64,000 bases of DNA from Chitinophaga vietnamensis (GTDB lineage Bacteria; Bacteroidota; Bacteroidia; Chitinophagales; Chitinophagaceae), in NCBI RefSeq assembly GCF_902167635.1, contig NZ_CABHMS010000008.1:124001-188000 (forward strand), written 5' to 3'. Below are positions 1-64,000 of the stretch, in pieces (within the stretch, counting starts at the first letter, position 1; every line of letters begins with the position of its first letter). The notes below the pieces were generated by a model that was not told the origin of the DNA, ran no database searches, and saw only the letters and a list, made by a program, of their open reading frames with translations. The position numbers and the translations under genes are program-made.

Positions 1-410
1 GCCGTATGCGTTACTTTAACGACCTTTACGGTACGTTCAATATAAGCGATAAATTCAGCTTCACTGCGGGTATGGATTATGGCATGCAACAAAAAGCGAA
101 AGGCGAAAGTGAATTATACAGTTGGTATAGTCCCGCTGTGGTAGCGCGTTACGCCTTCACCAGTAAATTTGCATTAACAGGAAGAGTGGAATATTATAAA
201 GACGAACATGGCGTGGTCATCTCCACCGGCGCCCCTGACGGATTCCAGACGATGGGCTACTCGCTCAACATGGACTTCACCCCGGTAGATCACGTGATGT
301 TCAGGATAGAAGGCAGGATGTTCGATGGTAAGGATAAAACATTTATCAAAGGAACCAGTATGAGCAATACGAATACGGCCGTCACGGCATCGTTGGCGGT
401 ATGGTTCTAA
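1..410 (+). CDS. Outer-membrane beta-barrel protein, 3' end only
   Basis: This is the C-terminal part of a gene that begins before the window; the frame is open to base 3. The visible ~135 residues alternate polar and hydrophobic positions as in transmembrane beta strands (for example MRYFNDLYGTFNISDKF and VMFRIEGRMFDG) and end in the aromatic pair WF, the usual last-strand signature of outer-membrane barrels. It lies 9 bp before a KdpD-type sensor gene. In Bacteroidota a porin-like barrel gene often sits between kdpABC and kdpD, so kdpABC probably lies just upstream of the window; that is inference. The protein is likely a porin-like barrel in the outer membrane. Its substrate cannot be read from this fragment. 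Confidence 0.75.
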   Translation, partial: RMRYFNDLYGTFNISDKFSFTAGMDYGMQQKAKGESELYSWYSPAVVARYAFTSKFALTGRVEYYKDEHGVVISTGAPDGFQTMGYSLNMDFTPVDHVMFRIEGRMFDGKDKTFIKGTSMSNTNTAVTASLAVWF

Positions 411-419
411 GTATATACC

Positions 420-1550
420 ATGACTGAAAAAGAAAAAGAACAATCTGTGGAGCATTTCCTCCAGATGGCCAACCGCGCAGGCAGAGGGATGTTTAAAGTG
501 TACATCGGCATGAGCGCCGGTGTGGGCAAAACTTACCGCATGCTGCAAGAGGCGCATGCCATGCTGAGGAATGGCGTTAACATCCAGATAGGTTATATCG
601 AAACGCATGATCGTGCGGAAACGCATGCCCTGCTGGAAGGCCTGCCCACCATACCAAGAAAACAGGTTTTTTATAAAGGCAAGATGTTGGAAGAGATGGA
701 TCTCTCCGCCATCTTGCTTTTGTCGCCTGACTGGGTGATCATTGATGAACTGGCGCATACCAATATCCCCGGCTCCAAAAATGAAAAACGCTGGCAGGAT
801 GTAGTAGACATTCTCAACGCAGGCATCAACGTGATCTCTGCCGTGAATATCCAGCACATCGAGAGCATTAACCAGGAGGTGAAATCTATCACCGGCGTGG
901 AAGTGCAGGAACGTATCCCCGACCTCATCCTGCAAATGGCCAATGAGGTAGTGAACATCGACCTCACGGCTGATGAGCTTATCACCAGGCTCAAAGAAGG
1001 CAAGATTTATGATAAATCAAAAGTAGAGACGGCCCTCCGCAATTTCTTTCAGGCCGAAAAAATATTGCAGCTGCGCGAGCTTGCCCTCAAAGAGGTTACC
1101 ACGCAGGTGGAAAGAAAAGTGGAAACAGAGATTCCGCGCAGCCAGCAAATGCGCCACGAGACGTTCCTGGCCTGCATTTCCACGAATGATGAAGTAGCCC
1201 GCAAGGTGATCCGCAAAACCGCCCGGCTGGCTGCTTACTATCATGCGGACTGGTATGTGCTATATGTACAAACACCCCGCGAAAGCGTGGACAAAATAGC
1301 ACTGGCCGCGCAACGGCATCTCATCAATAACCTGAAACTGGCCACAGAACTGGGCGCGGAAGTCATCCAGGAACATGAGGCCAATATATCAGCAGCTATC
1401 ATTAAACTTGCATTGGAAAAACATGTTACTACCGTATGTATCGGAAAGCCGCACATCAGCCTCTTCAGGATCATACTCCGTACTAACCTGTTTAACCAGT
1501 TGCTGAAAACGCTTTCTTCCAACGACATAGACCTCATCATATTATCATGA
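420..1550 (+). CDS. kdpD: KdpD N-terminal sensor protein (split KdpD)
   Basis: 376 residues. A KdpD N-terminal domain carries a Walker A-like loop GMSAGVGKT (residues 30-38) and a Walker B-like stretch WVIIDELAHTN near residue 110. The C-terminal half (about 240-376) is a universal-stress-protein-like fold. E. coli KdpD joins this module to transmembrane helices and a kinase in one chain; here it stops after the Usp domain, and the kinase is a separate gene that overlaps by 4 bp (ATGA), so the two are translationally coupled. The family senses K+ limitation and turgor and controls the KdpFABC ATPase. No KdpE response regulator is visible in the window. The ATG start follows the barrel gene by 9 bp, so the genes are probably co-transcribed. 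Confidence 0.9.
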   Translation: MTEKEKEQSVEHFLQMANRAGRGMFKVYIGMSAGVGKTYRMLQEAHAMLRNGVNIQIGYIETHDRAETHALLEGLPTIPRKQVFYKGKMLEEMDLSAILLLSPDWVIIDELAHTNIPGSKNEKRWQDVVDILNAGINVISAVNIQHIESINQEVKSITGVEVQERIPDLILQMANEVVNIDLTADELITRLKEGKIYDKSKVETALRNFFQAEKILQLRELALKEVTTQVERKVETEIPRSQQMRHETFLACISTNDEVARKVIRKTARLAAYYHADWYVLYVQTPRESVDKIALAAQRHLINNLKLATELGAEVIQEHEANISAAIIKLALEKHVTTVCIGKPHISLFRIILRTNLFNQLLKTLSSNDIDLIILS

Positions 1551-3274
1551 GTAAATTCAGGCTTAAAACGAAGATCACGCTCGGGGTGCTTTTCCTCTAC
1601 ATCATGCTGCTGATCGTAAGCGTGCTGGGATATTATTATCTCAACCGGCTCAATGAAAAAGCCAAGATCATACTCAAAGACAACTACGAATCGATCGAGT
1701 ACTCCAAAAACATGCTGGTGGCCCTGGAAGACCTGTCTGCCAATCGTGCCGCCGCGTTGAAATCTTTTGAAGAGAACCTGAAAAAACAGGAAGCCAATGT
1801 AACCGAACGTGGCGAAATGACCGCCACCACGCAGGTCCGGAATATCTTCGATCATCTCCGTACCGACTCTTTAACTTCTCCCGGCGATATCGCCTCCATC
1901 AAACGCAGCATCTACGTGATCATGGACCTCAACATGAATGCGATCGTTGGAAAGAATGAACTGGTGAAGAAAACCGCCGATAACGCGCTCCTTTATATCG
2001 CTATCATCAGCGGCGTATGTTTCCTGCTGGGCTTCACATTCGTTTATAATTTTCCCGGCTATATTGCTAATCCCATTCATGCGCTCACAGAGGCGATCAA
2101 AGGCATCGCCGACAAAGAATATAACAAGCGCCTGTACTTCCGGACCGGCGATGAATTTGGGGAGCTGGCCGCCGCCTTCAATACCATGGCCCAGCGACTG
2201 GACGACTATGAGCACAGCAACCTTGCACGCATCATGTTCGAAAAGCAACGCGCCGAAGCCGTGATCAGCAGCCTGAAAGACGCCACCATCGGGTTCGATA
2301 GCAACAACACTATTCTGTTTGCCAACACGCAGGCTTTGCAGTTGCTCAATGTACAGGAGAAAGACCTCGTAGGCCGTCCCGCCACAGAAGCCGCCAAACA
2401 GAACGACCTGCTTAAATACCTCATCAACCCCAAAGAAAATGCGCCGCTCAAAATTGTAGTGGACGGCAAAGAAAGTTTCTTTACACAGGAAACCGCCGAT
2501 ATCCAGCACGAAGGAAAACGTATAGGCCATGTCGTTATATTGAAAAACGTCACCTCTTTCAAAGAGCAGGATATTGCCAAAACACATTTCATCGCCACCA
2601 TCTCGCATGAGCTGAAAACGCCGCTGGCCTCGTCCGACTTCAGTTTGAAGCTGCTGGAAGATGAGCGCGTAGGGCAGTTATCCGGAGAACAAAAGGAGCT
2701 GCTGGAAAGCCTCAAGCAAGACAATCGCCGGATGATCAAGATCGTGAGCGAGCTGCTGGACCTCTCGCAGGTGGAAAGCGGCAACATACAATTACAGCCG
2801 CAATCCGTGAAACCTGCCAGCATCGTGCAATACGCCCTGGACACCGTACAAAGGCAGGCCGCACAGCACGAAGTGACCATCAAAACAGCTATCCCTGATA
2901 CTACCCCCGATGTTGTGGCCGACGTAGAAAAAACGGCCTGGGTGCTGGTGAACCTGCTCACCAACGCCATACGTTATTCCAGCAAAGGCGCTGCCATCGA
3001 GCTTTCCGTGACGCCCACCGAAGATCAGCAACTGGTTTTTGCCGTACGCGATTTCGGCAAGGGCATTCCGGCGGCCTTCCAACAAAAGATCTTCGACCGT
3101 TTCTTCCAGGTGCCGGGCGGCAAGGGCCATTCCGGCAGCGGCCTTGGTCTGGCTATCTCCAAAGAATTTATTGAAGCGCAAAGCGGTTCCATTGGCGTGC
3201 ACAGCACGGAAGGCAAAGGCAGCGAGTTCTATTTCAAACTACCGGTGAGTTTCACGCAGAGCAGCGCAGAATAA
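1547..3274 (+). CDS. Sensor histidine kinase paired with KdpD N-domain
   Basis: 575 residues in the inner membrane. Transmembrane helix 1 is at about 11-30, followed by a ~115-residue extracytoplasmic helical region, transmembrane helix 2 at about 147-170, a HAMP linker (about 170-225), a PAS domain (about 235-335) and HisKA with phospho-acceptor His354 in FIATISHELKTPLA. The HATPase has an N-box (NLLTNAIRYSS) and a G-box (GSGLGLAISKEF). The 4-bp overlap with the KdpD sensor gene suggests the two proteins act as one split kinase. The periplasmic region and PAS domain could sense an extra input that E. coli KdpD lacks. It could instead serve another regulon, but the coupling makes kdp control the simplest reading. 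It ends 15 bp before the stop of the convergent hybrid kinase. Confidence 0.88.
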   Translation: MSKFRLKTKITLGVLFLYIMLLIVSVLGYYYLNRLNEKAKIILKDNYESIEYSKNMLVALEDLSANRAAALKSFEENLKKQEANVTERGEMTATTQVRNIFDHLRTDSLTSPGDIASIKRSIYVIMDLNMNAIVGKNELVKKTADNALLYIAIISGVCFLLGFTFVYNFPGYIANPIHALTEAIKGIADKEYNKRLYFRTGDEFGELAAAFNTMAQRLDDYEHSNLARIMFEKQRAEAVISSLKDATIGFDSNNTILFANTQALQLLNVQEKDLVGRPATEAAKQNDLLKYLINPKENAPLKIVVDGKESFFTQETADIQHEGKRIGHVVILKNVTSFKEQDIAKTHFIATISHELKTPLASSDFSLKLLEDERVGQLSGEQKELLESLKQDNRRMIKIVSELLDLSQVESGNIQLQPQSVKPASIVQYALDTVQRQAAQHEVTIKTAIPDTTPDVVADVEKTAWVLVNLLTNAIRYSSKGAAIELSVTPTEDQQLVFAVRDFGKGIPAAFQQKIFDRFFQVPGGKGHSGSGLGLAISKEFIEAQSGSIGVHSTEGKGSEFYFKLPVSFTQSSAE

Positions 3275-3289
3275 CAACGGCCCGCGTCG

Positions 3290-5896
3290 CTATTTTATTT
3301 GCTTGGCGAGCAGCACTGCATCTTCTATCTCGGGAAGGTATTCGTTGTACACGGATATCAGTTCGTGTATGCGTTGGGGTATGGCGCCAAGATGCTGTAC
3401 CAGCCTTGCATCGCGCTCTATGGTGGCTGCGATATCCACTGCCTCCCGCAGCCGGATGATATTGAGGTTGGATTTGATCTGGTGTGCCAGCACGAAGAGG
3501 TCTTCCCAACGCTGCTCCTGCACAGCTTCCTGCATTTCGCGGAATTTTTCCGGCAATATTTCCATGAGGTCTGTCAGCAGGGTACGTACACTTTCTTCGT
3601 TGTTATCCATCAGCCGGTAGGCGTTCTGAATATCTATATCGGCTGTTTTCCTTACTGGTGGAGGTGTTACAGGTATGAAGACGGGCACTTCGCAGCCGGT
3701 GCAGGACAGTATTTTTTCGTAGAGTATGGCTGGTTCAAATGGTTTGGAGATGTAATCGTTCATGCCGGCTTGCAGGCATCGTTCCCGTTCGCCTTTGATG
3801 GCGGATGCCGTCATGGCGATGATGCAGGTGTCTACGCCATTGGCGCGGATCTGCCGGGTGGCCTGGTATCCGTCCATGTTGGGCATCTGTATGTCCATGA
3901 TGATGCAGTCGTAAGTCTGGAAATGCAGCAGCTCCACTGCGATGCTGCCGTCGGTGACGGCGGCGGTACGTGCGCCGGCATTGTTGAGCGCATGGAGGGC
4001 CACCTGCCGGTTGATCTCATTGTCTTCCACTACCAGGATATGCTTTCCCAGCAAGGGTTTTTCGCTGATGTGATGATGCGGCTGTTTCTTTGGCGCCGGC
4101 GGAAAATGGCATACGATGAAAGGCAGTTCCACATGAAAGCAGGCGCCTTTGCCGGGATCGCTGATCACAGAGATGCTGCCTTGCTGAATGTCTATCAGCT
4201 CTTTGCTGATGGTTAATCCGAGGCCGGTGCCACCGTATTTGCGGTTGTTATCGCTGTGCGTTTGTGTGAAGCTCTTGAAGATATGTTCCTGCATTTCCGG
4301 CGCTATGCCAATGCCGGTGTCACTAACGTCGAAGGCAATACGAAGATGGTCTTCATTTTTACCGAGCAGGGTCAATTGCAGGCTCACATGGCCTTTGTCG
4401 GTGAATTTAATGGCATTTTCCACGAGGTTGCCCAGTATCTGGTTGAGCCGCACGGGATCGCCGATCACATATTGCGGAATGCGTTCATCCACTTCTGTGA
4501 AGAAGGACAATTGTTTTTCCTGTGCTTGCAGTTTAAGGGAGAAGAGGCGATCGTTGATCTCGTCGCGGATATTGAAAGGCGCATGTTCGATATCAAGTTT
4601 GCCAGCTTTTATTTTTGAGAAATCGAGTATTTCATTGATGATGACGAGGAGATGTGAGGCGGATTTTTTGATAGATTGAAGAAAGTCGTCCTGGTCGCGG
4701 GTGAGCGGCGTTTGCAGCAGCATGTTGGTGAGGCCGAGGATACCGTTCATGGGGGTACGTATTTCGTGGCTCACGTTGGCGAGGAAGGTTTCCTGCGCTT
4801 TCATGGCTTCTTCAGCGGCTTTGCGGGCAATGATTTGTTCGCGGGTATAGTTGTTTTTTTCGGTGAAGTCCTGCCCGATGCCGCAGATGCCAATCAACTC
4901 ATCGCGGCTGTTGCGGAGCGGAAATTTGGTGATGAGGAAGTGAAAGGTTTGTCCGTTTACGGTGATGGGGTCGTCCATGCTGGCGGAGCTACCGGTTTGG
5001 CGTACCTGTTGGTCGAGGCCGGCATAGCGCGATACCCAGTGGTAATGCGCCAGCTCTGCGGAAGTTTTACCGATCACTTCATATTTCTTTACCTGGAAGA
5101 TCTCTGCGAAGCGGTTATTGACCAGCAGGTACCGGTCGTTCATATCGGTGATGAACATCATCGAGGGGGTGAAGTCGATCACGGCTTCCAGCCGCTCCCG
5201 CAGGTGGTCGAGGTAATGGTCGTCTGGTTTGGTAATATCACGAACGATGCAATGAAAGCCGCGTGCTTTGCCATCATCCTGCCGGATGATAGAAGCAAGT
5301 TGTTCTACCGTTCTCCTTTCGCCTGACCTGGTAATGATCTCGAAGCGTTGTGAGGAGTAGTCCTGATGGCTCTTCATCTGATGTACATAAAATTCCTGCA
5401 AACGTGCGAAGGTGGCCTCATCCAGCAGGAAGGAGTAATGTTTGCCCACGAGTTCTCCGGTGGTATAGCCGGTGATTTCTTCGGCACGTCCGCTGATGTA
5501 GGTGAAGTAGCCTTCGGGTGTGGCGGTATAGAAAATAGGTTCCGCTTCTTCTGCCAGTCTCCGGAAGGACTGCTCACTTTTTTGCAGTTGGTTGACCCTT
5601 TGTTTTATTTTTTTAAAGAGATAAAAAATATAGCGGGATTCACCGGCGAGCAGGATGAGGATGAAGCAGCTGGTCATCAGGGTTACCCAGAAGGAATAAC
5701 GGGTGTATTGGATATCCTTGTCCAGCTGGGCTTTCAGGGCATTGCGGCTGGTATCGTCGGAAAGAGTGCTGTGATGGATCAGGGCGGCAGCGTCGCGGGT
5801 TCTTTTCTGTACCATCCAGGCATAGTACACGAATGCGCCGAGGAACATTACCACGGCCAGTATCAGGCAGATAACGGTATTTACAATTTTTCTCAT
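3290..5896 (-). CDS. Hybrid sensor kinase: 2x PAS, HisKA-HATPase, REC, Hpt
   Basis: 868 residues. Two N-terminal transmembrane helices (about 7-27 and 69-92) flank a short periplasmic loop. Then come PAS 1 (about 110-222), PAS 2 (about 235-345), HisKA with His377 in FLANVSHEIRTPMNG, a HATPase with GGTGLGLTISKEL, a receiver domain with Asp668 in IIMDIQMPNMDG, and a C-terminal Hpt domain with His805 in LAHQIKSN. This is a complete His-Asp-His phosphorelay (ArcB/BarA-like layout) that would pass phosphate to an unlinked response regulator. The periplasmic loop is only ~40 residues, so the signal is more likely intracellular through the PAS domains. It is transcribed alone and converges with the kdp kinase gene. 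The cognate regulator is not in the window. Confidence 0.9.
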   Translation of the reverse strand: MRKIVNTVICLILAVVMFLGAFVYYAWMVQKRTRDAAALIHHSTLSDDTSRNALKAQLDKDIQYTRYSFWVTLMTSCFILILLAGESRYIFYLFKKIKQRVNQLQKSEQSFRRLAEEAEPIFYTATPEGYFTYISGRAEEITGYTTGELVGKHYSFLLDEATFARLQEFYVHQMKSHQDYSSQRFEIITRSGERRTVEQLASIIRQDDGKARGFHCIVRDITKPDDHYLDHLRERLEAVIDFTPSMMFITDMNDRYLLVNNRFAEIFQVKKYEVIGKTSAELAHYHWVSRYAGLDQQVRQTGSSASMDDPITVNGQTFHFLITKFPLRNSRDELIGICGIGQDFTEKNNYTREQIIARKAAEEAMKAQETFLANVSHEIRTPMNGILGLTNMLLQTPLTRDQDDFLQSIKKSASHLLVIINEILDFSKIKAGKLDIEHAPFNIRDEINDRLFSLKLQAQEKQLSFFTEVDERIPQYVIGDPVRLNQILGNLVENAIKFTDKGHVSLQLTLLGKNEDHLRIAFDVSDTGIGIAPEMQEHIFKSFTQTHSDNNRKYGGTGLGLTISKELIDIQQGSISVISDPGKGACFHVELPFIVCHFPPAPKKQPHHHISEKPLLGKHILVVEDNEINRQVALHALNNAGARTAAVTDGSIAVELLHFQTYDCIIMDIQMPNMDGYQATRQIRANGVDTCIIAMTASAIKGERERCLQAGMNDYISKPFEPAILYEKILSCTGCEVPVFIPVTPPPVRKTADIDIQNAYRLMDNNEESVRTLLTDLMEILPEKFREMQEAVQEQRWEDLFVLAHQIKSNLNIIRLREAVDIAATIERDARLVQHLGAIPQRIHELISVYNEYLPEIEDAVLLAKQIK

Positions 5897-6139
5897 AGAT
5901 CAGCGGTTTCACAACACCGAAAAAATTGCAGGTCATCAAAATATCGTCGTTGGCAGTGGTTACAGCCCTTTTGAAGGATTTCTCATCAAATTAAAGATAA
6001 TTTATTCCATTCTTGCTGTTCATTCTGTTCAGTATAAACGGGGTGTCAGGAAAAGAATATGATTGTCAATATTACTTTTTATGTAACTTCCGCCGCGGAA
6101 AATGGTCAACGGAGCCTGTTTTTGCAATATTTTAACAGA

Positions 6140-6168
6140 TTTGTTTTGCGATCATTCCATTAAATTTG
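6140..6168 (+). promoter_or_regulatory. Bacteroidota-type promoter of the barrel gene
   Basis: TTTG at 6140-6143 and a perfect TAnnTTTG box (TAAATTTG, 6161-6168) are 17 bp apart, within the known Bacteroidota range. The box ends 33 bp before the ATG at 6202. The rest of the 305-bp divergent interval 5897-6201 shows no ORF or clear structure. Confidence 0.6.
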
Positions 6169-6201
6169 CCTAATATTCTTTTTCTTAAGTATTAAGATTT
6201 T

Positions 6202-6903
6202 ATGAAGAAAATAATTTTTACGCTTGGTCTGATAGCGGTTTCCATAGGCGTATTTGCCCAGGATGGCGGCTCTCCGATGAATAAGGCGGTGAATGCAGCT
6301 ACCCATTCCAAGGACTTTTTGATGATCCAGTTATCATACGATGGCTGGGCCGGTAGTCCTGATAGTGTGAAGACGGGCTTCAACAGGGGCTTTAACGTCG
6401 CCTTCATGTATGATATGCCATTCAAGAAATCCAAGATGAGCCTTGCGGCCGGTTTGGGTATCAGCACCAGCGGTATAAGTTTAAAAGACCACGCGATGGA
6501 TGTTACAGGCGCCAGCAACAGCAAGAGTGTGAGCTTCCCTGCAACTACCAACGTGAAGAGATATAAAGTGGCTACCACTTACATCGAGATCCCGGTGGAG
6601 TTAAGGTACCGCAGTGTTCCCGACAATGCCAACAAAGGCTTCAAAGCTGCTATCGGCTTGAAAGTGGGCGCATTGGTGGATGCACATACCAAAGCCAGGG
6701 TAACAGGTGCTAACGGCGCCAAGACCACGGAGAAAGAGAAGAACCGCGAGTTCTTCAACCCCTGGCGCTTTGCAGCCACTGCCCGTGTGGGTTATGGCAA
6801 CTTTGCGCTGTTTGGTTCCTACTCTATCAATCCTTTGCTGAAAGACAATTCTGTTTACGACATCAGGCCTTACCAGATCGGTATTGCGCTGAGCGGCCTG
6901 TAG
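6202..6903 (+). CDS. Outer-membrane beta-barrel protein (PorT-like family)
   Basis: 233 residues. A typical signal peptide (first ~19 residues, ending VFAQ) precedes a beta-rich chain with the features of the small OMP_b-brl families common in Bacteroidota: FMYDMPF, AGLGISTSGISL, IEIPVELRYRS and RVGYGNFALFGSYSINPL. These resemble strands of an 8- to 10-stranded barrel, with a charged insertion (about 170-185, rich in K, E and T). The length is normal for this family. It is monocistronic, with its own TAnnTTTG promoter and a strong terminator. The family is known for outer-membrane proteins of unknown or transport-related role; I infer no substrate. Confidence 0.8.
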   Translation: MKKIIFTLGLIAVSIGVFAQDGGSPMNKAVNAATHSKDFLMIQLSYDGWAGSPDSVKTGFNRGFNVAFMYDMPFKKSKMSLAAGLGISTSGISLKDHAMDVTGASNSKSVSFPATTNVKRYKVATTYIEIPVELRYRSVPDNANKGFKAAIGLKVGALVDAHTKARVTGANGAKTTEKEKNREFFNPWRFAATARVGYGNFALFGSYSINPLLKDNSVYDIRPYQIGIALSGL

Positions 6904-6924
6904 GCGGAATGTTCAGGATATTGG

Positions 6925-6958
6925 GCGCGCCCCCGCATTGCGGGGGCGCGCTTTTTTT
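6925..6958 (+). terminator. Rho-independent terminator
   Basis: A perfect 12-bp GC stem (6925-6936 with 6940-6951) with loop ATT is followed by seven T. It lies 21 bp after the barrel gene stop and may also help stop the convergent enoyl-CoA hydratase transcript. Confidence 0.9.
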
Positions 6959-6962
6959 ATGG

Positions 6963-7739
6963 TCAGTGGCCGGTGAATACCGGTTTTCTTTTTTCGATGA
7001 AGGCTTGTACGCCTTCGGCGTAGTCGGCGGAATTACCGGCAATTTCCTGGCAATAGGCCTCGTATTCGAGGGTTTGGTCCAGGGTTTCTGTCAGGCCTTT
7101 GGTGAGCATCTTTTTCATGAGCGCGATAGCTTTCGTAGGGGCGTTAGCGTAGTATTCGGCTTCCGTTTGTACGGCGGCATCGAGCTCGTTGGCGGGCACC
7201 ACTTTGTTCACCAGCCCGAGCTGTAAAGCTTCTGTGGCGCTGATCTTCGACGCTTTGGTGGCCAGCTCGAAGGCGCGGTGATAGCCCACGGTGCGGGGCA
7301 GAAAATAAGAAGAGCCTGAATCCAGCACCAGCGCGATGTTAACGAAAATCTCTATCATCGTGGCGGCCTCGCTGGCGATGATCAGGTCGCAGGCCAGCGC
7401 CAGGGAGCATCCTGCGCCGGCGGCCACGCCATTGAGTTTGCAGATCACCGGTTTCGGCATGTTGCGGATGGCCCGGATAATGGGGTTGTAACGCATGTGC
7501 AGCGATTCGCTGAGACTGCGTTTGCCAGTGTCCAGGGTGGCTTTGAGGTCTTGCCCGCTGCTAAAGGCCTTTCCTGCGCCCGTGAGTATTACTACCCTGA
7601 CGTTGGGATCTTTTTCCGCCTGCTTTAAAGCGTCCTGCAGCTCGTAGCTGAGGGGATCATTGAAGGCATTGTACACATCCGGCCTGTTGAGGGTAATGGT
7701 GGCGATGCCACGCTGGATATCAATCAGTAGCGATGCCAT
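6963..7739 (-). CDS. Enoyl-CoA hydratase/isomerase, PaaG-like
   Basis: 258 residues, the usual length for the crotonase family. The first oxyanion-hole segment is AFSSGQDLKA (about 58-67) and the second is in KPVICKLNGVAAGAGCSLAL (about 94-113). In PaaG-type isomerases an Asp sits after helix H4, and LVLDSGSSYFLPRTVG is consistent with this (…D-S-G-S…). The reaction is isomerisation or hydration of an acyl-CoA double bond, possibly in phenylacetate or fatty-acid degradation. No other paa genes are nearby, so pathway assignment stays open. It acts in the cytoplasm. The ATG start at 7739 gives the standard N-terminus (LLIDIQRGIATITLNRP). Confidence 0.88.
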   Translation of the reverse strand: MASLLIDIQRGIATITLNRPDVYNAFNDPLSYELQDALKQAEKDPNVRVVILTGAGKAFSSGQDLKATLDTGKRSLSESLHMRYNPIIRAIRNMPKPVICKLNGVAAGAGCSLALACDLIIASEAATMIEIFVNIALVLDSGSSYFLPRTVGYHRAFELATKASKISATEALQLGLVNKVVPANELDAAVQTEAEYYANAPTKAIALMKKMLTKGLTETLDQTLEYEAYCQEIAGNSADYAEGVQAFIEKRKPVFTGH

Positions 7740-7786
7740 AAGGATTTAGTTATTTGGTTATTTTATTATTTGGATATTTGATTTAT

Positions 7787-7857
7787 GGATTTACGGATTT
7801 TTTGATTTTCGGATTTGGATTTCCAACAAATCAAAAAATCCGGAAATCCGTAAATCC
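7787..7857. repeat. Intergenic inverted repeat with TTACGGATT core
   Basis: The 14-bp arms GGATTTACGGATTT (7787-7800) and its complement (7844-7857) enclose more copies of GGATTT. The element lies between the S9 peptidase stop and the enoyl-CoA hydratase start. It resembles the element at 30711-30796. It could work as a terminator for the peptidase or be a dispersed small repeat. Confidence 0.6.
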
Positions 7858-7864
7858 CCAAATT

Positions 7865-9892
7865 TTACAGTGTTTCTTTCAGCCAGCTGAAAAACTCACG
7901 TTGCCATACCAGTGCGTTTTGTGGTTTCAGCACCCAGTGGTTCTCTTCCGGGAAGTAGAGCAGTTTGCTCTTGATACCTTTCAGCTGCGCCAGCTGGAAG
8001 GCCTGTAAGCCTTGCTCGATGGGCACTCTGAAGTCGATGCCGCCCTGTATGATGAGGATGGGCGTATTCCATTTGTTGGCGTGTTCGCTCGGGTTGAACT
8101 GCGTATAGGTGTTCACGTTAGCCTTGTCCCAATAAGCGCCGAGGTCCCAGTTGGCGAACCATAGTTCTTCCGTGGTGCCATACCAGCTTTTCAGATCGAA
8201 GAGGCCATCGTGTGCCACGAAGGTTTTGAAGCGGTTTTCGTGAACGCCGGCGAGCATGTATACAGAATAGCCGCCGTAGCTGGCGCCGATCGCGCCAAGG
8301 CGTTTTTTGTCTACATAGCTTTCTTTGCTCACGTCGTCGATCGCGCTCAGGTAGTCGCGGATTGGCTGGCCGCCCCAGTCTTTACTGATAGCAGCGTTCC
8401 ATTGCACGCCATGACCGGGCATCCCTCTTCTGTTAGGCGCCACCACGATGTAGCCCTGGGAGGCCATCAGCTGGAAGTTCCAGCGGTAGGAATAGAATTG
8501 TGACAGTGCAGATTGCGGGCCGCCCTGGCAGTATAGCAAGGTGGGATATTTTTGTGCGGGATCAAAGCCTGGAGGGAAGATCACCCATACGAGCATCTGT
8601 TTACCATCGGTCGTTTTCACCCAGCGTTTTTCCACTTTGCAGCTGCCGATCTTGTCGTAGATATTTTTGTTGACGCTGGTCAGCGCTTCCACATCGCCTT
8701 TCGCGAGATCAACGGTGAACACTTCTGCGGCGTGGTTCATATCGGTGCGGGTTACCACGAGCTTGTTGCCACTCTGCGCGATGATGCCGTTGATATCGAA
8801 ATCGCCTTCTGTGATCTGGCGGATATGTTTTTCGTTCGTTTGCGCTACTTCTTTTGCCAGGTTGATCTCCATGAGTTGTTCGGTGCCTTTGATCACGGCG
8901 AGGAAGAAGATCTTTTTGCTATCGCTGCTGAAGCGCGCTGCATTGGCGGTGCCGTCCCAACCCTTGGTGATATTGGTTTTGACGCCGGTGCTGCGATCGA
9001 GGATGATCACATCGTTCTTGTCGGCCTCATAGCCATCGTGGGCCATGCTGAGCCACACGAGGTATTTGCCGTCGGGGCTGAATACCGGCTGCACATCGTA
9101 GCCCATCATGCCTTCGGAGAGGTTGCGGGTAGTTTTGGCCGTGAGGTCGTATTCGTAAATATCGGTGTTGGTGCTGATCGCATAATCTTTGCCGTATTTT
9201 TTCTTACATACGTAGATGATGCTTTTACTATCCACGCTCCAGATAGCGTCTTCCGGGCCACCAGAGGGCATTTGCGGGCAGTCGTATGGTTCGCCTGCCA
9301 TGATGTCTACCGGTGTGCCTACTTCGCCATTATTGTAGGTGGCGTAGAATACATGGGAGAAATTACCATCTTCCCAGGCATCCCAGTGGCGGTAGTTGAG
9401 GTTATCATAGATCTGTACATTTGATTTGGCAAGATCGGGATAATGGTCTTTACCGTTGATCTTTTTCACTTTCACCTCTTTGGTGAAGAGGATAAATTTA
9501 CCGTCCGGAGAGAGGCGGATGTTATCCATCCCTCCTTCTACATTCGTTTTCTGTATTGGGTTGGAGCCGTCGGTGTTCATCTCCCACCACTGGCCTTTGA
9601 GGGAATAGCCGATCTTGTTGTTAGGCAATATGGCTACATCGTTTTCTGCGCCTGGTGTTTGGGTAAGTTGCTTTGGCGTGCCGCCGGTGATGGGGATGGC
9701 AAAGAGATTTTTCTCGCTTTTATTATCTGCAACATTTACCTGAGAAACGCCGTAGATAACGGTTTTGCCGTCTGCGCTCACCGCTTCTCCGCTTACGCGG
9801 CCTAACTGCCATAGCAGTTCGGGCGTCATCCTGTCCTGGGCTGATACCATAGTTGAAATGAATAGTCCTGTCAATAAAAGAGGTTTATACAT
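7865..9892 (-). CDS. S9 family prolyl oligopeptidase-like peptidase, secreted
   Basis: 675 residues from the ATG at 9892. This start gives a clean signal peptide (MYKPLLLTGLFISTMVSAQ); the longer open frame upstream is rejected because it runs into hflX. Residues ~25-410 form a WD40/TolB-like beta propeller with repeated SPDGKxxxW motifs (for example FSPDGKYLVWL). The C-terminal alpha/beta hydrolase domain has nucleophile Ser in GASYGGYS, Asp in IIQGGIDFRVP and His in PEENHWVLKP. The family releases dipeptides or acyl amino acids from peptides. The signal peptide indicates a periplasmic role in peptide scavenging. It is divergent from hflX, with 123 bp between the two starts, and monocistronic. 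Confidence 0.92.
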   Translation of the reverse strand: MYKPLLLTGLFISTMVSAQDRMTPELLWQLGRVSGEAVSADGKTVIYGVSQVNVADNKSEKNLFAIPITGGTPKQLTQTPGAENDVAILPNNKIGYSLKGQWWEMNTDGSNPIQKTNVEGGMDNIRLSPDGKFILFTKEVKVKKINGKDHYPDLAKSNVQIYDNLNYRHWDAWEDGNFSHVFYATYNNGEVGTPVDIMAGEPYDCPQMPSGGPEDAIWSVDSKSIIYVCKKKYGKDYAISTNTDIYEYDLTAKTTRNLSEGMMGYDVQPVFSPDGKYLVWLSMAHDGYEADKNDVIILDRSTGVKTNITKGWDGTANAARFSSDSKKIFFLAVIKGTEQLMEINLAKEVAQTNEKHIRQITEGDFDINGIIAQSGNKLVVTRTDMNHAAEVFTVDLAKGDVEALTSVNKNIYDKIGSCKVEKRWVKTTDGKQMLVWVIFPPGFDPAQKYPTLLYCQGGPQSALSQFYSYRWNFQLMASQGYIVVAPNRRGMPGHGVQWNAAISKDWGGQPIRDYLSAIDDVSKESYVDKKRLGAIGASYGGYSVYMLAGVHENRFKTFVAHDGLFDLKSWYGTTEELWFANWDLGAYWDKANVNTYTQFNPSEHANKWNTPILIIQGGIDFRVPIEQGLQAFQLAQLKGIKSKLLYFPEENHWVLKPQNALVWQREFFSWLKETL

Positions 9893-9988
9893 GATGTGAA
9901 GGTGTTGTTTTGGATCGCGTAAATGTAGGTAGTTTCCCGCAAAGTCCGTAAAGTAAGCGAAGGGGCGCTTTCCGAGAAAAATTTCAAG

Positions 9989-9996
9989 TATTTTTG
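9989..9996 (+). promoter_or_regulatory. -7 box of the hflX promoter
   Basis: TATTTTTG fits TAnnTTTG exactly and ends 19 bp before the TTG start of hflX, implying a very short 5' leader. No good TTG box is seen about 20 bp upstream, so the assignment is tentative. Confidence 0.45.
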
Positions 9997-10015
9997 CAGG
10001 AAATTCTGAAATACT

Positions 10016-11206
10016 TTGATTGAGAAAAAACAAGCGGTACAAAAAGAAGAACGGGCAGTGATCGTAGGTGTGATCACGAAAGACCAGTCTGAGCGCCAGG
10101 TACAGGAGTTCCTGGACGAGCTGGTGTTCCTGGCTGAAACAGCCGGCGCCCAGACCGTAAAACGCTTTACCCAGAAGCTGTCGCACCCCGACAGAGCCAC
10201 CTTTGTGGGCAAGGGCAAGCTGGAAGAAATACATCAGTTTATAACGGGCAGAGATATATCAATCGTCATATTCGATGATGAGCTGACCGGCTCACAGATC
10301 GCCAATATTGAAAAGGTGCTGAAAGTGAAAGTGATCGACCGCAGTGACCTTATCCTGGACATCTTCGCCCGGCGCGCCCGCACGGCACAGGCCAAAGTGC
10401 AGGTGGAACTGGCGCAATACCAGTACATCCTGCCAAGGCTGCGTGGTATGTGGAGCCACCTGGAACGCCAGGGAGGCGGTATCGGCAGCAGGGGCCCCGG
10501 TGAAACAGAAATTGAAACGGACCGTCGTATCGTTAAAGACAAGATCGCCTTGCTGCGCAAGCGTTTGGGCGAGATCGACAAACAGGCGCTCACACAACGC
10601 AAGGAACGCGGTGAGTTTATCCGTGTAGCGCTCGTTGGTTATACCAACGTGGGCAAAAGCACGCTGATGAACCTTCTCAGCAAAAGCGAGGTTTTTGCAG
10701 AAAATAAACTCTTCGCCACGCTGGATACCACCACCCGCAAAGTGGTGTTTGACCAGACACCTTTCCTCCTCAGCGATACAGTAGGGTTTATCCGCAAACT
10801 GCCGCACCACCTGGTGGAGAGCTTCAAATCCACGCTGGACGAGGTGCGCGAGAGCGATATCCTCATGCATGTGGTGGACATCTCCCATCCGCAGTACGAA
10901 GAACAGATCGAAGTGGTGAACCGCACCCTGCAAGAACTGAAAGCCTTCGAAAAGCCCACCATCATGATCTTTAACAAGATGGACCTTTACGAAGCCAATA
11001 CCTTCGATAAATGGCTGGAAGAGGATGTGAAAGAAGATATCCTCAAACAGCTGAAAGAAAGCTGGGAGGTTAAAACCAACGGCAACTGTGTATTTGTCTC
11101 CGCCCTGGAGAAAAGAAATATCGAGGAGCTGCGCAAAACCATTATGGACAAGGTTTCACAGCTGTACCGGGAACGTTATCCTTATAAAACGGAATTTTTC
11201 TACTGA
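10016..11206 (+). CDS. hflX: GTPase HflX
   Basis: 396 residues. The N-terminal HflX domain (about 1-190) has the signature GGIGSRGPGETEIETDRR followed by a coiled linker (KIALLRKRLGEIDKQ). The G domain has G1 GYTNVGKST, G3 DTVGFIRKLPHHL, G4 NKMD and G5 VSALEK. HflX binds the 50S subunit, splits stalled or hibernating ribosomes, and is linked to heat and antibiotic stress. The start is a TTG at 10016; no ATG gives a complete N-terminal domain. The stop overlaps the ATG of the Rieske gene by one base (TGATG), so the two genes are translationally coupled. Confidence 0.95.
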   Translation: MIEKKQAVQKEERAVIVGVITKDQSERQVQEFLDELVFLAETAGAQTVKRFTQKLSHPDRATFVGKGKLEEIHQFITGRDISIVIFDDELTGSQIANIEKVLKVKVIDRSDLILDIFARRARTAQAKVQVELAQYQYILPRLRGMWSHLERQGGGIGSRGPGETEIETDRRIVKDKIALLRKRLGEIDKQALTQRKERGEFIRVALVGYTNVGKSTLMNLLSKSEVFAENKLFATLDTTTRKVVFDQTPFLLSDTVGFIRKLPHHLVESFKSTLDEVRESDILMHVVDISHPQYEEQIEVVNRTLQELKAFEKPTIMIFNKMDLYEANTFDKWLEEDVKEDILKQLKESWEVKTNGNCVFVSALEKRNIEELRKTIMDKVSQLYRERYPYKTEFFY

Positions 11207-11547
11207 TGGCCAAAAGATATTCGTGGTATAAACTCGATGAGGGCAGTTTACCTGTCGGCGAAACAGATATCCATGTACTGGAAATAAATGGTAAGATGAT
11301 CTGCTGCACCCGTTTTCAGGGGCAGCTCTTCGCTTTCGCCTACAAATGCCCGCATGCCAGCGGCATTATGGCCGATGGCTTCGTGGACAATGATGGTAAC
11401 ATCGTATGCCCGGTACATCGCTACCGCTTCAGCATCAAAAACGGGCATAACACCACCGGCGAAGGATATCATCTGAAGACATATCCAATAGAACAAAGGG
11501 AAGATGGCTACTATCTTGGCCTAGAGAAGACAGGCTGGTTCTGGTAG
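11206..11547 (+). CDS. Small Rieske [2Fe-2S] protein
   Basis: 113 residues, essentially a single Rieske domain. The cluster ligands are visible as C-P-H (YKCPHASG, about 46-53) and C-P-V-H (IVCPVHRYRFS, about 67-77), a CxH…CxxH arrangement. There is no signal peptide or transmembrane segment, so it is a soluble cytoplasmic ferredoxin-like protein, perhaps an electron donor to an oxygenase or nitrite-reductase small-subunit-like factor. No partner oxygenase is adjacent. The one-base overlap with hflX makes co-translation likely, but a functional link is not established. Confidence 0.9.
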   Translation: MAKRYSWYKLDEGSLPVGETDIHVLEINGKMICCTRFQGQLFAFAYKCPHASGIMADGFVDNDGNIVCPVHRYRFSIKNGHNTTGEGYHLKTYPIEQREDGYYLGLEKTGWFW

Positions 11548-11596
11548 GAATTATTTTTGTGTTAAGAGTAGCGTGTATTGTTGAAGTAACCGGCAG

Positions 11597-13261
11597 ATGC
11601 CAGTAAATTTCGCTATGCTAATTACACCTACACGTAAGTTTACACTGAATGAAAACCAGGTCTGGCTGCTGATCACGGCGATGGTGGTGCTGTTGCAGTT
11701 CAGCGCCCTGTGGGTACCCATCCTGGAGCCCGATGGCGCGCTCTATGCCGGGATATCCAAGCAGATGGTGCTCCGTCATGATTATTGGAATCTCTATGCG
11801 GATGGCCGCGACTGGCTCGATAAACCCCACTTCCCTTTCTGGATGGTGGCGCTTAGTTTCAATATCTTCGGCATTCATACCTGGTCGTACAAGCTGCCCG
11901 CTATATTGTTTTCATTGATGGGCGCCTGGTATACTTATCGTTTTGCTTTATCTCTTTATAATGAGCAGGTAGCCCGCTGGGCGGTATGTATCCTGCTTAC
12001 CGCCGAACACCTGGTGATCTCCAACAACGACGTACGCGCAGAACCATACCTGACGGGGCTTATCATCGCTGCTGTTTATTTTTTTTATCAGAAGAAGATA
12101 TTGCCCGGCGCCATCTTCGCCGCTTGTGCCGTGATGACGAAAGGCCCTTTTGCGCTGGTGCCCATCGGTGCGGCCATCGGCGGCCAGCTGCTCTTTACCC
12201 GTAACTGGCGCGAACTGCTGCACTGGCGATGGCTGCTGGCAGCAGTGCTCATCGCATTGTTCATCACACCGGAACTGTATGCATTATACCATCAGTTTGA
12301 CCAACACCCGGAGAAAATAGTTTTCGGTCGTACCGGCGTTTCCGGTCTGCGCTTTTTCTTCTGGGACAGCCAGTTTGGCCGGTTCATGAACACCGGTCCT
12401 ATCAAAGGTGCGGGCGATCCTTTTTTCTTTTTTCACACCTTGCTGTGGGCTTTCCTGCCATGGTCAATCATGCTCTATGCTGCTGTGATCCTGTTCATCA
12501 GGCGATGGAAGCAACAAACGGAATATTACTGCATATGCGGCGCCCTGGCCACTTTCCTGCTGTTTTCATTATCGAAGTTCCAGCTGCCGCATTACCTGAA
12601 TATCATCTTCCCTTTCTTTGCCATCCTCACCGCAAATTATATCCTCTCGCAGCAAAGCGAGCGCTGGATGAAGTTTTTCCGCACTACGCAATATACCATT
12701 ATCATCCTCATCGCCATACTGGGCACGGTGATAGACCTGCTGTACAAGCCCGCCATGCACTATGCCTGGCTCATACCCGCCGGCGCCCTGATACTGTTGT
12801 ATGTGCTGCTGCATAACTGGCTCGACAAATCTACCAAGGCGGCTGTATTTTACCGCACCATCGCTATCAGCATCCTGTTGAACCTTTACCTGAATACCAT
12901 CCTGTATCCCGATATGATGCGCTACCAGAGCGGCAGTGAAGCTGCCCGCTATGCCAATGCATCGTTACCCGGAACCACGGTAGCCCTGTACGGCGATAAC
13001 AGCTACGCTTTCGATTTCTATCTCCATGCGCCGGTAGCGCGTTACGATAGCACTACGATCCTGCCCGCGTTGGCGGCATCGCCGAAGGTGTTGTTCGCCA
13101 CTCCGCAGGCGGTGGCATCGCTACAGCAAAAAGGCTTCACCTGCGAGGTGATACAATCCTTTCCCCATTTCAGGGTGAGCAAACTGGATCTGCCCTTTGT
13201 GCGAAAAGCCACCAGGGTCAGCACTTTGGAGGAGCGGGAGCTGGTGAGGGTGAGAAAATGA
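11597..13261 (+). CDS. ArnT-like glycosyltransferase, GT39/PMT family membrane protein
   Basis: 554 residues with about 11-13 hydrophobic helices. The N-terminal region has the family motif of an acidic residue in the first extracytoplasmic loop (PILEPDGALYAGISKQM, about 39-55) and the later DWLDKPHFPFW, both typical of ArnT/PMT-type lipid-linked-sugar transferases (compare DEPxYA and KPPL in ArnT). It would transfer a sugar from an undecaprenyl-phosphate donor to a lipid or protein at the periplasmic face. The C-terminal ~100 residues form a soluble domain. It starts 49 bp after the Rieske gene. The acceptor cannot be told from context. Confidence 0.82.
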   Translation: MPVNFAMLITPTRKFTLNENQVWLLITAMVVLLQFSALWVPILEPDGALYAGISKQMVLRHDYWNLYADGRDWLDKPHFPFWMVALSFNIFGIHTWSYKLPAILFSLMGAWYTYRFALSLYNEQVARWAVCILLTAEHLVISNNDVRAEPYLTGLIIAAVYFFYQKKILPGAIFAACAVMTKGPFALVPIGAAIGGQLLFTRNWRELLHWRWLLAAVLIALFITPELYALYHQFDQHPEKIVFGRTGVSGLRFFFWDSQFGRFMNTGPIKGAGDPFFFFHTLLWAFLPWSIMLYAAVILFIRRWKQQTEYYCICGALATFLLFSLSKFQLPHYLNIIFPFFAILTANYILSQQSERWMKFFRTTQYTIIILIAILGTVIDLLYKPAMHYAWLIPAGALILLYVLLHNWLDKSTKAAVFYRTIAISILLNLYLNTILYPDMMRYQSGSEAARYANASLPGTTVALYGDNSYAFDFYLHAPVARYDSTTILPALAASPKVLFATPQAVASLQQKGFTCEVIQSFPHFRVSKLDLPFVRKATRVSTLEERELVRVRK

Positions 13262-13345
13262 TTTTTTATCATCAATCTGAAACCCTTTGTGGTGGCTACT
13301 TTTTCTTATCTCCCGAAAAAAATTTCAAAAAAAATGAAATAAGAT

Positions 13346-13375
13346 TTTGCAAAAATGAAAATTTACCTATTTTTG
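13346..13375 (+). promoter_or_regulatory. Promoter of tRNA-Asn
   Basis: TTTG (13346-13349), 18 bp, then TATTTTTG (13368-13375) is an almost ideal Bacteroidota promoter. The tRNA begins 34 bp after the -7 box. Confidence 0.7.
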
Positions 13376-13409
13376 CAATCCCAAATCGCACAAACGATAC
13401 GGGAAACAC

Positions 13410-13483
13410 TCCTCCTTAGCTCAGTTGGTTAGAGCATCTGACTGTTAATCAGAGGGTCGCTGGTTCAAGTCCAGCAGGGGGAG
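13410..13483 (+). tRNA. tRNA-Asn (anticodon GTT)
   Basis: A full cloverleaf of 74 nt. The acceptor TCCTCCT pairs with AGGGGGA, the D-stem is GCTC/GAGC, the anticodon stem is TCTGA/TCAGA with loop CTGTTAA (anticodon GTT), the T-stem is GCTGG/CCAGC with loop TTCAAGT, and the discriminator is G. The 3' CCA is not encoded. Confidence 0.97.
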
Positions 13484-13493
13484 CAAAACATTG

Positions 13494-13520
13494 AAGGCTT
13501 GCAGTAATGCAGGCCTTTTT
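13494..13520 (+). terminator. Terminator after tRNA-Asn
   Basis: A 10-bp stem with one G-U pair (13494-13503 with 13508-13517), loop GTAA, is followed by T residues. It ends the tRNA transcript 20 bp before the next ATG. Confidence 0.8.
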
Positions 13521-13540
13521 ATTTTATAGTTTGCTATACC

Positions 13541-14140
13541 ATGAAGAAAATAATACTGTTACTGTTGCTGGCTGCGGGCCTCATTAATGCCTATGCACAA
13601 ACTGGTGATCCCACTATTGTAACCAGTATTAAGGAAAATACCACTGAACGGCAGATTAAAAAGTTGTTGATACTTTCAGCAGGACCCATGTCCAGCAGAA
13701 AGATAGCGCAGGATGTGAAATATGCGCTTGACAAGGAGCTTAAAAACGAAGCGTTCTCTTCTTCGCTAATGTATCTGGGAGATGTGAGCCACGTCACTGA
13801 TGAGAATATTCGAATAGCATCCAGGATGTATCCACATGATGCTATATTAGTGATTGCGCCGGAATTTGTGGCCGACTCCACGAAAGATTACGTACACCGC
13901 ACATTGGCTTATAACATCTTTTTAAGAGACTATGGTCGCCCCGCCAAAAAGAAAGGAACGAAAGAGTTTACCAATCAGCTTTCTATTTTTAGCCTGCTGG
14001 ATGATACCAACCTCACAGAACCATACTGGGCGGCGCAGATAGCGATATCGACCAACTTGGGGTCCGATAAGTATTTCAATCATCTGGTGAAAATGTTGAA
14101 AGAGACGTGGTATTCACAGATGATTAGTTTGGGGAGTTAA
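13541..14140 (+). CDS. Secreted protein of unknown function
   Basis: 199 residues. A strong signal peptide (MKKIILLLLLAAGLINAYAQ, cleavage after AYA or AQ) is followed by a mixed alpha/beta chain that I do not recognise. The segment KLLILSAGPMSSRKIAQDVKYALDKEL and later DAILVIAPEFVADS look like a Rossmann-like or OMPdecase-like alternation, which would suit a small periplasmic alpha/beta protein related to GTP-cyclohydrolase-like or lipoprotein families; this is weak. It stands alone between the tRNA-Asn terminator and the CRISPR array and has no link to cas genes on strand or spacing. The sequence from its stop to the degenerate CRISPR repeat (14141-14235) shows nothing clear. Confidence 0.7.
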   Translation: MKKIILLLLLAAGLINAYAQTGDPTIVTSIKENTTERQIKKLLILSAGPMSSRKIAQDVKYALDKELKNEAFSSSLMYLGDVSHVTDENIRIASRMYPHDAILVIAPEFVADSTKDYVHRTLAYNIFLRDYGRPAKKKGTKEFTNQLSIFSLLDDTNLTEPYWAAQIAISTNLGSDKYFNHLVKMLKETWYSQMISLGS

Positions 14141-14235
14141 GAGGTTTTTATAGATAGGCTGTTGTATACTGTAGAGGGTTCAAGGCATGTAATAAATATG
14201 GTTTAGGGTAGGTTATCGCTTTGCCCTGTTCTGTG

Positions 14236-14282
14236 TATATCTATTGTTGGTGATCTTTGCATTAACCTTGGTTTCGAACAAC
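14236..14282 (+). repeat. Degenerate terminal CRISPR repeat
   Basis: This 47-bp stretch aligns end to end with the CRISPR repeat. Its 3' half is well conserved (TTTGCATTAACCTTGG…GAACAAC against TTTACATTACCTTTGG…AAACAAC) and the 5' half is mostly lost. It is followed by exactly 31 bp before the first intact repeat, the normal spacer size. It marks one end of the array, on the transcription-upstream side if the array runs on the plus strand. Its -7 box has decayed to TAACCTTG. Confidence 0.75.
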
Positions 14283-14313
14283 TTTGCTGGATATGGATAT
14301 CTGGCTGCCGCCT

Positions 14314-15663
14314 GTTGTGAATTGCTTTCAAACTTTACATTACCTTTGGTTCCAAACAACTAGATGTGCCATTGTGCTACGAAGATAGCTGTTGTGAATT
14401 GCTTTCAAACTTTACATTACCTTTGGTTCCAAACAACGAAGACCATCAAGTTTCACGCAAGCGACAGTTGTGAATTGCTTTCAAACTTTACATTACCTTT
14501 GGTTCCAAACAACTGTATTAGTTTATAAGGCCTAACTGTATAATGTTGTGAATTGCTTTCAAACTTTACATTACCTTTGGTTCCAAACAACAAAATTGAG
14601 CGGCTGGTGGCCCCTCTTGAAGTTGTGAATTGCTTTCAAACTTTACATTACCTTTGGTTCCAAACAACAGTAAAAATAACTCAAATTAAGCATATGCTGT
14701 TGTGAATTGCTTTCAAACTTTACATTACCTTTGGTTCCAAACAACCCAATAGAGGGTACCAGTAGTCTCCAGGTGTTGTGAATTGCTTTCAAACTTTACA
14801 TTACCTTTGGTTCCAAACAACCTCGCAATTGGATTCCCGCCGCCCACGCATGTTGTGAATTGCTTTCAAACTTTACATTACCTTTGGTTCCAAACAACTT
14901 CTTAATGCTAATGACATTTTATCGCTTGTTGTGAATTGCTTTCAAACTTTACATTACCTTTGGTTCCAAACAACGTTTATGAGTATTGTTTCTTTATCTA
15001 TTAGTTGTGAATTGCTTTCAAACTTTACATTACCTTTGGTTCCAAACAACTGAACTTCGGAATAAGTATCTGCCCTGAACGTTGTGAATTGCTTTCAAAC
15101 TTTACATTACCTTTGGTTCCAAACAACGAGCTTCATACACATTACGAAAACCATGTAGTTGTGAATTGCTTTCAAACTTTACATTACCTTTGGTTCCAAA
15201 CAACTGAACTTCGGAATAAGTATCTGCCCTGAACGTTGTGAATTGCTTTCAAACTTTACATTACCTTTGGTTCCAAACAACGAGCTTCATACACATTACG
15301 AAAACCATGTAGTTGTGAATTGCTTTCAAACTTTACATTACCTTTGGTTCCAAACAACAAAGCTCTGCAGGCTTCACACCAAGATAAGTTGTGAATTGCT
15401 TTCAAACTTTACATTACCTTTGGTTCCAAACAACGATGAATTGATCATCTACCATAGGGGCAAGTTGTGAATTGCTTTCAAACTTTACATTACCTTTGGT
15501 TCCAAACAACGGTGATATCGATCACACCGATAGCCGGCGGTTGTGAATTGCTTTCAAACTTTACATTACCTTTGGTTCCAAACAACTAATATGGCACGTT
15601 CCAGCATTTCATCGTAGTTGTGAATTGCTTTCAAACTTTACATTACCTTTGGTTCCAAACAAC
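14314..15663 (+). CRISPR. CRISPR array, type II-C, 18 repeats and 17 spacers
   Basis: There are eighteen identical 47-bp repeats beginning GTTGTGAATTGCTTTC and ending GGTTCCAAACAAC, starting at 14314, 14391, 14467, 14545, 14622, 14699, 14775, 14852, 14928, 15004, 15081, 15158, 15235, 15312, 15388, 15464, 15540 and 15617. Spacers are 29-31 bp. Spacers 10 and 12 are identical, as are 11 and 13, so 15 are unique. The polarity is assigned to plus because the tracrRNA anti-repeat at 21386-21401 is complementary to repeat positions 2-17 in this orientation, where they follow the spacer as required for Cas9 guides. Repeat positions 28-35 read TACCTTTG, a perfect Bacteroidota -7 promoter element. Short ORFs that cross the array are not real. 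Confidence 0.99.
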
Positions 15664-15714
15664 TGACTTTTATGGAATGCCTGCCCGTAGAGGGTTTAGC
15701 CTCCGGAACAGCAT

Positions 15715-15743
15715 AAAAAAACGGGAGATCCTCCCGTTTTTTT
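15715..15743. terminator. Bidirectional terminator between array and cas2
   Basis: Seven A, CGGGAG, loop ATC, CTCCCG, seven T: a symmetric hairpin with a U-tract in both directions. It lies 34 bp from the cas2 stop and 51 bp from the last repeat. It would stop both the minus-strand cas operon and plus-strand array transcripts, supporting a convergent layout. The 15664-15714 segment between the last repeat and the terminator is where a leader-like adaptation site would be expected. Confidence 0.92.
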
Positions 15744-15776
15744 ATGGCTATAATCCGCAAAATTTTAATGTTGGTA

Positions 15777-16115
15777 TTAGAAGAGTTCCAGTTGTTGTAC
15801 AGGAGCAGGTGTACCCACCTGCTCCTGGCCATGAAATATTTCCATCATACCAAATTGTTTGTCAGTAATATTTAATATTCCAACATGACCTTTAGCAGGA
15901 AGGATTCTTTTGACCCGCTGAATATGTACTTCTGCATTTTCCCGGCTGCTACAATGGCGAAGATACATGCTGAACTGAAACATCGAGAACCCGTCCGCAA
16001 GAATGTTTTTACGGAATTTTGCATATATTCTTTTGTCCTGTATTGTTTCCGTAGGCAAATCAAACATTACAAGTACCCACATGACGCGATAGGCGTTTAA
16101 TCGTTCAAATTTCAT
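15777..16115 (-). CDS. cas2: CRISPR-associated endonuclease Cas2
   Basis: 112 residues, the usual size. It has the ferredoxin-like Cas2 fold with the metal-binding Asp19 in VLVMFDLPTET at the end of strand 1, followed by the conserved helix YAKFRKNILADGFSMFQFSMYLR. Cas2 bridges two Cas1 dimers in the spacer-integration complex; its own nuclease activity is not needed for that. It is the last gene of cas9-cas1-cas2, one base after the cas1 stop, and is followed by a strong terminator. Absence of csn2 and cas4 gives subtype II-C. Confidence 0.97.
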   Translation of the reverse strand: MKFERLNAYRVMWVLVMFDLPTETIQDKRIYAKFRKNILADGFSMFQFSMYLRHCSSRENAEVHIQRVKRILPAKGHVGILNITDKQFGMMEIFHGQEQVGTPAPVQQLELF

Positions 16116-16116
16116 A

Positions 16117-17028
16117 TTAAATTAAATATGTCGTTTGCATGACCGGATATAATAGCTTCCTGGATTGACCTTCAAAGCACTTTGCCAAACTGGATGTAGT
16201 CCGTTGCATGGCATTCATTAGCGGGCTTTTTTCCTCGTCCAATATCACATCCATCGCGGGAATCCCCAATAGCCGCTGCTTCATGGAAGGCGTCATCTCA
16301 AGATAGCTACCGTTCATCCTCACAATGTCTGCCACTATCATGTCTACATATGGCCTATAGGGCTCCATAATATCGTCTGCCAGGCAATATGCATTGTATT
16401 GATTCCGGTGAAAAATACCGAGCGTAGGTAATAGACCTGACCCTACCAGACAACGTGCCGTTAACGCCCTTAGAATGGCATATCCGTAGTTAAGGAGATT
16501 GTTCGGAGGAGCCCCTTCCCTTAATCGCCTGAAATCTGTAGCACCAGGAAATATATTTTTCCAATAATAAGCAGCGGCCTTCGCTTCGCAGTTGTCACTG
16601 TCCCCACTTTTGACACTGGTAGCAAGTTTCAGCAAATACTTATTGGCAATTCTTTTCTGTTCCAATAAGTTGGCCTGGTTGGTGATTTTAGCCACTACTG
16701 TCTGATACCAAAGCTGCTTCTTTAAAGGAACCGATGCGCCTATTTGAAACTGAAATCTCTGGCTTTGAAGAGAGTGTCCATCCAGATTAAGCAGCATACC
16801 TGTTGGATGATGTGTGTCATTGCAGGTGATCACCGCAACATTATTGGCCAATAACTTGGCCAATACAGCCTGTGTTATTGTTATTTGCTGATGGTCCAAT
16901 ATTAATAAGCCAATATCTTCGATAGCCGCCTGCTTCTCTTCTCCCGTTGTTCCCAGCTCAATTATCAACTGCTCATTTCTTGTTTTCAAATAAGCAGGAT
17001 TCCCGAAATAAAGCGTACGCTTGATCAT
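16117..17028 (-). CDS. cas1: CRISPR-associated integrase Cas1 (type II)
   Basis: 303 residues. The N-terminal beta domain (about 1-80) is followed by the alpha-helical catalytic domain. The metal ligands expected for Cas1 are present: Glu148 in NCEAKAAAYYW, His207 in GIFHRNQ and acidic residues 218-222 in LADDIMEPYRPYV. Cas1 with Cas2 captures protospacers and inserts them at the array end. It starts three bases after the cas9 stop and its stop is one base before cas2, so all three are one operon. Confidence 0.98.
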   Translation of the reverse strand: MIKRTLYFGNPAYLKTRNEQLIIELGTTGEEKQAAIEDIGLLILDHQQITITQAVLAKLLANNVAVITCNDTHHPTGMLLNLDGHSLQSQRFQFQIGASVPLKKQLWYQTVVAKITNQANLLEQKRIANKYLLKLATSVKSGDSDNCEAKAAAYYWKNIFPGATDFRRLREGAPPNNLLNYGYAILRALTARCLVGSGLLPTLGIFHRNQYNAYCLADDIMEPYRPYVDMIVADIVRMNGSYLEMTPSMKQRLLGIPAMDVILDEEKSPLMNAMQRTTSSLAKCFEGQSRKLLYPVMQTTYLI

Positions 17029-17031
17029 AGG

Positions 17032-20000
17032 TCAAATGTTAATATTCCCTAATCTGCCAACTGTTAGTTTAATACAAGATTCTTTGATCATTAATCCATC
17101 TATAGATCGTTCCATTTTATTTGAAGAAGTGAACTCAACTTTATTAACTATACTTGTGGCTACTTCATGTTTAATAAAGAAAACCTGGTTTCCACTAAAG
17201 CTCACTACTTTATATATTCTGCCAACATACTTCGGATGTTTATCCCTGAATGAGATATTTGAGTTTTGTTGTAATTCATCTTCAGTAGGTAGATATACCA
17301 GGTCATTGGGAGAGAGATGAAACAGCAGCGGCTGTCCCTTGATATCCCGTTCAGGAACTGAACTTAGGCCTTGTTTCTGTCGTTCAATAACTATGTTTAG
17401 TGGAATTGATTCGAAACTGCGCTTCCCTTTTTCACCCTGATACACCGCAAAGAATAAATTTGTACCTTTTTCTGCCTCTACAAATTTCCTGGACTTATTG
17501 CCGCTTTGACCCAACTGGAATTTACTCCCTAATTCAAAGACCCTGGCTTTATAAATCGGCTGATGAAACTTCCCGTCATTATAGTCTCTGATATGCTTGT
17601 TAAGCTCTTCAAGTCCCTCGGGGGTAAAAGCCATTTCAGGGTTATTTTCCCTGGCCGCCAGGTAGTTTTTTAATATTTTCTGAATACCTGTATCTGTGAT
17701 AGCTTCAATAGTTTTCAGATCGAAGGACGTGTCAATATCTTTACGCGTAGCGGTTATTATTTTCCCTTTAGGTACCTTGATTCTCGGCAGGTTCACCAGG
17801 CCGGAGACAGTGTCTTTATGCAATGGCTTCCGTATTGCCCAGTTCTGCCCGTTTTGTTTTTGTAATGCTTTGACTTTAACGCCATCCTTTACAACCCAGC
17901 TCTCATAGTGATTCGTAGCCTTGTTAATGATGCGAAGGTTTTGTTTAAAGCTGACAATAATACTTTCGAGCGCGTTTTTAACGCCGACAGTAAAGTTTTG
18001 CCATGGCTTATGAAACTCTTTGGGAATTTCCCTTTCTATTTTTTCGCCGGTTTCAGGATGGATATAACTGACCTGCTCATATCTTCTCAGTTTCCTGTTC
18101 AGATCATAGCGTACCGGCGACTTGGCATACAAATTATTTAACAGGTTGATGTGATCTCTTGTCGTACAACAGATAATTAATGCATCCAGCGCGTGGTGAC
18201 GGTGATCCAACCGTTTCCTGGAAAAGTTTTTTGATTCGTTTAGCGGCACCGTAGGGAGGAACTTTTGATAAGTCTCATTCCAGGCAGTATAGTTCGACGA
18301 ATTGCTCTGTGCATTCATCCGTTCGAACCTCGGAAGGATCAGATCATTCCAGACATCGTTTAACCCCCAGTCCTGTTTTAATATGCCAGTTATCCTACCA
18401 TTCGTCTGAATTAAATTTTTTGAATTAACGCCATCGTCATCAGTTGCTGATCTGACAATATTGGATAAAAGTCCGGAGATAAACTTGCTAATATAACGAG
18501 TGTCGTTGAGTTGTCTTTCTATCATTTTCTCCGGAATATCTTCCATTAAAAGCTTGTTGCGCTTACTTCTGTTCTTTGCGTAATGTTGGTTAACAAAATC
18601 TTCATATTCCTTTACTTCAAAAATACGAACCGTTTTTCCCAATCCTGTCTGTACTATTTCACCATGATGACTTTTGATAAATTCAAGTCCTACCTGGTTG
18701 TCTTTTAACTTGTTTACGGCCGCTTCGCAAATCACTTTATTTGAAAAACTATCATCAAAATACCTGCTTTGTGGAATGATATGTTCAATCTCGTATGCTG
18801 GAGTGAATAACTTATTAAGCGGGATGATAGCCCCGGTATATGGAGAACGGTATTTTTGTTCGAGCCAGAGTTTATATTTTTTTAATTCAGCAGACGAGGG
18901 TTGGGCTATCTTGCTGATTTTGATAATTTCTTCATTGATCTCTATATCAGAATTCAAAACCCCTTCTTCATAGATCTTCAATATTTCCTGTTGCATGGGA
19001 GAATAAGGGCGTACGTTTTCGATGTCAGGGTCATTTAGCAGCTCGCCGAGCAATGCCTTTATTCTCAAATTGGTATTTTCATTTTCTAAAACCTGGTTGG
19101 TAATTTTTTTTCTTTCATCTGCGGGATTTTTCATCTCCCTGCCAAGCTCGATATGAATTTCATCGAAGAAATCACTGGCGCCATTTCCGTATTGTTGCCA
19201 TACATCTTTGACTACACGCATGGTCTCCATTACCACCTGCTCTACAATGGGATTACGTAAGGAGTGCTGCCTGAAATCCTTCAGAAAGGATGCTATATCC
19301 TGTGGTGAACGCCATTTATCTGTACTCGTCGCCTCCGAATGATACCCATATATTATATATTGTGCGAGCCACACCTGCAAGCCCTGGAAGCTGTTTTCAT
19401 GGACTAAATGTATAGCATGTTTTCTAACCCTGTCTTTGATATTTTCATCGTATTCACCGGTAATTATTTTTTCAATTCTGGATTTGGATGACTCATCTAT
19501 GGCCTCCCAATTCCAGTATTTCCCCACACGCATCAGTGGGAGGAGTTTTTTTATGGCCTTCTCTGAGAAAGATCCATAGTCACTTTTGAATGGTGGGAAC
19601 TTCTTAAATGAACTAACAAATGTTACCTGATCGATGCCATATTTTTCAGCAAAGGTTTTTAGCGCCTTCTCATATTCCACTTTATCCGTTACAGAATAGA
19701 TAATATGCCATAACTGATATTCGTGTTCTTTCGTTGGAAATCCTGTTGGTAGGGCATCTACTTTCTCCAATCTGTTTTTTATAAGCGCTCCTGTTTCATT
19801 ACATGGATATATTTTATCACTGACATAATTCCATCTATATTTTTCGATTTCCGCGCTTAGTGCTTTTCCCTTGAACCCCTTTTTTTCCAGGATGAATTTC
19901 AGCAGGTGTTTTTGCTCAATTTCTTTTCTGTTATCCAGGAATCTGAATAACTCTTCCCGGTCTTCAATATTGGTTATAAAATCAGCAGTAACATTGGTAT

Positions 20001-21345
20001 CGTCCATTTTCTTGTAAATAGAAAGATTGTGTTGCCATTGCCATATCCTGAATTCCTGGTAGTAGGGATTTGACTTAGCAATGGCTTTGAGGTACTGCTG
20101 GTGGACGGTGCCATTTTTATCTTTATAGGTACGATATTCCAGCGGGCAATTGGCTATAGAAGATTTCTGACTCTTCAACGGGCGTTGATAAAAGAGAATA
20201 TCATCCATGAGGAGATGTAAAATATCTTTTTCCTTTAAGACAAGCTGGCGGGCTTCATTGCTTCTGTATAGCTCTCTAATGCAATGATTATATACTTCCT
20301 CCTGTTTTAATGCTGCATGAAATTCCTGTTGCTTTAACAGGATTTGCTTTAGCTCCTGTCTATAAAATCTCCGTTCAATTGTATGTATCAATTTGCCCTT
20401 TATTTTTTGCCCAGGCTTTTTTAGCAGGTGGTCGTAAATAAAGGCGCCTACCGTGTTTCGGGAGTTTTCGATTTCTTTTTCAGTTTTCTTTTTTAACAAT
20501 GTCCAGTCACCTTCTGAAGGCGCCCGGAAGCTCCTTTTTTTAATGGTGCCATCATTATCCAGGTCTGTGGTTACAATGAAGTCCCTTGTTTTACCTTTCC
20601 AGTCATATAATGGCACCTTGTTGGAGCGCCTGTATTCCCACCCATTTTCCAACGTTAAGGTATACCATGTCTCTCCTTTTTTGTTTTGTTCTTCATCTGT
20701 CGACACATCCAATATCTTTAACGAGTGGAATTCCACAAGTTTATTAGGATGCTCTTCCTCTTCTTCCCCCCTGAGCTGATAGTAACCACGTTTTTGGTTA
20801 AAATTCAATAATATCCAAGCTAGTTCCTCTTTCTCTATCCTTTCAGCAAGCGCTTTTTTACGGAGGTAATATATCGTCCAGTCGTAGGGTATGAGTTTCT
20901 GTTCCCCCTTTTCGTTTTTTAATAATTCGGGTTGGGATATTTGGAAGTCAGCGAGCATTTCCGAAAAAGACTTTTTAAATATGAAACCATCCTTATCATA
21001 AGGAAGTTTGGGCTCTCCATTTTTAAATTTCCCTAAGCGTTTTTCAAAATCAATTGCAGCCGCATAGTGCGCTGGTAGAAATCCCATTACATTCAATACT
21101 CTGTGAAGACGTTCTCTCCGCAGCAAAAATCGCTCGCGTAACCTTCGTGAGCTCCTGAGCCGTGTACGTTCCGCAGTTTGTGATATGGAATTACCTTTGT
21201 CAAATTCCCCCAAAATATCCTGCGACATAGGTATAATACGCGTTCCCGAAGCAATTATCTCTCCGATTTTATTAGGAAAATCTTGCTTGATGAGTGACCA
21301 ACCAATGGAATTGGTGCCGATATCTAAACCAAAAATTCTTTTCAT
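17032..21345 (-). CDS. cas9: CRISPR-associated endonuclease Cas9, type II-C
   Basis: 1437 residues, at the large end of II-C and typical for Bacteroidota. RuvC-I has Asp8 in IFGLDIGTNSIGWSL. The arginine-rich bridge helix is at about 58-83 (RTRLRSSRRLRERFLLRRERL, slightly longer than a usual core). RuvC-II has Glu733 in HIELGREMKNP. The HNH domain has His855 in YEIEHIIPQS and Asn869 in FSNKVIC. RuvC-III has His1051 and Asp1054 in HRHHALDALI. The C-terminal ~300 residues should bind the PAM, which I cannot predict. All catalytic residues are intact, so the nuclease is likely active. It is the first gene of the operon and diverges from the tracrRNA. Confidence 0.99.
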   Translation of the reverse strand: MKRIFGLDIGTNSIGWSLIKQDFPNKIGEIIASGTRIIPMSQDILGEFDKGNSISQTAERTRLRSSRRLRERFLLRRERLHRVLNVMGFLPAHYAAAIDFEKRLGKFKNGEPKLPYDKDGFIFKKSFSEMLADFQISQPELLKNEKGEQKLIPYDWTIYYLRKKALAERIEKEELAWILLNFNQKRGYYQLRGEEEEEHPNKLVEFHSLKILDVSTDEEQNKKGETWYTLTLENGWEYRRSNKVPLYDWKGKTRDFIVTTDLDNDGTIKKRSFRAPSEGDWTLLKKKTEKEIENSRNTVGAFIYDHLLKKPGQKIKGKLIHTIERRFYRQELKQILLKQQEFHAALKQEEVYNHCIRELYRSNEARQLVLKEKDILHLLMDDILFYQRPLKSQKSSIANCPLEYRTYKDKNGTVHQQYLKAIAKSNPYYQEFRIWQWQHNLSIYKKMDDTNVTADFITNIEDREELFRFLDNRKEIEQKHLLKFILEKKGFKGKALSAEIEKYRWNYVSDKIYPCNETGALIKNRLEKVDALPTGFPTKEHEYQLWHIIYSVTDKVEYEKALKTFAEKYGIDQVTFVSSFKKFPPFKSDYGSFSEKAIKKLLPLMRVGKYWNWEAIDESSKSRIEKIITGEYDENIKDRVRKHAIHLVHENSFQGLQVWLAQYIIYGYHSEATSTDKWRSPQDIASFLKDFRQHSLRNPIVEQVVMETMRVVKDVWQQYGNGASDFFDEIHIELGREMKNPADERKKITNQVLENENTNLRIKALLGELLNDPDIENVRPYSPMQQEILKIYEEGVLNSDIEINEEIIKISKIAQPSSAELKKYKLWLEQKYRSPYTGAIIPLNKLFTPAYEIEHIIPQSRYFDDSFSNKVICEAAVNKLKDNQVGLEFIKSHHGEIVQTGLGKTVRIFEVKEYEDFVNQHYAKNRSKRNKLLMEDIPEKMIERQLNDTRYISKFISGLLSNIVRSATDDDGVNSKNLIQTNGRITGILKQDWGLNDVWNDLILPRFERMNAQSNSSNYTAWNETYQKFLPTVPLNESKNFSRKRLDHRHHALDALIICCTTRDHINLLNNLYAKSPVRYDLNRKLRRYEQVSYIHPETGEKIEREIPKEFHKPWQNFTVGVKNALESIIVSFKQNLRIINKATNHYESWVVKDGVKVKALQKQNGQNWAIRKPLHKDTVSGLVNLPRIKVPKGKIITATRKDIDTSFDLKTIEAITDTGIQKILKNYLAARENNPEMAFTPEGLEELNKHIRDYNDGKFHQPIYKARVFELGSKFQLGQSGNKSRKFVEAEKGTNLFFAVYQGEKGKRSFESIPLNIVIERQKQGLSSVPERDIKGQPLLFHLSPNDLVYLPTEDELQQNSNISFRDKHPKYVGRIYKVVSFSGNQVFFIKHEVATSIVNKVEFTSSNKMERSIDGLMIKESCIKLTVGRLGNINI

Positions 21346-21382
21346 TTCATTTTTTATTATTGAATAAATAATCTACCTTCAA

Positions 21383-21455
21383 CAATGAAAGCAATTCACA
21401 ATAAGGATTATTCCGTTGTGAAAACATGTAAGGTGGGGCAACTCGCCTTTTTTTT
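21383..21455 (+). ncRNA. tracrRNA
   Basis: The anti-repeat TGAAAGCAATTCACAA (21386-21401) is perfectly complementary to repeat positions 2-17. A small nexus-like hairpin follows (GGA-TTAT-TCC, about 21404-21413), then a single-stranded GTTGTGAAAACATGT stretch and a terminator hairpin (stem 21430-21437 with 21442-21449, loop GCAA) with eight T. A box TACCTTCA (21374-21381) just upstream partly fits TAnnTTTG. The 5' end is therefore approximate. It is transcribed away from cas9 and on the same strand as the array, as required for pairing with the crRNA. Confidence 0.92.
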
Positions 21456-21880
21456 ATTAAGACTGCTTTCATGATTTGTGGTATGCTCATACTAAATGAA
21501 TAGACGCCTTTCTTTCATACAGACTGCTGTCATTAACTCTTTCTGGTATCCTTTGGGGATTGTTAAAATTGAAGTATTCACTACAGTTTATAAGCTTTAA
21601 GGTTGATACAATGTGTCCGTTTTCCATTGCATGGAAGGCAAGTTGCTTTGAAATAAAGTTAATCAGGGATTGAAAGCAACTCTTAACAGGCCTGCCAGCA
21701 TTCACTGACTGCGCCTATCTAACAAATATAATAAAAAGATATGAGTTCTGTACATACCTCCGGAAATTAATTGATGCTTGTTTTGAGATAATGAAAGGCT
21801 GCCCCACACAACAATCTCCCCTCTCACGTGTTATATCCCAGTACACCCCTCTCATCACCATTAAAGAAAGAATATAACAA
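21456..21880. other. Intergenic region without a supported gene
   Basis: No ORF here looks coding; a 72-codon minus-strand frame at 21487-21705 has no recognisable features. An 8-bp inverted repeat GTTGCTTT (21642-21649) / AAAGCAAC (21673-21680) shares the TTGCTTT core of the CRISPR repeat, and its left arm continues as GAAA, so the region may contain decayed repeat or anti-repeat sequence. Confidence 0.5.
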
Positions 21881-22945
21881 ATGCAATACAGCATCTCTTT
21901 CTGCACCGTTTGTATGAACAGGGCGATGCACCTCAAAGAAACCCTGTTACAAAATATCATTGATAATCTCGATTACCACCCTGTCGAGTTTGTGCTGCTG
22001 GATTATGGCTCCCGCGATGATATGTACGACTGGGCGCGGCAAACCTTACAGTCTTATGTAAACAAAGGCCTGCTTCGATATTACCGTAATCCTGAACCGC
22101 AGTTTTTTCATATGAGCCATGCGAAGAATATGGCGCTCAGACTGGCTTCCAACGAAATCGTTTGCAGCGTAGATGCTGATAACTTCACTGGTCGCGGATT
22201 TGCGGCTTATATCAACGAGCGGTTTAGCAGGGAAAGTGATATTTTCTTGTCGCCCCCGCGTATCGGTATCGACAAAAAATGGTGGGATGTACAGGGGAGG
22301 ATTTGTTTACGCAAAGATGATTTCTATACGTTGCGTGGATATGATGAAGGCGTTGTTGAATATGGTTATGAAGATCAGGACTTCAAGAACCGCCTTGAGG
22401 TATTCGGCCGCCGTAAGGTGGTGATCAAAGATCCGGCCTTCTTACAAGCCCTCCAACATGACGATAGCCTGCGCATCGCAGAGGGGTGCTCCACCAAGAA
22501 GATGAAAGAGCTGTTCATCTCCATTGCTGATGATACGTCCGAGATCATTTATCTACAGAATAACAATAGTTATGAACGCTTCTACACCGATAACGACCTG
22601 TTGATACAGGAAGGCAATCGCCCGATGAAGATATCGCTGCGGAACATGTATACAGGCATTTACGCCGGTGATGGCCGTTCCCTGCAACTATACAAGAGGA
22701 ACAATGAACCCCTGATGATTTTGTCTATTCAAAGTGATGGAAGCCTGCGGTCGAAAGACCAGCGCGAGTTCTATCCTATCACTTCAAGACAACTATGCGA
22801 GAGCTTCCTCATGCAGCGCGCGATTTATCTTGGGAGAAAAGTATATATCTCTAACCGCAATAGAGCTACCGCGGTGAATGGAGTAGGCTTTGGGACGGGA
22901 ACCGTTTGGAGAAATTTTTCCGATGAGCGCATTATCCTTGATTAG
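21881..22945 (+). CDS. Glycosyltransferase family 2, galactosyltransferase-like
   Basis: 354 residues. The GT-A fold begins at once (SISFCTVCMNRAMHLKETL), with nucleotide-sugar-binding segment FVLLDYGSRDD (about 38-48) and the DxD-like CSVDADNF (about 94-101). The acceptor-side region KDDFYTLRGYDEGVVEYGYEDQDFKNRL (quoted in parts: RGYDEG and YGYEDQDF) matches the C-terminal galactosyltransferase-type motif in which an ED pair closes the active site. The last ~120 residues are an extra beta-rich domain of unknown role. There is no signal peptide or membrane segment. It stands alone before tRNA-Gly, and the acceptor is unknown. Confidence 0.85.
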   Translation: MQYSISFCTVCMNRAMHLKETLLQNIIDNLDYHPVEFVLLDYGSRDDMYDWARQTLQSYVNKGLLRYYRNPEPQFFHMSHAKNMALRLASNEIVCSVDADNFTGRGFAAYINERFSRESDIFLSPPRIGIDKKWWDVQGRICLRKDDFYTLRGYDEGVVEYGYEDQDFKNRLEVFGRRKVVIKDPAFLQALQHDDSLRIAEGCSTKKMKELFISIADDTSEIIYLQNNNSYERFYTDNDLLIQEGNRPMKISLRNMYTGIYAGDGRSLQLYKRNNEPLMILSIQSDGSLRSKDQREFYPITSRQLCESFLMQRAIYLGRKVYISNRNRATAVNGVGFGTGTVWRNFSDERIILD

Positions 22946-22952
22946 ATTTTTT

Positions 22953-22960
22953 TACCTTTA
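22953..22960 (+). promoter_or_regulatory. -7 box of tRNA-Gly
   Basis: TACCTTTA matches TAnnTTTG at seven of eight positions and lies 10 bp before the tRNA. No clear TTG box sits at the proper distance. Confidence 0.4.
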
Positions 22961-22970
22961 GTTATTACCT

Positions 22971-23043
22971 GCGGAAGTAGCTCACCCGGTAGAGCGACAG
23001 CTTCCCAAGCTGTAGGTAGCGGGTTCGAGTCCCGTCTTCCGCT
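22971..23043 (+). tRNA. tRNA-Gly (anticodon CCC)
   Basis: 73 nt. The acceptor GCGGAAG pairs with CTTCCGC, the anticodon stem is ACAGC/GCTGT with loop TTCCCAA (anticodon CCC), the T-arm is GCGGG-TTCGAGT-CCCGT, and the discriminator is T. The CCA end is not encoded. Confidence 0.96.
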
Positions 23044-23090
23044 CTTTAACATGTTCTTGATAAGAACGATACCTATATCTCAACATTTAT

Positions 23091-24083
23091 ATGAAGAAGT
23101 TACTGATGCTTGCCGCCAGCTGTTTGTTAACACTCCCGGTCTTTTCACAGAAATACCAGTACGACGACTCCACCCATCTCGCTTTTCTGAATAAAGAATG
23201 GTGCGAGGTAGATAAGAAAGAAGATGCTGCCTACGTCCGCCTGATCACCGGTGTGAATAAAGAAAGGCCCGTGTACATCTTCCGCGATTTCTTTGTAACA
23301 GGAGAACCACAGATGGTGGGCGGATCCACCAGCAGGGAATTCCTTCGTGAAGAAGGCGAATTTGTCTGGTACTTTAAAGAAACAAAAAAACTAAGCCGCA
23401 AGGGCAGCTATTCCAAAGGTCAGCCTACCGGCACCTGGTATGATTTCTACCGCAATGGCGAATTGCAGACAGAATACATCGTATTGAGCGAGGCCGACAA
23501 AACTGAACAAAAACTGGATACCAGGATTTACAGTCGTCGTATCATTAATAGTTGGGATAGCACTGGCAAGAAAGAGGTAAGCGATGGTAATGGCTTGTTT
23601 ATCCAGCGCGACAAAGATTATAAGACTACCGGTAAAGTAACCATCAAGAACGGCTTTCCTGATGGGATATGGGAAATATACGACGCTTCCGGACAGAAAA
23701 CAGAAGAGCAGCAATACCGCGATGGCATTTTTATTAAAGGTCAACACGTAGGTAACGGTACCGCCTATACGTACGATACCCTGAGTGTTCGGCCTGAATA
23801 CCCTGGTGGAGAAATGGCCTTGAACCGCTTCCTGGCCAGGAATATCCGCTACCCGCGGATCGCGCAGGAGAAAGGTATGCAAGGCACCGTGATACTCAAA
23901 TTTATAGTAGGAACAGATGGACGTATCAGCAATATCACCGTTTGCACAAGCGCCGGCACACCATTGGATAATGAAGCATCCAGAGTGGTGAGCCTGATGC
24001 CAGTGTGGAAACCGGGCATGCGGCTCGGATTAGTGCATGCAGAAGAGATGAACCTGCCGGTAAGATTTACGTTGAGATATTAA
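23091..24083 (+). CDS. TonB-family protein with MORN-like repeats
   Basis: 330 residues. A signal peptide (first ~19 residues, ending VFSQ) precedes a middle region with MORN/toxin-WDGH-like repeats (KGSYSKGQPTGTWYDFYRNG and VTIKNGFPDGIWEIYDASGQ). The C-terminal TonB domain is at about 232-330 (RPEYPGGEMALNRFLARNIR, then GTVILKFIVGTDGRI and VSLMPVWKPG). It lacks the N-terminal membrane anchor of classical TonB, so it is a periplasmic protein with a TonB-C fold, common in Bacteroidota. An energy-transducing role is uncertain. A strong hairpin follows the stop. Confidence 0.85.
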   Translation: MKKLLMLAASCLLTLPVFSQKYQYDDSTHLAFLNKEWCEVDKKEDAAYVRLITGVNKERPVYIFRDFFVTGEPQMVGGSTSREFLREEGEFVWYFKETKKLSRKGSYSKGQPTGTWYDFYRNGELQTEYIVLSEADKTEQKLDTRIYSRRIINSWDSTGKKEVSDGNGLFIQRDKDYKTTGKVTIKNGFPDGIWEIYDASGQKTEEQQYRDGIFIKGQHVGNGTAYTYDTLSVRPEYPGGEMALNRFLARNIRYPRIAQEKGMQGTVILKFIVGTDGRISNITVCTSAGTPLDNEASRVVSLMPVWKPGMRLGLVHAEEMNLPVRFTLRY

Positions 24084-24086
24084 AAA

Positions 24087-24108
24087 GCTGGCCGCTCATG
24101 CGGCCAGC
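24087..24108. terminator. Convergent terminator
   Basis: A perfect 9-bp stem GCTGGCCGC / GCGGCCAGC with loop TCAT. On the minus strand it is followed by TTTTT, so it suits the slipin transcript best. On the plus strand the tail is CTTCTTAC, which is weaker. Confidence 0.85.
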
Positions 24109-24112
24109 CTTC

Positions 24113-25210
24113 TTACTTACTAATGAAGATCTGCCTTAACTGATCTATCAACACCCCATTGCCATTGACGCTAATGTTGTTGATCTTCTCTGCAATCTTC
24201 TCCACATATTCCATTTCTTTCAGTTTAAACAGCATAGGATTATCTTCCATCAGCCTGGCGGTATTCAGCAGGCTCCTGGTGCTGGCAGTTTCTTCCCTTC
24301 TCATGATAATATTGGCCTGCGCTTTCTTTTCAGCGATCAGTACCTGGTTCATGATCTCTTTCACATCGCCTGGAAGCACGATATCCCTGATGCCGAAGTC
24401 TTGTACTGAAATGCCCAGCCCTGCTGTCTTTGAGGCTACCGCTTCCAGGATGAATGGTGACAGGGTATCTTTTTTGTCCAGCAGATCATCGAACGTTAAC
24501 GCACCTACGTATTCACGCAGTGCTAACTGGAAAAGGGTATACAACTGCTTTTCGTGATCCTTGTTCTGCAACAAGGCACGCGCTATATCACTGATGCGGA
24601 ACTGTGCCCAGGCATTGATACGCAAAGCCGCCTTGTCTTTCGTCAGGATCTCCTGGCCGTTCATTTCCTGTTGCTGCTGACGCATATCTACTCTTTGCAA
24701 GTTGATAACGGTGCTATTTACCCACCATTGGTAGATGCCTGGCTGCAGTACTTTTGCAAATTTCGCATCGATGAACAACAGGCCCGCTTCATGTTCTTCT
24801 ACCCGGTAGCTTCTCACGTAAGCCGCCATCAGCCTGGACGACAGGATGAAGGGATCTATCTCTGCAGGGATATCTATCCTGCTGATATCTATATGAACGA
24901 ATTTATAATCGACTGTATTTTTCCAGTAAGTATATCTTCCGGATGTCAGTACTTTTTGTAGCAAACCGTTTTCGTATTGCAGCGCGATTTCATTATCGCC
25001 CACATTCACTACCTGTAATGCGGCTGCCAATGCGGCGTCTTGCAGGAGCGCGTTCAGCTCCAGCGGCGCATTGAACGGTTGATAGATGTCATAGATTTTT
25101 ACCTCTTCATTACCGAAGAACCAATATCTGCCTTCTTTCAGCATCTCCTGGTAAACACCTCTTTTGAATACCAATCCTCTTTCGTAGGCATTCACTACTA
25201 CTTTTTTCAT
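24113..25210 (-). CDS. Slipin / SPFH-domain protein
   Basis: 365 residues from the ATG at 25210, chosen because the chain then starts MKKVVVNAYERGLVFKRG as in slipins; an ATG 39 bp upstream is possible. The SPFH/Band 7 domain covers about 100-290. Typical features are NEIALQYENGLLQKVLTSG, KAALRINAWAQFRISD, ALREYVGALTFDDLL and LGISVQDFGIRDIVLPGDVKEIMNQV. Helical coiled coil follows (IAEKKAQANIIMRREETASTRSLLN, rich in A, E and R). No clear transmembrane helix is seen. SPFH proteins form ring scaffolds. Slipin genes are known to occur in RNA-repair (RtcB) and Ro60-Y RNA gene neighbourhoods, which is relevant because the 500 bp upstream carry tRNA-like RNAs on the same strand. No rtcB or Ro60 gene is in the window. 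Confidence 0.85.
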   Translation of the reverse strand: MKKVVVNAYERGLVFKRGVYQEMLKEGRYWFFGNEEVKIYDIYQPFNAPLELNALLQDAALAAALQVVNVGDNEIALQYENGLLQKVLTSGRYTYWKNTVDYKFVHIDISRIDIPAEIDPFILSSRLMAAYVRSYRVEEHEAGLLFIDAKFAKVLQPGIYQWWVNSTVINLQRVDMRQQQQEMNGQEILTKDKAALRINAWAQFRISDIARALLQNKDHEKQLYTLFQLALREYVGALTFDDLLDKKDTLSPFILEAVASKTAGLGISVQDFGIRDIVLPGDVKEIMNQVLIAEKKAQANIIMRREETASTRSLLNTARLMEDNPMLFKLKEMEYVEKIAEKINNISVNGNGVLIDQLRQIFISK

Positions 25211-25282
25211 ATGCTTGTTTTTAGGGTTCTGAATAATGATCACCGGCATTGTAGCTCATCAAACCTGCGCGGAGGCCATATG

Positions 25283-25359
25283 ATCACACCTTTTCGCTTA
25301 CTACATTGAAACACTTGCTGCCCCAGGTGCGCACTTGTATGTAAGCGGCCGTATGTGAT
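25283..25359 (-). ncRNA. Structured RNA segment upstream of slipin
   Basis: Nested inverted repeats on the minus strand: ATCACA (25359-25354) with TGTGAT (25288-25283), CGCTTAC (25347-25341) with GTAAGCG (25301-25295), and an inner CACCTG/CAAGTG stem. It begins 73 bp upstream of the slipin start. It could be a 5' UTR element of slipin, or a part of a Y RNA-like molecule with the permuted tRNA-like element further upstream. Polarity is inferred from context. Confidence 0.5.
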
Positions 25360-25489
25360 GCCAGCCGGCCTGCAAAGTGCCGGAACGATTGGAAGAATTC
25401 CTTCCTGAGCGGCCAATACCGGTGATTTTAAGACATCGCCATGTTTATAGAAGCGGCGGGCTTCTGCGAATATGGATACATGATCCAGA

Positions 25490-25548
25490 CTGTTGCTCTA
25501 TCCATTGAGCTACGCCGAAGCGGAAGGACTCGAACCTTCAACACACAG
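25490..25548 (-). ncRNA. Circularly permuted tRNA-like element (Y RNA-like mimic)
   Basis: Read on the minus strand, the order is CTGT, a 5-bp T-arm (GAAGG-TTCGAGT-CCTTC with canonical T-loop), a 3-bp mini acceptor stem capped by a tetraloop (CGC-TTCG-GCG), the TA linker, a D-arm (GCTC-AATGGATA-GAGC), then ACAG, which pairs with the initial CTGT in the place of the anticodon stem. The T-arm thus precedes the D-arm, the acceptor end is closed, and no CCA end can form, so it cannot be charged. Bacterial YrlA-type Y RNAs are known to mimic tRNA and to sit in RNA-repair loci. The full transcript limits are unknown; flanking sequence from about 25420 to 25640 may belong to it (outer pairing CGCCAT with ATGGCG is possible). 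Confidence 0.7.
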
Positions 25549-25677
25549 ATAATACAAGGATGCGTCTTCGTTGCAACAGCATACGGTGTTTATGGCGCCG
25601 CACTATGGGGTGTTGTGAAACCCTCATCCGGTTTGCATTGCGATCACTCTCCAGGCTTCCAAACAGGAAGATCTTTA

Positions 25678-25753
25678 TGGTTGGCCTGGCCGGATTTGAA
25701 CCGGCGCTCCACTGCGTATAAGGCAGCTGCGCTCACCACTGCGCCACAGGCCA
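25678..25753 (-). tRNA. tRNA with anticodon TAT (Ile, AUA-reading)
   Basis: A 73-nt cloverleaf plus encoded CCA. The acceptor TGGCCTG pairs with CAGGCCA, the D-stem is GCGC/GCGC, the anticodon stem is GCTGC/GCAGT with loop CTTATAC (anticodon TAT), the T-arm is GCCGG-TTCAAAT-CCGGC, the discriminator is A, and CCA follows. All helices pair. Bacteria normally read AUA with a CAU tRNA modified to lysidine, so a UAU anticodon is unusual. The encoded CCA also contrasts with tRNA-Asn and tRNA-Gly in this window. It may have come by transfer or belong with the adjacent tRNA mimic. Confidence 0.88.
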
Positions 25754-25769
25754 CGATAGGTATAGGCAT

Positions 25770-25801
25770 AAAAAAACCGGCCATAACTAAACGACCGGTT
25801 T
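25770..25801 (-). terminator. Terminator on the minus strand, possible end of a small RNA
   Basis: AAACCGG (25774-25780) pairs with CCGGTTT (25795-25801) around a 14-nt loop; on the minus strand seven T follow. It lies 17 bp upstream of tRNA-Ile, so it must end an upstream transcript. The preceding ~80 nt on the minus strand contain two small hairpins (CAAC/GTTG and CACGT/ACGTG) and no ORF, which suggests a short non-coding RNA. Confidence 0.6.
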
Positions 25802-25934
25802 CAATTTTCACGTAGCTATTACACGTGTTGACAACAAGGTCGTTGATGCAGGTATACAGTTGTCCATCTGCTACCGCCAATAAATGATGTATGTATCAAT
25901 TGTTTGATCATTTGCAATGTTTTAAAATAAAAAA

Positions 25935-25956
25935 GCCCCGCAATTGCTTGCGGGGC
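25935..25956 (-). terminator. Strong terminator on the minus strand
   Basis: A 9-bp stem GCCCCGCAA/TTGCGGGGC with loop GCAA is followed by six T on the minus strand. It ends the short unit that holds the 32-codon ORF at 25981-26079. Confidence 0.88.
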
Positions 25957-25980
25957 CTGTGTTATATTGAATCAGTTATT

Positions 25981-26079
25981 TTACTGTTCTGCATCATAAC
26001 ATGCACCGCAACGGCTGGTGAAACTGGGTGTCCAGCTAAACAGGCTTGTGTGTTTTATATTTCTTTCGTTGCGTATCAT
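25981..26079 (-). CDS. Possible 32-residue peptide
   Basis: An ATG-initiated ORF of 32 codons with two Cys near the end (SRCGACYDAEQ at the C-terminus) and a basic N-terminus (MIRNERNIKH). It is bounded by a good promoter (26100-26132) and a strong terminator, with only 24 bp between its stop and the terminator stem. Such compact units usually encode either a small protein or a regulatory RNA. I do not recognise the peptide, and no signal peptide or membrane helix is seen. If it is not translated, the unit is a small RNA of about 155 nt. Confidence 0.4.
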   Translation of the reverse strand: MIRNERNIKHTSLFSWTPSFTSRCGACYDAEQ

Positions 26080-26099
26080 GTGTAATTTTTTTGACGGTG

Positions 26100-26132
26100 C
26101 AAAGATGGAGATATTTTTTTGATTATTCCAAA
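26100..26132 (-). promoter_or_regulatory. Promoter of the small minus-strand unit
   Basis: On the minus strand TTTG (26132-26129), 21 bp, then CATCTTTG (26107-26100), which fits TAnnTTTG at seven of eight positions. It is 20 bp upstream of the short ORF. Confidence 0.55.
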
Positions 26133-26203
26133 TAATAATAAAAAAATCTGACAATACCCCAATCAGGTAGATAATTGGTTTTTAGAAAATGAGCAGTTAA
26201 TTC

Positions 26204-26211
26204 TATATTTG
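26204..26211 (+). promoter_or_regulatory. -7 box of the MazG-helicase unit
   Basis: TATATTTG is a perfect TAnnTTTG box, 36 bp before the chosen ATG at 26248. Its position also argues against the alternative TTG start at 26209, which would lie inside the promoter. Confidence 0.55.
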
Positions 26212-26247
26212 TTAGTAGTAGCATTACATAAATCCAGCGATTCTGTT

Positions 26248-26586
26248 ATGTCTGACCTTGATGTAATAATTAAAGCCTTAATCCACTTCCGTGATGAGCG
26301 CCATTGGGAGCAATTCCATGACTCCAAAAATCTGGCAGCCGCCATTTCTATTGAAGCAGCTGAATTAAATGAACTTTTTCTTTGGAAAGATATTGCCGCT
26401 TCCGAGCAGGTCGACAAGGAGAGATTAAAAGAAGAGCTGGCAGATATTTTTGCCTTTTGTTTTCTGTTGGCCGATAAGCACAAATTAGATGTGAAGGAGA
26501 TCGTACTCGAGAAGATAAAGAAGAACGGGGAAAAATATCCTGTTCACAAAGCGAAAGGGTCAGCCAAAAAATATAATGAATTATAA
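26248..26586 (+). CDS. MazG-like nucleotide pyrophosphohydrolase
   Basis: 112 residues from the ATG at 26248. It is an all-alpha MazG-like fold with the metal-binding motif EAAELNELFLW (ExxxL-E pattern, about residues 38-48) and the second acidic pair in EELADIFAFCFLLADK (about 65-80, ExxD type). The basic C-terminus ends PVHKAKGSAKKYNEL, which is common in this subfamily. It hydrolyses (d)NTPs to monophosphates and may deplete or clean the nucleotide pool. It lies 27 bp before the nuclease-helicase gene and shares its promoter, which suggests a two-gene unit. MazG-family enzymes are found in many phage-defence loci. Confidence 0.88.
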   Translation: MSDLDVIIKALIHFRDERHWEQFHDSKNLAAAISIEAAELNELFLWKDIAASEQVDKERLKEELADIFAFCFLLADKHKLDVKEIVLEKIKKNGEKYPVHKAKGSAKKYNEL

Positions 26587-26613
26587 GCCTCAACCCGCAT
26601 TTGACTTCCCTAT

Positions 26614-28509
26614 ATGATTATTTACCAGAAAAGTAAGCAGGACTTTATTGAAGATTTATCCTCCAATGATATCCATAATATCATTGCCGCAGCCATCAAA
26701 CAGAAAACCGGCAAAAATACCGGACAAGGAGAATTGAGCTCCTTCGAGACCTCATTACAGAAAATGGGAATAGTACTTAGCCATAAGGACATTCCGAATG
26801 ATTGTCTGGTTGCGATAGAATACCATTTCCCATTAACCTCGAAGCGGGCTGATTTCATTATTACCGGTACGGACGGGCAGCGCGAAGCTATCGTAATTAT
26901 TGAATTGAAAGGATGGAAAAGTGCAACACTTACCACCCAGGACGGAATGGTAAACACACAATTCAAACATGGGTTTAAAAATACCTGGCATCCAGCTTAT
27001 CAGGCATGGTCGTATGCCTCATTGCTCAAGCACTTTAATGCAGTAATTGAAGAAGAGGAAATTCATGTGAAGCCATGTGCGTATTTATATAACTATTCAA
27101 AAGATGACACCATTACGAATGTTATCTATAAGAATTATTTAGATAAAGCGCCTGTGTTTTTAAGATCAGATGCCGCTGAATTACGAGCTTTTATTTGCCA
27201 ATTCATTAAACAAAAAGAAAGTGCAAATATACTTGCCCGACTGGAGAAGAGTGATATGCGACCAGGAAGAGGGCTTATGGATTGTATTGCTGACGTAATG
27301 GATGGCAGGGATGATCTGGTACTTATCGATGATCAGAAAGAAGTGTATGAGATAGCGATGGAACTTGCACGTAACTCGCACGTTGCGAATAAAAATGTGC
27401 TGATTGTAGAAGGAGGCCCAGGCACAGGAAAATCGCTTGTAGCAATTAAATTGTTGGCAGGACTGATTTCGAATGGACTGGCTGCAAAGTACGTTACAAA
27501 AACTCAGGCGCCAAGGAATGTGTATTTCAGCAAATTGAGCGGCGTAAAGCCAATGACCGAACTAAGAAATCTCTTTGTTGGTTCAGGGGCATTTACAACG
27601 GCTACGTCAAATAGCATCCCTGTTCTTATCATTGACGAAGCCCACCGGTTGACAGAAAAAAGTGGACCATATCGAAATGGTACAAATCAGGTTAAAGAGC
27701 TTATTGACACTGCTTTGTGTCCCATCTTCTTCATCGATGAAGATCAGACGGTACATATGGATGATTATGCGACTATTGAAGTAATTAAAGATATCGCGAC
27801 CGCTGCAGGGGCTAATATACACTGTGTTGAGCTTGCATCCCAATTCCGTTGTGGGGGATCTGATGGCTATTTGGCTTGGATCGACCAGCTATTACAGATC
27901 AGGGAAACCGCCAATATTTCATTTGATGGCGCAGCATATAACTACGATTTCAGAGTAATTGATACACCGAACGAGTTATACGACATCATCTACGAGAAGA
28001 ATAAAGTGAATAATAAAGCTCGTTTGGTAGCAGGTTATTGTTGGAATTGGGACAGCAGAAGAAATGAGAATATCTATGATATTACTATTCCGGAACATAA
28101 CTTTAAGATGAAGTGGAATTTTCAAAACTATAATGCAGCCTGGATCATTGATCCCAACTCTATTAGTGAGGTAGGATGTATACATACAAGTCAGGGGTTG
28201 GATGTAGATTATATCGGAGTTATCATAGGTAAAGACATGATAGTGGAGAATGGTCAGGTAAAAGTGGACCCATCCAAACGAGCAAAGGACGATAAATCTA
28301 TCCGGGGGTATAAGAAAATGCTGGCAGAAAAGCCAGAAGAAGCAAAGAAGAAGATTCGGGCAATCATTAAAAATACTTACAGGACATTAATGACAAGGGG
28401 AATGAGAGGCTGCTATGTATATTGCGAAGATAAAGAACTGGAAAAATATTTCAAGGAAGCATTGGCAATATCAGCAGCACAGATGTATGTCGCGCAGCCC
28501 GGTAAGTGA
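26614..28509 (+). CDS. DUF2075/Schlafen-like SF1 helicase with N-terminal nuclease domain
   Basis: 631 residues. The N-terminal ~200 residues hold a PD-(D/E)xK-like core: Glu69, Asp80 in KRADFIITG and Glu97-x-Lys99 in IIELKGW. The helicase part has Walker A GGPGTGKS (267-274), Walker B IIDEAHR (339-345), FFIDEDQTV (372-380), ASQFRCGGSDGYLAWID (409-425), motif V HTSQGLDVDYIGVIIG and motif VI TLMTRGMRGCYVYCED. This matches the DUF2075 family, also called Schlafen group-3 helicase. It would act on nucleic acid in the cytoplasm. All helicase motifs are intact. With the upstream MazG gene it forms a probable anti-phage or stress pair; the role is inferred from domains and context. Confidence 0.88.
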   Translation: MIIYQKSKQDFIEDLSSNDIHNIIAAAIKQKTGKNTGQGELSSFETSLQKMGIVLSHKDIPNDCLVAIEYHFPLTSKRADFIITGTDGQREAIVIIELKGWKSATLTTQDGMVNTQFKHGFKNTWHPAYQAWSYASLLKHFNAVIEEEEIHVKPCAYLYNYSKDDTITNVIYKNYLDKAPVFLRSDAAELRAFICQFIKQKESANILARLEKSDMRPGRGLMDCIADVMDGRDDLVLIDDQKEVYEIAMELARNSHVANKNVLIVEGGPGTGKSLVAIKLLAGLISNGLAAKYVTKTQAPRNVYFSKLSGVKPMTELRNLFVGSGAFTTATSNSIPVLIIDEAHRLTEKSGPYRNGTNQVKELIDTALCPIFFIDEDQTVHMDDYATIEVIKDIATAAGANIHCVELASQFRCGGSDGYLAWIDQLLQIRETANISFDGAAYNYDFRVIDTPNELYDIIYEKNKVNNKARLVAGYCWNWDSRRNENIYDITIPEHNFKMKWNFQNYNAAWIIDPNSISEVGCIHTSQGLDVDYIGVIIGKDMIVENGQVKVDPSKRAKDDKSIRGYKKMLAEKPEEAKKKIRAIIKNTYRTLMTRGMRGCYVYCEDKELEKYFKEALAISAAQMYVAQPGK

Positions 28510-28598
28510 CACGGATTACCAACCTCAACCACTCTACCTCTCCCCAAAAAACCTTAACTTTCAACCTCCATTGCGTTGACGATTAAAAATTTTAACCC

Positions 28599-28874
28599 AT
28601 GAACATCTACAAAACCATACAACACCCCGAAGGCTACGATCCGGCGCCGCTGTATGAAGTCCGGGAAAATCTGGTGTATCCTACTATTTATCATGCCAAC
28701 GGGTCCAGTGCCCATCCCTGGTTCGAGATAAGGGAAGATAAGATTTACACAACAGCTTATCATCCGCAAGGGCGCAGCGTTTTCCCCTGGTTTGAGATTG
28801 CCGGGGTAAATGTAAAAACATCGGTGCATCATCCACAAGGCAAAAATGGGGTGCCCTGGTTCCAGATACAGTAG
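28599..28874 (+). CDS. Small four-repeat protein of unknown function
   Basis: 91 residues made of about four copies of a ~23-residue unit with the pattern (I/V)xxTxxHPxGxxxxPWFEI: YKTIQHPEG…PLYEV, YPTIYHANG…PWFEI, YTTAYHPQG…PWFEI and KTSVHHPQG…PWFQI. Each unit could form two beta strands, giving a small beta sheet or propeller-like fold. There is no signal peptide, so it is probably cytoplasmic. I do not recognise the family. Its stop codon directly abuts the stop of the convergent ABC transporter, with no intergenic base. Confidence 0.7.
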   Translation: MNIYKTIQHPEGYDPAPLYEVRENLVYPTIYHANGSSAHPWFEIREDKIYTTAYHPQGRSVFPWFEIAGVNVKTSVHHPQGKNGVPWFQIQ

Positions 28875-30704
28875 TTATTTGTAACCAGCGGCTTGTAATG
28901 TGAATAGTTCTGCATAGCGGCCTTTCTTTTCCAGCAATTCATCGTGGCTGCCGATTTCTATGAGCTGGCCTTTCTCTAATACGAGGATGCGGTTTGCCAT
29001 GCGTACCGTAGAAAAACGGTGAGAGATAAGTACTGCCGTTTTATTTTTTGTGAGATCAGCGAAGCGAAGGAACACATTATATTCAGCGCGGGCATCCAAC
29101 GCGGAGGTGGGCTCATCGAGGATAAGCAATTGTGCATTTTTCATATAGGCGCGTGCCAGCGCGATCTTCTGCCATTCGCCGCCAGATAGCTCTATACCTT
29201 GATGGAAGCGGCGTCCGAGCATCTGCTCATACCCCAGTGGCATTTTTTCTATCAAAGGCGCTGCCAGGCTCTGTTTGGCGGCATCGTCAATGAGCGACTG
29301 GTTGCCGGCTTCCGAGATATTACCTACTGCAATATTTTGTGATACCGTCATTTGATAACGTTGGTAGTCCTGGAAGATTACGCCCACCTGTGTACGTAAT
29401 TCCTTGAGATCATATTCGCGGAGGTCAACGCCATCCAGCAGGATGCGCCCCTCCACCGGATCATAGAGGCGGCTGAGCAGCTTTACCAGCGTGGTTTTGC
29501 CGGCGCCGTTCTCTCCTACCAGCGCCAGCTTTTCGCCTGCATGTAGCGTGAAGTTGAGATGCCTGATTGCCCATTTTTCTGCATTCAGATATTTAAAGCC
29601 CACATTTTCAAATGTGAAGCCTTCGCGGATCGGATGGGGGAAAGGCTTTGGCTGCGGTGGCGCCACCATCTTGGGTTGTATCTCAAAAAAATCGAAAAGG
29701 TCACGCAGGTACAACGCGCCTTGAGTAACACTGGAAAAACGTATCAGTATGCCCTGAAAAGTGACCCGCAACTGCCGGAAAGAGCCCGCCAGGAATGTAA
29801 GATCACCGATAGACTGATGCCCGTTGATCGTACGCAAAATGATGATCACATAGGCCGCATAATAGCCTGCGCTGCCCAACAGTGCAAAGAAAGAACCCCA
29901 GTAGGCATGTTGTACCTCCAGGTTTTTCTTGTCTGTATAAAATTTATCAGAGATGTTTTTAAAGCGGCCGATCAGGAACTTCGACAGGTCAAACACTTTC
30001 ACCTCTTTAGCTGTTTCATCGCTGGCGCCGAGGTAACGGATATAGTCAAGCTCGCGCCGGTCGGAGGTTTGGCCCCAGGTAAGCTTGTAGTATTTATCAT
30101 TGAAGCGCGACTCATTCAGGAAGGCGGGTATCACTGCCACCAACAGCAACACAATGAGCCAGGGATTGAATACAATCAGGCCCGCCGCCAGGAATCCCAT
30201 GGTGATGAGGTCTTGCACCTGGCTCAACACCTGCGACAACAAAATGGTCCTGCCCACTGTTTGCTGGCGTGCCCTTTCCAGCTTATCATAAAATTCAGCA
30301 TCTTCAAACTGGTCAAGATCCAGTATGGCAGCATGTTCCATGATCCGGATAGAGGTGTGGTTGGCGAAGAGATCGCCGAGAAGGCTGTCCATTAAAGAGA
30401 TCGCACGACTGAGGGCATCAGAAAGGATTGCCAACACAAATTCCGCGACTACCAGCTGCCATAACCTGGTAGTATCATGATCGCCGCCTTTGCTCAGGTG
30501 CACCACCTGGTCGATGATCAGTTTGCCGACATACAGCAATGCCAGTGGCATCGCGGATTGCGCCACACGTAAGATCGTGTTGGCGATGGTCAGTCCGGGG
30601 CTGGTTTCCCATACCATCCTGAAAAATGCAGGAAGATTACGTAATGCCGCCAGCCTCTCTTTAAAAGATAATTTCTGTTGGTCTTTTCGCCTATGAGCGC
30701 TCAT
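28875..30704 (-). CDS. ABC exporter, fused membrane and ATPase domains
   Basis: 609 residues. The N-terminal ~330 residues have six hydrophobic helices (for example TILRVAQSAMPLALLYVGKL and LITMGFLAAGLIVFNPWLIV). The ATPase has Walker A GENGAGKTT, Q-loop VIFQDYQRYQM, signature LSGGEWQKIALARA, Walker B LLILDEPTSALD and switch His in LISHRFSTV. This is a type IV exporter half-transporter (MsbA/LmrA-like) that works as a dimer. The substrate could be lipid, peptide or drug. It is monocistronic and convergent with the repeat-protein gene. Confidence 0.92.
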   Translation of the reverse strand: MSAHRRKDQQKLSFKERLAALRNLPAFFRMVWETSPGLTIANTILRVAQSAMPLALLYVGKLIIDQVVHLSKGGDHDTTRLWQLVVAEFVLAILSDALSRAISLMDSLLGDLFANHTSIRIMEHAAILDLDQFEDAEFYDKLERARQQTVGRTILLSQVLSQVQDLITMGFLAAGLIVFNPWLIVLLLVAVIPAFLNESRFNDKYYKLTWGQTSDRRELDYIRYLGASDETAKEVKVFDLSKFLIGRFKNISDKFYTDKKNLEVQHAYWGSFFALLGSAGYYAAYVIIILRTINGHQSIGDLTFLAGSFRQLRVTFQGILIRFSSVTQGALYLRDLFDFFEIQPKMVAPPQPKPFPHPIREGFTFENVGFKYLNAEKWAIRHLNFTLHAGEKLALVGENGAGKTTLVKLLSRLYDPVEGRILLDGVDLREYDLKELRTQVGVIFQDYQRYQMTVSQNIAVGNISEAGNQSLIDDAAKQSLAAPLIEKMPLGYEQMLGRRFHQGIELSGGEWQKIALARAYMKNAQLLILDEPTSALDARAEYNVFLRFADLTKNKTAVLISHRFSTVRMANRILVLEKGQLIEIGSHDELLEKKGRYAELFTLQAAGYK

Positions 30705-30710
30705 GCAATG

Positions 30711-30796
30711 AAATTACGAATTACGGATTAAGAATTACGGATTTGTGAGGAGATGATCATCTCCTCACGTAATTCTTAATCCGTAATTCGTAATTT
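30711..30796. repeat. Long intergenic stem-loop with TTACGGATT motifs
   Basis: The outer arms (30711-30739 and 30768-30796) are complementary over 29 bp, and the centre is a second palindrome, GTGAGGAGAT-GATC-ATCTCCTCAC (30745-30768), with a 5-bp insertion GATTT on the left. The arms repeat AATTACGGATT. It starts 7 bp upstream of the ABC gene start and shares its core motif with 7787-7857. It may be a dispersed palindromic element. Confidence 0.75.
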
Positions 30797-30823
30797 TAGC
30801 CCCGATTGTCACACAAAAACAGG

Positions 30824-30940
30824 ATGCAGACCATGACTATCTTCTTTATTATCATTACAGTATTAGTAATATTACTGGTAACAGGCGCTGTTACCGCTAT
30901 CAATTTGCAGGCAAAGGAATGGCAGGCCAATAACGAATAG
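30824..30940 (+). CDS. Small single-pass membrane protein
   Basis: 38 residues: one hydrophobic helix (FFIIITVLVILLVTGAV, about 7-23) followed by a polar tail (NLQAKEWQANNE). The ATG follows AGG, a plausible ribosome-binding sequence. A second in-frame ATG is three codons on. It is a candidate membrane microprotein of unknown function. It lies 80 bp upstream of the GT87-like gene on the same strand. Confidence 0.5.
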   Translation: MQTMTIFFIIITVLVILLVTGAVTAINLQAKEWQANNE

Positions 30941-31020
30941 CCGCTGCACATAGGGGGAAATAGCTCACAGCGGCGTTATTATGCGTACTGTAGCGAATTA
31001 ATAAATAGAAATCTATCGTA

Positions 31021-32229
31021 ATGCGTGAAAAAAGAAATGTGCTGACTTACTTAGGTGAGAAGGAGTGGTTGATACTTTTCCTGTGGTTCGGCCTGGCCTT
31101 TATAGGCACGATCACGGAGATCGGCCGGGGCAACATGAATAACTATTACATCTTCAAGCAGGTATTTTTTCACGTCATCCATCAGCAACCCCTGTACGTA
31201 GAATATCCCAAAGAGTATTTTGATATCAACCATTACGGTCCTGTTTTTAGTTTCGTGATCGCGCCTTTCGCGGGTCTCGATGACCGTATCGGTTCTCTCC
31301 TGTTTGCGCTCGCCGGCGCGGCCGCTATGTATTACGCCATCCGGCAACTGCCGATCACAAGAGTGCAACAAAACATTGTGATGCTCTTTTGCAGCCAGGA
31401 ACTCATGGGCGCCAGCGGCTGGTTCCAGTTCAATCAGTTCAGTTGCGCGTTGATCATGCTCACCTTTACTTCTATCCTGAAAGGGAAGGATTTCTGGGCG
31501 GCCTTCTGCATTGTAATAGGCACGCTGGTGAAGATATACGGCATCGTGGGATTGGGCTTCATCTTCTTCAGCCGTAACCCGAAACGCTTTATAGCAGGGC
31601 TTTTCATATGGGGAGCCATTCTGTTCGCCTTGCCGATGATCATCTCCTCTCCTGCTTATATTATACAAACATATGTGGATTGGTATGTGGAATTGGTGCA
31701 TAAGAATGCGCAGAATCAAACTACCACTTTCCAGGACCTTTCCGCCGGCGGCTTTATCAAACGGGTGTTTCACATGCCCTGGCTCAGCAACACCTTTGTG
31801 CTGATACCACTGGCCTTGCTGTATGCATCGCAGTACCTGCTGCTGAAATACCGTTATAATTCGCGCTACCGCCTCTACCTGCTCTGCACTACGCTGATGT
31901 TCCCTGTACTGGCGAGCACCAGCTCAGAATCGCCCACTTATATCATCGCTATACCTGCGATCTGCATCTGGTACGTCATGCAAAATATCAAGTGGTGGCA
32001 TCATGTATTCATTGTACTGGCGATACTCTTGGTGAGCTTCTCCCATTCAGATATCCTCACACCCTGGTTCAGACATAATGTGGCGGTGCCTTATGCAGTG
32101 AAAGCTTTTCCGTGCCTGGTGTTATACCTGATCATTATTTACCAGATATGGACAAGACAATTTCTGTTGCTCCGTACACCGCCGTCATCGGCCATGGCGC
32201 CGAAAATGGAACCTGCTGCGCATTTATAA
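31021..32229 (+). CDS. GT87-like (DUF2029) membrane mannosyltransferase
   Basis: 402 residues with about 9-10 hydrophobic helices. The first extracytoplasmic loop carries NNYYIFKQVFFHVIHQQPLY and YFDINHYGPVFSFVIAPFA, the pattern of the GT-C GT87/DUF2029 family (an acidic residue, then a YGPVF stretch). This family uses polyprenyl-phosphate mannose as donor in other bacteria. The acceptor here is unknown. It precedes the GH92 mannosidase on the same strand by 60 bp, so the two may be co-expressed, although one would build and the other trim mannosides. Confidence 0.8.
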   Translation: MREKRNVLTYLGEKEWLILFLWFGLAFIGTITEIGRGNMNNYYIFKQVFFHVIHQQPLYVEYPKEYFDINHYGPVFSFVIAPFAGLDDRIGSLLFALAGAAAMYYAIRQLPITRVQQNIVMLFCSQELMGASGWFQFNQFSCALIMLTFTSILKGKDFWAAFCIVIGTLVKIYGIVGLGFIFFSRNPKRFIAGLFIWGAILFALPMIISSPAYIIQTYVDWYVELVHKNAQNQTTTFQDLSAGGFIKRVFHMPWLSNTFVLIPLALLYASQYLLLKYRYNSRYRLYLLCTTLMFPVLASTSSESPTYIIAIPAICIWYVMQNIKWWHHVFIVLAILLVSFSHSDILTPWFRHNVAVPYAVKAFPCLVLYLIIIYQIWTRQFLLLRTPPSSAMAPKMEPAAHL

Positions 32230-32289
32230 AATTTAGCAAGATTTTGTAAGAATCAGCTCGTATCTTGCCTTTTTTAAAGGTTTTTGATT

Positions 32290-34572
32290 ATGACATCGGG
32301 ATTCAAGATAGGCCGCACACTGGCGCTCTCCGCGTTGGTGCTGGGCGGTTTCCAGGCAGGCGCGCAAAATAAGCAATCGTCAGGTTTTATTGAAAGCAAG
32401 GCCGTGGCAGCAGTAGACCCTTATATCGGCTCAGGCGGCCATGGACACGTATTTGTAGGCGCCAGCGTTCCTTATGGCGCCGTACAGGTAGGACCTACCA
32501 ACATCGTTAAAGGCTGGGACTGGTGCTCTGGCTACCATTATTCAGACAGCGTAGTGATCGGCTTCTCGCAGATGCACCTGAGCGGCACCGGTATCGGCGA
32601 CCTCGGCGATGTGCTCATGATGCCCTATACCGGCAGCATCCGCACCAGCCGCGGCACACAGGAGAACCCTGCTTCGGGCTACGGCTCGCATTATTCTCAT
32701 GCACGTGAAAAAGCCCGCCCGGGCTATTATTCCCTCCATCTCGACGACTACAACGTTGATGTGGAGCTCACCGCATCCGAAAGAACTGCTTTTCATAAAT
32801 ATACATTCAACGATCAGAAGCCTTCCAATATCATCATCGATCTCAAAGAAGGGATCGGCTGGGATGCGCCAGTGGAAACGTTTATCCGCCAGCAGGATGA
32901 ATACACGCTCGTAGGCTACCGTTTCTCCAAAGGATGGGCGGAAGATCAACGCCTGTGGTTTGCCATCAAAAGCAATGTGCCGCTGAAGCAGTTTACTGTT
33001 TTTGAGGGAGATGATAAGAAAGATGGAAAAGAACTGAAAGGCAAAAACGTGAAAGGCGTGATCTCTTTTGCCGGCTCTCCGGGCCAGGTGATGCTGAAAG
33101 TAGGCATCTCCCCGGTAAGCAGTGAAAATGCATTGGCGAATATCAACGCAGAAATTCCTGGATGGGACTTCGCCAAAACGGTGAATGCTGCTAACGCCAA
33201 GTGGGACAAAGAACTGTCTAAAGTAAATATTGAAACCAAAGATGCCGCGGCCCGTCGCGTATTCTACACGGCGCTGTATCATACGATGATCGCTCCCGCC
33301 CTCTTCAATGATCACGACGGCAGCTACCGTGGTACCGATAAAAAAGCCTACAAAAATCCGGGCTTCGATAATTATACTGTTTTCTCTCTCTGGGATATCT
33401 ATCGCTCCTGCGCTCCGCTCAGCACCATCCTGCATCCAGATAAAGTGAACAGCTTCGTTAATTCCATGCTCACGATCTATCAGCAGCAGGGCAAACTGCC
33501 TATCTGGCCGCTGGTGGGCAGCGAAACGAATTGCATGGTGGGTTATCATGCCGTACCGCTCATCGTGGACGCTTATCTGAAAGGCTTCTCCGGCTTCAAC
33601 GCCAAAGCCGCACTGGAAGCGATGAAAGCCTCTTCCACACGCGATGATCTTGGAATGAAATATATCAAGGAAAGAGGATATATCCCTGCCGATAAAGAAT
33701 ATGAATCTGTGTCCAAAGCCATGGAATATGCGATCGATGATTGGTGCATCGCCGCCATGGCAAAGAAGATGGGCAAGAAAGAAGACTACGAATATTACAA
33801 AAAACGCGCAGGCTATTATAAAAATTATTTCGACAGCAGCATCCGTTTTGTACGCCCGCGCATGAGCGATGGCAGCTTCAAAACACCTTATGATCCTTTC
33901 AACTCTATCCATGAAAAAGGTGATTTCACCGAAGGGAATGGCTGGCAATACACCTGGCTGGTGCCGCAGGATGTAGAAGGACTGATCCATCTGATGGGCG
34001 GCGATGAAGCCTTTACCCGCAAGCTCGACAGCCTCTTCACCGTTAGCGGTGACATGGGTAAGGAAGCCTCTTCTGATATCTCTGGCCTTATCGGTATGTA
34101 TGCGCATGGCAATGAACCAAGCCATCACGTTACCTATATGTATGCTTTCGCCGGCAACCAATGGAAAACAGCAGAGAAAGTAAGACAGGTGATGAAAGAA
34201 TTTTATTTCGATCAGCCGGAAGGCCTTGCTGGTAATGAAGATTGCGGTGCGATGTCATCCTGGTACGTGATGTCTTCTTTAGGTTTCTATCCGGTAAATC
34301 CCGCTAATGGCGTATATGTGCTGGGTAGCCCGCTGTTCGATAAAGCTACGCTGAACCTTCAGGGTGGTAAGAAATTTACCGTACAAACAATCAACAACAG
34401 TCCTGAAAATATCTATATCCAAAGCATTACGCTCAACGGAAAGCCTTACAGCAAAAGCTTTATCAGGCATGAAGAGCTGATGAAAGGCGGTACGATGGTA
34501 GTGAAGATGGGTAGCAAACCAAACTATGATTTCGGTAAGAAAGATGCAGACAGGCCAAAGAATGAATTGTAG
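32290..34572 (+). CDS. GH92 alpha-mannosidase
   Basis: 760 residues from the ATG at 32290. A signal peptide (about residues 1-26, ending FQAGAQ) is followed by the N-terminal beta-sandwich (DPYIGSGGHGHVFVGASVPY) and an (alpha/alpha)6 barrel. Family marks are VGSETNCMVGYH, EGNGWQYTWLVPQD and NEDCGAMSSWYVMSSLGFYP; the acidic residues in the last two are expected for the Ca2+-dependent inverting mechanism. It removes alpha-linked mannose from N-glycan-like mannans in the periplasm or at the cell surface. The length is typical. Its stop lies inside a large inverted repeat shared with the next gene. Confidence 0.95.
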   Translation: MTSGFKIGRTLALSALVLGGFQAGAQNKQSSGFIESKAVAAVDPYIGSGGHGHVFVGASVPYGAVQVGPTNIVKGWDWCSGYHYSDSVVIGFSQMHLSGTGIGDLGDVLMMPYTGSIRTSRGTQENPASGYGSHYSHAREKARPGYYSLHLDDYNVDVELTASERTAFHKYTFNDQKPSNIIIDLKEGIGWDAPVETFIRQQDEYTLVGYRFSKGWAEDQRLWFAIKSNVPLKQFTVFEGDDKKDGKELKGKNVKGVISFAGSPGQVMLKVGISPVSSENALANINAEIPGWDFAKTVNAANAKWDKELSKVNIETKDAAARRVFYTALYHTMIAPALFNDHDGSYRGTDKKAYKNPGFDNYTVFSLWDIYRSCAPLSTILHPDKVNSFVNSMLTIYQQQGKLPIWPLVGSETNCMVGYHAVPLIVDAYLKGFSGFNAKAALEAMKASSTRDDLGMKYIKERGYIPADKEYESVSKAMEYAIDDWCIAAMAKKMGKKEDYEYYKKRAGYYKNYFDSSIRFVRPRMSDGSFKTPYDPFNSIHEKGDFTEGNGWQYTWLVPQDVEGLIHLMGGDEAFTRKLDSLFTVSGDMGKEASSDISGLIGMYAHGNEPSHHVTYMYAFAGNQWKTAEKVRQVMKEFYFDQPEGLAGNEDCGAMSSWYVMSSLGFYPVNPANGVYVLGSPLFDKATLNLQGGKKFTVQTINNSPENIYIQSITLNGKPYSKSFIRHEELMKGGTMVVKMGSKPNYDFGKKDADRPKNEL

Positions 34573-34633
34573 TAATGTATAAAATAGAAAGGCCTCCCGC
34601 TCAGCGGGAGGCCTTTCTATTTTATACATTACT
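34571..34633. terminator. 30-bp inverted repeat, bidirectional terminator
   Basis: Arms 34571-34600 and 34604-34633 are complementary over 30 bp around loop TCA, with GGCCTCCCGC at the centre and AAAATAGAAA outside it, so each strand has an A-rich then T-rich flank. It overlaps the stop codons of GH92 (plus) and the GHL10-like gene (minus). Confidence 0.9.
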
Positions 34634-35698
34634 CAATACTTTCAGCACATCATCATTTACCTGACCGAATATGGATACGCCGCTGGCGCCATTGAGCACC
34701 GCGAGTTTCACCGCTTCGCTGAGATCTTCGTAATTGCCTTTGAAGTCGGGCAGGAAGAGACCCGCGTAGAGCGGGAAAGCGCCATGGAGGCCCTTCACGC
34801 CTTCTGCTACGGCATCGCCGATCCAGCTGATATTTTCGCGGTAGAAGCCATGATAGATCATCGGGCAAACCGCATTGAGCGGCCAGTTGGTCCAGTCCTG
34901 ACGAACAAGGCGCTTCGCGATTTCCGGTGTAGGAAATACGGCAGCAGTAATATCTTTACCATGTTGTTTGGCTACCTGTGCCAGGTTGCTGACAACATTC
35001 GTGATGCGGTCGTAACGAAACTTGCGCCAGGAAGGGCTTTGGTCGGGATGTTCCAACTCCAGCGGATCTTTGCCGGTTTTTTCTTTATAAGCGCCGCGAC
35101 AGGTATTGCAGTAGCAGAAATCATATTCCGGCAGCTCTTTCGATTGGTCTATACCGTAGTGGCTCCACAAATTAACCGGCAGGATCACATCGCAGAAGCG
35201 GACATAATCGAGGTGGATGCCATCTACATAATCTTTCGAGAGTATTTGTTCTACCTGGTTTTTCAGGTAGTTCACCACTTCCGGTTTGGATGGGCAAAGC
35301 CAGCGGTAGTAGTCTACATAGGGTGGATGGTTGGCGCATGATTCTCCTTTCCTGTTCTGTGCATACCATTCGGGATGTGTTGCCAGCAGGTCTTTTTCGC
35401 CTCTGTTCATGGTCCACATCCAGCGGTGTGCCTTGATACCATTGGCTTTGGCCGCTTTGAAATGTTGTTCGCTGTCGGCCTCGAACATGATATCTCCTAT
35501 GCCTGCTTTTTTATAGGTGGCATAACGTTTTACCAGTTCAGCATATGTTTCTTTGTGATCGGGATTGATCCACACCCGGTGCGACACGCCCGGCCTTTCC
35601 AGTTCGGCCGCTTTTGCCGAAGCCCGCAGGTTCACCGAAGGCGCTGCCAGCGCCAGGCTTCCCAGTCCTAATGATTTAATGAAATGACGTTTATTCAT
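34622..35698 (-). CDS. GHL10-like family 10 glycosylhydrolase-type protein
   Basis: 358 residues from the ATG at 35698, which gives a Tat-like signal (NKRHFIKSLGLGSLALAAP, with KR instead of RR). The catalytic domain is a probable TIM barrel: GIGDIMFEADSEQHF, AHRWMWTMN, DGIHLDYVRFCDV (the DGIHLDY strand typical of GHL10 proteins) and VCPMIYHGFYREN. A CYCNTC pair at about 215-220 may bind metal or form a disulphide. It probably acts on a polysaccharide outside the cytoplasm; substrate unknown. It is downstream of the CBM9-like gene with a 5-bp gap, so the two form an operon. A longer start at 35749 would overlap that gene and is rejected. Confidence 0.78.
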   Translation of the reverse strand: MNKRHFIKSLGLGSLALAAPSVNLRASAKAAELERPGVSHRVWINPDHKETYAELVKRYATYKKAGIGDIMFEADSEQHFKAAKANGIKAHRWMWTMNRGEKDLLATHPEWYAQNRKGESCANHPPYVDYYRWLCPSKPEVVNYLKNQVEQILSKDYVDGIHLDYVRFCDVILPVNLWSHYGIDQSKELPEYDFCYCNTCRGAYKEKTGKDPLELEHPDQSPSWRKFRYDRITNVVSNLAQVAKQHGKDITAAVFPTPEIAKRLVRQDWTNWPLNAVCPMIYHGFYRENISWIGDAVAEGVKGLHGAFPLYAGLFLPDFKGNYEDLSEAVKLAVLNGASGVSIFGQVNDDVLKVLSNV

Positions 35699-35703
35699 GA
35701 CCC

Positions 35704-36813
35704 TTATTTTCTTATTGAATATATCTTTCCTTCCTGGTTGATGCCCCATACCGCGGGAAGTCCGCCGCCGCTAAGCGTAGCATCGTACTGGCGGCTGATG
35801 CCTTCCAGCTGCAGCGTGTATGCCTTACCGTTATCTGCCTTTTGCCGGGCAGGAATCCCCAGTTCCCGCAGCGAGGCCGCAAAGCGGCCATGGGCACGGC
35901 TATACGCCTGCTGTTTGTAGTATACCAGCCAGAGCAGCTTTTTAGCATATTCCTGTTCCGGCAGCTGGAAGGCGACCTGTCCTTCGCCGGCTGCCTGCGT
36001 AGAGAACTGAAGGTATCCCCAGCGCTCGGGCGCATGCATATTAATGATCCCTTGTGGCGACCATACCCAGTTGTGTTCCGGTTGCCGGCGTTTTACATAT
36101 TGATTGTTGCGGATATCGGTGTCCCACTCCACGCGGGAGAAGTTGATACGCCAGATAGTGCTATCGGCCGGGGGGCGCCTGTCGCCGAAGAAGCGGAGGG
36201 CGCTGAAAGGGATGGCCATCTCTACGGTCCAGTCCTGATCGGTATCACCGGGCTGGTTGATAGTGCCATTCACGTGTACGGCTGTACGAATACCTTTGGT
36301 ATCCCAGTTGAGCATAGCGTTGCCGCCATTGCGGTAAGGCTTGTCCATAAACAGGTCCATCACGGTATTCAGCGCATTGATCTCTATTTCATAGTAATGA
36401 TGCGTATCTCCATCCGGATCGATGAACACTTCAAAGTCATTATCCTGGAAGATGATCGTATCGTGTTGCAGCAAGGTGCCCCACACATGTGGCTCCTGTA
36501 ATACTGCCGCGATGTACAGGTATTTTTCATCCCACAGCATTTTCACGCGTGTGCGTAGTGCGGGCATGGGCTTTGCATCTCCTTCAATATCTTTAAAGTC
36601 TTCGGTCCATGCCGCCTGCTGCCATGCCGGCTCGGAGAGCTTCCCGTCGATACTAATGCTGTCGCGGGTTTGGTAGCAAATGTAATTACGGGGTATACTG
36701 TTGAATGGCTGAAAGGATTCGGAGAAGGTTTGAGCGAAGGTTGTCTTGCTCAGGATTATGATGATTGAAAGGATTAGCAGGATTTTTGTTTTTTCAGATT
36801 TTTTGATCCACAT
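35704..36813 (-). CDS. Secreted CBM9-like carbohydrate-binding protein
   Basis: 369 residues. A signal peptide (about 1-27, hydrophobic ILLILSIIIILS, ending TFAQ) precedes a CBM9-like beta-sandwich (about 45-260): SIDGKLSEPAWQQA, VKMLWDEKYLYIAAVLQEPHVW, NDFEVFIDPDGDTHHYYEIE, VEMAIPFSALRF and WRINFSRVEW. The C-terminal ~110 residues are a separate helical and strand segment. It is thought to bind sugars and acts with the GHL10-like protein. The first ~20 codons lie inside the left copy of a 56-bp inverted repeat, so the signal peptide may have been supplied by that repeat. The ATG overlaps the GxxExxY gene by 20 bp. Confidence 0.82.
   Translation of the reverse strand: MWIKKSEKTKILLILSIIIILSKTTFAQTFSESFQPFNSIPRNYICYQTRDSISIDGKLSEPAWQQAAWTEDFKDIEGDAKPMPALRTRVKMLWDEKYLYIAAVLQEPHVWGTLLQHDTIIFQDNDFEVFIDPDGDTHHYYEIEINALNTVMDLFMDKPYRNGGNAMLNWDTKGIRTAVHVNGTINQPGDTDQDWTVEMAIPFSALRFFGDRRPPADSTIWRINFSRVEWDTDIRNNQYVKRRQPEHNWVWSPQGIINMHAPERWGYLQFSTQAAGEGQVAFQLPEQEYAKKLLWLVYYKQQAYSRAHGRFAASLRELGIPARQKADNGKAYTLQLEGISRQYDATLSGGGLPAVWGINQEGKIYSIRK
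36738..36793 (-). repeat. Left copy of 56-bp inverted repeat
   Basis: Read on the minus strand it begins AAAAACAAAAATCCTGCTAA and ends GAGCAAGACAACCT. It matches 37303-37358 on the plus strand at 55 of 56 positions. It falls inside the signal-peptide codons of the CBM9-like gene. Confidence 0.93.
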
Positions 36814-37195
36814 TGAATTTGTTATTATAGATGCGTTTAAATTCTAAACTTTCAGCGCCAAAATTTATAAGTAAGCCCAATTCCAGTTTGTATGCTTCGA
36901 GATATCCTTTTGCCTGATAAGAATGCGAGTTTTCCAGGAAGGTCAGGGCCTTAAGCTCGATGCATATTTTTGTTTCTACGATAAAATCAGGTCTTCGGCT
37001 TCCGACAACATGACCTTTATAGTAAACTGGAATTTCCTTTTCTCTTTCAAAGAGAATTCCTTTTTCTGCGAGTTCAATAGCCAGCGCACGTTGGTATATC
37101 ACTTCCTGAAAACTGTTGCCCAGTATGCGATGTACCTGCATCGCGCAACCGATTATCTTACCCGTGAGATCGGAGTACTTATAAGAGCTAAACAT
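36794..37195 (-). CDS. GxxExxY family protein (PD-(D/E)xK nuclease-like)
   Basis: 133 residues from the ATG at 37195 (a TTG start 21 bp upstream is less likely). The name-giving motif is GNSFQEVIYQRAL (G…E..Y, about 25-37). A nuclease-like core follows: RPDFIVETKICIELKAL (D…ExK, about 67-83). Family members are ~120-140 residues, so it is full length. Function is unknown. Genes of this family are scattered in Bacteroidota genomes. Here the gene is enclosed by a 56-bp inverted repeat, which suggests a mobile cassette. It overlaps the start of the CBM9-like gene by 20 bp. Confidence 0.88.
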   Translation of the reverse strand: MFSSYKYSDLTGKIIGCAMQVHRILGNSFQEVIYQRALAIELAEKGILFEREKEIPVYYKGHVVGSRRPDFIVETKICIELKALTFLENSHSYQAKGYLEAYKLELGLLINFGAESLEFKRIYNNKFNVDQKI

Positions 37196-37254
37196 AAAGT
37201 ATGGGTTAATAAACAAACAATGAAAATTACTAGCGCGAAAAATTACAAAAAAAT

Positions 37255-37278
37255 AGCCGGGATATAACTATCCCGGCT
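37255..37278 (-). terminator. Terminator of the M13 peptidase
   Basis: A perfect 10-bp stem AGCCGGGATA/TATCCCGGCT with loop TAAC; on the minus strand it is followed by seven T. It is 79 bp past the M13 stop and lies between the two 56-bp repeats. Confidence 0.85.
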
Positions 37279-37302
37279 CGAAAAAATCAATATAAAATCA
37301 GG

Positions 37303-37358
37303 AAAAACAAAAATCCTGTTAATCCTTTCAATCATCATAATCCTGAGCAAGACAACCT
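37303..37358 (+). repeat. Right copy of 56-bp inverted repeat
   Basis: Plus-strand copy of the repeat at 36738-36793, with one mismatch (CCTGT against CCTGC). Its last two bases overlap the stop codon of the M13 peptidase gene. The unit contains several AATCCT direct repeats. Confidence 0.93.
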
Positions 37359-39402
37359 ACCAGATCCTCACTCGCGCACTATCCGCTCTATACATACCAT
37401 CTCCTGGTTTCAAATTGTACACCTGGTAAAAAGCATCCACATCGCTGAAAGGCCCGTTCACCCTGAATTTCGCGGGAGAGTGAACATCGGTGAGCACGCG
37501 GCGTGCCAGCTCTTCTTTTTTGGTGTGGCTGAGCCATCCGAGGGAGTAGCCGAGGAAGTATCGTTGTGATGGCGTGAGGCCTGCGATCTTCTCTCCTTTC
37601 TTGAATTGCGCGCTTTGCTGGAAGGCATCCCATCCGAGCAAGACACCGCCGAGGTCGGCGATGTTTTCGCCGAGCGTGGCTTTACCGTTGATGTGCAGAC
37701 TATCCACCACTACGTAACCATTGAACTGTCTTATCATTACGGCAGCGCGTTGGTTGAATTTTGTTTCGTCATCTTTGGTCCACCAGTTTTTCAGGTTGCC
37801 GTCGGCATCGAACTGGCGGCCTTCATCGTCGAAGCCATGTGTGATTTCATGACCAATGGTAGAAGCGCCAGCATAGCCGTATACGAGGGCGTCGTCAAGT
37901 TCTTCATCGCGTTTGCCTGGAACCGTGAAGATACCGGCAGGTAATACGATCTCGTTGTTGCTCGGGTTATAGTAGGCGTTATAGGTCTGGGGTGTCATAT
38001 CCCATTCGCTGCGGTCTACTGGTTTGCCGAGTTTGTTGACTTCATAATTCCACCACCATTGACGGGCGGCAGCCATGTTGGCTGCGAAAGACTGGTCTTT
38101 GATATCCATTGCGGAGAAATCTTTCCACTTATCAGGATAACCTACTTTCTTGGTGATGCGTGATAATTTATACAGTGCTTTCTTTTTGGTGCTGTCGCTC
38201 ATCCAGGTGAGCTTTTCGATGCGTTGTTTCAGGGCGCCGCGGATATCTTCCACCATGCCTTCATATCTTTTCTTGGCGTTGGCGTTGAAATATTCTTTTA
38301 CGAAAAGCTGTCCGAGAGCTTCGCCGATGGCGCTTTCTTCGCCGTCCAGCACGCGTTTCCAGCGGGGCTTGCGTCTTTCCTGACCACTCAGCAGCGTGCC
38401 ATAGAAGGCGAAGTTGGTGTTGCCGATGGTATCGCTGAGGTAATAAGCGTTAGCATCGATGACATGCCATTTGAGATAGTTTTTCCATACTTCCAGCTTC
38501 TCCGATTTGATGGCGTTGCTGAGCGCCGTGTAAAATTCAGGCTGACCAACGATCACGGTGTCGGCAAATTGATGTACGCCATTATCGCCGATGAATGATG
38601 GCCAGTTCACGTTGCCGGCTATCTTGTTCAATTGTGTAACGGGCAGCTTGTGATAGTTGGCATTGGGATCGCGCAGGTCTTCGAGTTTGCGGCTGGCTTT
38701 AGCGAGCGTGGTTTCGAGCTTCACGATATCGATGGCGGCGGCTTTGGCGGCGTTTTCGTCAAGGCCGGTAAACTGCAACATTTTAGCAATGTGCGCCGGA
38801 TAGGCTTCCCGTATTTTGGTGGTGCGCGGATCGGAGTTGAAGTAGTAATCGCGATTGGGCAAACCAAGACCGCCTTGTACCAGCTGCAACGCCATCGCTT
38901 CGCTGTTCTTGGCATCCTGGCCAACATAGATGCCGCACATCACGCCAGTGGAGGAGTTCAGCCTGGCCGCCACTTTTGCCAGTTGTTCGGCATTGGTGAT
39001 GGCATCGATCTCTTTCAAAGTGCCTTCGATCGGCTTGATACCTTCTGCATTGAGCTTTACAGAGTCCATACCACTCTTCCAAAAGGCGGCTATCTTTTTA
39101 GAGATAGGGTCCGACGGATTTTTAACCGCTTTTTCATTGATGACGCGAAGGCGGTTGTATAGTTCTTCCTGTACAAGGTTGGCAATGCCCCATGAGCTAT
39201 ACTCTGGCGGAATAGGGTTCTTTTTTATCCAGCCGCCGTTGGCATATTCAAAAAAATCCTGGGCAGGATTTACAGTGCTGTCTATATTGACAGCCAGGGC
39301 ATCGGGAGATGTTGGGGCGTCCGCAGTTTTCTGTCCCTGGTTACAAGACAAGAAACAGAACACGGTAGCGGTACTTACGCCAGTGAGCAAGAATTTTTTC
39401 AT
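37357..39402 (-). CDS. M13 family metallopeptidase (neprilysin/PepO-like)
   Basis: 681 residues. A lipoprotein-like signal ends at Cys20 (FCFLSC, with Phe and Leu in unusual lipobox positions). The zinc site is HEITH in STIGHEITHGFDDEG with the third ligand Glu in GENIADLGG. The substrate-binding NAYYNPSNNEIVLPAGI and the C-terminal CxxW-like end (VRIW without the Cys) fit the bacterial branch. It cleaves peptides of limited size, probably in the periplasm or at the outer membrane as a lipoprotein. Length is normal (670-690). It is monocistronic and ends in the hairpin at 37255. Confidence 0.93.
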   Translation of the reverse strand: MKKFLLTGVSTATVFCFLSCNQGQKTADAPTSPDALAVNIDSTVNPAQDFFEYANGGWIKKNPIPPEYSSWGIANLVQEELYNRLRVINEKAVKNPSDPISKKIAAFWKSGMDSVKLNAEGIKPIEGTLKEIDAITNAEQLAKVAARLNSSTGVMCGIYVGQDAKNSEAMALQLVQGGLGLPNRDYYFNSDPRTTKIREAYPAHIAKMLQFTGLDENAAKAAAIDIVKLETTLAKASRKLEDLRDPNANYHKLPVTQLNKIAGNVNWPSFIGDNGVHQFADTVIVGQPEFYTALSNAIKSEKLEVWKNYLKWHVIDANAYYLSDTIGNTNFAFYGTLLSGQERRKPRWKRVLDGEESAIGEALGQLFVKEYFNANAKKRYEGMVEDIRGALKQRIEKLTWMSDSTKKKALYKLSRITKKVGYPDKWKDFSAMDIKDQSFAANMAAARQWWWNYEVNKLGKPVDRSEWDMTPQTYNAYYNPSNNEIVLPAGIFTVPGKRDEELDDALVYGYAGASTIGHEITHGFDDEGRQFDADGNLKNWWTKDDETKFNQRAAVMIRQFNGYVVVDSLHINGKATLGENIADLGGVLLGWDAFQQSAQFKKGEKIAGLTPSQRYFLGYSLGWLSHTKKEELARRVLTDVHSPAKFRVNGPFSDVDAFYQVYNLKPGDGMYRADSARVRIW

Positions 39403-39529
39403 AAGCGGTAAAATAAAGATTTGCAGGAGGAAGTTAGGGATTTTTCGATCACACCCTACATAAAACGGGGTGAATGGTATAATATTAATTTGTATTTTGT
39501 TAGATAGATTTAACCCTTATCCTTCCTTT

Positions 39530-40717
39530 ATGATCAACAAATTGAGGAGTGGCCGTGTACTGTCTATCGATGCCTTTAGAGGTATCACTATACTGGTAAT
39601 GATATTTGTGAATGCGCTGGCTGGTGTGAATGGTATCCCCTCCTGGATGAAACATGCCCATGCGGATGATGACGCAATGACTTTCGTAGACGCTGTATTC
39701 CCTGCTTTTCTTTTTATCGTCGGGATGTCTATTCCCTTTGCCATCAATAACAGATTGGCAAAAGGCGATAACTGGCAGAAGATACAATACCATATCCTGT
39801 GGCGTACACTCGGATTATTGGTATTGGGCGTTTTTATGGTAAATACAGAAAGCCTGAACCCCGCGGCCACCGGCATGCCATTGCCTGTGTGGGCGCTGCT
39901 GTTCTACATCTGCGCAATACTGGTATGGAATGTTTACACCTTCAAACAAGCCCGTACTGCCTGGTACTTCAAGGGCGCCGGCATTGCAGGATTAGTTATC
40001 CTGGGTGTGATCTATCGTGGCGGAGAAAGCGGACAAGCATATCTTACGCCGCACTGGTGGGGCATCCTCGGATTGCTAGGCTGGGCCTATCTCTATGCCT
40101 GTATAATTTATCAGCTATTCAAGGGAACGGCAGATGCGATCTTTTTTATGATCGGAGTGTGTATCGGTTTTTATATACTTTGTCAGCAGTCTTTCCTGCT
40201 CAACAGCCAGTGGCGCTGGTTGGCGTCGCAGGCGGTTAATGCGGCACATACGTCCATCGTACTAAGTGGCGTGTTGCTGACGCTTTTCTTTTTTGATGAA
40301 GAGATGGACCTGAGGGGCCGCCGCTTGCTCACCCGCGTGTGTGGTTTCCTCACGCTCACCATGTTCATCTCATTAGCGCTGCGCCCCGGCTACAAAATAT
40401 CGAAGATCCACGCCACCCCCAGCTGGTGCCTCAACAGCATCGCGATTTGCATAGCAGTATTCTCCCTGCTGTATTATCTGATAGATGTAAAAGGTATCAG
40501 TAAATGGACGGCCTTCCTCCGGCCAGCCGGTTCAAACCCTTTGCTTACCTATATTCTGCCGGATATCACCTTTTATCTGCTGATGCTGCTCGGCATACAT
40601 TTGCCAGCGGTACTGAGCGAAGGCACAACGGGGATTATCTGGTGCATGTGCTTCGCGGTATTGATGCTATGGCTGGTAAAAGGGTTGAATAAATTACACA
40701 TCAGGTTGCAGCTGTAA
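39530..40717 (+). CDS. DUF5009/HGSNAT-like membrane acyltransferase
   Basis: 395 residues from the ATG at 39530; the frame is open for 20 more codons upstream but these do not resemble the family. It has about 10-11 hydrophobic helices. Family marks are SIDAFRGITILVMIFVNAL at the N-terminus, FVDAVFPAFLFIVGMSIPFA and HATPSWCLNSIAI. Relatives include heparan-alpha-glucosaminide N-acetyltransferase and the YeiB-like proteins, which move acyl groups across the membrane to sugars. A role in glycan acetylation is therefore possible, and the window has several glycan genes, but it is not in an operon with them. Confidence 0.85.
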   Translation: MINKLRSGRVLSIDAFRGITILVMIFVNALAGVNGIPSWMKHAHADDDAMTFVDAVFPAFLFIVGMSIPFAINNRLAKGDNWQKIQYHILWRTLGLLVLGVFMVNTESLNPAATGMPLPVWALLFYICAILVWNVYTFKQARTAWYFKGAGIAGLVILGVIYRGGESGQAYLTPHWWGILGLLGWAYLYACIIYQLFKGTADAIFFMIGVCIGFYILCQQSFLLNSQWRWLASQAVNAAHTSIVLSGVLLTLFFFDEEMDLRGRRLLTRVCGFLTLTMFISLALRPGYKISKIHATPSWCLNSIAICIAVFSLLYYLIDVKGISKWTAFLRPAGSNPLLTYILPDITFYLLMLLGIHLPAVLSEGTTGIIWCMCFAVLMLWLVKGLNKLHIRLQL

Positions 40718-40804
40718 AAAAATTTATGCGATACCCATCCTTGTTGCGTCCGCTTACGTATATCTTAATGACACGTATTTAGAAGACAGTAACCCATACC
40801 CCTT

Positions 40805-41044
40805 ATGAAAAAAATTGCCGCCATCATGGCGCTTGCAGGTGTGTTTTTAGCTATCTTAGCACAGTATGCCTTAACCGATGATTGGGCTTTGTTCCCCTTG
40901 TTTCACACATTAGGTTTTATAGGCTACATATTTATCATCAGCGGCCTCGCCTATTTTTCGCTGCTGTGCATCCATCAGCTTACCAAAGATGAGAAGATGA
41001 GAATAAAGCGCTACTATCAGCGGCACAGCGAAACGGAAGCCTGA
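40805..41044 (+). CDS. Small two-helix membrane protein
   Basis: 79 residues with two hydrophobic helices (about 4-23 and 33-56) and a charged, Arg/Lys-rich C-terminus (KDEKMRIKRYYQRHSETEA). I do not recognise the family. It starts 87 bp after the acyltransferase stop, and the next small gene follows after 23 bp, so the two small genes may be co-transcribed. Confidence 0.65.
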   Translation: MKKIAAIMALAGVFLAILAQYALTDDWALFPLFHTLGFIGYIFIISGLAYFSLLCIHQLTKDEKMRIKRYYQRHSETEA

Positions 41045-41067
41045 AAAGGCCGCGTAATCGCGAACCC

Positions 41068-41322
41068 ATGACCAGCGCTAATTTCACCCTTAAGTTCGAG
41101 TATAAAGGACAACCGCACATACTGGAAGTACGTGCGGCAGAACAACAATACAAGACAGTTTATAAGGTAGATATACAGGAACAGGAGATCACGTTTGAAC
41201 CCGATGAAGAAGGATTTGTACGTGCCGTTTCCAGCAAGCCGGTACACGATCATGCGAAGTATGTAGATGTTAACCTGCTTCACCATGTGGCCGAGCTGAT
41301 CATCCAGCACATCAGGAAATAA
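41068..41322 (+). CDS. Small hypothetical protein
   Basis: 84 residues, soluble and mostly beta at the start (NFTLKFEYKGQPHILEVRAAE) with a C-terminal helix (NLLHHVAELIIQHIRK). It has no signal peptide. The family is unknown to me. Its stop is two bases from the stop of the convergent KefC-like gene. Confidence 0.65.
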   Translation: MTSANFTLKFEYKGQPHILEVRAAEQQYKTVYKVDIQEQEITFEPDEEGFVRAVSSKPVHDHAKYVDVNLLHHVAELIIQHIRK

Positions 41323-41324
41323 AG

Positions 41325-43211
41325 CTACTCCTGTGTAGGCCTGGTTTCGCCACGCACTTCGTCCCGGATGCCATCAGGGTCCCAGCCCTGGCCCTCATCC
41401 AGCCAGGTTTTGATGCGATCGGAGGCGATCAGTTTTTCCATCTCTTCAATACGTTCCTTCATAATGTTGACGTATTGCTTCTTATCGTCGCGCAGCGCGG
41501 AGAGGTCCTTCAGTGCGCGTTCATCCTGTTTGAGGAAGGTGCGCGCCGCCCGCCGGCTGTGATAGGCGCGCCCACCAAGCATTTGCAAGGCATCAGTGCC
41601 CACGCGCAGCGATGTGTCCACCGTTTCACGGTAGATGTGCAATACGCCCAGGTCCATCAGGTCGAAAGTTTCTTCAATGCTCTGCGAGCGCACGAGCAAC
41701 TGCAAATGAGGGAAATATTTCTTTGCCATCTCCACCACCATACGTGTTTGCTCGGCATTGTCCATCGCTACAATGAGTATTTTAGCATGCTGGGCGCCGG
41801 CCGCCACCAGCAGGTCGTAGCGGGAGGCATCGCCATAATATACTTTGATGCCCAGATTATGCAAAGCATCCACCCGGTCGGAATCGAGATCAAGGATGGT
41901 AGTCTTGATGCCATTGGCACGCAGGAAACGCCCGGTGATACTGCCAAAGCGCCCGAAGCCGGCAATGATCACCGGATGTTGCTCTGCAATTTCATCCGGC
42001 TCCCGCTCCGTTTGCGACGAAATGGTGAAACGAGGCTGTACGATCTTCTCATATATCAGCATGATCAATGGCGTCATCGCCATACTGATCGCTACTACGG
42101 CAGTCATGATACCCGTCAGATGCTCATCGAGAATATTGGTTTGATGGGTAAACGACAGCAGCACAAATGCAAATTCCCCGATATCCGCCAGGGCAAAGGA
42201 AAACAGGATATTCTGATCCAGGCTGAGTTTGAACACTTTTCCCAAGGCAAATAGCACGATGCCTTTTATAACCATCAAAGCGGCTACCAGACTAAGTATC
42301 AGCCAGGGCTGCTGCAAGATGAGCTTGAAATCGATAGATGCGCCTACTGCAATGAAAAACAATCCCAGCAGGAGGCCTTTAAAAGGTTCGATATCACTCT
42401 CCAGCTCATGCCGGTATTCACTGTTGGCCAGCACCACACCGCCGAGAAAGGCTCCCAGCGCGGAACTCAGCCCCACCAGGTTCATCAGCACGGAGATGGC
42501 TACCACAATTAATAATGCTGTAGCGGTAAACAGTTCCCGCACACGGGTACGTGCAATGATGCGCATCAGGGGCCGTATCATATAACGTCCGCCGATGATA
42601 ATGGTGGCCACAGCGCCCAGCACTACCAGGGTTTGTCCCCAGGCGGGCAGGTTATCGCGCAGCGTATGCGCCTGGCCGGCAGCTGCTGGCGCGCTTGCCA
42701 GCAGCGGGAAAATGGCCAGCATGGGGATCACCGCAATGTCCTGGAACAGTAGCACAGAAAATGCGCTTTGCCCGGCAGCCGTTTGCCGCCAGCCCTTTTC
42801 GTCCAGCGTTTGTAATACGATCGCTGTGGAGGAGAGTGATAATATCATCCCCAGCGCCAGCGCTGCTTTTACCGGCTGCCCCAACCAAAAGGCGATGGCC
42901 GCTATTGCGGCGGCGCTGAGCACCACCTGTAGCCCGCCCATCCCCAGTATGGCTGCCCGCAAACGCCATAGCAATGCAGGTTCCAGCTCCATGCCTATCA
43001 GGAAGAGCATCATCACCACGCCAAATTCTGCAAAATGCATGATGTCTTCTCCCTCTGCACCAATGAATCCTGCTACAGAAGGGCCTATGATCACTCCGGC
43101 GATCAGGTAGCCCAATACCGCGCCCAGCCCCAGTTTACGGGCAAGCGGCACAAACAGGATCGCAGCTGCGAGATACACCATCGATTGAAATAACAGGGAA
43201 TGCTGGTCCAT
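41325..43211 (-). CDS. KefC-like K+/H+ antiporter (CPA2) with RCK domain
   Basis: 628 residues. The N-terminal ~390 residues have 12-13 hydrophobic helices of the CPA2 type, including GYLIAGVIIGPSVAGFIG and the regulatory-loop-like SSALGAFLGGVVLANSEYRHEL. The RCK_N domain starts at about 408 with the nucleotide-binding VIIAGFGRFGSITGRFL and acidic strand end TILDLDSDRVD. The soluble end has a helical tail. In E. coli KefC exports K+ in exchange for H+ and is held shut by glutathione. Ligand control in Bacteroidota may differ because glutathione is often absent. It is preceded by a KefF-like gene with a 1-bp gap, so the two are co-translated. Confidence 0.9.
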   Translation of the reverse strand: MDQHSLLFQSMVYLAAAILFVPLARKLGLGAVLGYLIAGVIIGPSVAGFIGAEGEDIMHFAEFGVVMMLFLIGMELEPALLWRLRAAILGMGGLQVVLSAAAIAAIAFWLGQPVKAALALGMILSLSSTAIVLQTLDEKGWRQTAAGQSAFSVLLFQDIAVIPMLAIFPLLASAPAAAGQAHTLRDNLPAWGQTLVVLGAVATIIIGGRYMIRPLMRIIARTRVRELFTATALLIVVAISVLMNLVGLSSALGAFLGGVVLANSEYRHELESDIEPFKGLLLGLFFIAVGASIDFKLILQQPWLILSLVAALMVIKGIVLFALGKVFKLSLDQNILFSFALADIGEFAFVLLSFTHQTNILDEHLTGIMTAVVAISMAMTPLIMLIYEKIVQPRFTISSQTEREPDEIAEQHPVIIAGFGRFGSITGRFLRANGIKTTILDLDSDRVDALHNLGIKVYYGDASRYDLLVAAGAQHAKILIVAMDNAEQTRMVVEMAKKYFPHLQLLVRSQSIEETFDLMDLGVLHIYRETVDTSLRVGTDALQMLGGRAYHSRRAARTFLKQDERALKDLSALRDDKKQYVNIMKERIEEMEKLIASDRIKTWLDEGQGWDPDGIRDEVRGETRPTQE

Positions 43212-43212
43212 A

Positions 43213-43818
43213 TCAGGAAGTTTGGGCTGGCAGATGAAATAATTGATTCAGATTGTCGAAGCGGGTGAGCATGGCAGGATCAAAGTGGTCATCACGTAGC
43301 ATTTCCAGCACCTTCCGGTATTGCTGTGCCGCTGTATTGATATCTGCTTTGTCCATCCGGTGTACGCCATAAATGATATAAGGCGCCGCATAATGCATGT
43401 TACAAAGGTCCGCACTCTGCGAAAACGGATACAGGAACTGATGCACGGGATAACGGTGACGCCCCTCCGCAGTATAGGCCGCTTCCACGCTACCGGTAGA
43501 GATCACATTGGTGAAATACTTGCCTGTCAAGGCTTTGCCGGTATGGCCATAAGCCCAGCCATGTTCCAGCACCAGGTCCAGCCACTGTTTTATCATGGCG
43601 GGTGCGCTATACCAATAGAAAGGATGTTGCAGGAGGATGATATCGTGCCGCTCCAATAATGCCTGCTCTCGTGCTACATCTACGTCAAGATCGGGATACT
43701 GTTCATACAGGTCGTTGAAAGTGATGCCCGACATACCCTTCACCGCTGCAACAAGCTGCACATGCATGCGCGACTTCTCCAGGGCTGGGTGTGCGAAATT
43801 GATCAATACTCTGGCCAT
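43213..43818 (-). CDS. KefF-like NAD(P)H-dependent quinone oxidoreductase
   Basis: 201 residues, flavodoxin-like fold of the NQO/MdaB family. It opens VLINFAHPALEKSRMH (phosphate loop for FMN or FAD) and has IILLQHPFYWYSAPAMIKQWLDLVLEHGWAYG, the classic family signature. In E. coli KefF is the activating subunit of KefC and is also a quinone reductase. The 1-bp gap to the antiporter gene supports the same role here. Confidence 0.9.
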   Translation of the reverse strand: MARVLINFAHPALEKSRMHVQLVAAVKGMSGITFNDLYEQYPDLDVDVAREQALLERHDIILLQHPFYWYSAPAMIKQWLDLVLEHGWAYGHTGKALTGKYFTNVISTGSVEAAYTAEGRHRYPVHQFLYPFSQSADLCNMHYAAPYIIYGVHRMDKADINTAAQQYRKVLEMLRDDHFDPAMLTRFDNLNQLFHLPAQTS

Positions 43819-43868
43819 AGTTCAATAACAGCCGGGTGGCCGTGAATGTTAATTTACTATCTTTCTTG

Positions 43869-45722
43869 CTACCCTTCAGAATATTCCTGTAATAATGAAC
43901 GGTATTTATCGAGGATACTGGATTTAGCGATGATGCCCACCAGGCGCTTGTCTTGCCCCACCACAGGCAGATCCCAGGCATGTGCTGCATCGAATTTTTT
44001 TATCACCGTACTGATATTTTCTTCGATATACACAATGGCAGGCGGCGCTTTCATCAGCGCTTTCACGGTGAGGGTATCATATTTTTCGGGGTTGAACATC
44101 ACCGGCCGTATATCATCCAACGTGATCATCCCTTCCAGCACATGTTGTTGATTCACCACAGCAATCAGGTCGCGGCCATCTTTTTTCAGCAATTCTATCA
44201 CTTGCCGGAGCGTAGCGTCAACATGGATGGTAGGCGTTTCTGTCTCTACCAGGTCTTCCATTTTCATCAGCAACAGGATATTTTTGTCGTGCTCACGCGT
44301 GAAGATCTTGCCTTCCCTGGCAAGGTCTGTAAGTTCGGGAGATAAGGGAGAGAACCATTTATTCATGAGGAAGGAACCCGTAGCCACGATCATGAGGGGG
44401 ATGAAGAGATCATATCCCGAGCTGGATTCTGCGATCAGAAATATCGCCGTGAGTGGCGCATACATCACGCCGGCCATCACACCGGCCATGCCCACGATCA
44501 CGAGGTTGGTTACCGGCACTTCGGTAAAGCCCAGCTGCATGCACAACAAGGAGAAAAAATAACCGAGGAAACCACCGGCAAAGAGAGAGGGCGCAAAGTT
44601 CCCGCCATTGCCGCCACTCTGAATAGTGATGGAAGTAGCAAAGGCCTTGAGCAAACACACACAACCCGTGAATACCAGTAACATCCAGCTTTGCATGGGA
44701 ATGTAGCGGAAAAAGCTGTTGAGCAGGATCGTATCGCCGTTACCGTTGGCCAGCGATTTCACTACGGTGTAGCCTTCGCCAAACAACGGCGGCATAGCCA
44801 CGCATAATGCCGATACCAGCAAACCGCCCAGCATGGCCTTGCGCAGGGCATTCCATTTGAGCTGATGAAAAAAGTGTTCTATCCGCTTGGAGATCACCAC
44901 AAAATAGCGGGCATACAATCCGCAGAGCAAGCCCAACACAATATAAAAAGGTACGTTGTGATAATTGAAGGGCGTTCTCGATTCAAAGTGGAACAATACT
45001 TCTTCCTGCAAAATAATTTTCGATAACAAACTGCCGCAAACTGCCGCCACAATCAGCGGCATAAAATCCGAGAACACAACGCCGGTGAGCAATATCTCGA
45101 ATGCAAACATCATCCCGGCAATGGGCGCATTGAAAGCCGCGGCAATACCGGCGGTGGCGCCTGCGGCCAGCAACAGTGTCCGTTCTTTATAACCAAGGCG
45201 GTAAGTGCGCGCATAGTTCGATCCCAATGCGGCGCCTGTTACGGCAATAGGGCTTTCCAAACCCGCAGAGCCGCCGAGGCCCACAGTAACGGCGCTTTGC
45301 AATATCTGCGAATACATTTTCACAGGCGGTATCAAACTGGAATTGAGCGCGATCTCGTGTAATATGGCCGGTATCCCCTTGCGCGATTGCCCCTTGAAAA
45401 ACCATACCACTATTAATGTGGTGAGCACAATACCGAGAAATGGAAAAACAATATAGAAGATCACCTGCGTGCTGAAATGCACTTTGTACGTGATCACATA
45501 GTGGATATAATGCACCAGCATTTTGAGCACCACGCCGGCCATTCCGGCGGCGCAACCCACCAGGATACCCGACAGCAGAAGAAATTGGTTCCGGTTCAAT
45601 TTACTGTGCAGCCAGTGTATCACCAGTTCATAACTCCGCACTTTTTTTAGGCTGTATTGCTCGAAATCTCTTTTGAATCTAAAAAAACTATGATATTTCC
45701 GGATGTAGTTATACTGGCTCAT
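43869..45722 (-). CDS. ClC chloride channel/antiporter with CBS pair
   Basis: 617 residues. The ClC core spans about 50-440. Selectivity motifs are VGLGGSAGLESPIAVTGAALG (with the gating Glu in GLESP), NAPIAGMMFAFEI and GGNGGNFAPSLFAGGFLGY. The C-terminal ~130 residues form two CBS domains (VDATLRQVIELLKKDGRDLIAV and ENISTVIKKFDAAHAWDLPVV), which often bind adenine nucleotides. The gating Glu suggests a Cl-/H+ exchanger. It lies 16 bp after the transglutaminase gene and 50 bp before the KefF-like gene, and all share the strand. Confidence 0.93.
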   Translation of the reverse strand: MSQYNYIRKYHSFFRFKRDFEQYSLKKVRSYELVIHWLHSKLNRNQFLLLSGILVGCAAGMAGVVLKMLVHYIHYVITYKVHFSTQVIFYIVFPFLGIVLTTLIVVWFFKGQSRKGIPAILHEIALNSSLIPPVKMYSQILQSAVTVGLGGSAGLESPIAVTGAALGSNYARTYRLGYKERTLLLAAGATAGIAAAFNAPIAGMMFAFEILLTGVVFSDFMPLIVAAVCGSLLSKIILQEEVLFHFESRTPFNYHNVPFYIVLGLLCGLYARYFVVISKRIEHFFHQLKWNALRKAMLGGLLVSALCVAMPPLFGEGYTVVKSLANGNGDTILLNSFFRYIPMQSWMLLVFTGCVCLLKAFATSITIQSGGNGGNFAPSLFAGGFLGYFFSLLCMQLGFTEVPVTNLVIVGMAGVMAGVMYAPLTAIFLIAESSSGYDLFIPLMIVATGSFLMNKWFSPLSPELTDLAREGKIFTREHDKNILLLMKMEDLVETETPTIHVDATLRQVIELLKKDGRDLIAVVNQQHVLEGMITLDDIRPVMFNPEKYDTLTVKALMKAPPAIVYIEENISTVIKKFDAAHAWDLPVVGQDKRLVGIIAKSSILDKYRSLLQEYSEG

Positions 45723-45738
45723 GTAGCAAATTTAGGCA

Positions 45739-46647
45739 TCAGAGCTCAATCAGTGCATAAACTTTATCGTTCATATAAGGGCCGCCGGGATGCCGCGCAG
45801 TATAATCCAGGTTGATCCAGTATTCATCTTTCAGTTCGTGGTAGTAAATTTCTTTGATGGCAGGTTTCGGGAAAAGCGTGATGATGGCCTGTTTCATGGT
45901 TTCAAAATCTTCGCGGTTGCCGCAATACAGTTCAGGGTAGGCATGCCCGCGTATCAGCACGATGCGGCAACGCGCCCCGATGGATTGCAGACAAGACATC
46001 ATCAACAGGGAATGGTCGTCGCAATCGCCGCCAAGGCCATTCCGGATGGTTTCCTGCGGGGTCGCGAAATATTCGTCCCTGCGGGAATCCAATACATACT
46101 TGAACCGGCTGTTGATATAACGGAAGAGTGAGAGGAAACGCACGATCTTCCCGTATTTATAAAAATATTCGTCGTAATAATCCAGCGAATGTTGTACGGA
46201 AAAATTGCGCACCAGCGAATCCTGGTAGTTGATCTTCTCTCTTATGCCCCGCACGGTTTTATCGCGGTAGCTTTCTACTTTGCGGGGGTACAAACTGAGA
46301 ATATCCAGCTGCTTGCTGTCTTTGGTGCCCCAATTGCCCTGCACCATACCTTTATAATCATTCAACACATTGTTGAAGGTATAACGGTGACCGAACTTGT
46401 TGAGGAGCAGCAGTCCGCAGGTGAGCAGGAATACCGGGATGATCAATGGCCGGAAAACCCAGCGCAGCAAGTATAACAGCAAGAAACAGGTGATAACGGC
46501 AACGATCAGATCAACATGCAGGCCGCCGGCCACAATGGGCGGAATGAACCGGTTCACGTAAGGCGCCAGTATCAGCAGCGTCAATAGGCCCAACAGGTTG
46601 AGCACCCAGCGTTGTATGGTGGAATATTTACTTTCGTCGATAGCCAT
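45739..46647 (-). CDS. Membrane-anchored transglutaminase-like protein
   Basis: 302 residues from the ATG at 46647. Two or three hydrophobic helices at the N-terminus (WVLNLLGLLTLLILAPYV and VDLIVAVITCFLLLYLL) precede a transglutaminase-like cysteine-protease fold with the likely triad Cys in NGLGGDCDDHSLLMMSCL, His in IRGHAYPELY and Asp in EYWINLDYTAR. The CxxHD-like order GDCDDHS is typical of bacterial transglutaminase-core proteins. The substrate is unknown. It starts 33 bp after the STAND NTPase gene. Confidence 0.85.
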   Translation of the reverse strand: MAIDESKYSTIQRWVLNLLGLLTLLILAPYVNRFIPPIVAGGLHVDLIVAVITCFLLLYLLRWVFRPLIIPVFLLTCGLLLLNKFGHRYTFNNVLNDYKGMVQGNWGTKDSKQLDILSLYPRKVESYRDKTVRGIREKINYQDSLVRNFSVQHSLDYYDEYFYKYGKIVRFLSLFRYINSRFKYVLDSRRDEYFATPQETIRNGLGGDCDDHSLLMMSCLQSIGARCRIVLIRGHAYPELYCGNREDFETMKQAIITLFPKPAIKEIYYHELKDEYWINLDYTARHPGGPYMNDKVYALIEL

Positions 46648-46680
46648 TACGCTATGCAATAAAGCAAAATTATGCCACAA

Positions 46681-49251
46681 TCATCGCGCTAAATTCGGGA
46701 CTGCCTGTTTGAAAGAGGTGCTCTTCCGGATCAGTTCAATCTGCTGCTGCGCATCATGTTGCTGCCTTTCCATTTTCAGCTGAAGGTACATCCTGTTAAG
46801 GAGGCCGTAGTTCATCAGGGCCAGCACTTTGAAGTCGAGCTTCTGTGCGATCTCCACGCCATTCTCCGCCAGCCTGATGGCTTTGTTGTATTCCTGTCCC
46901 TTGCTGTATACATTGGCGTGCAACAGTTTCTGATAGGCTTCGAGATATTTGCCGCTGAAATAATCTGATGAATATTTTTTCAGTACCTGGTCGGTATGGC
47001 GGCAGAGCCTTTCTGCAGCTGCAACATCGCCGAGACCAAGGTGAGCATGCGCCTGCCAGCAAAGCAGCATCAAACGGAAGGCGTCTGTTTTGCGATGTGG
47101 TAAAGACGGATAGGTCTCAAACATCTGCTGGGTGAAGCGCAGCAGCTCATTGAAATCTTCGAGCAGCACAAACACAATACCCATGTTACGGAACACTACC
47201 TCCTGCGGTACGGTGATATGTTTGCCATTACCGCTCCAATAGCGGGGATAGTTGTAGATCTTCTCCCGGATCACTTCATTCACAATGCCGAACTTCAGAA
47301 ATTCGTAGATGAACAGCTGAATTTCGTACGGACTTACCCACAGCTCATCGGCGAAATCGTCCGGGCCATATATCTTTTTAATATTGTTGAGTTCCTGTTC
47401 GCACTGCTCTGCATCCAGTTGCAGCAGGGCGATGGTGAACAGCATGTTCCTGATCTTGAGTTTATCTTCCTTGATCTCTGCCAGCTGTAGCAGGGCGTTC
47501 AGGACTTTACGTTTTCTGAAGTGTATAAATTCGTCATTGATAAAATTGCTGATGGGATTCTTTTTAAAGAAACCTGCCGGGAAGATGGATTTTAACTCCA
47601 TCTGATCATTACCATCATGTTGATAATGTAATACGAGGTATTCCAGCAGATGTGATTTTTCGATATTGGCCAACGGCAGGTGCAGCATCTTCATGATACC
47701 GTCTGTTTGCTGGTGATTGATCGCGTAGCGCAGCAGCCATTTGAAAACGCCCACGCGGTATACCGTTTGGGGCAGATGGGTGAGCACGCCCATCAGTGCA
47801 GATTCATTCACCTCTTGCCTGTTCTTGTGCAGATAATGCATCGCCACAAAATATTCCAGCAGGAAGGTATGGGCGAAACGCACTTTCACATGGAACATGA
47901 TCTCCTGGCTCAGGTTTTCTTCCACCAATATATTATCTGCCAGCAGTTCCTTATATGCCGGGAACAGGTCCGGGTTCTGGTTCAGCAGAAGGTGTTTGTC
48001 GGTGTAGATGCCCGCACGGCCCAGGTCCAGCAGGGTGAGCAACTGCTCGATGATCCTGATCTTGAATGAGTTGGTTTGCGAATTGAAGACGCGGTGCTGG
48101 ATGAACCGGGAGATGATTTCATACAGGCTGAGATGTTCATCTACAAACGTTTGTTCCGGCCCGCTGTTCAACTGACAGAAGAGTTGCAGATAATAAGGAT
48201 GCCTGAGTTTTTGCAGGAAGCTCTCGGAGAACATCCGCACGGTGGCGGGATCGAACTGGTGGTTATATAATATGGACTTCACTTCCTGTTCCGCGAGTTG
48301 CGGCAGGTTGATATTGGTTTCCTCATCCATTTCCGGCCCGAGGTACCAATAGCGGCGGAAGGCCGGGTACTGTTGCGAATGCTGGAATATCTCGGCCCAG
48401 GTGCTGCTGCGGATAGAGAGGATCACTTTCACCCATGGGTAGAGATCGTTCGAGTATACGAAGTCTTCCAGTTTGGTATACAGCAGGCGGAGCTTCTCTC
48501 CTGCTACTGCAATTTCATCGAAGCCATCGATGATCAATATCAGGCGTCCACCTTTTTTATCGAAGTGGCTGGCGAAGTATTCGCGGAAGTTTTCACCATT
48601 GCCAAGGTTCAGCTGGTTGTCGAGCCATGCAGATAGCGAGAATCCTTTCAGCAGGAGGCTGCCGGCGGCATGTGCATGAATGAACCAGCAGATGTCTTGC
48701 TTGTAGCGGGCTTCTTTTCCGAACCAGAAATGTTCGGCGAGGTGAACGAGCGCGATAGACTTGCCCCATCCTGAAGGTGCGATGAGTGCAGTGGCGGCGT
48801 AGTCGCTTTCCAGGAACCGTTCGATGTGTGCATTGCAGAACTGCCGTGGTACGGTAGACGGAAAGGCAATGCCCGAGCGGTTTTTGAGCGTAAGGATCGT
48901 ATAGTGGGATACGGCATCGGCTTTGGTTTTCAGGTCAGCCCATTTGCCGGTGTCTACGGGGATCTCGGAGGAGGCGTTGAGTTTCCGGTAATGGTGCTGT
49001 TGAAAATCTTCCCAGTCTTTATATTGACAGTACTGGGACAAGGTATTGAGGGTATACCTTGAAAAGCTGTGCTGTGCCACGGCAAATCCGAACACTCGTT
49101 TGAGCGTCGTTTCGCTGACCAGCTTAGTGGTATCGTCCAATATGGACTGAGAGAGATGTTTGCAATCTCCCGGCAACATGACTTCAACACCAAATCTGCG
49201 TAAGACTTCTTTCTGCAGAGTTATGATAAAGTCATAGGATAGATCTATCAT
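46681..49251 (-). CDS. STAND/NACHT-like NTPase with N-terminal helical domain
   Basis: 856 residues from the ATG at 49251 (nine bases inside the longest frame). The N-terminal ~90 residues carry a pattern frequent in Bacteroidota regulatory proteins (SETTLKRVFGF…YTLNTLSQYCQYKDWEDF). The NTPase follows: Walker A APSGWGKS and extended Walker B LILIIDGFDEIA (about 238-248), with a sensor-like VKVILSIRSST. The rest (about 330-856) is helical, TPR-like, ending in repeats such as YNKAIRLAENGVEIAQKLDF. Proteins of this layout include bacterial NACHT and Avs anti-phage sensors. No effector such as a nuclease or transmembrane domain is recognisable. It heads a minus-strand run of five genes. Confidence 0.78.
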   Translation of the reverse strand: MIDLSYDFIITLQKEVLRRFGVEVMLPGDCKHLSQSILDDTTKLVSETTLKRVFGFAVAQHSFSRYTLNTLSQYCQYKDWEDFQQHHYRKLNASSEIPVDTGKWADLKTKADAVSHYTILTLKNRSGIAFPSTVPRQFCNAHIERFLESDYAATALIAPSGWGKSIALVHLAEHFWFGKEARYKQDICWFIHAHAAGSLLLKGFSLSAWLDNQLNLGNGENFREYFASHFDKKGGRLILIIDGFDEIAVAGEKLRLLYTKLEDFVYSNDLYPWVKVILSIRSSTWAEIFQHSQQYPAFRRYWYLGPEMDEETNINLPQLAEQEVKSILYNHQFDPATVRMFSESFLQKLRHPYYLQLFCQLNSGPEQTFVDEHLSLYEIISRFIQHRVFNSQTNSFKIRIIEQLLTLLDLGRAGIYTDKHLLLNQNPDLFPAYKELLADNILVEENLSQEIMFHVKVRFAHTFLLEYFVAMHYLHKNRQEVNESALMGVLTHLPQTVYRVGVFKWLLRYAINHQQTDGIMKMLHLPLANIEKSHLLEYLVLHYQHDGNDQMELKSIFPAGFFKKNPISNFINDEFIHFRKRKVLNALLQLAEIKEDKLKIRNMLFTIALLQLDAEQCEQELNNIKKIYGPDDFADELWVSPYEIQLFIYEFLKFGIVNEVIREKIYNYPRYWSGNGKHITVPQEVVFRNMGIVFVLLEDFNELLRFTQQMFETYPSLPHRKTDAFRLMLLCWQAHAHLGLGDVAAAERLCRHTDQVLKKYSSDYFSGKYLEAYQKLLHANVYSKGQEYNKAIRLAENGVEIAQKLDFKVLALMNYGLLNRMYLQLKMERQQHDAQQQIELIRKSTSFKQAVPNLAR

Positions 49252-49333
49252 AGGGGACAATAATGGATTATGGAATTTTACGGTACAAGGTTAATTACGT
49301 AGTGGTCAGGGGTTTAGATTTTACAAAGGCAAA

Positions 49334-49667
49334 ATGAACAAAATGAACAGGGGATATTAAATTGAATTACATATGTTGTATTTTTTAATGTAATAGAATA
49401 TTTTATAGATAGATATCATATATAAATATGAGATAGGCAGTAAGATGCCAGAATAAAGTCCAACAATCACCCTAGCCCTCACATCTCCTGTATTCAGGCT
49501 TGGCGCTGCCAGAAAAAAAATGAAAATTTTTTTCAATTGCTTGTTTTTCCTGCCACAACAGTTTATTCATTTTTTCAGGGTAATCCACACGCTAAATTGA
49601 ACAAACTGAACGGAAAAAAGACAAACTGAACAAGATGGTTGTGCTGAATCAAATGAACAAAAAGAAC
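49334..49667. promoter_or_regulatory. Cluster of NTGAAC motifs with 9-bp spacing
   Basis: The 640-bp divergent interval (49252-49891) has copies of NTGAAC at 49334, 49343, 49597, 49606, 49626 and 49653, with weaker relatives at 49644 and 49662; neighbours are 9 bp apart and separated by AAA or CAA. They could be binding sites for a regulator acting on the adhesin, the NTPase gene or both. Short frames here (a 68-codon minus frame at 49691-49897 and a 46-codon plus frame from 49635) look non-coding. The remaining sequence is AT-rich without other clear signals. Confidence 0.45.
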
Positions 49668-49891
49668 CTTTCGATAACGCCAGTATCCATTTACTTTCGT
49701 ACTCGCTGTAACAATATTTTAACATTTTTCCAGAGAAGAAAAAGTCGCCAGATAGTGGACAACACGAATGGGTAATACTGTACTGAACGGTGAAAATATC
49801 TTTCTCGCTTGTTGCACCTCATAACCTCCTGCCTGCCTAAGAGTTCTTGAAACAAGGACATTAAGAATGCTTTATAAAACCCACTATTGCT

Positions 49892-52800
49892 ATGCATCCT
49901 ATCTTTACTCCTAAGGGGTCATCAAGGGCTTTCTCTTTATTATTTATCTTCCTCTCGCTGATTATTTCAGCAAGCGGAGCGATCTACGCCCTGGGAACAA
50001 AAACTGTTCCTGTTGCACATGGCAATCTGAACAACGGAGGGTTTAACTTCCTGGGAACTTATCTCAGGCAGCACCCTAACGCACCACTGAATCCCAACAG
50101 GATGGCCACTGGCCAACTGGCTGCAGGGCCCTTGTGGAGCTTCGCTTCCGGACAGAGCCAGGTTACTACTGGCGGCTGTTTGTTGTGCACCATCAATAAC
50201 CCGCAACTGGCAATAGATGGGGATACAACTACCGCATCTACCCTCGTATTGGCTGCAGGCGTAGTAGGCAGCATAGGGCAGAAATTGCAATTCTCCGGCT
50301 CGTACCTGGCCGGCGACCAGGTAGCAATAGACCTGGAAATCCCTAACCAGATCTACACCAAACAATTATTATCTGCGGTACAAATACAGACATTCAATGC
50401 CGGTGTTGCCAATAATGATCCGGTTACACTGGACAATGCATTGGTGAGAGTACAGGTGTTGGGCATCGGCTTGGGCACTACCAATAAATTCCGTGTAGTA
50501 GTGCCGATCGCAAAAGATTTTGATGCCGTGCAAGTGAGCCTGTCGGCCCTGTTTGCCGAATTTGGCTCTTTGAGAATATATGAGGCCGCTGCTATCATTC
50601 CGGTAACAGTGCCCACACCACCAGTGATCCCCGTAGGCGGTAGCACCACGCTGAATGCCTCTATGCCGCGTATACCCGGCGCCACATTCAAATGGTACAG
50701 CACACCGGCAGGTGGCACGCCACTATCCACCAGCAGCTCATTTACTACACCGGCACTGAGCAGAAGCACCACCTATTATGTAGAAGCATCTACCGGCACA
50801 CCCGGGTTACAAAGTTATGTACGCACACCGGTGCATGTAACAGTGAGCGGCGGAAACGGCGCACTGTGGAGCTTTGCATCGGATCAGCAAAGTCCGATCA
50901 CCAGCGGCCTGGCCTGTGCATTGTGTTTTGTGGACTATCCGGAACTGGCAGTCGATACCGACACCAGTACTGCATCCAGGATTGTGTTGCCCGCAGGTAT
51001 TGCAACTTCTGCCGGTCAGCGCCTGATCTTCTCCGGTTCATATAAAGCAGGCGATAATATCGCGCTTGATCTGGAAATTCCGAATAAATTTTACACTAAA
51101 CAAGCGCTCTCCGGTATTCAGATAGAAACATTCAATAACGGAGTTTCCAATGGCGACGCCACCAATATAGGTACTGCATTGCTACGCTTGCAGGCGCTCG
51201 GTATAGGGCCTGGAGGTATCAGTAAATTCAGAGTGATATTTCCTGTAACGAAAGATTTCAATGCTGTGCAAGTGAGCCTCTCTGCGTTATTCGCAGAGTT
51301 TGGCGCATTAAAGATCTATGATGCTGCCGCATTTATTCCGGTGAAAGTATCGCAGGATACTGTTAGTATCACTTCAGGTCAAACCGCTAATCTCACAGCA
51401 TCCATCGATCCGCGTATGGCCGGCGCTACCTTCGCCTGGTACGCCGATTCTGTTGGCGGTACCCCGCTTGCTACCGGGCCGTCTTTCACCACACCTGCGC
51501 TCACCACTTCTACCAATTATTATGTTGAGGCCACCACCCCGGATGGCCTGCACAGTTTTGTGCGTACACCCGTGAACGTTAGTGTTAGCGGTGGCGCCGG
51601 CGCTATCTGGAGTTTTGCCAATAGCCAAACAAGCCCCATCACTGGCGGTATTGCCTGCGCATTGTGCTTTGTAGACAGCGCTGCCCTGGCGGTGGATGGC
51701 GATACCACTACTGCATCTAAACTGGTGCTGCCAGTGGGCGCCGTTACGTCTATCGGTCAGTTGCTGAAGTTCCCCGGCAGCTATAAAGCGGGCGACAATA
51801 TCGCGCTTGATCTCCAGATACCGAATGCGATCTATACCAAACAATTGTTATCTGCCGTGAAGGTGCATACCTTCAACGGTGGCGTAGATAATGCCGATCC
51901 CGTTACATTGAACAGTGCATTGATACGTTTGCAGGCACTGGGCATTGGTATCGGCGGCACACCCAAGTTCCGGGTGATCATCCCTGTACAGAAAGATTTT
52001 GATGCCGTGCAGGTAGACCTTTCTGCGCTCTTCGCAGAATTTGGTTCCCTGCGCATCTATGAAGCATCTGCCTTTATTCCTGTCACAGTTACACCTGATT
52101 CCGCCATGGTAGTGCGTGGCGGCACCACCACGCTCAATGCGGCCATCGCCCGTGTGCCGGGAGCTACCTTCCAGTGGTTCAGCACTCCCAGTGGCGGCAC
52201 GCCGCTGGGCAATGGAGCCAGCTTCACAACACCGGCATTGACTAACACTACTACCTATTATGTACAGGCAACCAGCCCTACCGGCAAATCCAGCTATGTT
52301 CGTACGCCCGTTACCGTTAATGTGGTGAATGGCGCCGGCGCTATCTGGAGCTATGCCGATCAGGAACAAAGTCCTATCACCAGCGGTGTAGCTTGTGCAT
52401 TGTGCTTTGTAGACAGCGCTGCCCTGGCGGTGGATGGCGATACCACTACTGCATCTAAACTGGTGCTGCCCGTAGGCGCGCTCACCTCTGTTGGACAGTT
52501 ATTGAAATTCCCTGGTAATTATAAAGCGGGTAATAGCATCGCGCTTGATCTTCAAATACCCAATACGATCTATACCAAACAGTTGTTATCTGCTGTGAAG
52601 GTGCATACCTTCAATGGTGGCGTCGACAATGCGGATCCCGTTACCTTGAACAGCGCTTTGATACGTTTGCAGGCATTGGGCATTGGTATTGGCGGTACGC
52701 CCAAGTTCCGCGTGATCATCCCTGTCCAGAAAGATTTTGATGCCGTGCAGGTAGACCTTTCTGCGCTCTTCGCAGAATTTGGTTCGCTGCGCATTTATGA

Positions 52801-55800
52801 TGCAACGGCATTTATACCAGTAAAAGTTTCTCCGGATACCGCCAACGTGGTACGTGGCGGCAGCGTTACATTTGCTGCCAGCATCAACCAGATACCTGGT
52901 GCTACTATTCAATGGTTCAGCACTCCTACTGGCGGTACGCCGTTGAGCAGCGGCCCCAGTTTTACTACTCCTGCATTGAGCCGGAGCATCACCTATTATG
53001 CAGAAGCCACCAGCCCCGACGGCAAGAAGAGCTACGTGCGCACTGCTGTGCCAGTAACCGTTTCCGGTGGCGTAGGCCCGCTCTGGAGCTATGCTGATCA
53101 GGAACAAAGCCCGATCACCAGCGGCGTAGCATGCGCATTGTGCTTTGTAGACAGCGCCAACCTGGCCATTGATGGCGATACCACTACTGCATCAAAACTG
53201 GTGTTGCCAGTAGGCGCACTCACATCAGTAGGACAGTTACTGAAGTTCCCCGGAAGTTATAAAGCGGGCGACAATATCGCACTCGATCTCCAGATACCTA
53301 ATACCATCTATACCAAACAGCTGTTGTCTGCTGTGAAGGTGCATACCTTCAATGGCAGTGTTGATAATGCCGATCCGGTTACGTTGAACAGTTCGTTGAT
53401 ACGTTTACAGCTATTGGGCATAGGTATAGGCGGCACGCCGAAATTCCGTGTGATCATTCCTGTGCAGAAAGACTTCGACGCCGTGCAGGTAGACCTCTCT
53501 GCTCTCTTTGCAGAATTTGGTTCACTGCGCATTTATGAAGCTACCGCGTTCATACCTGTTACCGTTACACCACCAGCGCCTACTACTACGGCTGGCGGCA
53601 CGGTTGCGTTAACGGCAGGTATCGATCAAACAAGGATCAGTAATCCATCTTTCAACTGGTATACAACGCCAACCGGCGGCACACCTGTATTTACAGGCAC
53701 TAACTTTACCACACCGCCACTGGCTCGTAATCAGACCTATTATCTGTCAGCTACCTCACCTGTTGATGGCCTGAACAGTTATGTTCGTACGCCGGTTTCG
53801 ATTAAAGTGGCCGGTGGACCGGGCACCATCTGGAGCTTTGGCCAGGATCAGGTAAGTCCGATCACATCCGGTATTGCATGCGCGGCCTGCGTGGTCACCA
53901 ATCCGCAACTCGCTGCAGATGGCGATACTACTACTGCATCTACCTTTACTACAGGCATAGGCGTAGGTACTACGCTCAGCCAGCAAGTAATAATGCCAGG
54001 CGTTTATCAACCTGGCGACAGTATTGTGCTTTTCATGGACCTGCCTGCAGATCCTATTCTGAATGCTCAATTGCTGCCAAATATCTCCGTACAAACTTTC
54101 AATAATGCCATCGCTGGCCCTGCAGTACCTAACAATGACCAGGTGTTCCTCAATAACACCGGGCTGGTAAGGTTACAGGCGCTGGGTCTTGGATTGAACG
54201 GCACTAATAAATTCCGCGTAACCATTCCGGCTACTAAAACATTTGATGCGGTACAGGTAGGACAAGGATCGCTGGCAGCATTGTCATCTTCCTTACATCT
54301 GTATGAAGTAGCAGCTGCTATTCCTGTAACGGTAACGCCTTCTCCTGCGACGGTTAATTACAACAAACCCGCTACGCTGAATGCGGCGATACGCGTGCCT
54401 AACGCCACCTTCCAATGGTTCACCACTCCAACGGGCGGTGCTCCGATCCCTGGTGGCGGCGCAACATTTACAACGCCTAATCTCACCCGGAATACTACTT
54501 ACTTTGTAGAAGCAACCGATCCTGCCGGTACAAAGAGCTTTACTCGTACAGCCGTTACCGTTAAGGTGAGCGGCGGCAATGGCCCGCTGTGGTCATATGG
54601 TACTGACCAGGTAAGCCCCATCACCGGTGGTATAGCCTGTGCGCTTTGTACTGTTCAGGATTCGCTGAAGGCGATAGATGGCGATACTACTACTGCTTCC
54701 AAACTGATTGCACCAATCGGCCTGTTGGGATCTGTTAGCCAGAAGATCATCTTCCCTGGCGCTTACCAGGCTGGCGACAGTATTATCCTCTTCCTGGGAT
54801 CTCCTGTTGATCTGCTTGCACAGGCAAGTGTGCTGAAGAGTATCTCTGTACAAACTTCCAAAGCTGGCGTAGAGAATGGTGATATTACGCCGCTTAACCA
54901 AAATGTTATAGGCCTTAATGTGCTGGGATTGGGAACAGACGGTTCGCACAAATATCGTGTGGCAATACCTGCAACGAAACCGTTTGATGCCGCGCAGGTG
55001 AACCTGGGCGGACTGGCCACTGTGAGCAATTCATTGAATGTTTATGAAGTGGCTGCCAGCATCCCGGTTACAGTAGCAGTTACACCAACTGATACCACCG
55101 TGAATGTAGGACAAACAGCTACTTTCAATGCATCTATACCGAGAATACCGGATGCTACTTTCACCTGGTATGAAACCCCGACAGGCGGTACTGCGTTGGC
55201 TACCACCAACAGCTTCACCACTCCGCCGCTCACACAGGGCAAAACATATTATGTAGAAGCTACTTCTCCATCTGATGGACTGGTTAGCTTCCAGCGTACA
55301 GCCGTTACCGTTAGAGTTAACAATGCGCCTACAAATGCCAGTCTGGCCTGCGGTGCTGCGAAAACCCAAACGTGGGGGCCAACAGGTATTTGCTTGCTCT
55401 GTTCCGTGGATTCTGCTGCCAATGCAGTAGATAATTCCATTTACACCGCATCTGCTATCCACACTGTGATAGGTGTACTTGGCGGAGAACAACAAACGCT
55501 CAGCTTCGGAAAAACCGGAAAAGGAACAGACAGCATCCGCATCAAGATCGGTATCCCTGCTTCCCTGATCGATGCCGGTATATTGAGTAATATATCCATT
55601 ACTACCTATAACGCTGGTGTTGCCAAAGTCACCACCCCATTGAGCGGCGGCTTGCTGACGCTTACGCTGTTAGGAACAGAACAGGTGGGAACCTTGACGA
55701 TACCGGCCGGTCAACCTTTTGACGCTGTACAAGTAGGCGTAACAGGACTGGCCTCTGTTGCCACTACCGTGAAGATATACTATGCCAGCATTGTTACGCC

Positions 55801-58800
55801 AAATGCGGCTGTTACCAATAGTAATGTGAATGTTTGTACCGGCGCTACCGCTACGCTTACCACCAGTGGTCCTGCCGGGTACTCCTTCCGTTGGTATAAC
55901 CAGGCCGTTGGCGGCACGCCGATCGGCTTTGGTCCTTCCTTTACAACGCCTGCCCTGACTGCCGATGCGAACTACTATGTAGAAGCGATCACACAGGATG
56001 CAGATAGCTGTGCCAGCAGTGTTCGTACACTCGTTTCCGTTAGGATCGGTCAGCCAACAGTAGCTGTTACGCCAGCTTCTGCACAGGTAGCACAGGGCGC
56101 TACTCCAACCTTCAACGTAGTAAGCCCGGTAGCTACCAATAAATACAACTGGTATACAACGCCAACCGGCGGAACACCTGTGTTTGTAGGGCCTACCTTC
56201 AGTGTACCGCCTGTAACAGGCAATATCACTTATTATGTTGAATCCACAGATGCTACCGGTACTTGTAAGAGTCTGAGAACACCGGTGGCTATCACCCTTA
56301 CCGGTGGTGGAGGACCATCATCACCTGGAGATATTGATTGCGGTGGCGCTACCAGCCAGCTCAGTTACGCGAGTGGTTTGTGCGTAGGATGTTATGTTGA
56401 AAAACAAGATTCTTCTGTAGATAACAGTACTGCTACAGCATCGGTGTTACATACCATCCTGGGCGTGCTGGGTGCTTATACTCAGCAGACGCTGATCTTC
56501 CCAACACCTGGTAACGCTGGCGACAGCGTGCGGGTGGGATTGTCTGTAAACACCGGATTGCTCGATGCAAGTGTATTGGGCAGCATAGTGATCGGCTCTT
56601 ACAATGGTTCAACATCTAACAACGACAGTATTGCACTCAATAGCGCACTGATTAAACTGAACCTGCTGAGTGGCAGCCAGCGTGCTACCATCGCCTTCAA
56701 GCCTGCCGGTAATTTCGACAGGATATTTGTAAGGCTCAACTCAGGCGTGGCTACAGCGCTTACTTCGCTGAACCTGCACTATGCACAGATATTCACCGGT
56801 ACGCCTACTGTTGAAAAAGACACTGTGTATGTATGCTCCGGTCAGACCGCAACACTCAAAGCAACCGGCCCGGGCAGCAGCTTCCGCTGGTACAACCAGA
56901 TAACTGGCGGTACGCCGCTGGCAACTACTGCTACTTATACGGTTCCTAACGTTACCGCAAATGCAGTATACTATGTAGAATCTGTATCCGGACCGGGTTG
57001 TACCAGCCCTGCCCGTAAAGCAGTGAATATAATAGTAGGATTACCAACAGTGATCGTTGCTCCGCAAACAGTTAGTGTAAACAGCGGCAGTACGGCTACC
57101 TTCACCATCACCAATCCTAACCCGGCTTATCAGTATAACTGGTATGATGCACCGGCGGGAGGTACACAGGTAGCTGCCAATAAAACATCATTCACTACTC
57201 CACCGCTTACCGCTGCGAAGATCTACTACGTGGAAGCATTTGATCCGGTAGCAAGTTGCGCCAGCTCTCAACGTACGAAGGTGATTGCGAATATTAACAT
57301 GTCGCCTGAACCAACACCATGCAGCTATGCAAACCAGCAACAGAGCCCGATCATCTCCGGCGTATGTGTGCTGTGCGGGGTTAGCAATCCTGGTTTGGCA
57401 GTAGATACCAACGCCAACTCTGCCTCCACGATCAGCGCTACACTCGGCGCGCTGGGCTATGTGGGTCAGTTACTGCAATTCCAGAATACGTATGCAGCCG
57501 GCGACAGTGTATCCGTTGATATGGAAATACCAGGACAGTTGGTGACAGCAGCATTGCTGGGTGGCATCAGGTTGCAGACATACAACGGCGCTACTCCGAA
57601 CAATGATATGATCACACTGAACAGTGGCCTTGTTCATCTCTCCTTGCTGAGTACAGGTAACAGGTTCAGGGTAACGATACCAACAACCAATGCATTCAAT
57701 GGTGTGCTGGTGAGCATCAATGGAACGGTTTCCTTGCTCACCGACCTCAATGTATACTTTGCAGCCGCCTTCCCGCCAAGGCCAACATTGTCACAAACCA
57801 GCTTCAGTACTTGCGCAGGCAAGCCGGATACCCTCACGGTAACTGCTCCTGCCAACGCTGACATCAAATGGTTTGATGCAGCCATCGGCGGTAACCAGGT
57901 GGGCAGTGGTTACACATTCATCACACCTGCGCTTACTACTACCACTACCTACTATGCCGAATCCGGCAAGTTTGGTTGTGCGAATCCTGTAAGAGTGCCG
58001 GCCATTGTAAACGTAGGCGCGGGCCCTGCTGCGCCAACAGCGCCAGGCGTTAGCCTCTGCGCAGGTGGTAAGGCTACATTGGTAGCTTCCGCTCCGGCAG
58101 GCGTACAGTTCCACTGGTATAGGAGCGCTACCGATACCGCAGTTCTGGCTACAGGTACCTCATTTGTAACGCCAGTGCTGACAGCCGATACCGCTTACTA
58201 TGTGGCATCTGATAACAATGGCTGTATCAGTACGCGCACAAGGGTGCCAGTAACATTAGGCGCTGTACCGGGAGCATTCACCGTAACGCCTCAAAATACT
58301 ACAGTAAGCAGAGGCCAGGGTGCTATCATTAACGCTACTGCCACCGGCGCCGGCGTTGTGTTCAAGTGGTATACCGCCACTGGCGACAGCATCTTTGTAG
58401 GCCCGAGCTTTAATACGGGACCATTACAATCAACATCCACCTATCTTGTAGAAGCAGTAGGGCCTAATGGTTGCGCTACTGCACGGCAAACAGTTACTGT
58501 AACCGTTCTTAACAGCAACGGCAATGACGTACCTTGCGACGCTGCTAATGATCAAACTAATACCGTCAACGGTATCTGCGTAGGTTGCTATGTAGACAAT
58601 CCGGCACTCGCGGTAGACAGTTCTGTTTCTACTTCTTCAACGCTTCATGTAATAGCCGGCCTGCTTGGCGGTTATGTACAACAAACCCTGATATTCCCAT
58701 CACCCAGCATTGCCGGTGATAGTGTGAATATCCTGCTCAACTTCCCGGTTGGACTGACAGATATAAGTCTGTTGTCGTCCTTACAGGTAGCAACTTACAA

Positions 58801-61800
58801 CGGCGCTACCTTCAATAACGACCGTTTGTCTGTTGGCAGCACATTGCTGACATTAAGATTACTCAGCGGTAATCAGCAAGCAATGCTGACCTTCAAGCCA
58901 ACGGCAACATTTGACCGTGTGGAAGTTCGCCTTAACTCTGGCGCTGCTACCCTGCTCACAGCGGTAGGCATCAATTACGCCAGCCGACTGGTAGCTACGC
59001 CACAGGTAGCCAGCGATTCCGTAACCGTTTGCTCTGGCGATTCTGCAAGAATGGCCGTGAAGAACCCGGTAAGCGGCGTTACCTACAGATGGTACAACCA
59101 GGCCAATGGCGGCACCGTACTGGGTACAGGCACCAGCTTCACCAGCACACCTGTTTCTGCTGCTACTACTTTCTATGTAGAAGCCAGCAAGACGCTCAAT
59201 GGTTGCGCGAACCCGGTTCGCACAGCTGTTAAGGTGAATATGACTACACCGCCGGCAACCCCGGGTCAGCCTTCATCTGTAACGATCTGCGCTGGCGCTA
59301 CCGCCGTACTGGCAGTACCAACACCTGATACTACGCTGCGCTATAACTGGTACAACGTAGCAACAGGTGGCGCCAAACTCAATACAGACAGCGGCTTTAC
59401 GTTCAAGGCAGCCAATATTACTACAGATACCACCTTCTATGTGGAAGCAATGAACAAATGTGGTGCAGTGTCTGCAAGACAGTCTGTAAGTATCCATCTG
59501 GGCTCATCATTACAAACACCGGTGATCACACCATCTCCTGATACAGTGTTTATCAATCAACAGCCGGTATTACGTGCAACGCCACCGGTAGCCAACGCGG
59601 TTGTCGCATGGTTTGCATCCAATACTGCTACAGATACGCTGTTCAAAGGCACCACCTTTGCTCCGGCAGCTTCTACTACCGCTGGTACTGTGACCTATTG
59701 GGCACAGGCTATCATCTCCGGTAGTTGCGCATCTGCAAGAGTACCGGTGAATGTGGTAACGATCTCAGGTCCTGGTCCGATACCTGTTCCATGCGAAGGC
59801 GCTACTACCCAAACTGTTGGCGGCAACGGATTGCTGGTATTGGGTAATGTGTACAACCCGCAACTGGCAGTAGATAATGATCAAACCACGGCATCATCTC
59901 TCGTAATAAATCTCGGTGCATTGAATGCAAGCGTTTGGGAACGCGCAGGCTTCAACGGATTGTCTGCACCTGGCGACAGCGTACGTGTACTCTTGTCCAG
60001 CCCGAACCAGATACTCTCTGCCGCATTGCTGGCCAGCGTTCAGCTGACTACTTACAATGGTAGTGCGCCGCAGGATTCCGTGCTCACCAGCAACCCGCTC
60101 CTGTTCGTGAAACTGCTGGGTGGCGGCCGTCAGGCAGAACTGACCTTCCTGCCTGCTCATCCGTTCGATGCAGTAGAAGTGAAACTGAAATCCGGAATTG
60201 TTGGAGCGCTCACCGAAGTAGACTTTAACTACGCACGCCGTATTATGGCAGCGCCACAAGTACAGGCATCCAATGTGAGCGTCTGCGGAGGCAGCACGGC
60301 AACTCTCAACGTGGCGAACCCTGTAACCGGTATCACTTACCGCTGGTATACTTCCAATGGTACTTACCTGCCGGGTAAAGATGGCAACAGCTTTACTACA
60401 GGAGTATTGACCAAGGATAGCGTATTCTATGTAGAAGCATTCAGAGCTGCCACCGGCTGCGCCAGCAGTACCCGCACAGCAGTGAATGTATCAGTGGGGG
60501 CTATCCCTGTAGCACCGGCTGTATTGGCCGATACTGTTGCGGTATGCCCAGGCGCAGATGCTGTACTGGCTGTGTCCAACCCTGTGAAAGGCTATAGCTA
60601 TGGCTGGTTCAACACACCAACTGGTGGCACACAACTGAATACCGACAGTGGTTTTGTTTACAAAGTGACGAATGTAACAGCACAAGCGATCTACTACGTA
60701 CAAGCGAAGAACGATAGCTGTAACACTGTATCTGCTAACAGAACAGCGGTGTTGGTACAAACCGCGAGCAGCCTCGCTGCGCCAACGGTAACACCGTCGC
60801 CAGCCAGAGTAGACACCGGTCAACAGGCTATACTCACTGCATCTGCTGCTACAGCAAATGCATCCTTCACCTGGTTCCGTTCACAAACCGGAGCTGATAC
60901 CCTGGCGAAAGGCGCTGTATTTACACCTGCCATCAGGCATGCAGCTGCTGTAGATACCTTCTGGGTAGAGGCATCATTGCCAGGTGCTGTAATGTGTAAG
61001 TCAGCACGCACCTCCGTGCTCGTGATCACATCGCCGGTACCTGTTGATGTAGTACCGTGCGAAGGCGCTACCAGTCAAACAACAGGAGGCAGCGGCCTGC
61101 TGGTAATGGGTAATGTTTACAACCCGCAACTGGCAGTAGATAATAATACCAATACTGCATCTTCTCTCGTAATAAACCTGGGCGCACTGAACGCCAATGT
61201 ATGGGAACGTGCTTACTTCAATGGTCCATCTGCCATCGGCGATACTGTTAAAGTAATGCTCTCCAGCCCGAGCCAGATCCTCTCTGCCGCTCTGCTGGCC
61301 AGCGTACAGCTCACTACTTATAACGGCAACATACCAGGTGATTCCGTAACGCCGAGCAACCCGCTGGTGAACCTGAAAGTGCTCTCTGGTACAAGAGGCG
61401 TACTGCTGTCATTCGTTCCAACGAAGACATTCAATGCGATCGAAGTGAAACTGAAATCAGGAGTAGCAGCCGCATTGACCGCAGTAGACTTTAACTACGC
61501 ACAACGTGCGATCGCTGCGCCAACAGCCACCGCAAGCGGCGACTCTACTGTCTGCGTTGGCAAGTCAGCTACCTTGTCTGTAGTGAACCCGCAACCGGGC
61601 CTGACTTACAGCTGGTACGACAGTAAAGGCGCACACCTGAAAGACAGCGTGGCCTTCGTTACTCCGACTACCCTGGCTGCCGGCAGCTATGGATATACCG
61701 TGAGCGCATCCAGGAATGGCTGTACCAGTGCAGCATCTGCACCGGTTAACGTAACCGTACAGGCAGTACCAGCGCCACCGGTAGCCGATAGCAGCAACCC

Positions 61801-64000
61801 GGCTGTAGTATGCGCAGGCAAGCTGCCGGTAACATTGAAAGTGAAACCAGTGGCTGGTATAACTTTCAACTGGTTCGATGCAAACGGCCAGCAGATCGCT
61901 ACCAACAGCGCTACTTATACAACACAAGCAAACCTCATCGCAGGTAATTATACCTTCTTCGTAGTAGCTGCCAATACCAATGGCTGCTCTAACGACAGCG
62001 GTCGTACGAAGATTATGCTGAAAGTGGATAGCGCAGCTACCGCAGCCAGCATCAATATCAGCGATATAACAATCTGCGCAGGCGATACAGCGATACTGAA
62101 ACCGACCAGCGCAATCAGCAACCCGGTATTCAAATGGTATGCAGATGCGAACAAAGTAACACCAATCACTACCGGTGTGAATACCGCGACAGGCGTACTC
62201 TCTATCCCGGGTCTTGCTACTGGCACTTACACCTACTATGTAAGCGTGAGCGATTCTGGTACCTGCGAAAATGCGGCCGGTGCGCTGAAGAAAGTAACGG
62301 TGAATGTAGGCAACAGAGCTACTGCGGCAGATATCACTGTCACAGGTGCTACTACTACCTGCCCGCAAACGACGGTTACCCTTACCGCCAGCAGCACCAC
62401 CGTTACCAACCCGGTATTCAACTGGTACAGTGATTCCAAACTCACGCACCTCTTACATACCGGCGCTACTTACACTACCGACACATTGAATGCGGCTACC
62501 ACTTACTATGTGAGTGTAACAGGCAGCAACAAGTGCGCTAACATGGCTGATTCCGGCAAAGCAGTTACTATCAATGTGAATGCTATCACAGTGCCGGTTG
62601 TAGCGCCTGTGGCCATCTGCAGCGGTCAAACAGCAACGCTGAGCGTATCCAACGCAGATGCATCCGTGACCTACACCTGGTATAACAACATGCTCCGCAG
62701 CAGCATCCTGCAAACCGGCAGCACATTCACTACCGGCGCGATCACCAGCGACACCGCCTTCTATCTCGAAGCGAAGAAAGGCGCCTGCGTACTGCAACTG
62801 GTGAAAGTAATGGTAACTGTAAACGGTGCACCATTACCAGTGGTAGACACAGTACAGGCAATATGTGCCGGCCAGCGCGCAACACTGAGCATCAAGACGC
62901 CAGTGGCAGGTATCACTTACAAATGGTTTAATGTAGCTACCGGTGGCACACCGTTGAACACCGACGCTGGTACTACCTTCATCACCGATACATTGCGTAC
63001 CACTACCATATTCTACGTAGCGGCAGTAGGTAACGCAGCCTGCGTCGGCACATCCGCAAGGGTACCCGTTACAGTAACGATATCACCGCTGCCAGCAGCA
63101 CCGCAACTGGTATCTGCTACACAAACAGTATGTGCAGGTAATGGCGTAATATTCCAGGTACTCAACCCTGATCCGAACATGACCTACCGCTGGACCAACA
63201 GCGCAGGTGTACAGATCGGCGCAGGACCGATAGATACTATCCCGGGTGTTACCACCACTGGCGACTACTACGTAACAGCGTTCAACAAGAATGGCTGTGG
63301 TGGCGGAGGCAGCAGCACTAAAGCACACGTAGACGTGAGCGGCTCACTCGTGAACCCGATAGTTGGCGACACTTCTATCTGCCGCAACCAGCCGGTAACA
63401 CTGCAAGTGAAGAACATCACCGCAGGCGCCAGCTACAGCTGGTACAGCGCAGCAACAGGCGGACAGCTCCTGTCAAATGCAGCTACCTTCACAACAGGCA
63501 CATTGTCCAGTGATACAGCCTTCTATGTACAGGCATCTAACGGTACATGTACCTCTGTTTCACGCACGAAAGTGAATGTGTTTGTAGGCAGCGCACCAAA
63601 ACCAACTGTCGACAACAACAACAAACAAGTATGTGCGGGTAGCAGTGTAACCTTCACCATCACCTCTGCTACAAATGGTGTGACCTACAAGTGGTACAAC
63701 GTGGCCACTGGTGGTACGCCACTGAACACAGATAATGGTGCAACCTTCACCAGCGGCGCACTCAGCGCATCTGTAACATACTATGTGGAAAGTGTAGCGG
63801 CCCTGAGCTGTGGCACGGCAGTATCTCCGAGAGTAGCCGTAGCAGCCACTGTACAACCGGCGCCGGCAGCACCACAACTGGTAACTAACAGCCAGCATGT
63901 ATGTGGAGGCGGTAACGTTACCTTCAATATCAACAACCCGGATCCGTCACTCACCTACAACTGGTATGACGCAGCTGTAAACGGTACGCTGAAAGGCACC
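49892..64000 (+). CDS. Giant modular secreted adhesin, 3' end outside the window
   Basis: An open frame of 4703 codons from the ATG at 49892 to the last base, with no stop. An N-terminal signal segment (LLFIFLSLIISASGAIYA, about 17-34) is followed by about thirteen discoidin-like modules with the core ACALCFVD…LAVDGDTTTAS (start points near 50135, 50867, 51604, 52344, 53080, 53827, 54586, 55345, 56333, 57320, 58530, 59788 and 61058). Between them are Ig-like domains of the type linked to Bacteroidota C-terminal secretion modules (W-Y…GGTPL…FTTPAL…TYYVEA…R..V.V). From ~61.6 kb only Ig-like units are seen. It is probably a type IX-secreted surface protein, but the C-terminal sorting domain is beyond the window. 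Minus-strand frames across it are shadows. Confidence 0.92.
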   Translation, partial: MHPIFTPKGSSRAFSLLFIFLSLIISASGAIYALGTKTVPVAHGNLNNGGFNFLGTYLRQHPNAPLNPNRMATGQLAAGPLWSFASGQSQVTTGGCLLCTINNPQLAIDGDTTTASTLVLAAGVVGSIGQKLQFSGSYLAGDQVAIDLEIPNQIYTKQLLSAVQIQTFNAGVANNDPVTLDNALVRVQVLGIGLGTTNKFRVVVPIAKDFDAVQVSLSALFAEFGSLRIYEAAAIIPVTVPTPPVIPVGGSTTLNASMPRIPGATFKWYSTPAGGTPLSTSSSFTTPALSRSTTYYVEASTGTPGLQSYVRTPVHVTVSGGNGALWSFASDQQSPITSGLACALCFVDYPELAVDTDTSTASRIVLPAGIATSAGQRLIFSGSYKAGDNIALDLEIPNKFYTKQALSGIQIETFNNGVSNGDATNIGTALLRLQALGIGPGGISKFRVIFPVTKDFNAVQVSLSALFAEFGALKIYDAAAFIPVKVSQDTVSITSGQTANLTASIDPRMAGATFAWYADSVGGTPLATGPSFTTPALTTSTNYYVEATTPDGLHSFVRTPVNVSVSGGAGAIWSFANSQTSPITGGIACALCFVDSAALAVDGDTTTASKLVLPVGAVTSIGQLLKFPGSYKAGDNIALDLQIPNAIYTKQLLSAVKVHTFNGGVDNADPVTLNSALIRLQALGIGIGGTPKFRVIIPVQKDFDAVQVDLSALFAEFGSLRIYEASAFIPVTVTPDSAMVVRGGTTTLNAAIARVPGATFQWFSTPSGGTPLGNGASFTTPALTNTTTYYVQATSPTGKSSYVRTPVTVNVVNGAGAIWSYADQEQSPITSGVACALCFVDSAALAVDGDTTTASKLVLPVGALTSVGQLLKFPGNYKAGNSIALDLQIPNTIYTKQLLSAVKVHTFNGGVDNADPVTLNSALIRLQALGIGIGGTPKFRVIIPVQKDFDAVQVDLSALFAEFGSLRIYDATAFIPVKVSPDTANVVRGGSVTFAASINQIPGATIQWFSTPTGGTPLSSGPSFTTPALSRSITYYAEATSPDGKKSYVRTAVPVTVSGGVGPLWSYADQEQSPITSGVACALCFVDSANLAIDGDTTTASKLVLPVGALTSVGQLLKFPGSYKAGDNIALDLQIPNTIYTKQLLSAVKVHTFNGSVDNADPVTLNSSLIRLQLLGIGIGGTPKFRVIIPVQKDFDAVQVDLSALFAEFGSLRIYEATAFIPVTVTPPAPTTTAGGTVALTAGIDQTRISNPSFNWYTTPTGGTPVFTGTNFTTPPLARNQTYYLSATSPVDGLNSYVRTPVSIKVAGGPGTIWSFGQDQVSPITSGIACAACVVTNPQLAADGDTTTASTFTTGIGVGTTLSQQVIMPGVYQPGDSIVLFMDLPADPILNAQLLPNISVQTFNNAIAGPAVPNNDQVFLNNTGLVRLQALGLGLNGTNKFRVTIPATKTFDAVQVGQGSLAALSSSLHLYEVAAAIPVTVTPSPATVNYNKPATLNAAIRVPNATFQWFTTPTGGAPIPGGGATFTTPNLTRNTTYFVEATDPAGTKSFTRTAVTVKVSGGNGPLWSYGTDQVSPITGGIACALCTVQDSLKAIDGDTTTASKLIAPIGLLGSVSQKIIFPGAYQAGDSIILFLGSPVDLLAQASVLKSISVQTSKAGVENGDITPLNQNVIGLNVLGLGTDGSHKYRVAIPATKPFDAAQVNLGGLATVSNSLNVYEVAASIPVTVAVTPTDTTVNVGQTATFNASIPRIPDATFTWYETPTGGTALATTNSFTTPPLTQGKTYYVEATSPSDGLVSFQRTAVTVRVNNAPTNASLACGAAKTQTWGPTGICLLCSVDSAANAVDNSIYTASAIHTVIGVLGGEQQTLSFGKTGKGTDSIRIKIGIPASLIDAGILSNISITTYNAGVAKVTTPLSGGLLTLTLLGTEQVGTLTIPAGQPFDAVQVGVTGLASVATTVKIYYASIVTPNAAVTNSNVNVCTGATATLTTSGPAGYSFRWYNQAVGGTPIGFGPSFTTPALTADANYYVEAITQDADSCASSVRTLVSVRIGQPTVAVTPASAQVAQGATPTFNVVSPVATNKYNWYTTPTGGTPVFVGPTFSVPPVTGNITYYVESTDATGTCKSLRTPVAITLTGGGGPSSPGDIDCGGATSQLSYASGLCVGCYVEKQDSSVDNSTATASVLHTILGVLGAYTQQTLIFPTPGNAGDSVRVGLSVNTGLLDASVLGSIVIGSYNGSTSNNDSIALNSALIKLNLLSGSQRATIAFKPAGNFDRIFVRLNSGVATALTSLNLHYAQIFTGTPTVEKDTVYVCSGQTATLKATGPGSSFRWYNQITGGTPLATTATYTVPNVTANAVYYVESVSGPGCTSPARKAVNIIVGLPTVIVAPQTVSVNSGSTATFTITNPNPAYQYNWYDAPAGGTQVAANKTSFTTPPLTAAKIYYVEAFDPVASCASSQRTKVIANINMSPEPTPCSYANQQQSPIISGVCVLCGVSNPGLAVDTNANSASTISATLGALGYVGQLLQFQNTYAAGDSVSVDMEIPGQLVTAALLGGIRLQTYNGATPNNDMITLNSGLVHLSLLSTGNRFRVTIPTTNAFNGVLVSINGTVSLLTDLNVYFAAAFPPRPTLSQTSFSTCAGKPDTLTVTAPANADIKWFDAAIGGNQVGSGYTFITPALTTTTTYYAESGKFGCANPVRVPAIVNVGAGPAAPTAPGVSLCAGGKATLVASAPAGVQFHWYRSATDTAVLATGTSFVTPVLTADTAYYVASDNNGCISTRTRVPVTLGAVPGAFTVTPQNTTVSRGQGAIINATATGAGVVFKWYTATGDSIFVGPSFNTGPLQSTSTYLVEAVGPNGCATARQTVTVTVLNSNGNDVPCDAANDQTNTVNGICVGCYVDNPALAVDSSVSTSSTLHVIAGLLGGYVQQTLIFPSPSIAGDSVNILLNFPVGLTDISLLSSLQVATYNGATFNNDRLSVGSTLLTLRLLSGNQQAMLTFKPTATFDRVEVRLNSGAATLLTAVGINYASRLVATPQVASDSVTVCSGDSARMAVKNPVSGVTYRWYNQANGGTVLGTGTSFTSTPVSAATTFYVEASKTLNGCANPVRTAVKVNMTTPPATPGQPSSVTICAGATAVLAVPTPDTTLRYNWYNVATGGAKLNTDSGFTFKAANITTDTTFYVEAMNKCGAVSARQSVSIHLGSSLQTPVITPSPDTVFINQQPVLRATPPVANAVVAWFASNTATDTLFKGTTFAPAASTTAGTVTYWAQAIISGSCASARVPVNVVTISGPGPIPVPCEGATTQTVGGNGLLVLGNVYNPQLAVDNDQTTASSLVINLGALNASVWERAGFNGLSAPGDSVRVLLSSPNQILSAALLASVQLTTYNGSAPQDSVLTSNPLLFVKLLGGGRQAELTFLPAHPFDAVEVKLKSGIVGALTEVDFNYARRIMAAPQVQASNVSVCGGSTATLNVANPVTGITYRWYTSNGTYLPGKDGNSFTTGVLTKDSVFYVEAFRAATGCASSTRTAVNVSVGAIPVAPAVLADTVAVCPGADAVLAVSNPVKGYSYGWFNTPTGGTQLNTDSGFVYKVTNVTAQAIYYVQAKNDSCNTVSANRTAVLVQTASSLAAPTVTPSPARVDTGQQAILTASAATANASFTWFRSQTGADTLAKGAVFTPAIRHAAAVDTFWVEASLPGAVMCKSARTSVLVITSPVPVDVVPCEGATSQTTGGSGLLVMGNVYNPQLAVDNNTNTASSLVINLGALNANVWERAYFNGPSAIGDTVKVMLSSPSQILSAALLASVQLTTYNGNIPGDSVTPSNPLVNLKVLSGTRGVLLSFVPTKTFNAIEVKLKSGVAAALTAVDFNYAQRAIAAPTATASGDSTVCVGKSATLSVVNPQPGLTYSWYDSKGAHLKDSVAFVTPTTLAAGSYGYTVSASRNGCTSAASAPVNVTVQAVPAPPVADSSNPAVVCAGKLPVTLKVKPVAGITFNWFDANGQQIATNSATYTTQANLIAGNYTFFVVAANTNGCSNDSGRTKIMLKVDSAATAASINISDITICAGDTAILKPTSAISNPVFKWYADANKVTPITTGVNTATGVLSIPGLATGTYTYYVSVSDSGTCENAAGALKKVTVNVGNRATAADITVTGATTTCPQTTVTLTASSTTVTNPVFNWYSDSKLTHLLHTGATYTTDTLNAATTYYVSVTGSNKCANMADSGKAVTINVNAITVPVVAPVAICSGQTATLSVSNADASVTYTWYNNMLRSSILQTGSTFTTGAITSDTAFYLEAKKGACVLQLVKVMVTVNGAPLPVVDTVQAICAGQRATLSIKTPVAGITYKWFNVATGGTPLNTDAGTTFITDTLRTTTIFYVAAVGNAACVGTSARVPVTVTISPLPAAPQLVSATQTVCAGNGVIFQVLNPDPNMTYRWTNSAGVQIGAGPIDTIPGVTTTGDYYVTAFNKNGCGGGGSSTKAHVDVSGSLVNPIVGDTSICRNQPVTLQVKNITAGASYSWYSAATGGQLLSNAATFTTGTLSSDTAFYVQASNGTCTSVSRTKVNVFVGSAPKPTVDNNNKQVCAGSSVTFTITSATNGVTYKWYNVATGGTPLNTDNGATFTSGALSASVTYYVESVAALSCGTAVSPRVAVAATVQPAPAAPQLVTNSQHVCGGGNVTFNINNPDPSLTYNWYDAAVNGTLKGT

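Follow-up and report, generated by a model that had tools for sequence, protein, structure and literature searches.

Introduction

The TrcR repressor of Anabaena governs rtcB, the slipin gene alr0740 and a silent operon of 26 tRNA genes, and expression of alr0740 rises 42-fold when TrcR is missing (PMC10272220). A second described relative is YrlA (Rfam family RF02553), as in the Salmonella rsr-yrlBA-rtcBA locus; Hughes et al. suggest that the tRNA-like domain of YrlA might competitively inhibit an anticodon nuclease (PMC7790460). Clustered tRNA genes with a proposed antidefence role also form the mycobacterial tRNA array units, which are found on chromosomes, plasmids and phages, and for which the available text of two papers mentions neither slipin nor mimic nor attenuator (PMC12803027, PMC5966550).

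Here we describe a minus-strand locus of Chitinophaga vietnamensis in which a permuted tRNA mimic lies between a tRNA gene and a slipin gene, within a stretch of 64,000 nucleotides hereafter called the window. The Anabaena trn operon and TrcR regulon share with our reading of this locus normally-off reserve tRNAs, induction by translational stress and the association of slipin with RtcB (PMC10272220). There a protein repressor acts on separate loci; the Chitinophaga locus is a single linked cluster that carries apparent attenuators and a mimic. The module of T-arm, capped acceptor stem and D-arm and the RNA-repair neighbourhood are shared with YrlA (PMC7790460), and the clustering of tRNA genes with the mycobacterial units.

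In the literature searched, whose coverage is partial, we found no description of the combination of mimic, tRNA array, attenuators and slipin, and an earlier description may exist. Burroughs and Aravind in 2016 and Chen et al. in 2014 may, reportedly, describe slipin or tRNA-like neighbours. We consider it probable that the mimic is part of a Bacteroidota translation-stress and tRNA-repair operon opened by attenuation.

A permuted tRNA module upstream of a slipin gene

Read 5' to 3' on the minus strand, the locus consists of the following features.

26098..26132, minus strand: putative Bacteroidota-type promoter, TTTGG (26132-26128) followed by CATCTTTGCA (26107-26098), 20 nt before leader ORF 1
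25981..26079, minus strand: leader ORF 1, 32 codons
25927..25958, minus strand: intrinsic terminator 1, AGGCCCCGCAA/TTGCGGGGCTT and a T-run
25819..25911, minus strand: leader ORF 2, 30 codons
25773..25801, minus strand: intrinsic terminator 2, AAACCGGTCGT/ATGGCCGGTTT and a T-run (from our own scripts; absent from the list of the terminator scan)
25678..25753, minus strand: tRNA-Ile (anticodon UAU), 71.4 bits, the sole tRNA between leaders and mimic in the window
25573..25636, minus strand: structured RNA domain A, multibranch, closed by GCAA/TTGC, supported by double changes
25489..25549, minus strand: YrlA-like permuted tRNA module (anticodon-like stem, T-arm, UUCG-capped acceptor stem, D-arm), supported by sequence, RF02553 match, covariation and the R1 model
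25239..25426, minus strand: RNA domain B, closed by a long-range stem, ATCACCGGTATTG ... CAATGCCGGTGAT, and ending 28 nt before slipin
24113..25210, minus strand: slipin (SPFH/Band_7), 365 aa from the conserved start, PF01145 113 bits (scored on the ORF from 25249)

Divergent from these genes, 26209-28509 of the plus strand holds a MazG-like gene and, after it, a Schlafen-group-3-type helicase that matches NERD weakly. The window also holds a type II CRISPR locus (14234-15668 and 17032-21345, minus strand), with an array of 19 repeat units at 76-78 nt spacing, the first one degenerate, and a Cas9 of 1437 aa with RuvC_III, HNH_4 and bridge helix.

Read directly on the minus strand, the 5' side of the module is TCTGT (25549-25545), GTGTT and the T-arm GAAGG/TTCGAGT/CCTTC (25539-25523). 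A cap, CGC/TTCG/GCG (25522-25513), occupies the position of the acceptor stem, and the 3' side comprises TA, the D-arm GCTC/AATGGATA/GAGC (25510-25495), a single A and the closing strand ACAGT (25493-25489). The arm order is hence anticodon-like stem, T-arm, CGC-UUCG-GCG hairpin, D-arm and, last, the strand that closes the anticodon-like stem; a T-arm before a D-arm, a CGC-TTCG-GCG linker and pairing ends on the minus strand are what the preliminary description had reported. The acceptor end is closed by a tetraloop, and the complete cloverleaf of a tRNA, with anticodon loop and open acceptor, is not formed. By script the window cap has four pairs, three Watson-Crick and one U-G inside the UUCG loop, and is the shortest among 27 modules. 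A single-sequence fold of the module was no more stable than shuffles (z +0.27), so that its support is comparative and not energetic.

For the comparison, 37 Chitinophaga stretches and the window were used. Slipin is held by 33 of them, and 27 of these 33 pass the module pattern (L085, L089, L091, L092, L093 and L098 fail it). A core set of 25 loci, window included, was chosen for having slipin, module and more than about 425 bits in tblastn; L067 and L076 passed the module pattern and fall outside the core for want of a tRNA array in the stretch. We aligned 26 Chitinophaga modules, window excluded, under a permuted-tRNA structure written by hand. In this alignment 95.6% of cells are paired vs 82.0% after shuffling, and double-change cells number 79 vs 23.1, a value equalled by none of 500 shuffles. 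Changes on both sides affect 14 of the 20 pairs, including all six cap pairs, and double changes are present in all four helices. The covariance model built from the alignment (R1) gives 59.8 bits on the window (E 7.4e-18, R1 E-values being rough). These comparative data confirm that the predicted minus-strand RNA at 25489-25549 is a tRNA look-alike beyond chance. Together with an RF02553 match to the tRNA-like part, covariation and R1 bear out its earlier reading as a permuted tRNA mimic of YrlA-like build.

A slipin alignment searched against genome contigs returned at least 552 relatives, and the 80 best named loci among them were taken further; nearly all of these are labelled Bacteroidota, and one is a MAG labelled Rickettsiales. 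The module was tallied from the best 150 of 266 R1 matches after dropping those that overlap ARAGORN tRNAs, a procedure under which a tRNA missed by ARAGORN could hide behind an R1 match. On this tally a module lies at most 900 nt upstream of slipin in 74/80 loci, and in 67/73 when the seven Chitinophaga-labelled ones are left aside; the median distance from its 3' end to slipin is 372 nt in the 74 loci, and only two of the best 150 of 266 matches lie elsewhere without tRNA overlap. Conservation of the T-arm/tetraloop/D-arm order upstream of slipin in relatives had been set in advance as a test, and the order was found in the 27 of 33 Chitinophaga slipin loci and the 74 of 80 named loci given above.

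The module within a larger structured RNA

The mimic is the middle domain of an RNA of about 400 nt between array and slipin. For domain A, we drew the structure manually on the alignment. Its pattern was passed by 23 of 24 relatives; L075 was left out, and the window, which failed the pattern, was added by hand. Double-change cells amount to 32 vs 9.0 in shuffles (0/500; 24 sequences, 22 distinct), and on one of five measures 6/500 shuffles reach the observed value. The closing helix of domain B, taken as the best helix between the two regions and without a shuffle control, has 6-12 Watson-Crick pairs at a like place in 22/25 core loci, among which the letters change; it is missing at that place in L066, L070 and L075. 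No Rfam family over cut-off was seen in domains A or B.

This arrangement raises the question whether domain A, mimic and domain B act together as a cis-acting 5'-leader that regulates slipin, for instance via a tRNA-binding protein or a tRNA-processing enzyme, and not as a free RNA. Array and slipin flank all three domains, the last of which stops 28 nt short of the slipin start, and in several loci the closing stem of domain B is followed by a T-run. We hold such a cis-leader to be rather unlikely, and it would be compatible with the main reading, namely that the mimic belongs to a translation-stress and tRNA-repair operon.

Relation to YrlA and Ro60

In a 1-kb search, RF02553 matched the window module with 33.9 bits (E 2.2e-5), below the gathering score of 69. 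The match spans positions 23-85 of the 114 of the model, that is T-arm, capped acceptor stem and D-arm; the outer parts (positions 1-22 and 86-114), which we take to be the Ro60-binding stem, have no match in the window. YrlA was not listed by a 64-kb Rfam scan at gathering scores, and RF02553 was above cut-off in none of 60 genomes of the genus. When the region was scanned with Rfam in two relatives, only tRNA exceeded the cut-offs, and the matches below them were YrlA, a 34-bit tRNA-Sec at the place of a tRNA-Tyr and weak sRNA matches. A permuted tmRNA model was also tried and discarded, its 11.6 bits falling at the neighbouring tRNA.

Weak RF02553 matches occur in 58/60 genomes and also in 11/14 control genomes; since junctions of tandem tRNAs score as well, no tally was taken from these matches or from a phylum-wide R1 scan with matches in 213/296 genomes at E up to 1e-6. 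Compared with YrlA, the window module is below cut-off, lacks matches to the outer parts and has slipin and not Ro60 as its neighbour, and loci of its type have an upstream tRNA array and leader/terminator units, with at least two R1 matches in 33/80, some of them weak. Tandem permuted modules just upstream of slipin were observed in L112, L114, L117, L118, L121, L127, L137, L140, L148, L154 and others, the match of the second module often being without the closing stem. Another UUCG-capped module, of 49.5 bits, lies within an Emticicia tRNA array (L146:786-853), about 3.2 kb before slipin.

The absence of Ro60 from the locus, as first read, extends to the whole genome: the 99.98% complete 6.3-Mb assembly of the window's genome (G000) has no match to TROVE (PF05731). 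The module could nonetheless be a canonical YrlA or Y RNA left behind after loss of its Ro60 partner. It is YrlA-like; Ro60 is encoded in 27/60 Chitinophaga genomes, often beside YrlA-like matches (e.g. G016 C3, G022 C6, G041 C1, G010 C7), and such Ro60-linked YrlA-like RNAs are sometimes multicopy, as at G016 C3:690198-693290 and other Ro60 loci. Most of the slipin-linked copies listed match RF02553 only at about positions 23-88, which argues against this origin; coverage of the model is however no clean separator of slipin-linked from Ro60-linked copies because exceptions exist in both kinds. Whole-model matches (1-114), with scores under cut-off, are found in four slipin-linked copies (L016, L019, L020, L036), and some Ro60-linked copies match the middle only (G041 C1, G071 C9). 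Also against a Y RNA left behind are the absence of detectable Ro60 from 15/25 core genomes with a slipin-linked module (the window's and 14 of 24 others), the presence of Ro60 near slipin in only 3/80 named loci, and the occurrence of slipin-linked and Ro60-linked copies at different places in one genome (e.g. G010, G056, G058, G059, G074). We regard a Y RNA stranded by Ro60 loss as improbable, and an assignment to YrlA or Y RNA proper, as earlier suggested, does not hold for a module that is below the Rfam cut-off, whose outer model parts are unmatched in the window and whose Ro60 partner was not found. A YrlA-like mimic within a slipin operon is the reading that we retain.

Comparison with tandem tRNA junctions

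Junctions of adjacent tRNAs in arrays have the same arm order as the module and match R1 too, up to about 47 bits. The module might thus be a functionless remnant of two tandem tRNAs, the 3' half of one and the 5' half of the next. Cap pairing differs between the two: 4-7 pairs in 25 of 27 modules (two and three in the remaining two), vs 0 or 1 in 45 of 60 junctions (range 0-5). The double changes in the cap stem and the anticodon-like stem and the retention of the module in 74/80 named loci likewise speak against a remnant, which we consider very improbable; the covariation argues against it as a full explanation, and as an origin it may apply. At the equivalent place in Photobacterium sp. 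GJ3, between RtcR and slipin-RtcB, lie two degenerate normal-order tRNAs (L226:4665-4806), which would offer a possible evolutionary route and perhaps represent the ancestral state of the mimic. The R1 match there (46.4 bits) proved on inspection to be the junction of these two tRNAs and was therefore not counted as a module.

Permuted tRNA genes resemble the module in arm order, and processing to a working tRNA is practically dismissed, since the acceptor is a closed hairpin of 3 bp and a 4-nt loop into which a 7-bp acceptor and CCA do not fit, no anticodon loop is seen by eye past the stem, and ARAGORN, run on the window, calls no tRNA at the module. With these alternatives weighed, we return to the mimic as one component of a probable regulated operon.

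Two leader ORFs and terminators precede the tRNA array

The attenuators of amino-acid operons such as trp and his combine a leader ORF with competing antiterminator and terminator structures. The Chitinophaga locus is like them in this respect, and unlike them in having a tandem pair of units, mixed-codon leaders and a position upstream of tRNA genes and slipin. The order leader ORF 1, terminator 1, leader ORF 2, terminator 2 precedes the tRNA array in all 25 core loci, where the leader ORF was picked by us among the candidates of each locus (in L086 a 32-codon over a 51-codon ORF, leader 2 of this locus having just 14 codons); a stricter terminator-1 pattern fails in 5/25. A CTTTG element is located 20-30 nt before the leader-1 ATG in 25/25 core loci, and we presume that the element at 26098..26132 belongs to the Bacteroidota-type class of promoters, which the sigma-70 scan that was run does not cover.

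In the window, TTGCGG at the 3' end of leader ORF 1 (26011-26006) complements CCGCAA of the terminator-1 5' arm, giving six pairs as read by eye; the best site by script also has six pairs and is located elsewhere. In leader ORF 2, AACGACC (25844-25838) complements GGTCGTT of terminator 2 over seven pairs. The anatomy of an attenuator, a leader ORF just before a terminator with the alternative strand inside the ORF, is thus present at the window locus, with only six pairs in unit 1. The last codons of leader 1 typically hold TTGCGGGGC, the letters of the terminator 3' arm, which gives the 5' arm, GCCCCGCAA, two alternative pairing partners. At least seven Watson-Crick pairs are formed by the complementary strand of leader 1 in 22/25 core loci (L099 six, L078 five, window six), and this strand usually starts 23-27 nt before the stop codon. 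For leader 2, the best script site is at the 3' end in 11/25 loci, window included, and elsewhere in 14/25. When window unit 2 was folded from inside the leader and without the 3' terminator arm, the antiterminator appeared in the minimum-energy fold; the corresponding fold of unit 1 is uninformative because the folded piece still held part of the 3' terminator arm.

A mechanical detector of ORF-borne antiterminators found 23 units in 298 kb of upstream DNA, in 22/80 named loci; 18 of them, in 18 loci, are outside the Chitinophaga-labelled loci. No unit was detected in downstream DNA or on either reverse strand (301, 299 and 301 kb), downstream DNA being a mild control because it is probably mostly coding. 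The pairing letters vary by lineage, several being unrelated (GCGGGGC, CGACCGG, TGCTTCG, AGATCGGG), and the pairing is therefore kept while the sequence changes.

Relative to 110 long ORFs of the same stretches, His is enriched 4.6-fold in the leaders and Tyr, Cys, Ser, Gln and Ile 1.5- to 1.7-fold, with Val, Glu, Ala, Leu and Asp depleted. The enrichment correlates by rank with the tRNA counts of the arrays (0.49, p 0.03, a p value that is optimistic because the loci are related). The share of array amino acids in the leaders is equalled by 0/500 nucleotide shuffles, and His reaches 7.5% and 10.2% vs about 4%. However, array amino acids are almost as frequent in the remaining two frames as in the leader frame (leader frame 0.572 vs 0.542 and 0.511; 0.658 vs 0.597 and 0.474), and no purifying pattern by codon position was seen in the leader peptides (changes 26/33/31 and 59/45/54), so that sensing of specific tRNAs is only weakly supported. 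Support is firm for the ORFs and the pairing, and not for which tRNAs might be sensed.

tRNA arrays, slipin and RtcB

The arrays of the 25 core loci contain 1 to 8 tRNAs, and Ile-TAT is present in 19 of them. Among the 80 named loci, ARAGORN predicts tRNAs on the slipin strand, 203 of them upstream and 20 downstream, and none on the opposite strand; 50 loci have at least one upstream tRNA, up to 16, and 30 have none within the examined flank. For one relative (G024), we set the eight tRNAs of the array against 40 others from the same genome, which are not its full complement. Six of the eight are 57-77% identical to the tRNA of the same anticodon elsewhere in the genome, and five of these six differ in the anticodon loop 3' of the anticodon; the two Ile array tRNAs have no same-anticodon counterpart among the 40. 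tRNAs for NAN codons make up 101/200 in the named arrays vs 13/40 in G024 (p 0.04), an enrichment that is doubtful because downstream tRNAs in the same loci give 10/20. Three Chitinophaga stretches without slipin (L090, L094, L095) also hold a tRNA-Ile(UAU), with tRNA-Gln in two of the three and an RlaP-like match in L094 and L095.

Within positions 127-346 of the slipin profile, PDB chains of stomatin, QmcA, HflK and HflC match, several of them deposited with many chains. No transmembrane segment is evident in the window slipin (maximum 19-residue hydropathy 1.31), the highest value among 15 homologues being 1.78. No match to slipin was obtained in phages, and tblastn found no relatives in viral contigs among 484 candidate stretches.

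RtcB, taken as the best tblastn match per locus and confirmed by PF01139 in one of the cases, follows slipin by about 50-2174 nt on the same strand in 45/80 named loci and on the other strand in none. It is adjacent to slipin in 0/37 Chitinophaga stretches, and the gene is present in 59/60 Chitinophaga genomes, the window's genome having one copy on contig C6. The preliminary description had considered the locus an orphan or simplified form, having seen no rtcB beside slipin. This view is not supported: RtcB is encoded elsewhere in the genome and after slipin in the 45 named loci, and the module is part of a larger unit of promoter element, two leader/terminator units, tRNA-Ile(UAU), RNA domains and slipin. 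A relative of RlaP (query PF10127) is near slipin in 7/80 loci, and an Aquimarina locus has KptA and a Macro protein.

Outside Bacteroidota, slipin relatives of 35-41% identity link slipin to RNA-repair loci with RtcR: one adjoins rtcR in Citrobacter (L224), and one stands between RtcR and RtcB in Photobacterium (L226). Another precedes RtcB and RlaP in Subdoligranulum (L223). These loci differ from the Chitinophaga locus in having RtcR or other regulators beside them and no tRNA array in the stretches examined; their tRNAs are one tRNA-Pro in L223 and the degenerate pair of L226.

Discussion

The sequence features, the covariation, the co-location with slipin, the strand bias and the order of the parts were observed directly. 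From them we infer a single transcript with an induction signal, and functions for its tRNAs, mimic and slipin, as follows. Transcription would start from the conserved promoter element and normally end at the two tandem terminators. Upstream of each lies a short leader ORF, the 3' end of which is able to pair with the terminator 5' arm. A ribosome completing the leader would cover the pairing strand, and the terminator would form (OFF); a ribosome stalled in the leader would leave this strand free for the antiterminator (ON). Stalling might be caused by a lack of charged tRNAs (His, Tyr, Ile, Gln and others), e.g. after anticodon cleavage. Read-through would then yield reserve tRNAs (Ile-UAU in the window, up to 16 tRNAs in relatives), the structured RNA with the permuted mimic and slipin, with the RtcB ligase next in many relatives. 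The mimic would probably be a tRNA-shaped decoy or docking module for nuclease or repair machinery.

The steps of this scheme differ in strength. The attenuator anatomy makes it quite likely that ribosome stalling opens the terminators. Their divergence and the Anabaena parallel suggest, with somewhat less assurance, that array tRNAs replace damaged ones. For the mimic, the suggestion of Hughes et al. led us to guess at a role as decoy or docking module, which we put forward tentatively. Equally speculative is the wider proposal of a phylum-wide, ribosome-read alarm for tRNA damage, in which the tandem leaders would sense the simultaneous loss of several charged tRNAs and, through antitermination, release divergent reserve tRNAs together with a mimic that binds RtcB and a non-membrane slipin cage, forming a Ro60-free repair particle.

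The apparent attenuator opens the locus to direct genetic testing in culturable Chitinophaga, Flavobacterium or Niastella. If the proposal is true, Y-RNA-type mimics, reserve tRNA arrays, RtcB repair and slipins would form one linked cluster with a readable switch; three of these four elements are already joined in the Anabaena regulon. It would also suggest why divergent spare tRNAs are kept, give slipins a place in RNA repair, and mean that Y-RNA-like modules are retained without Ro60.
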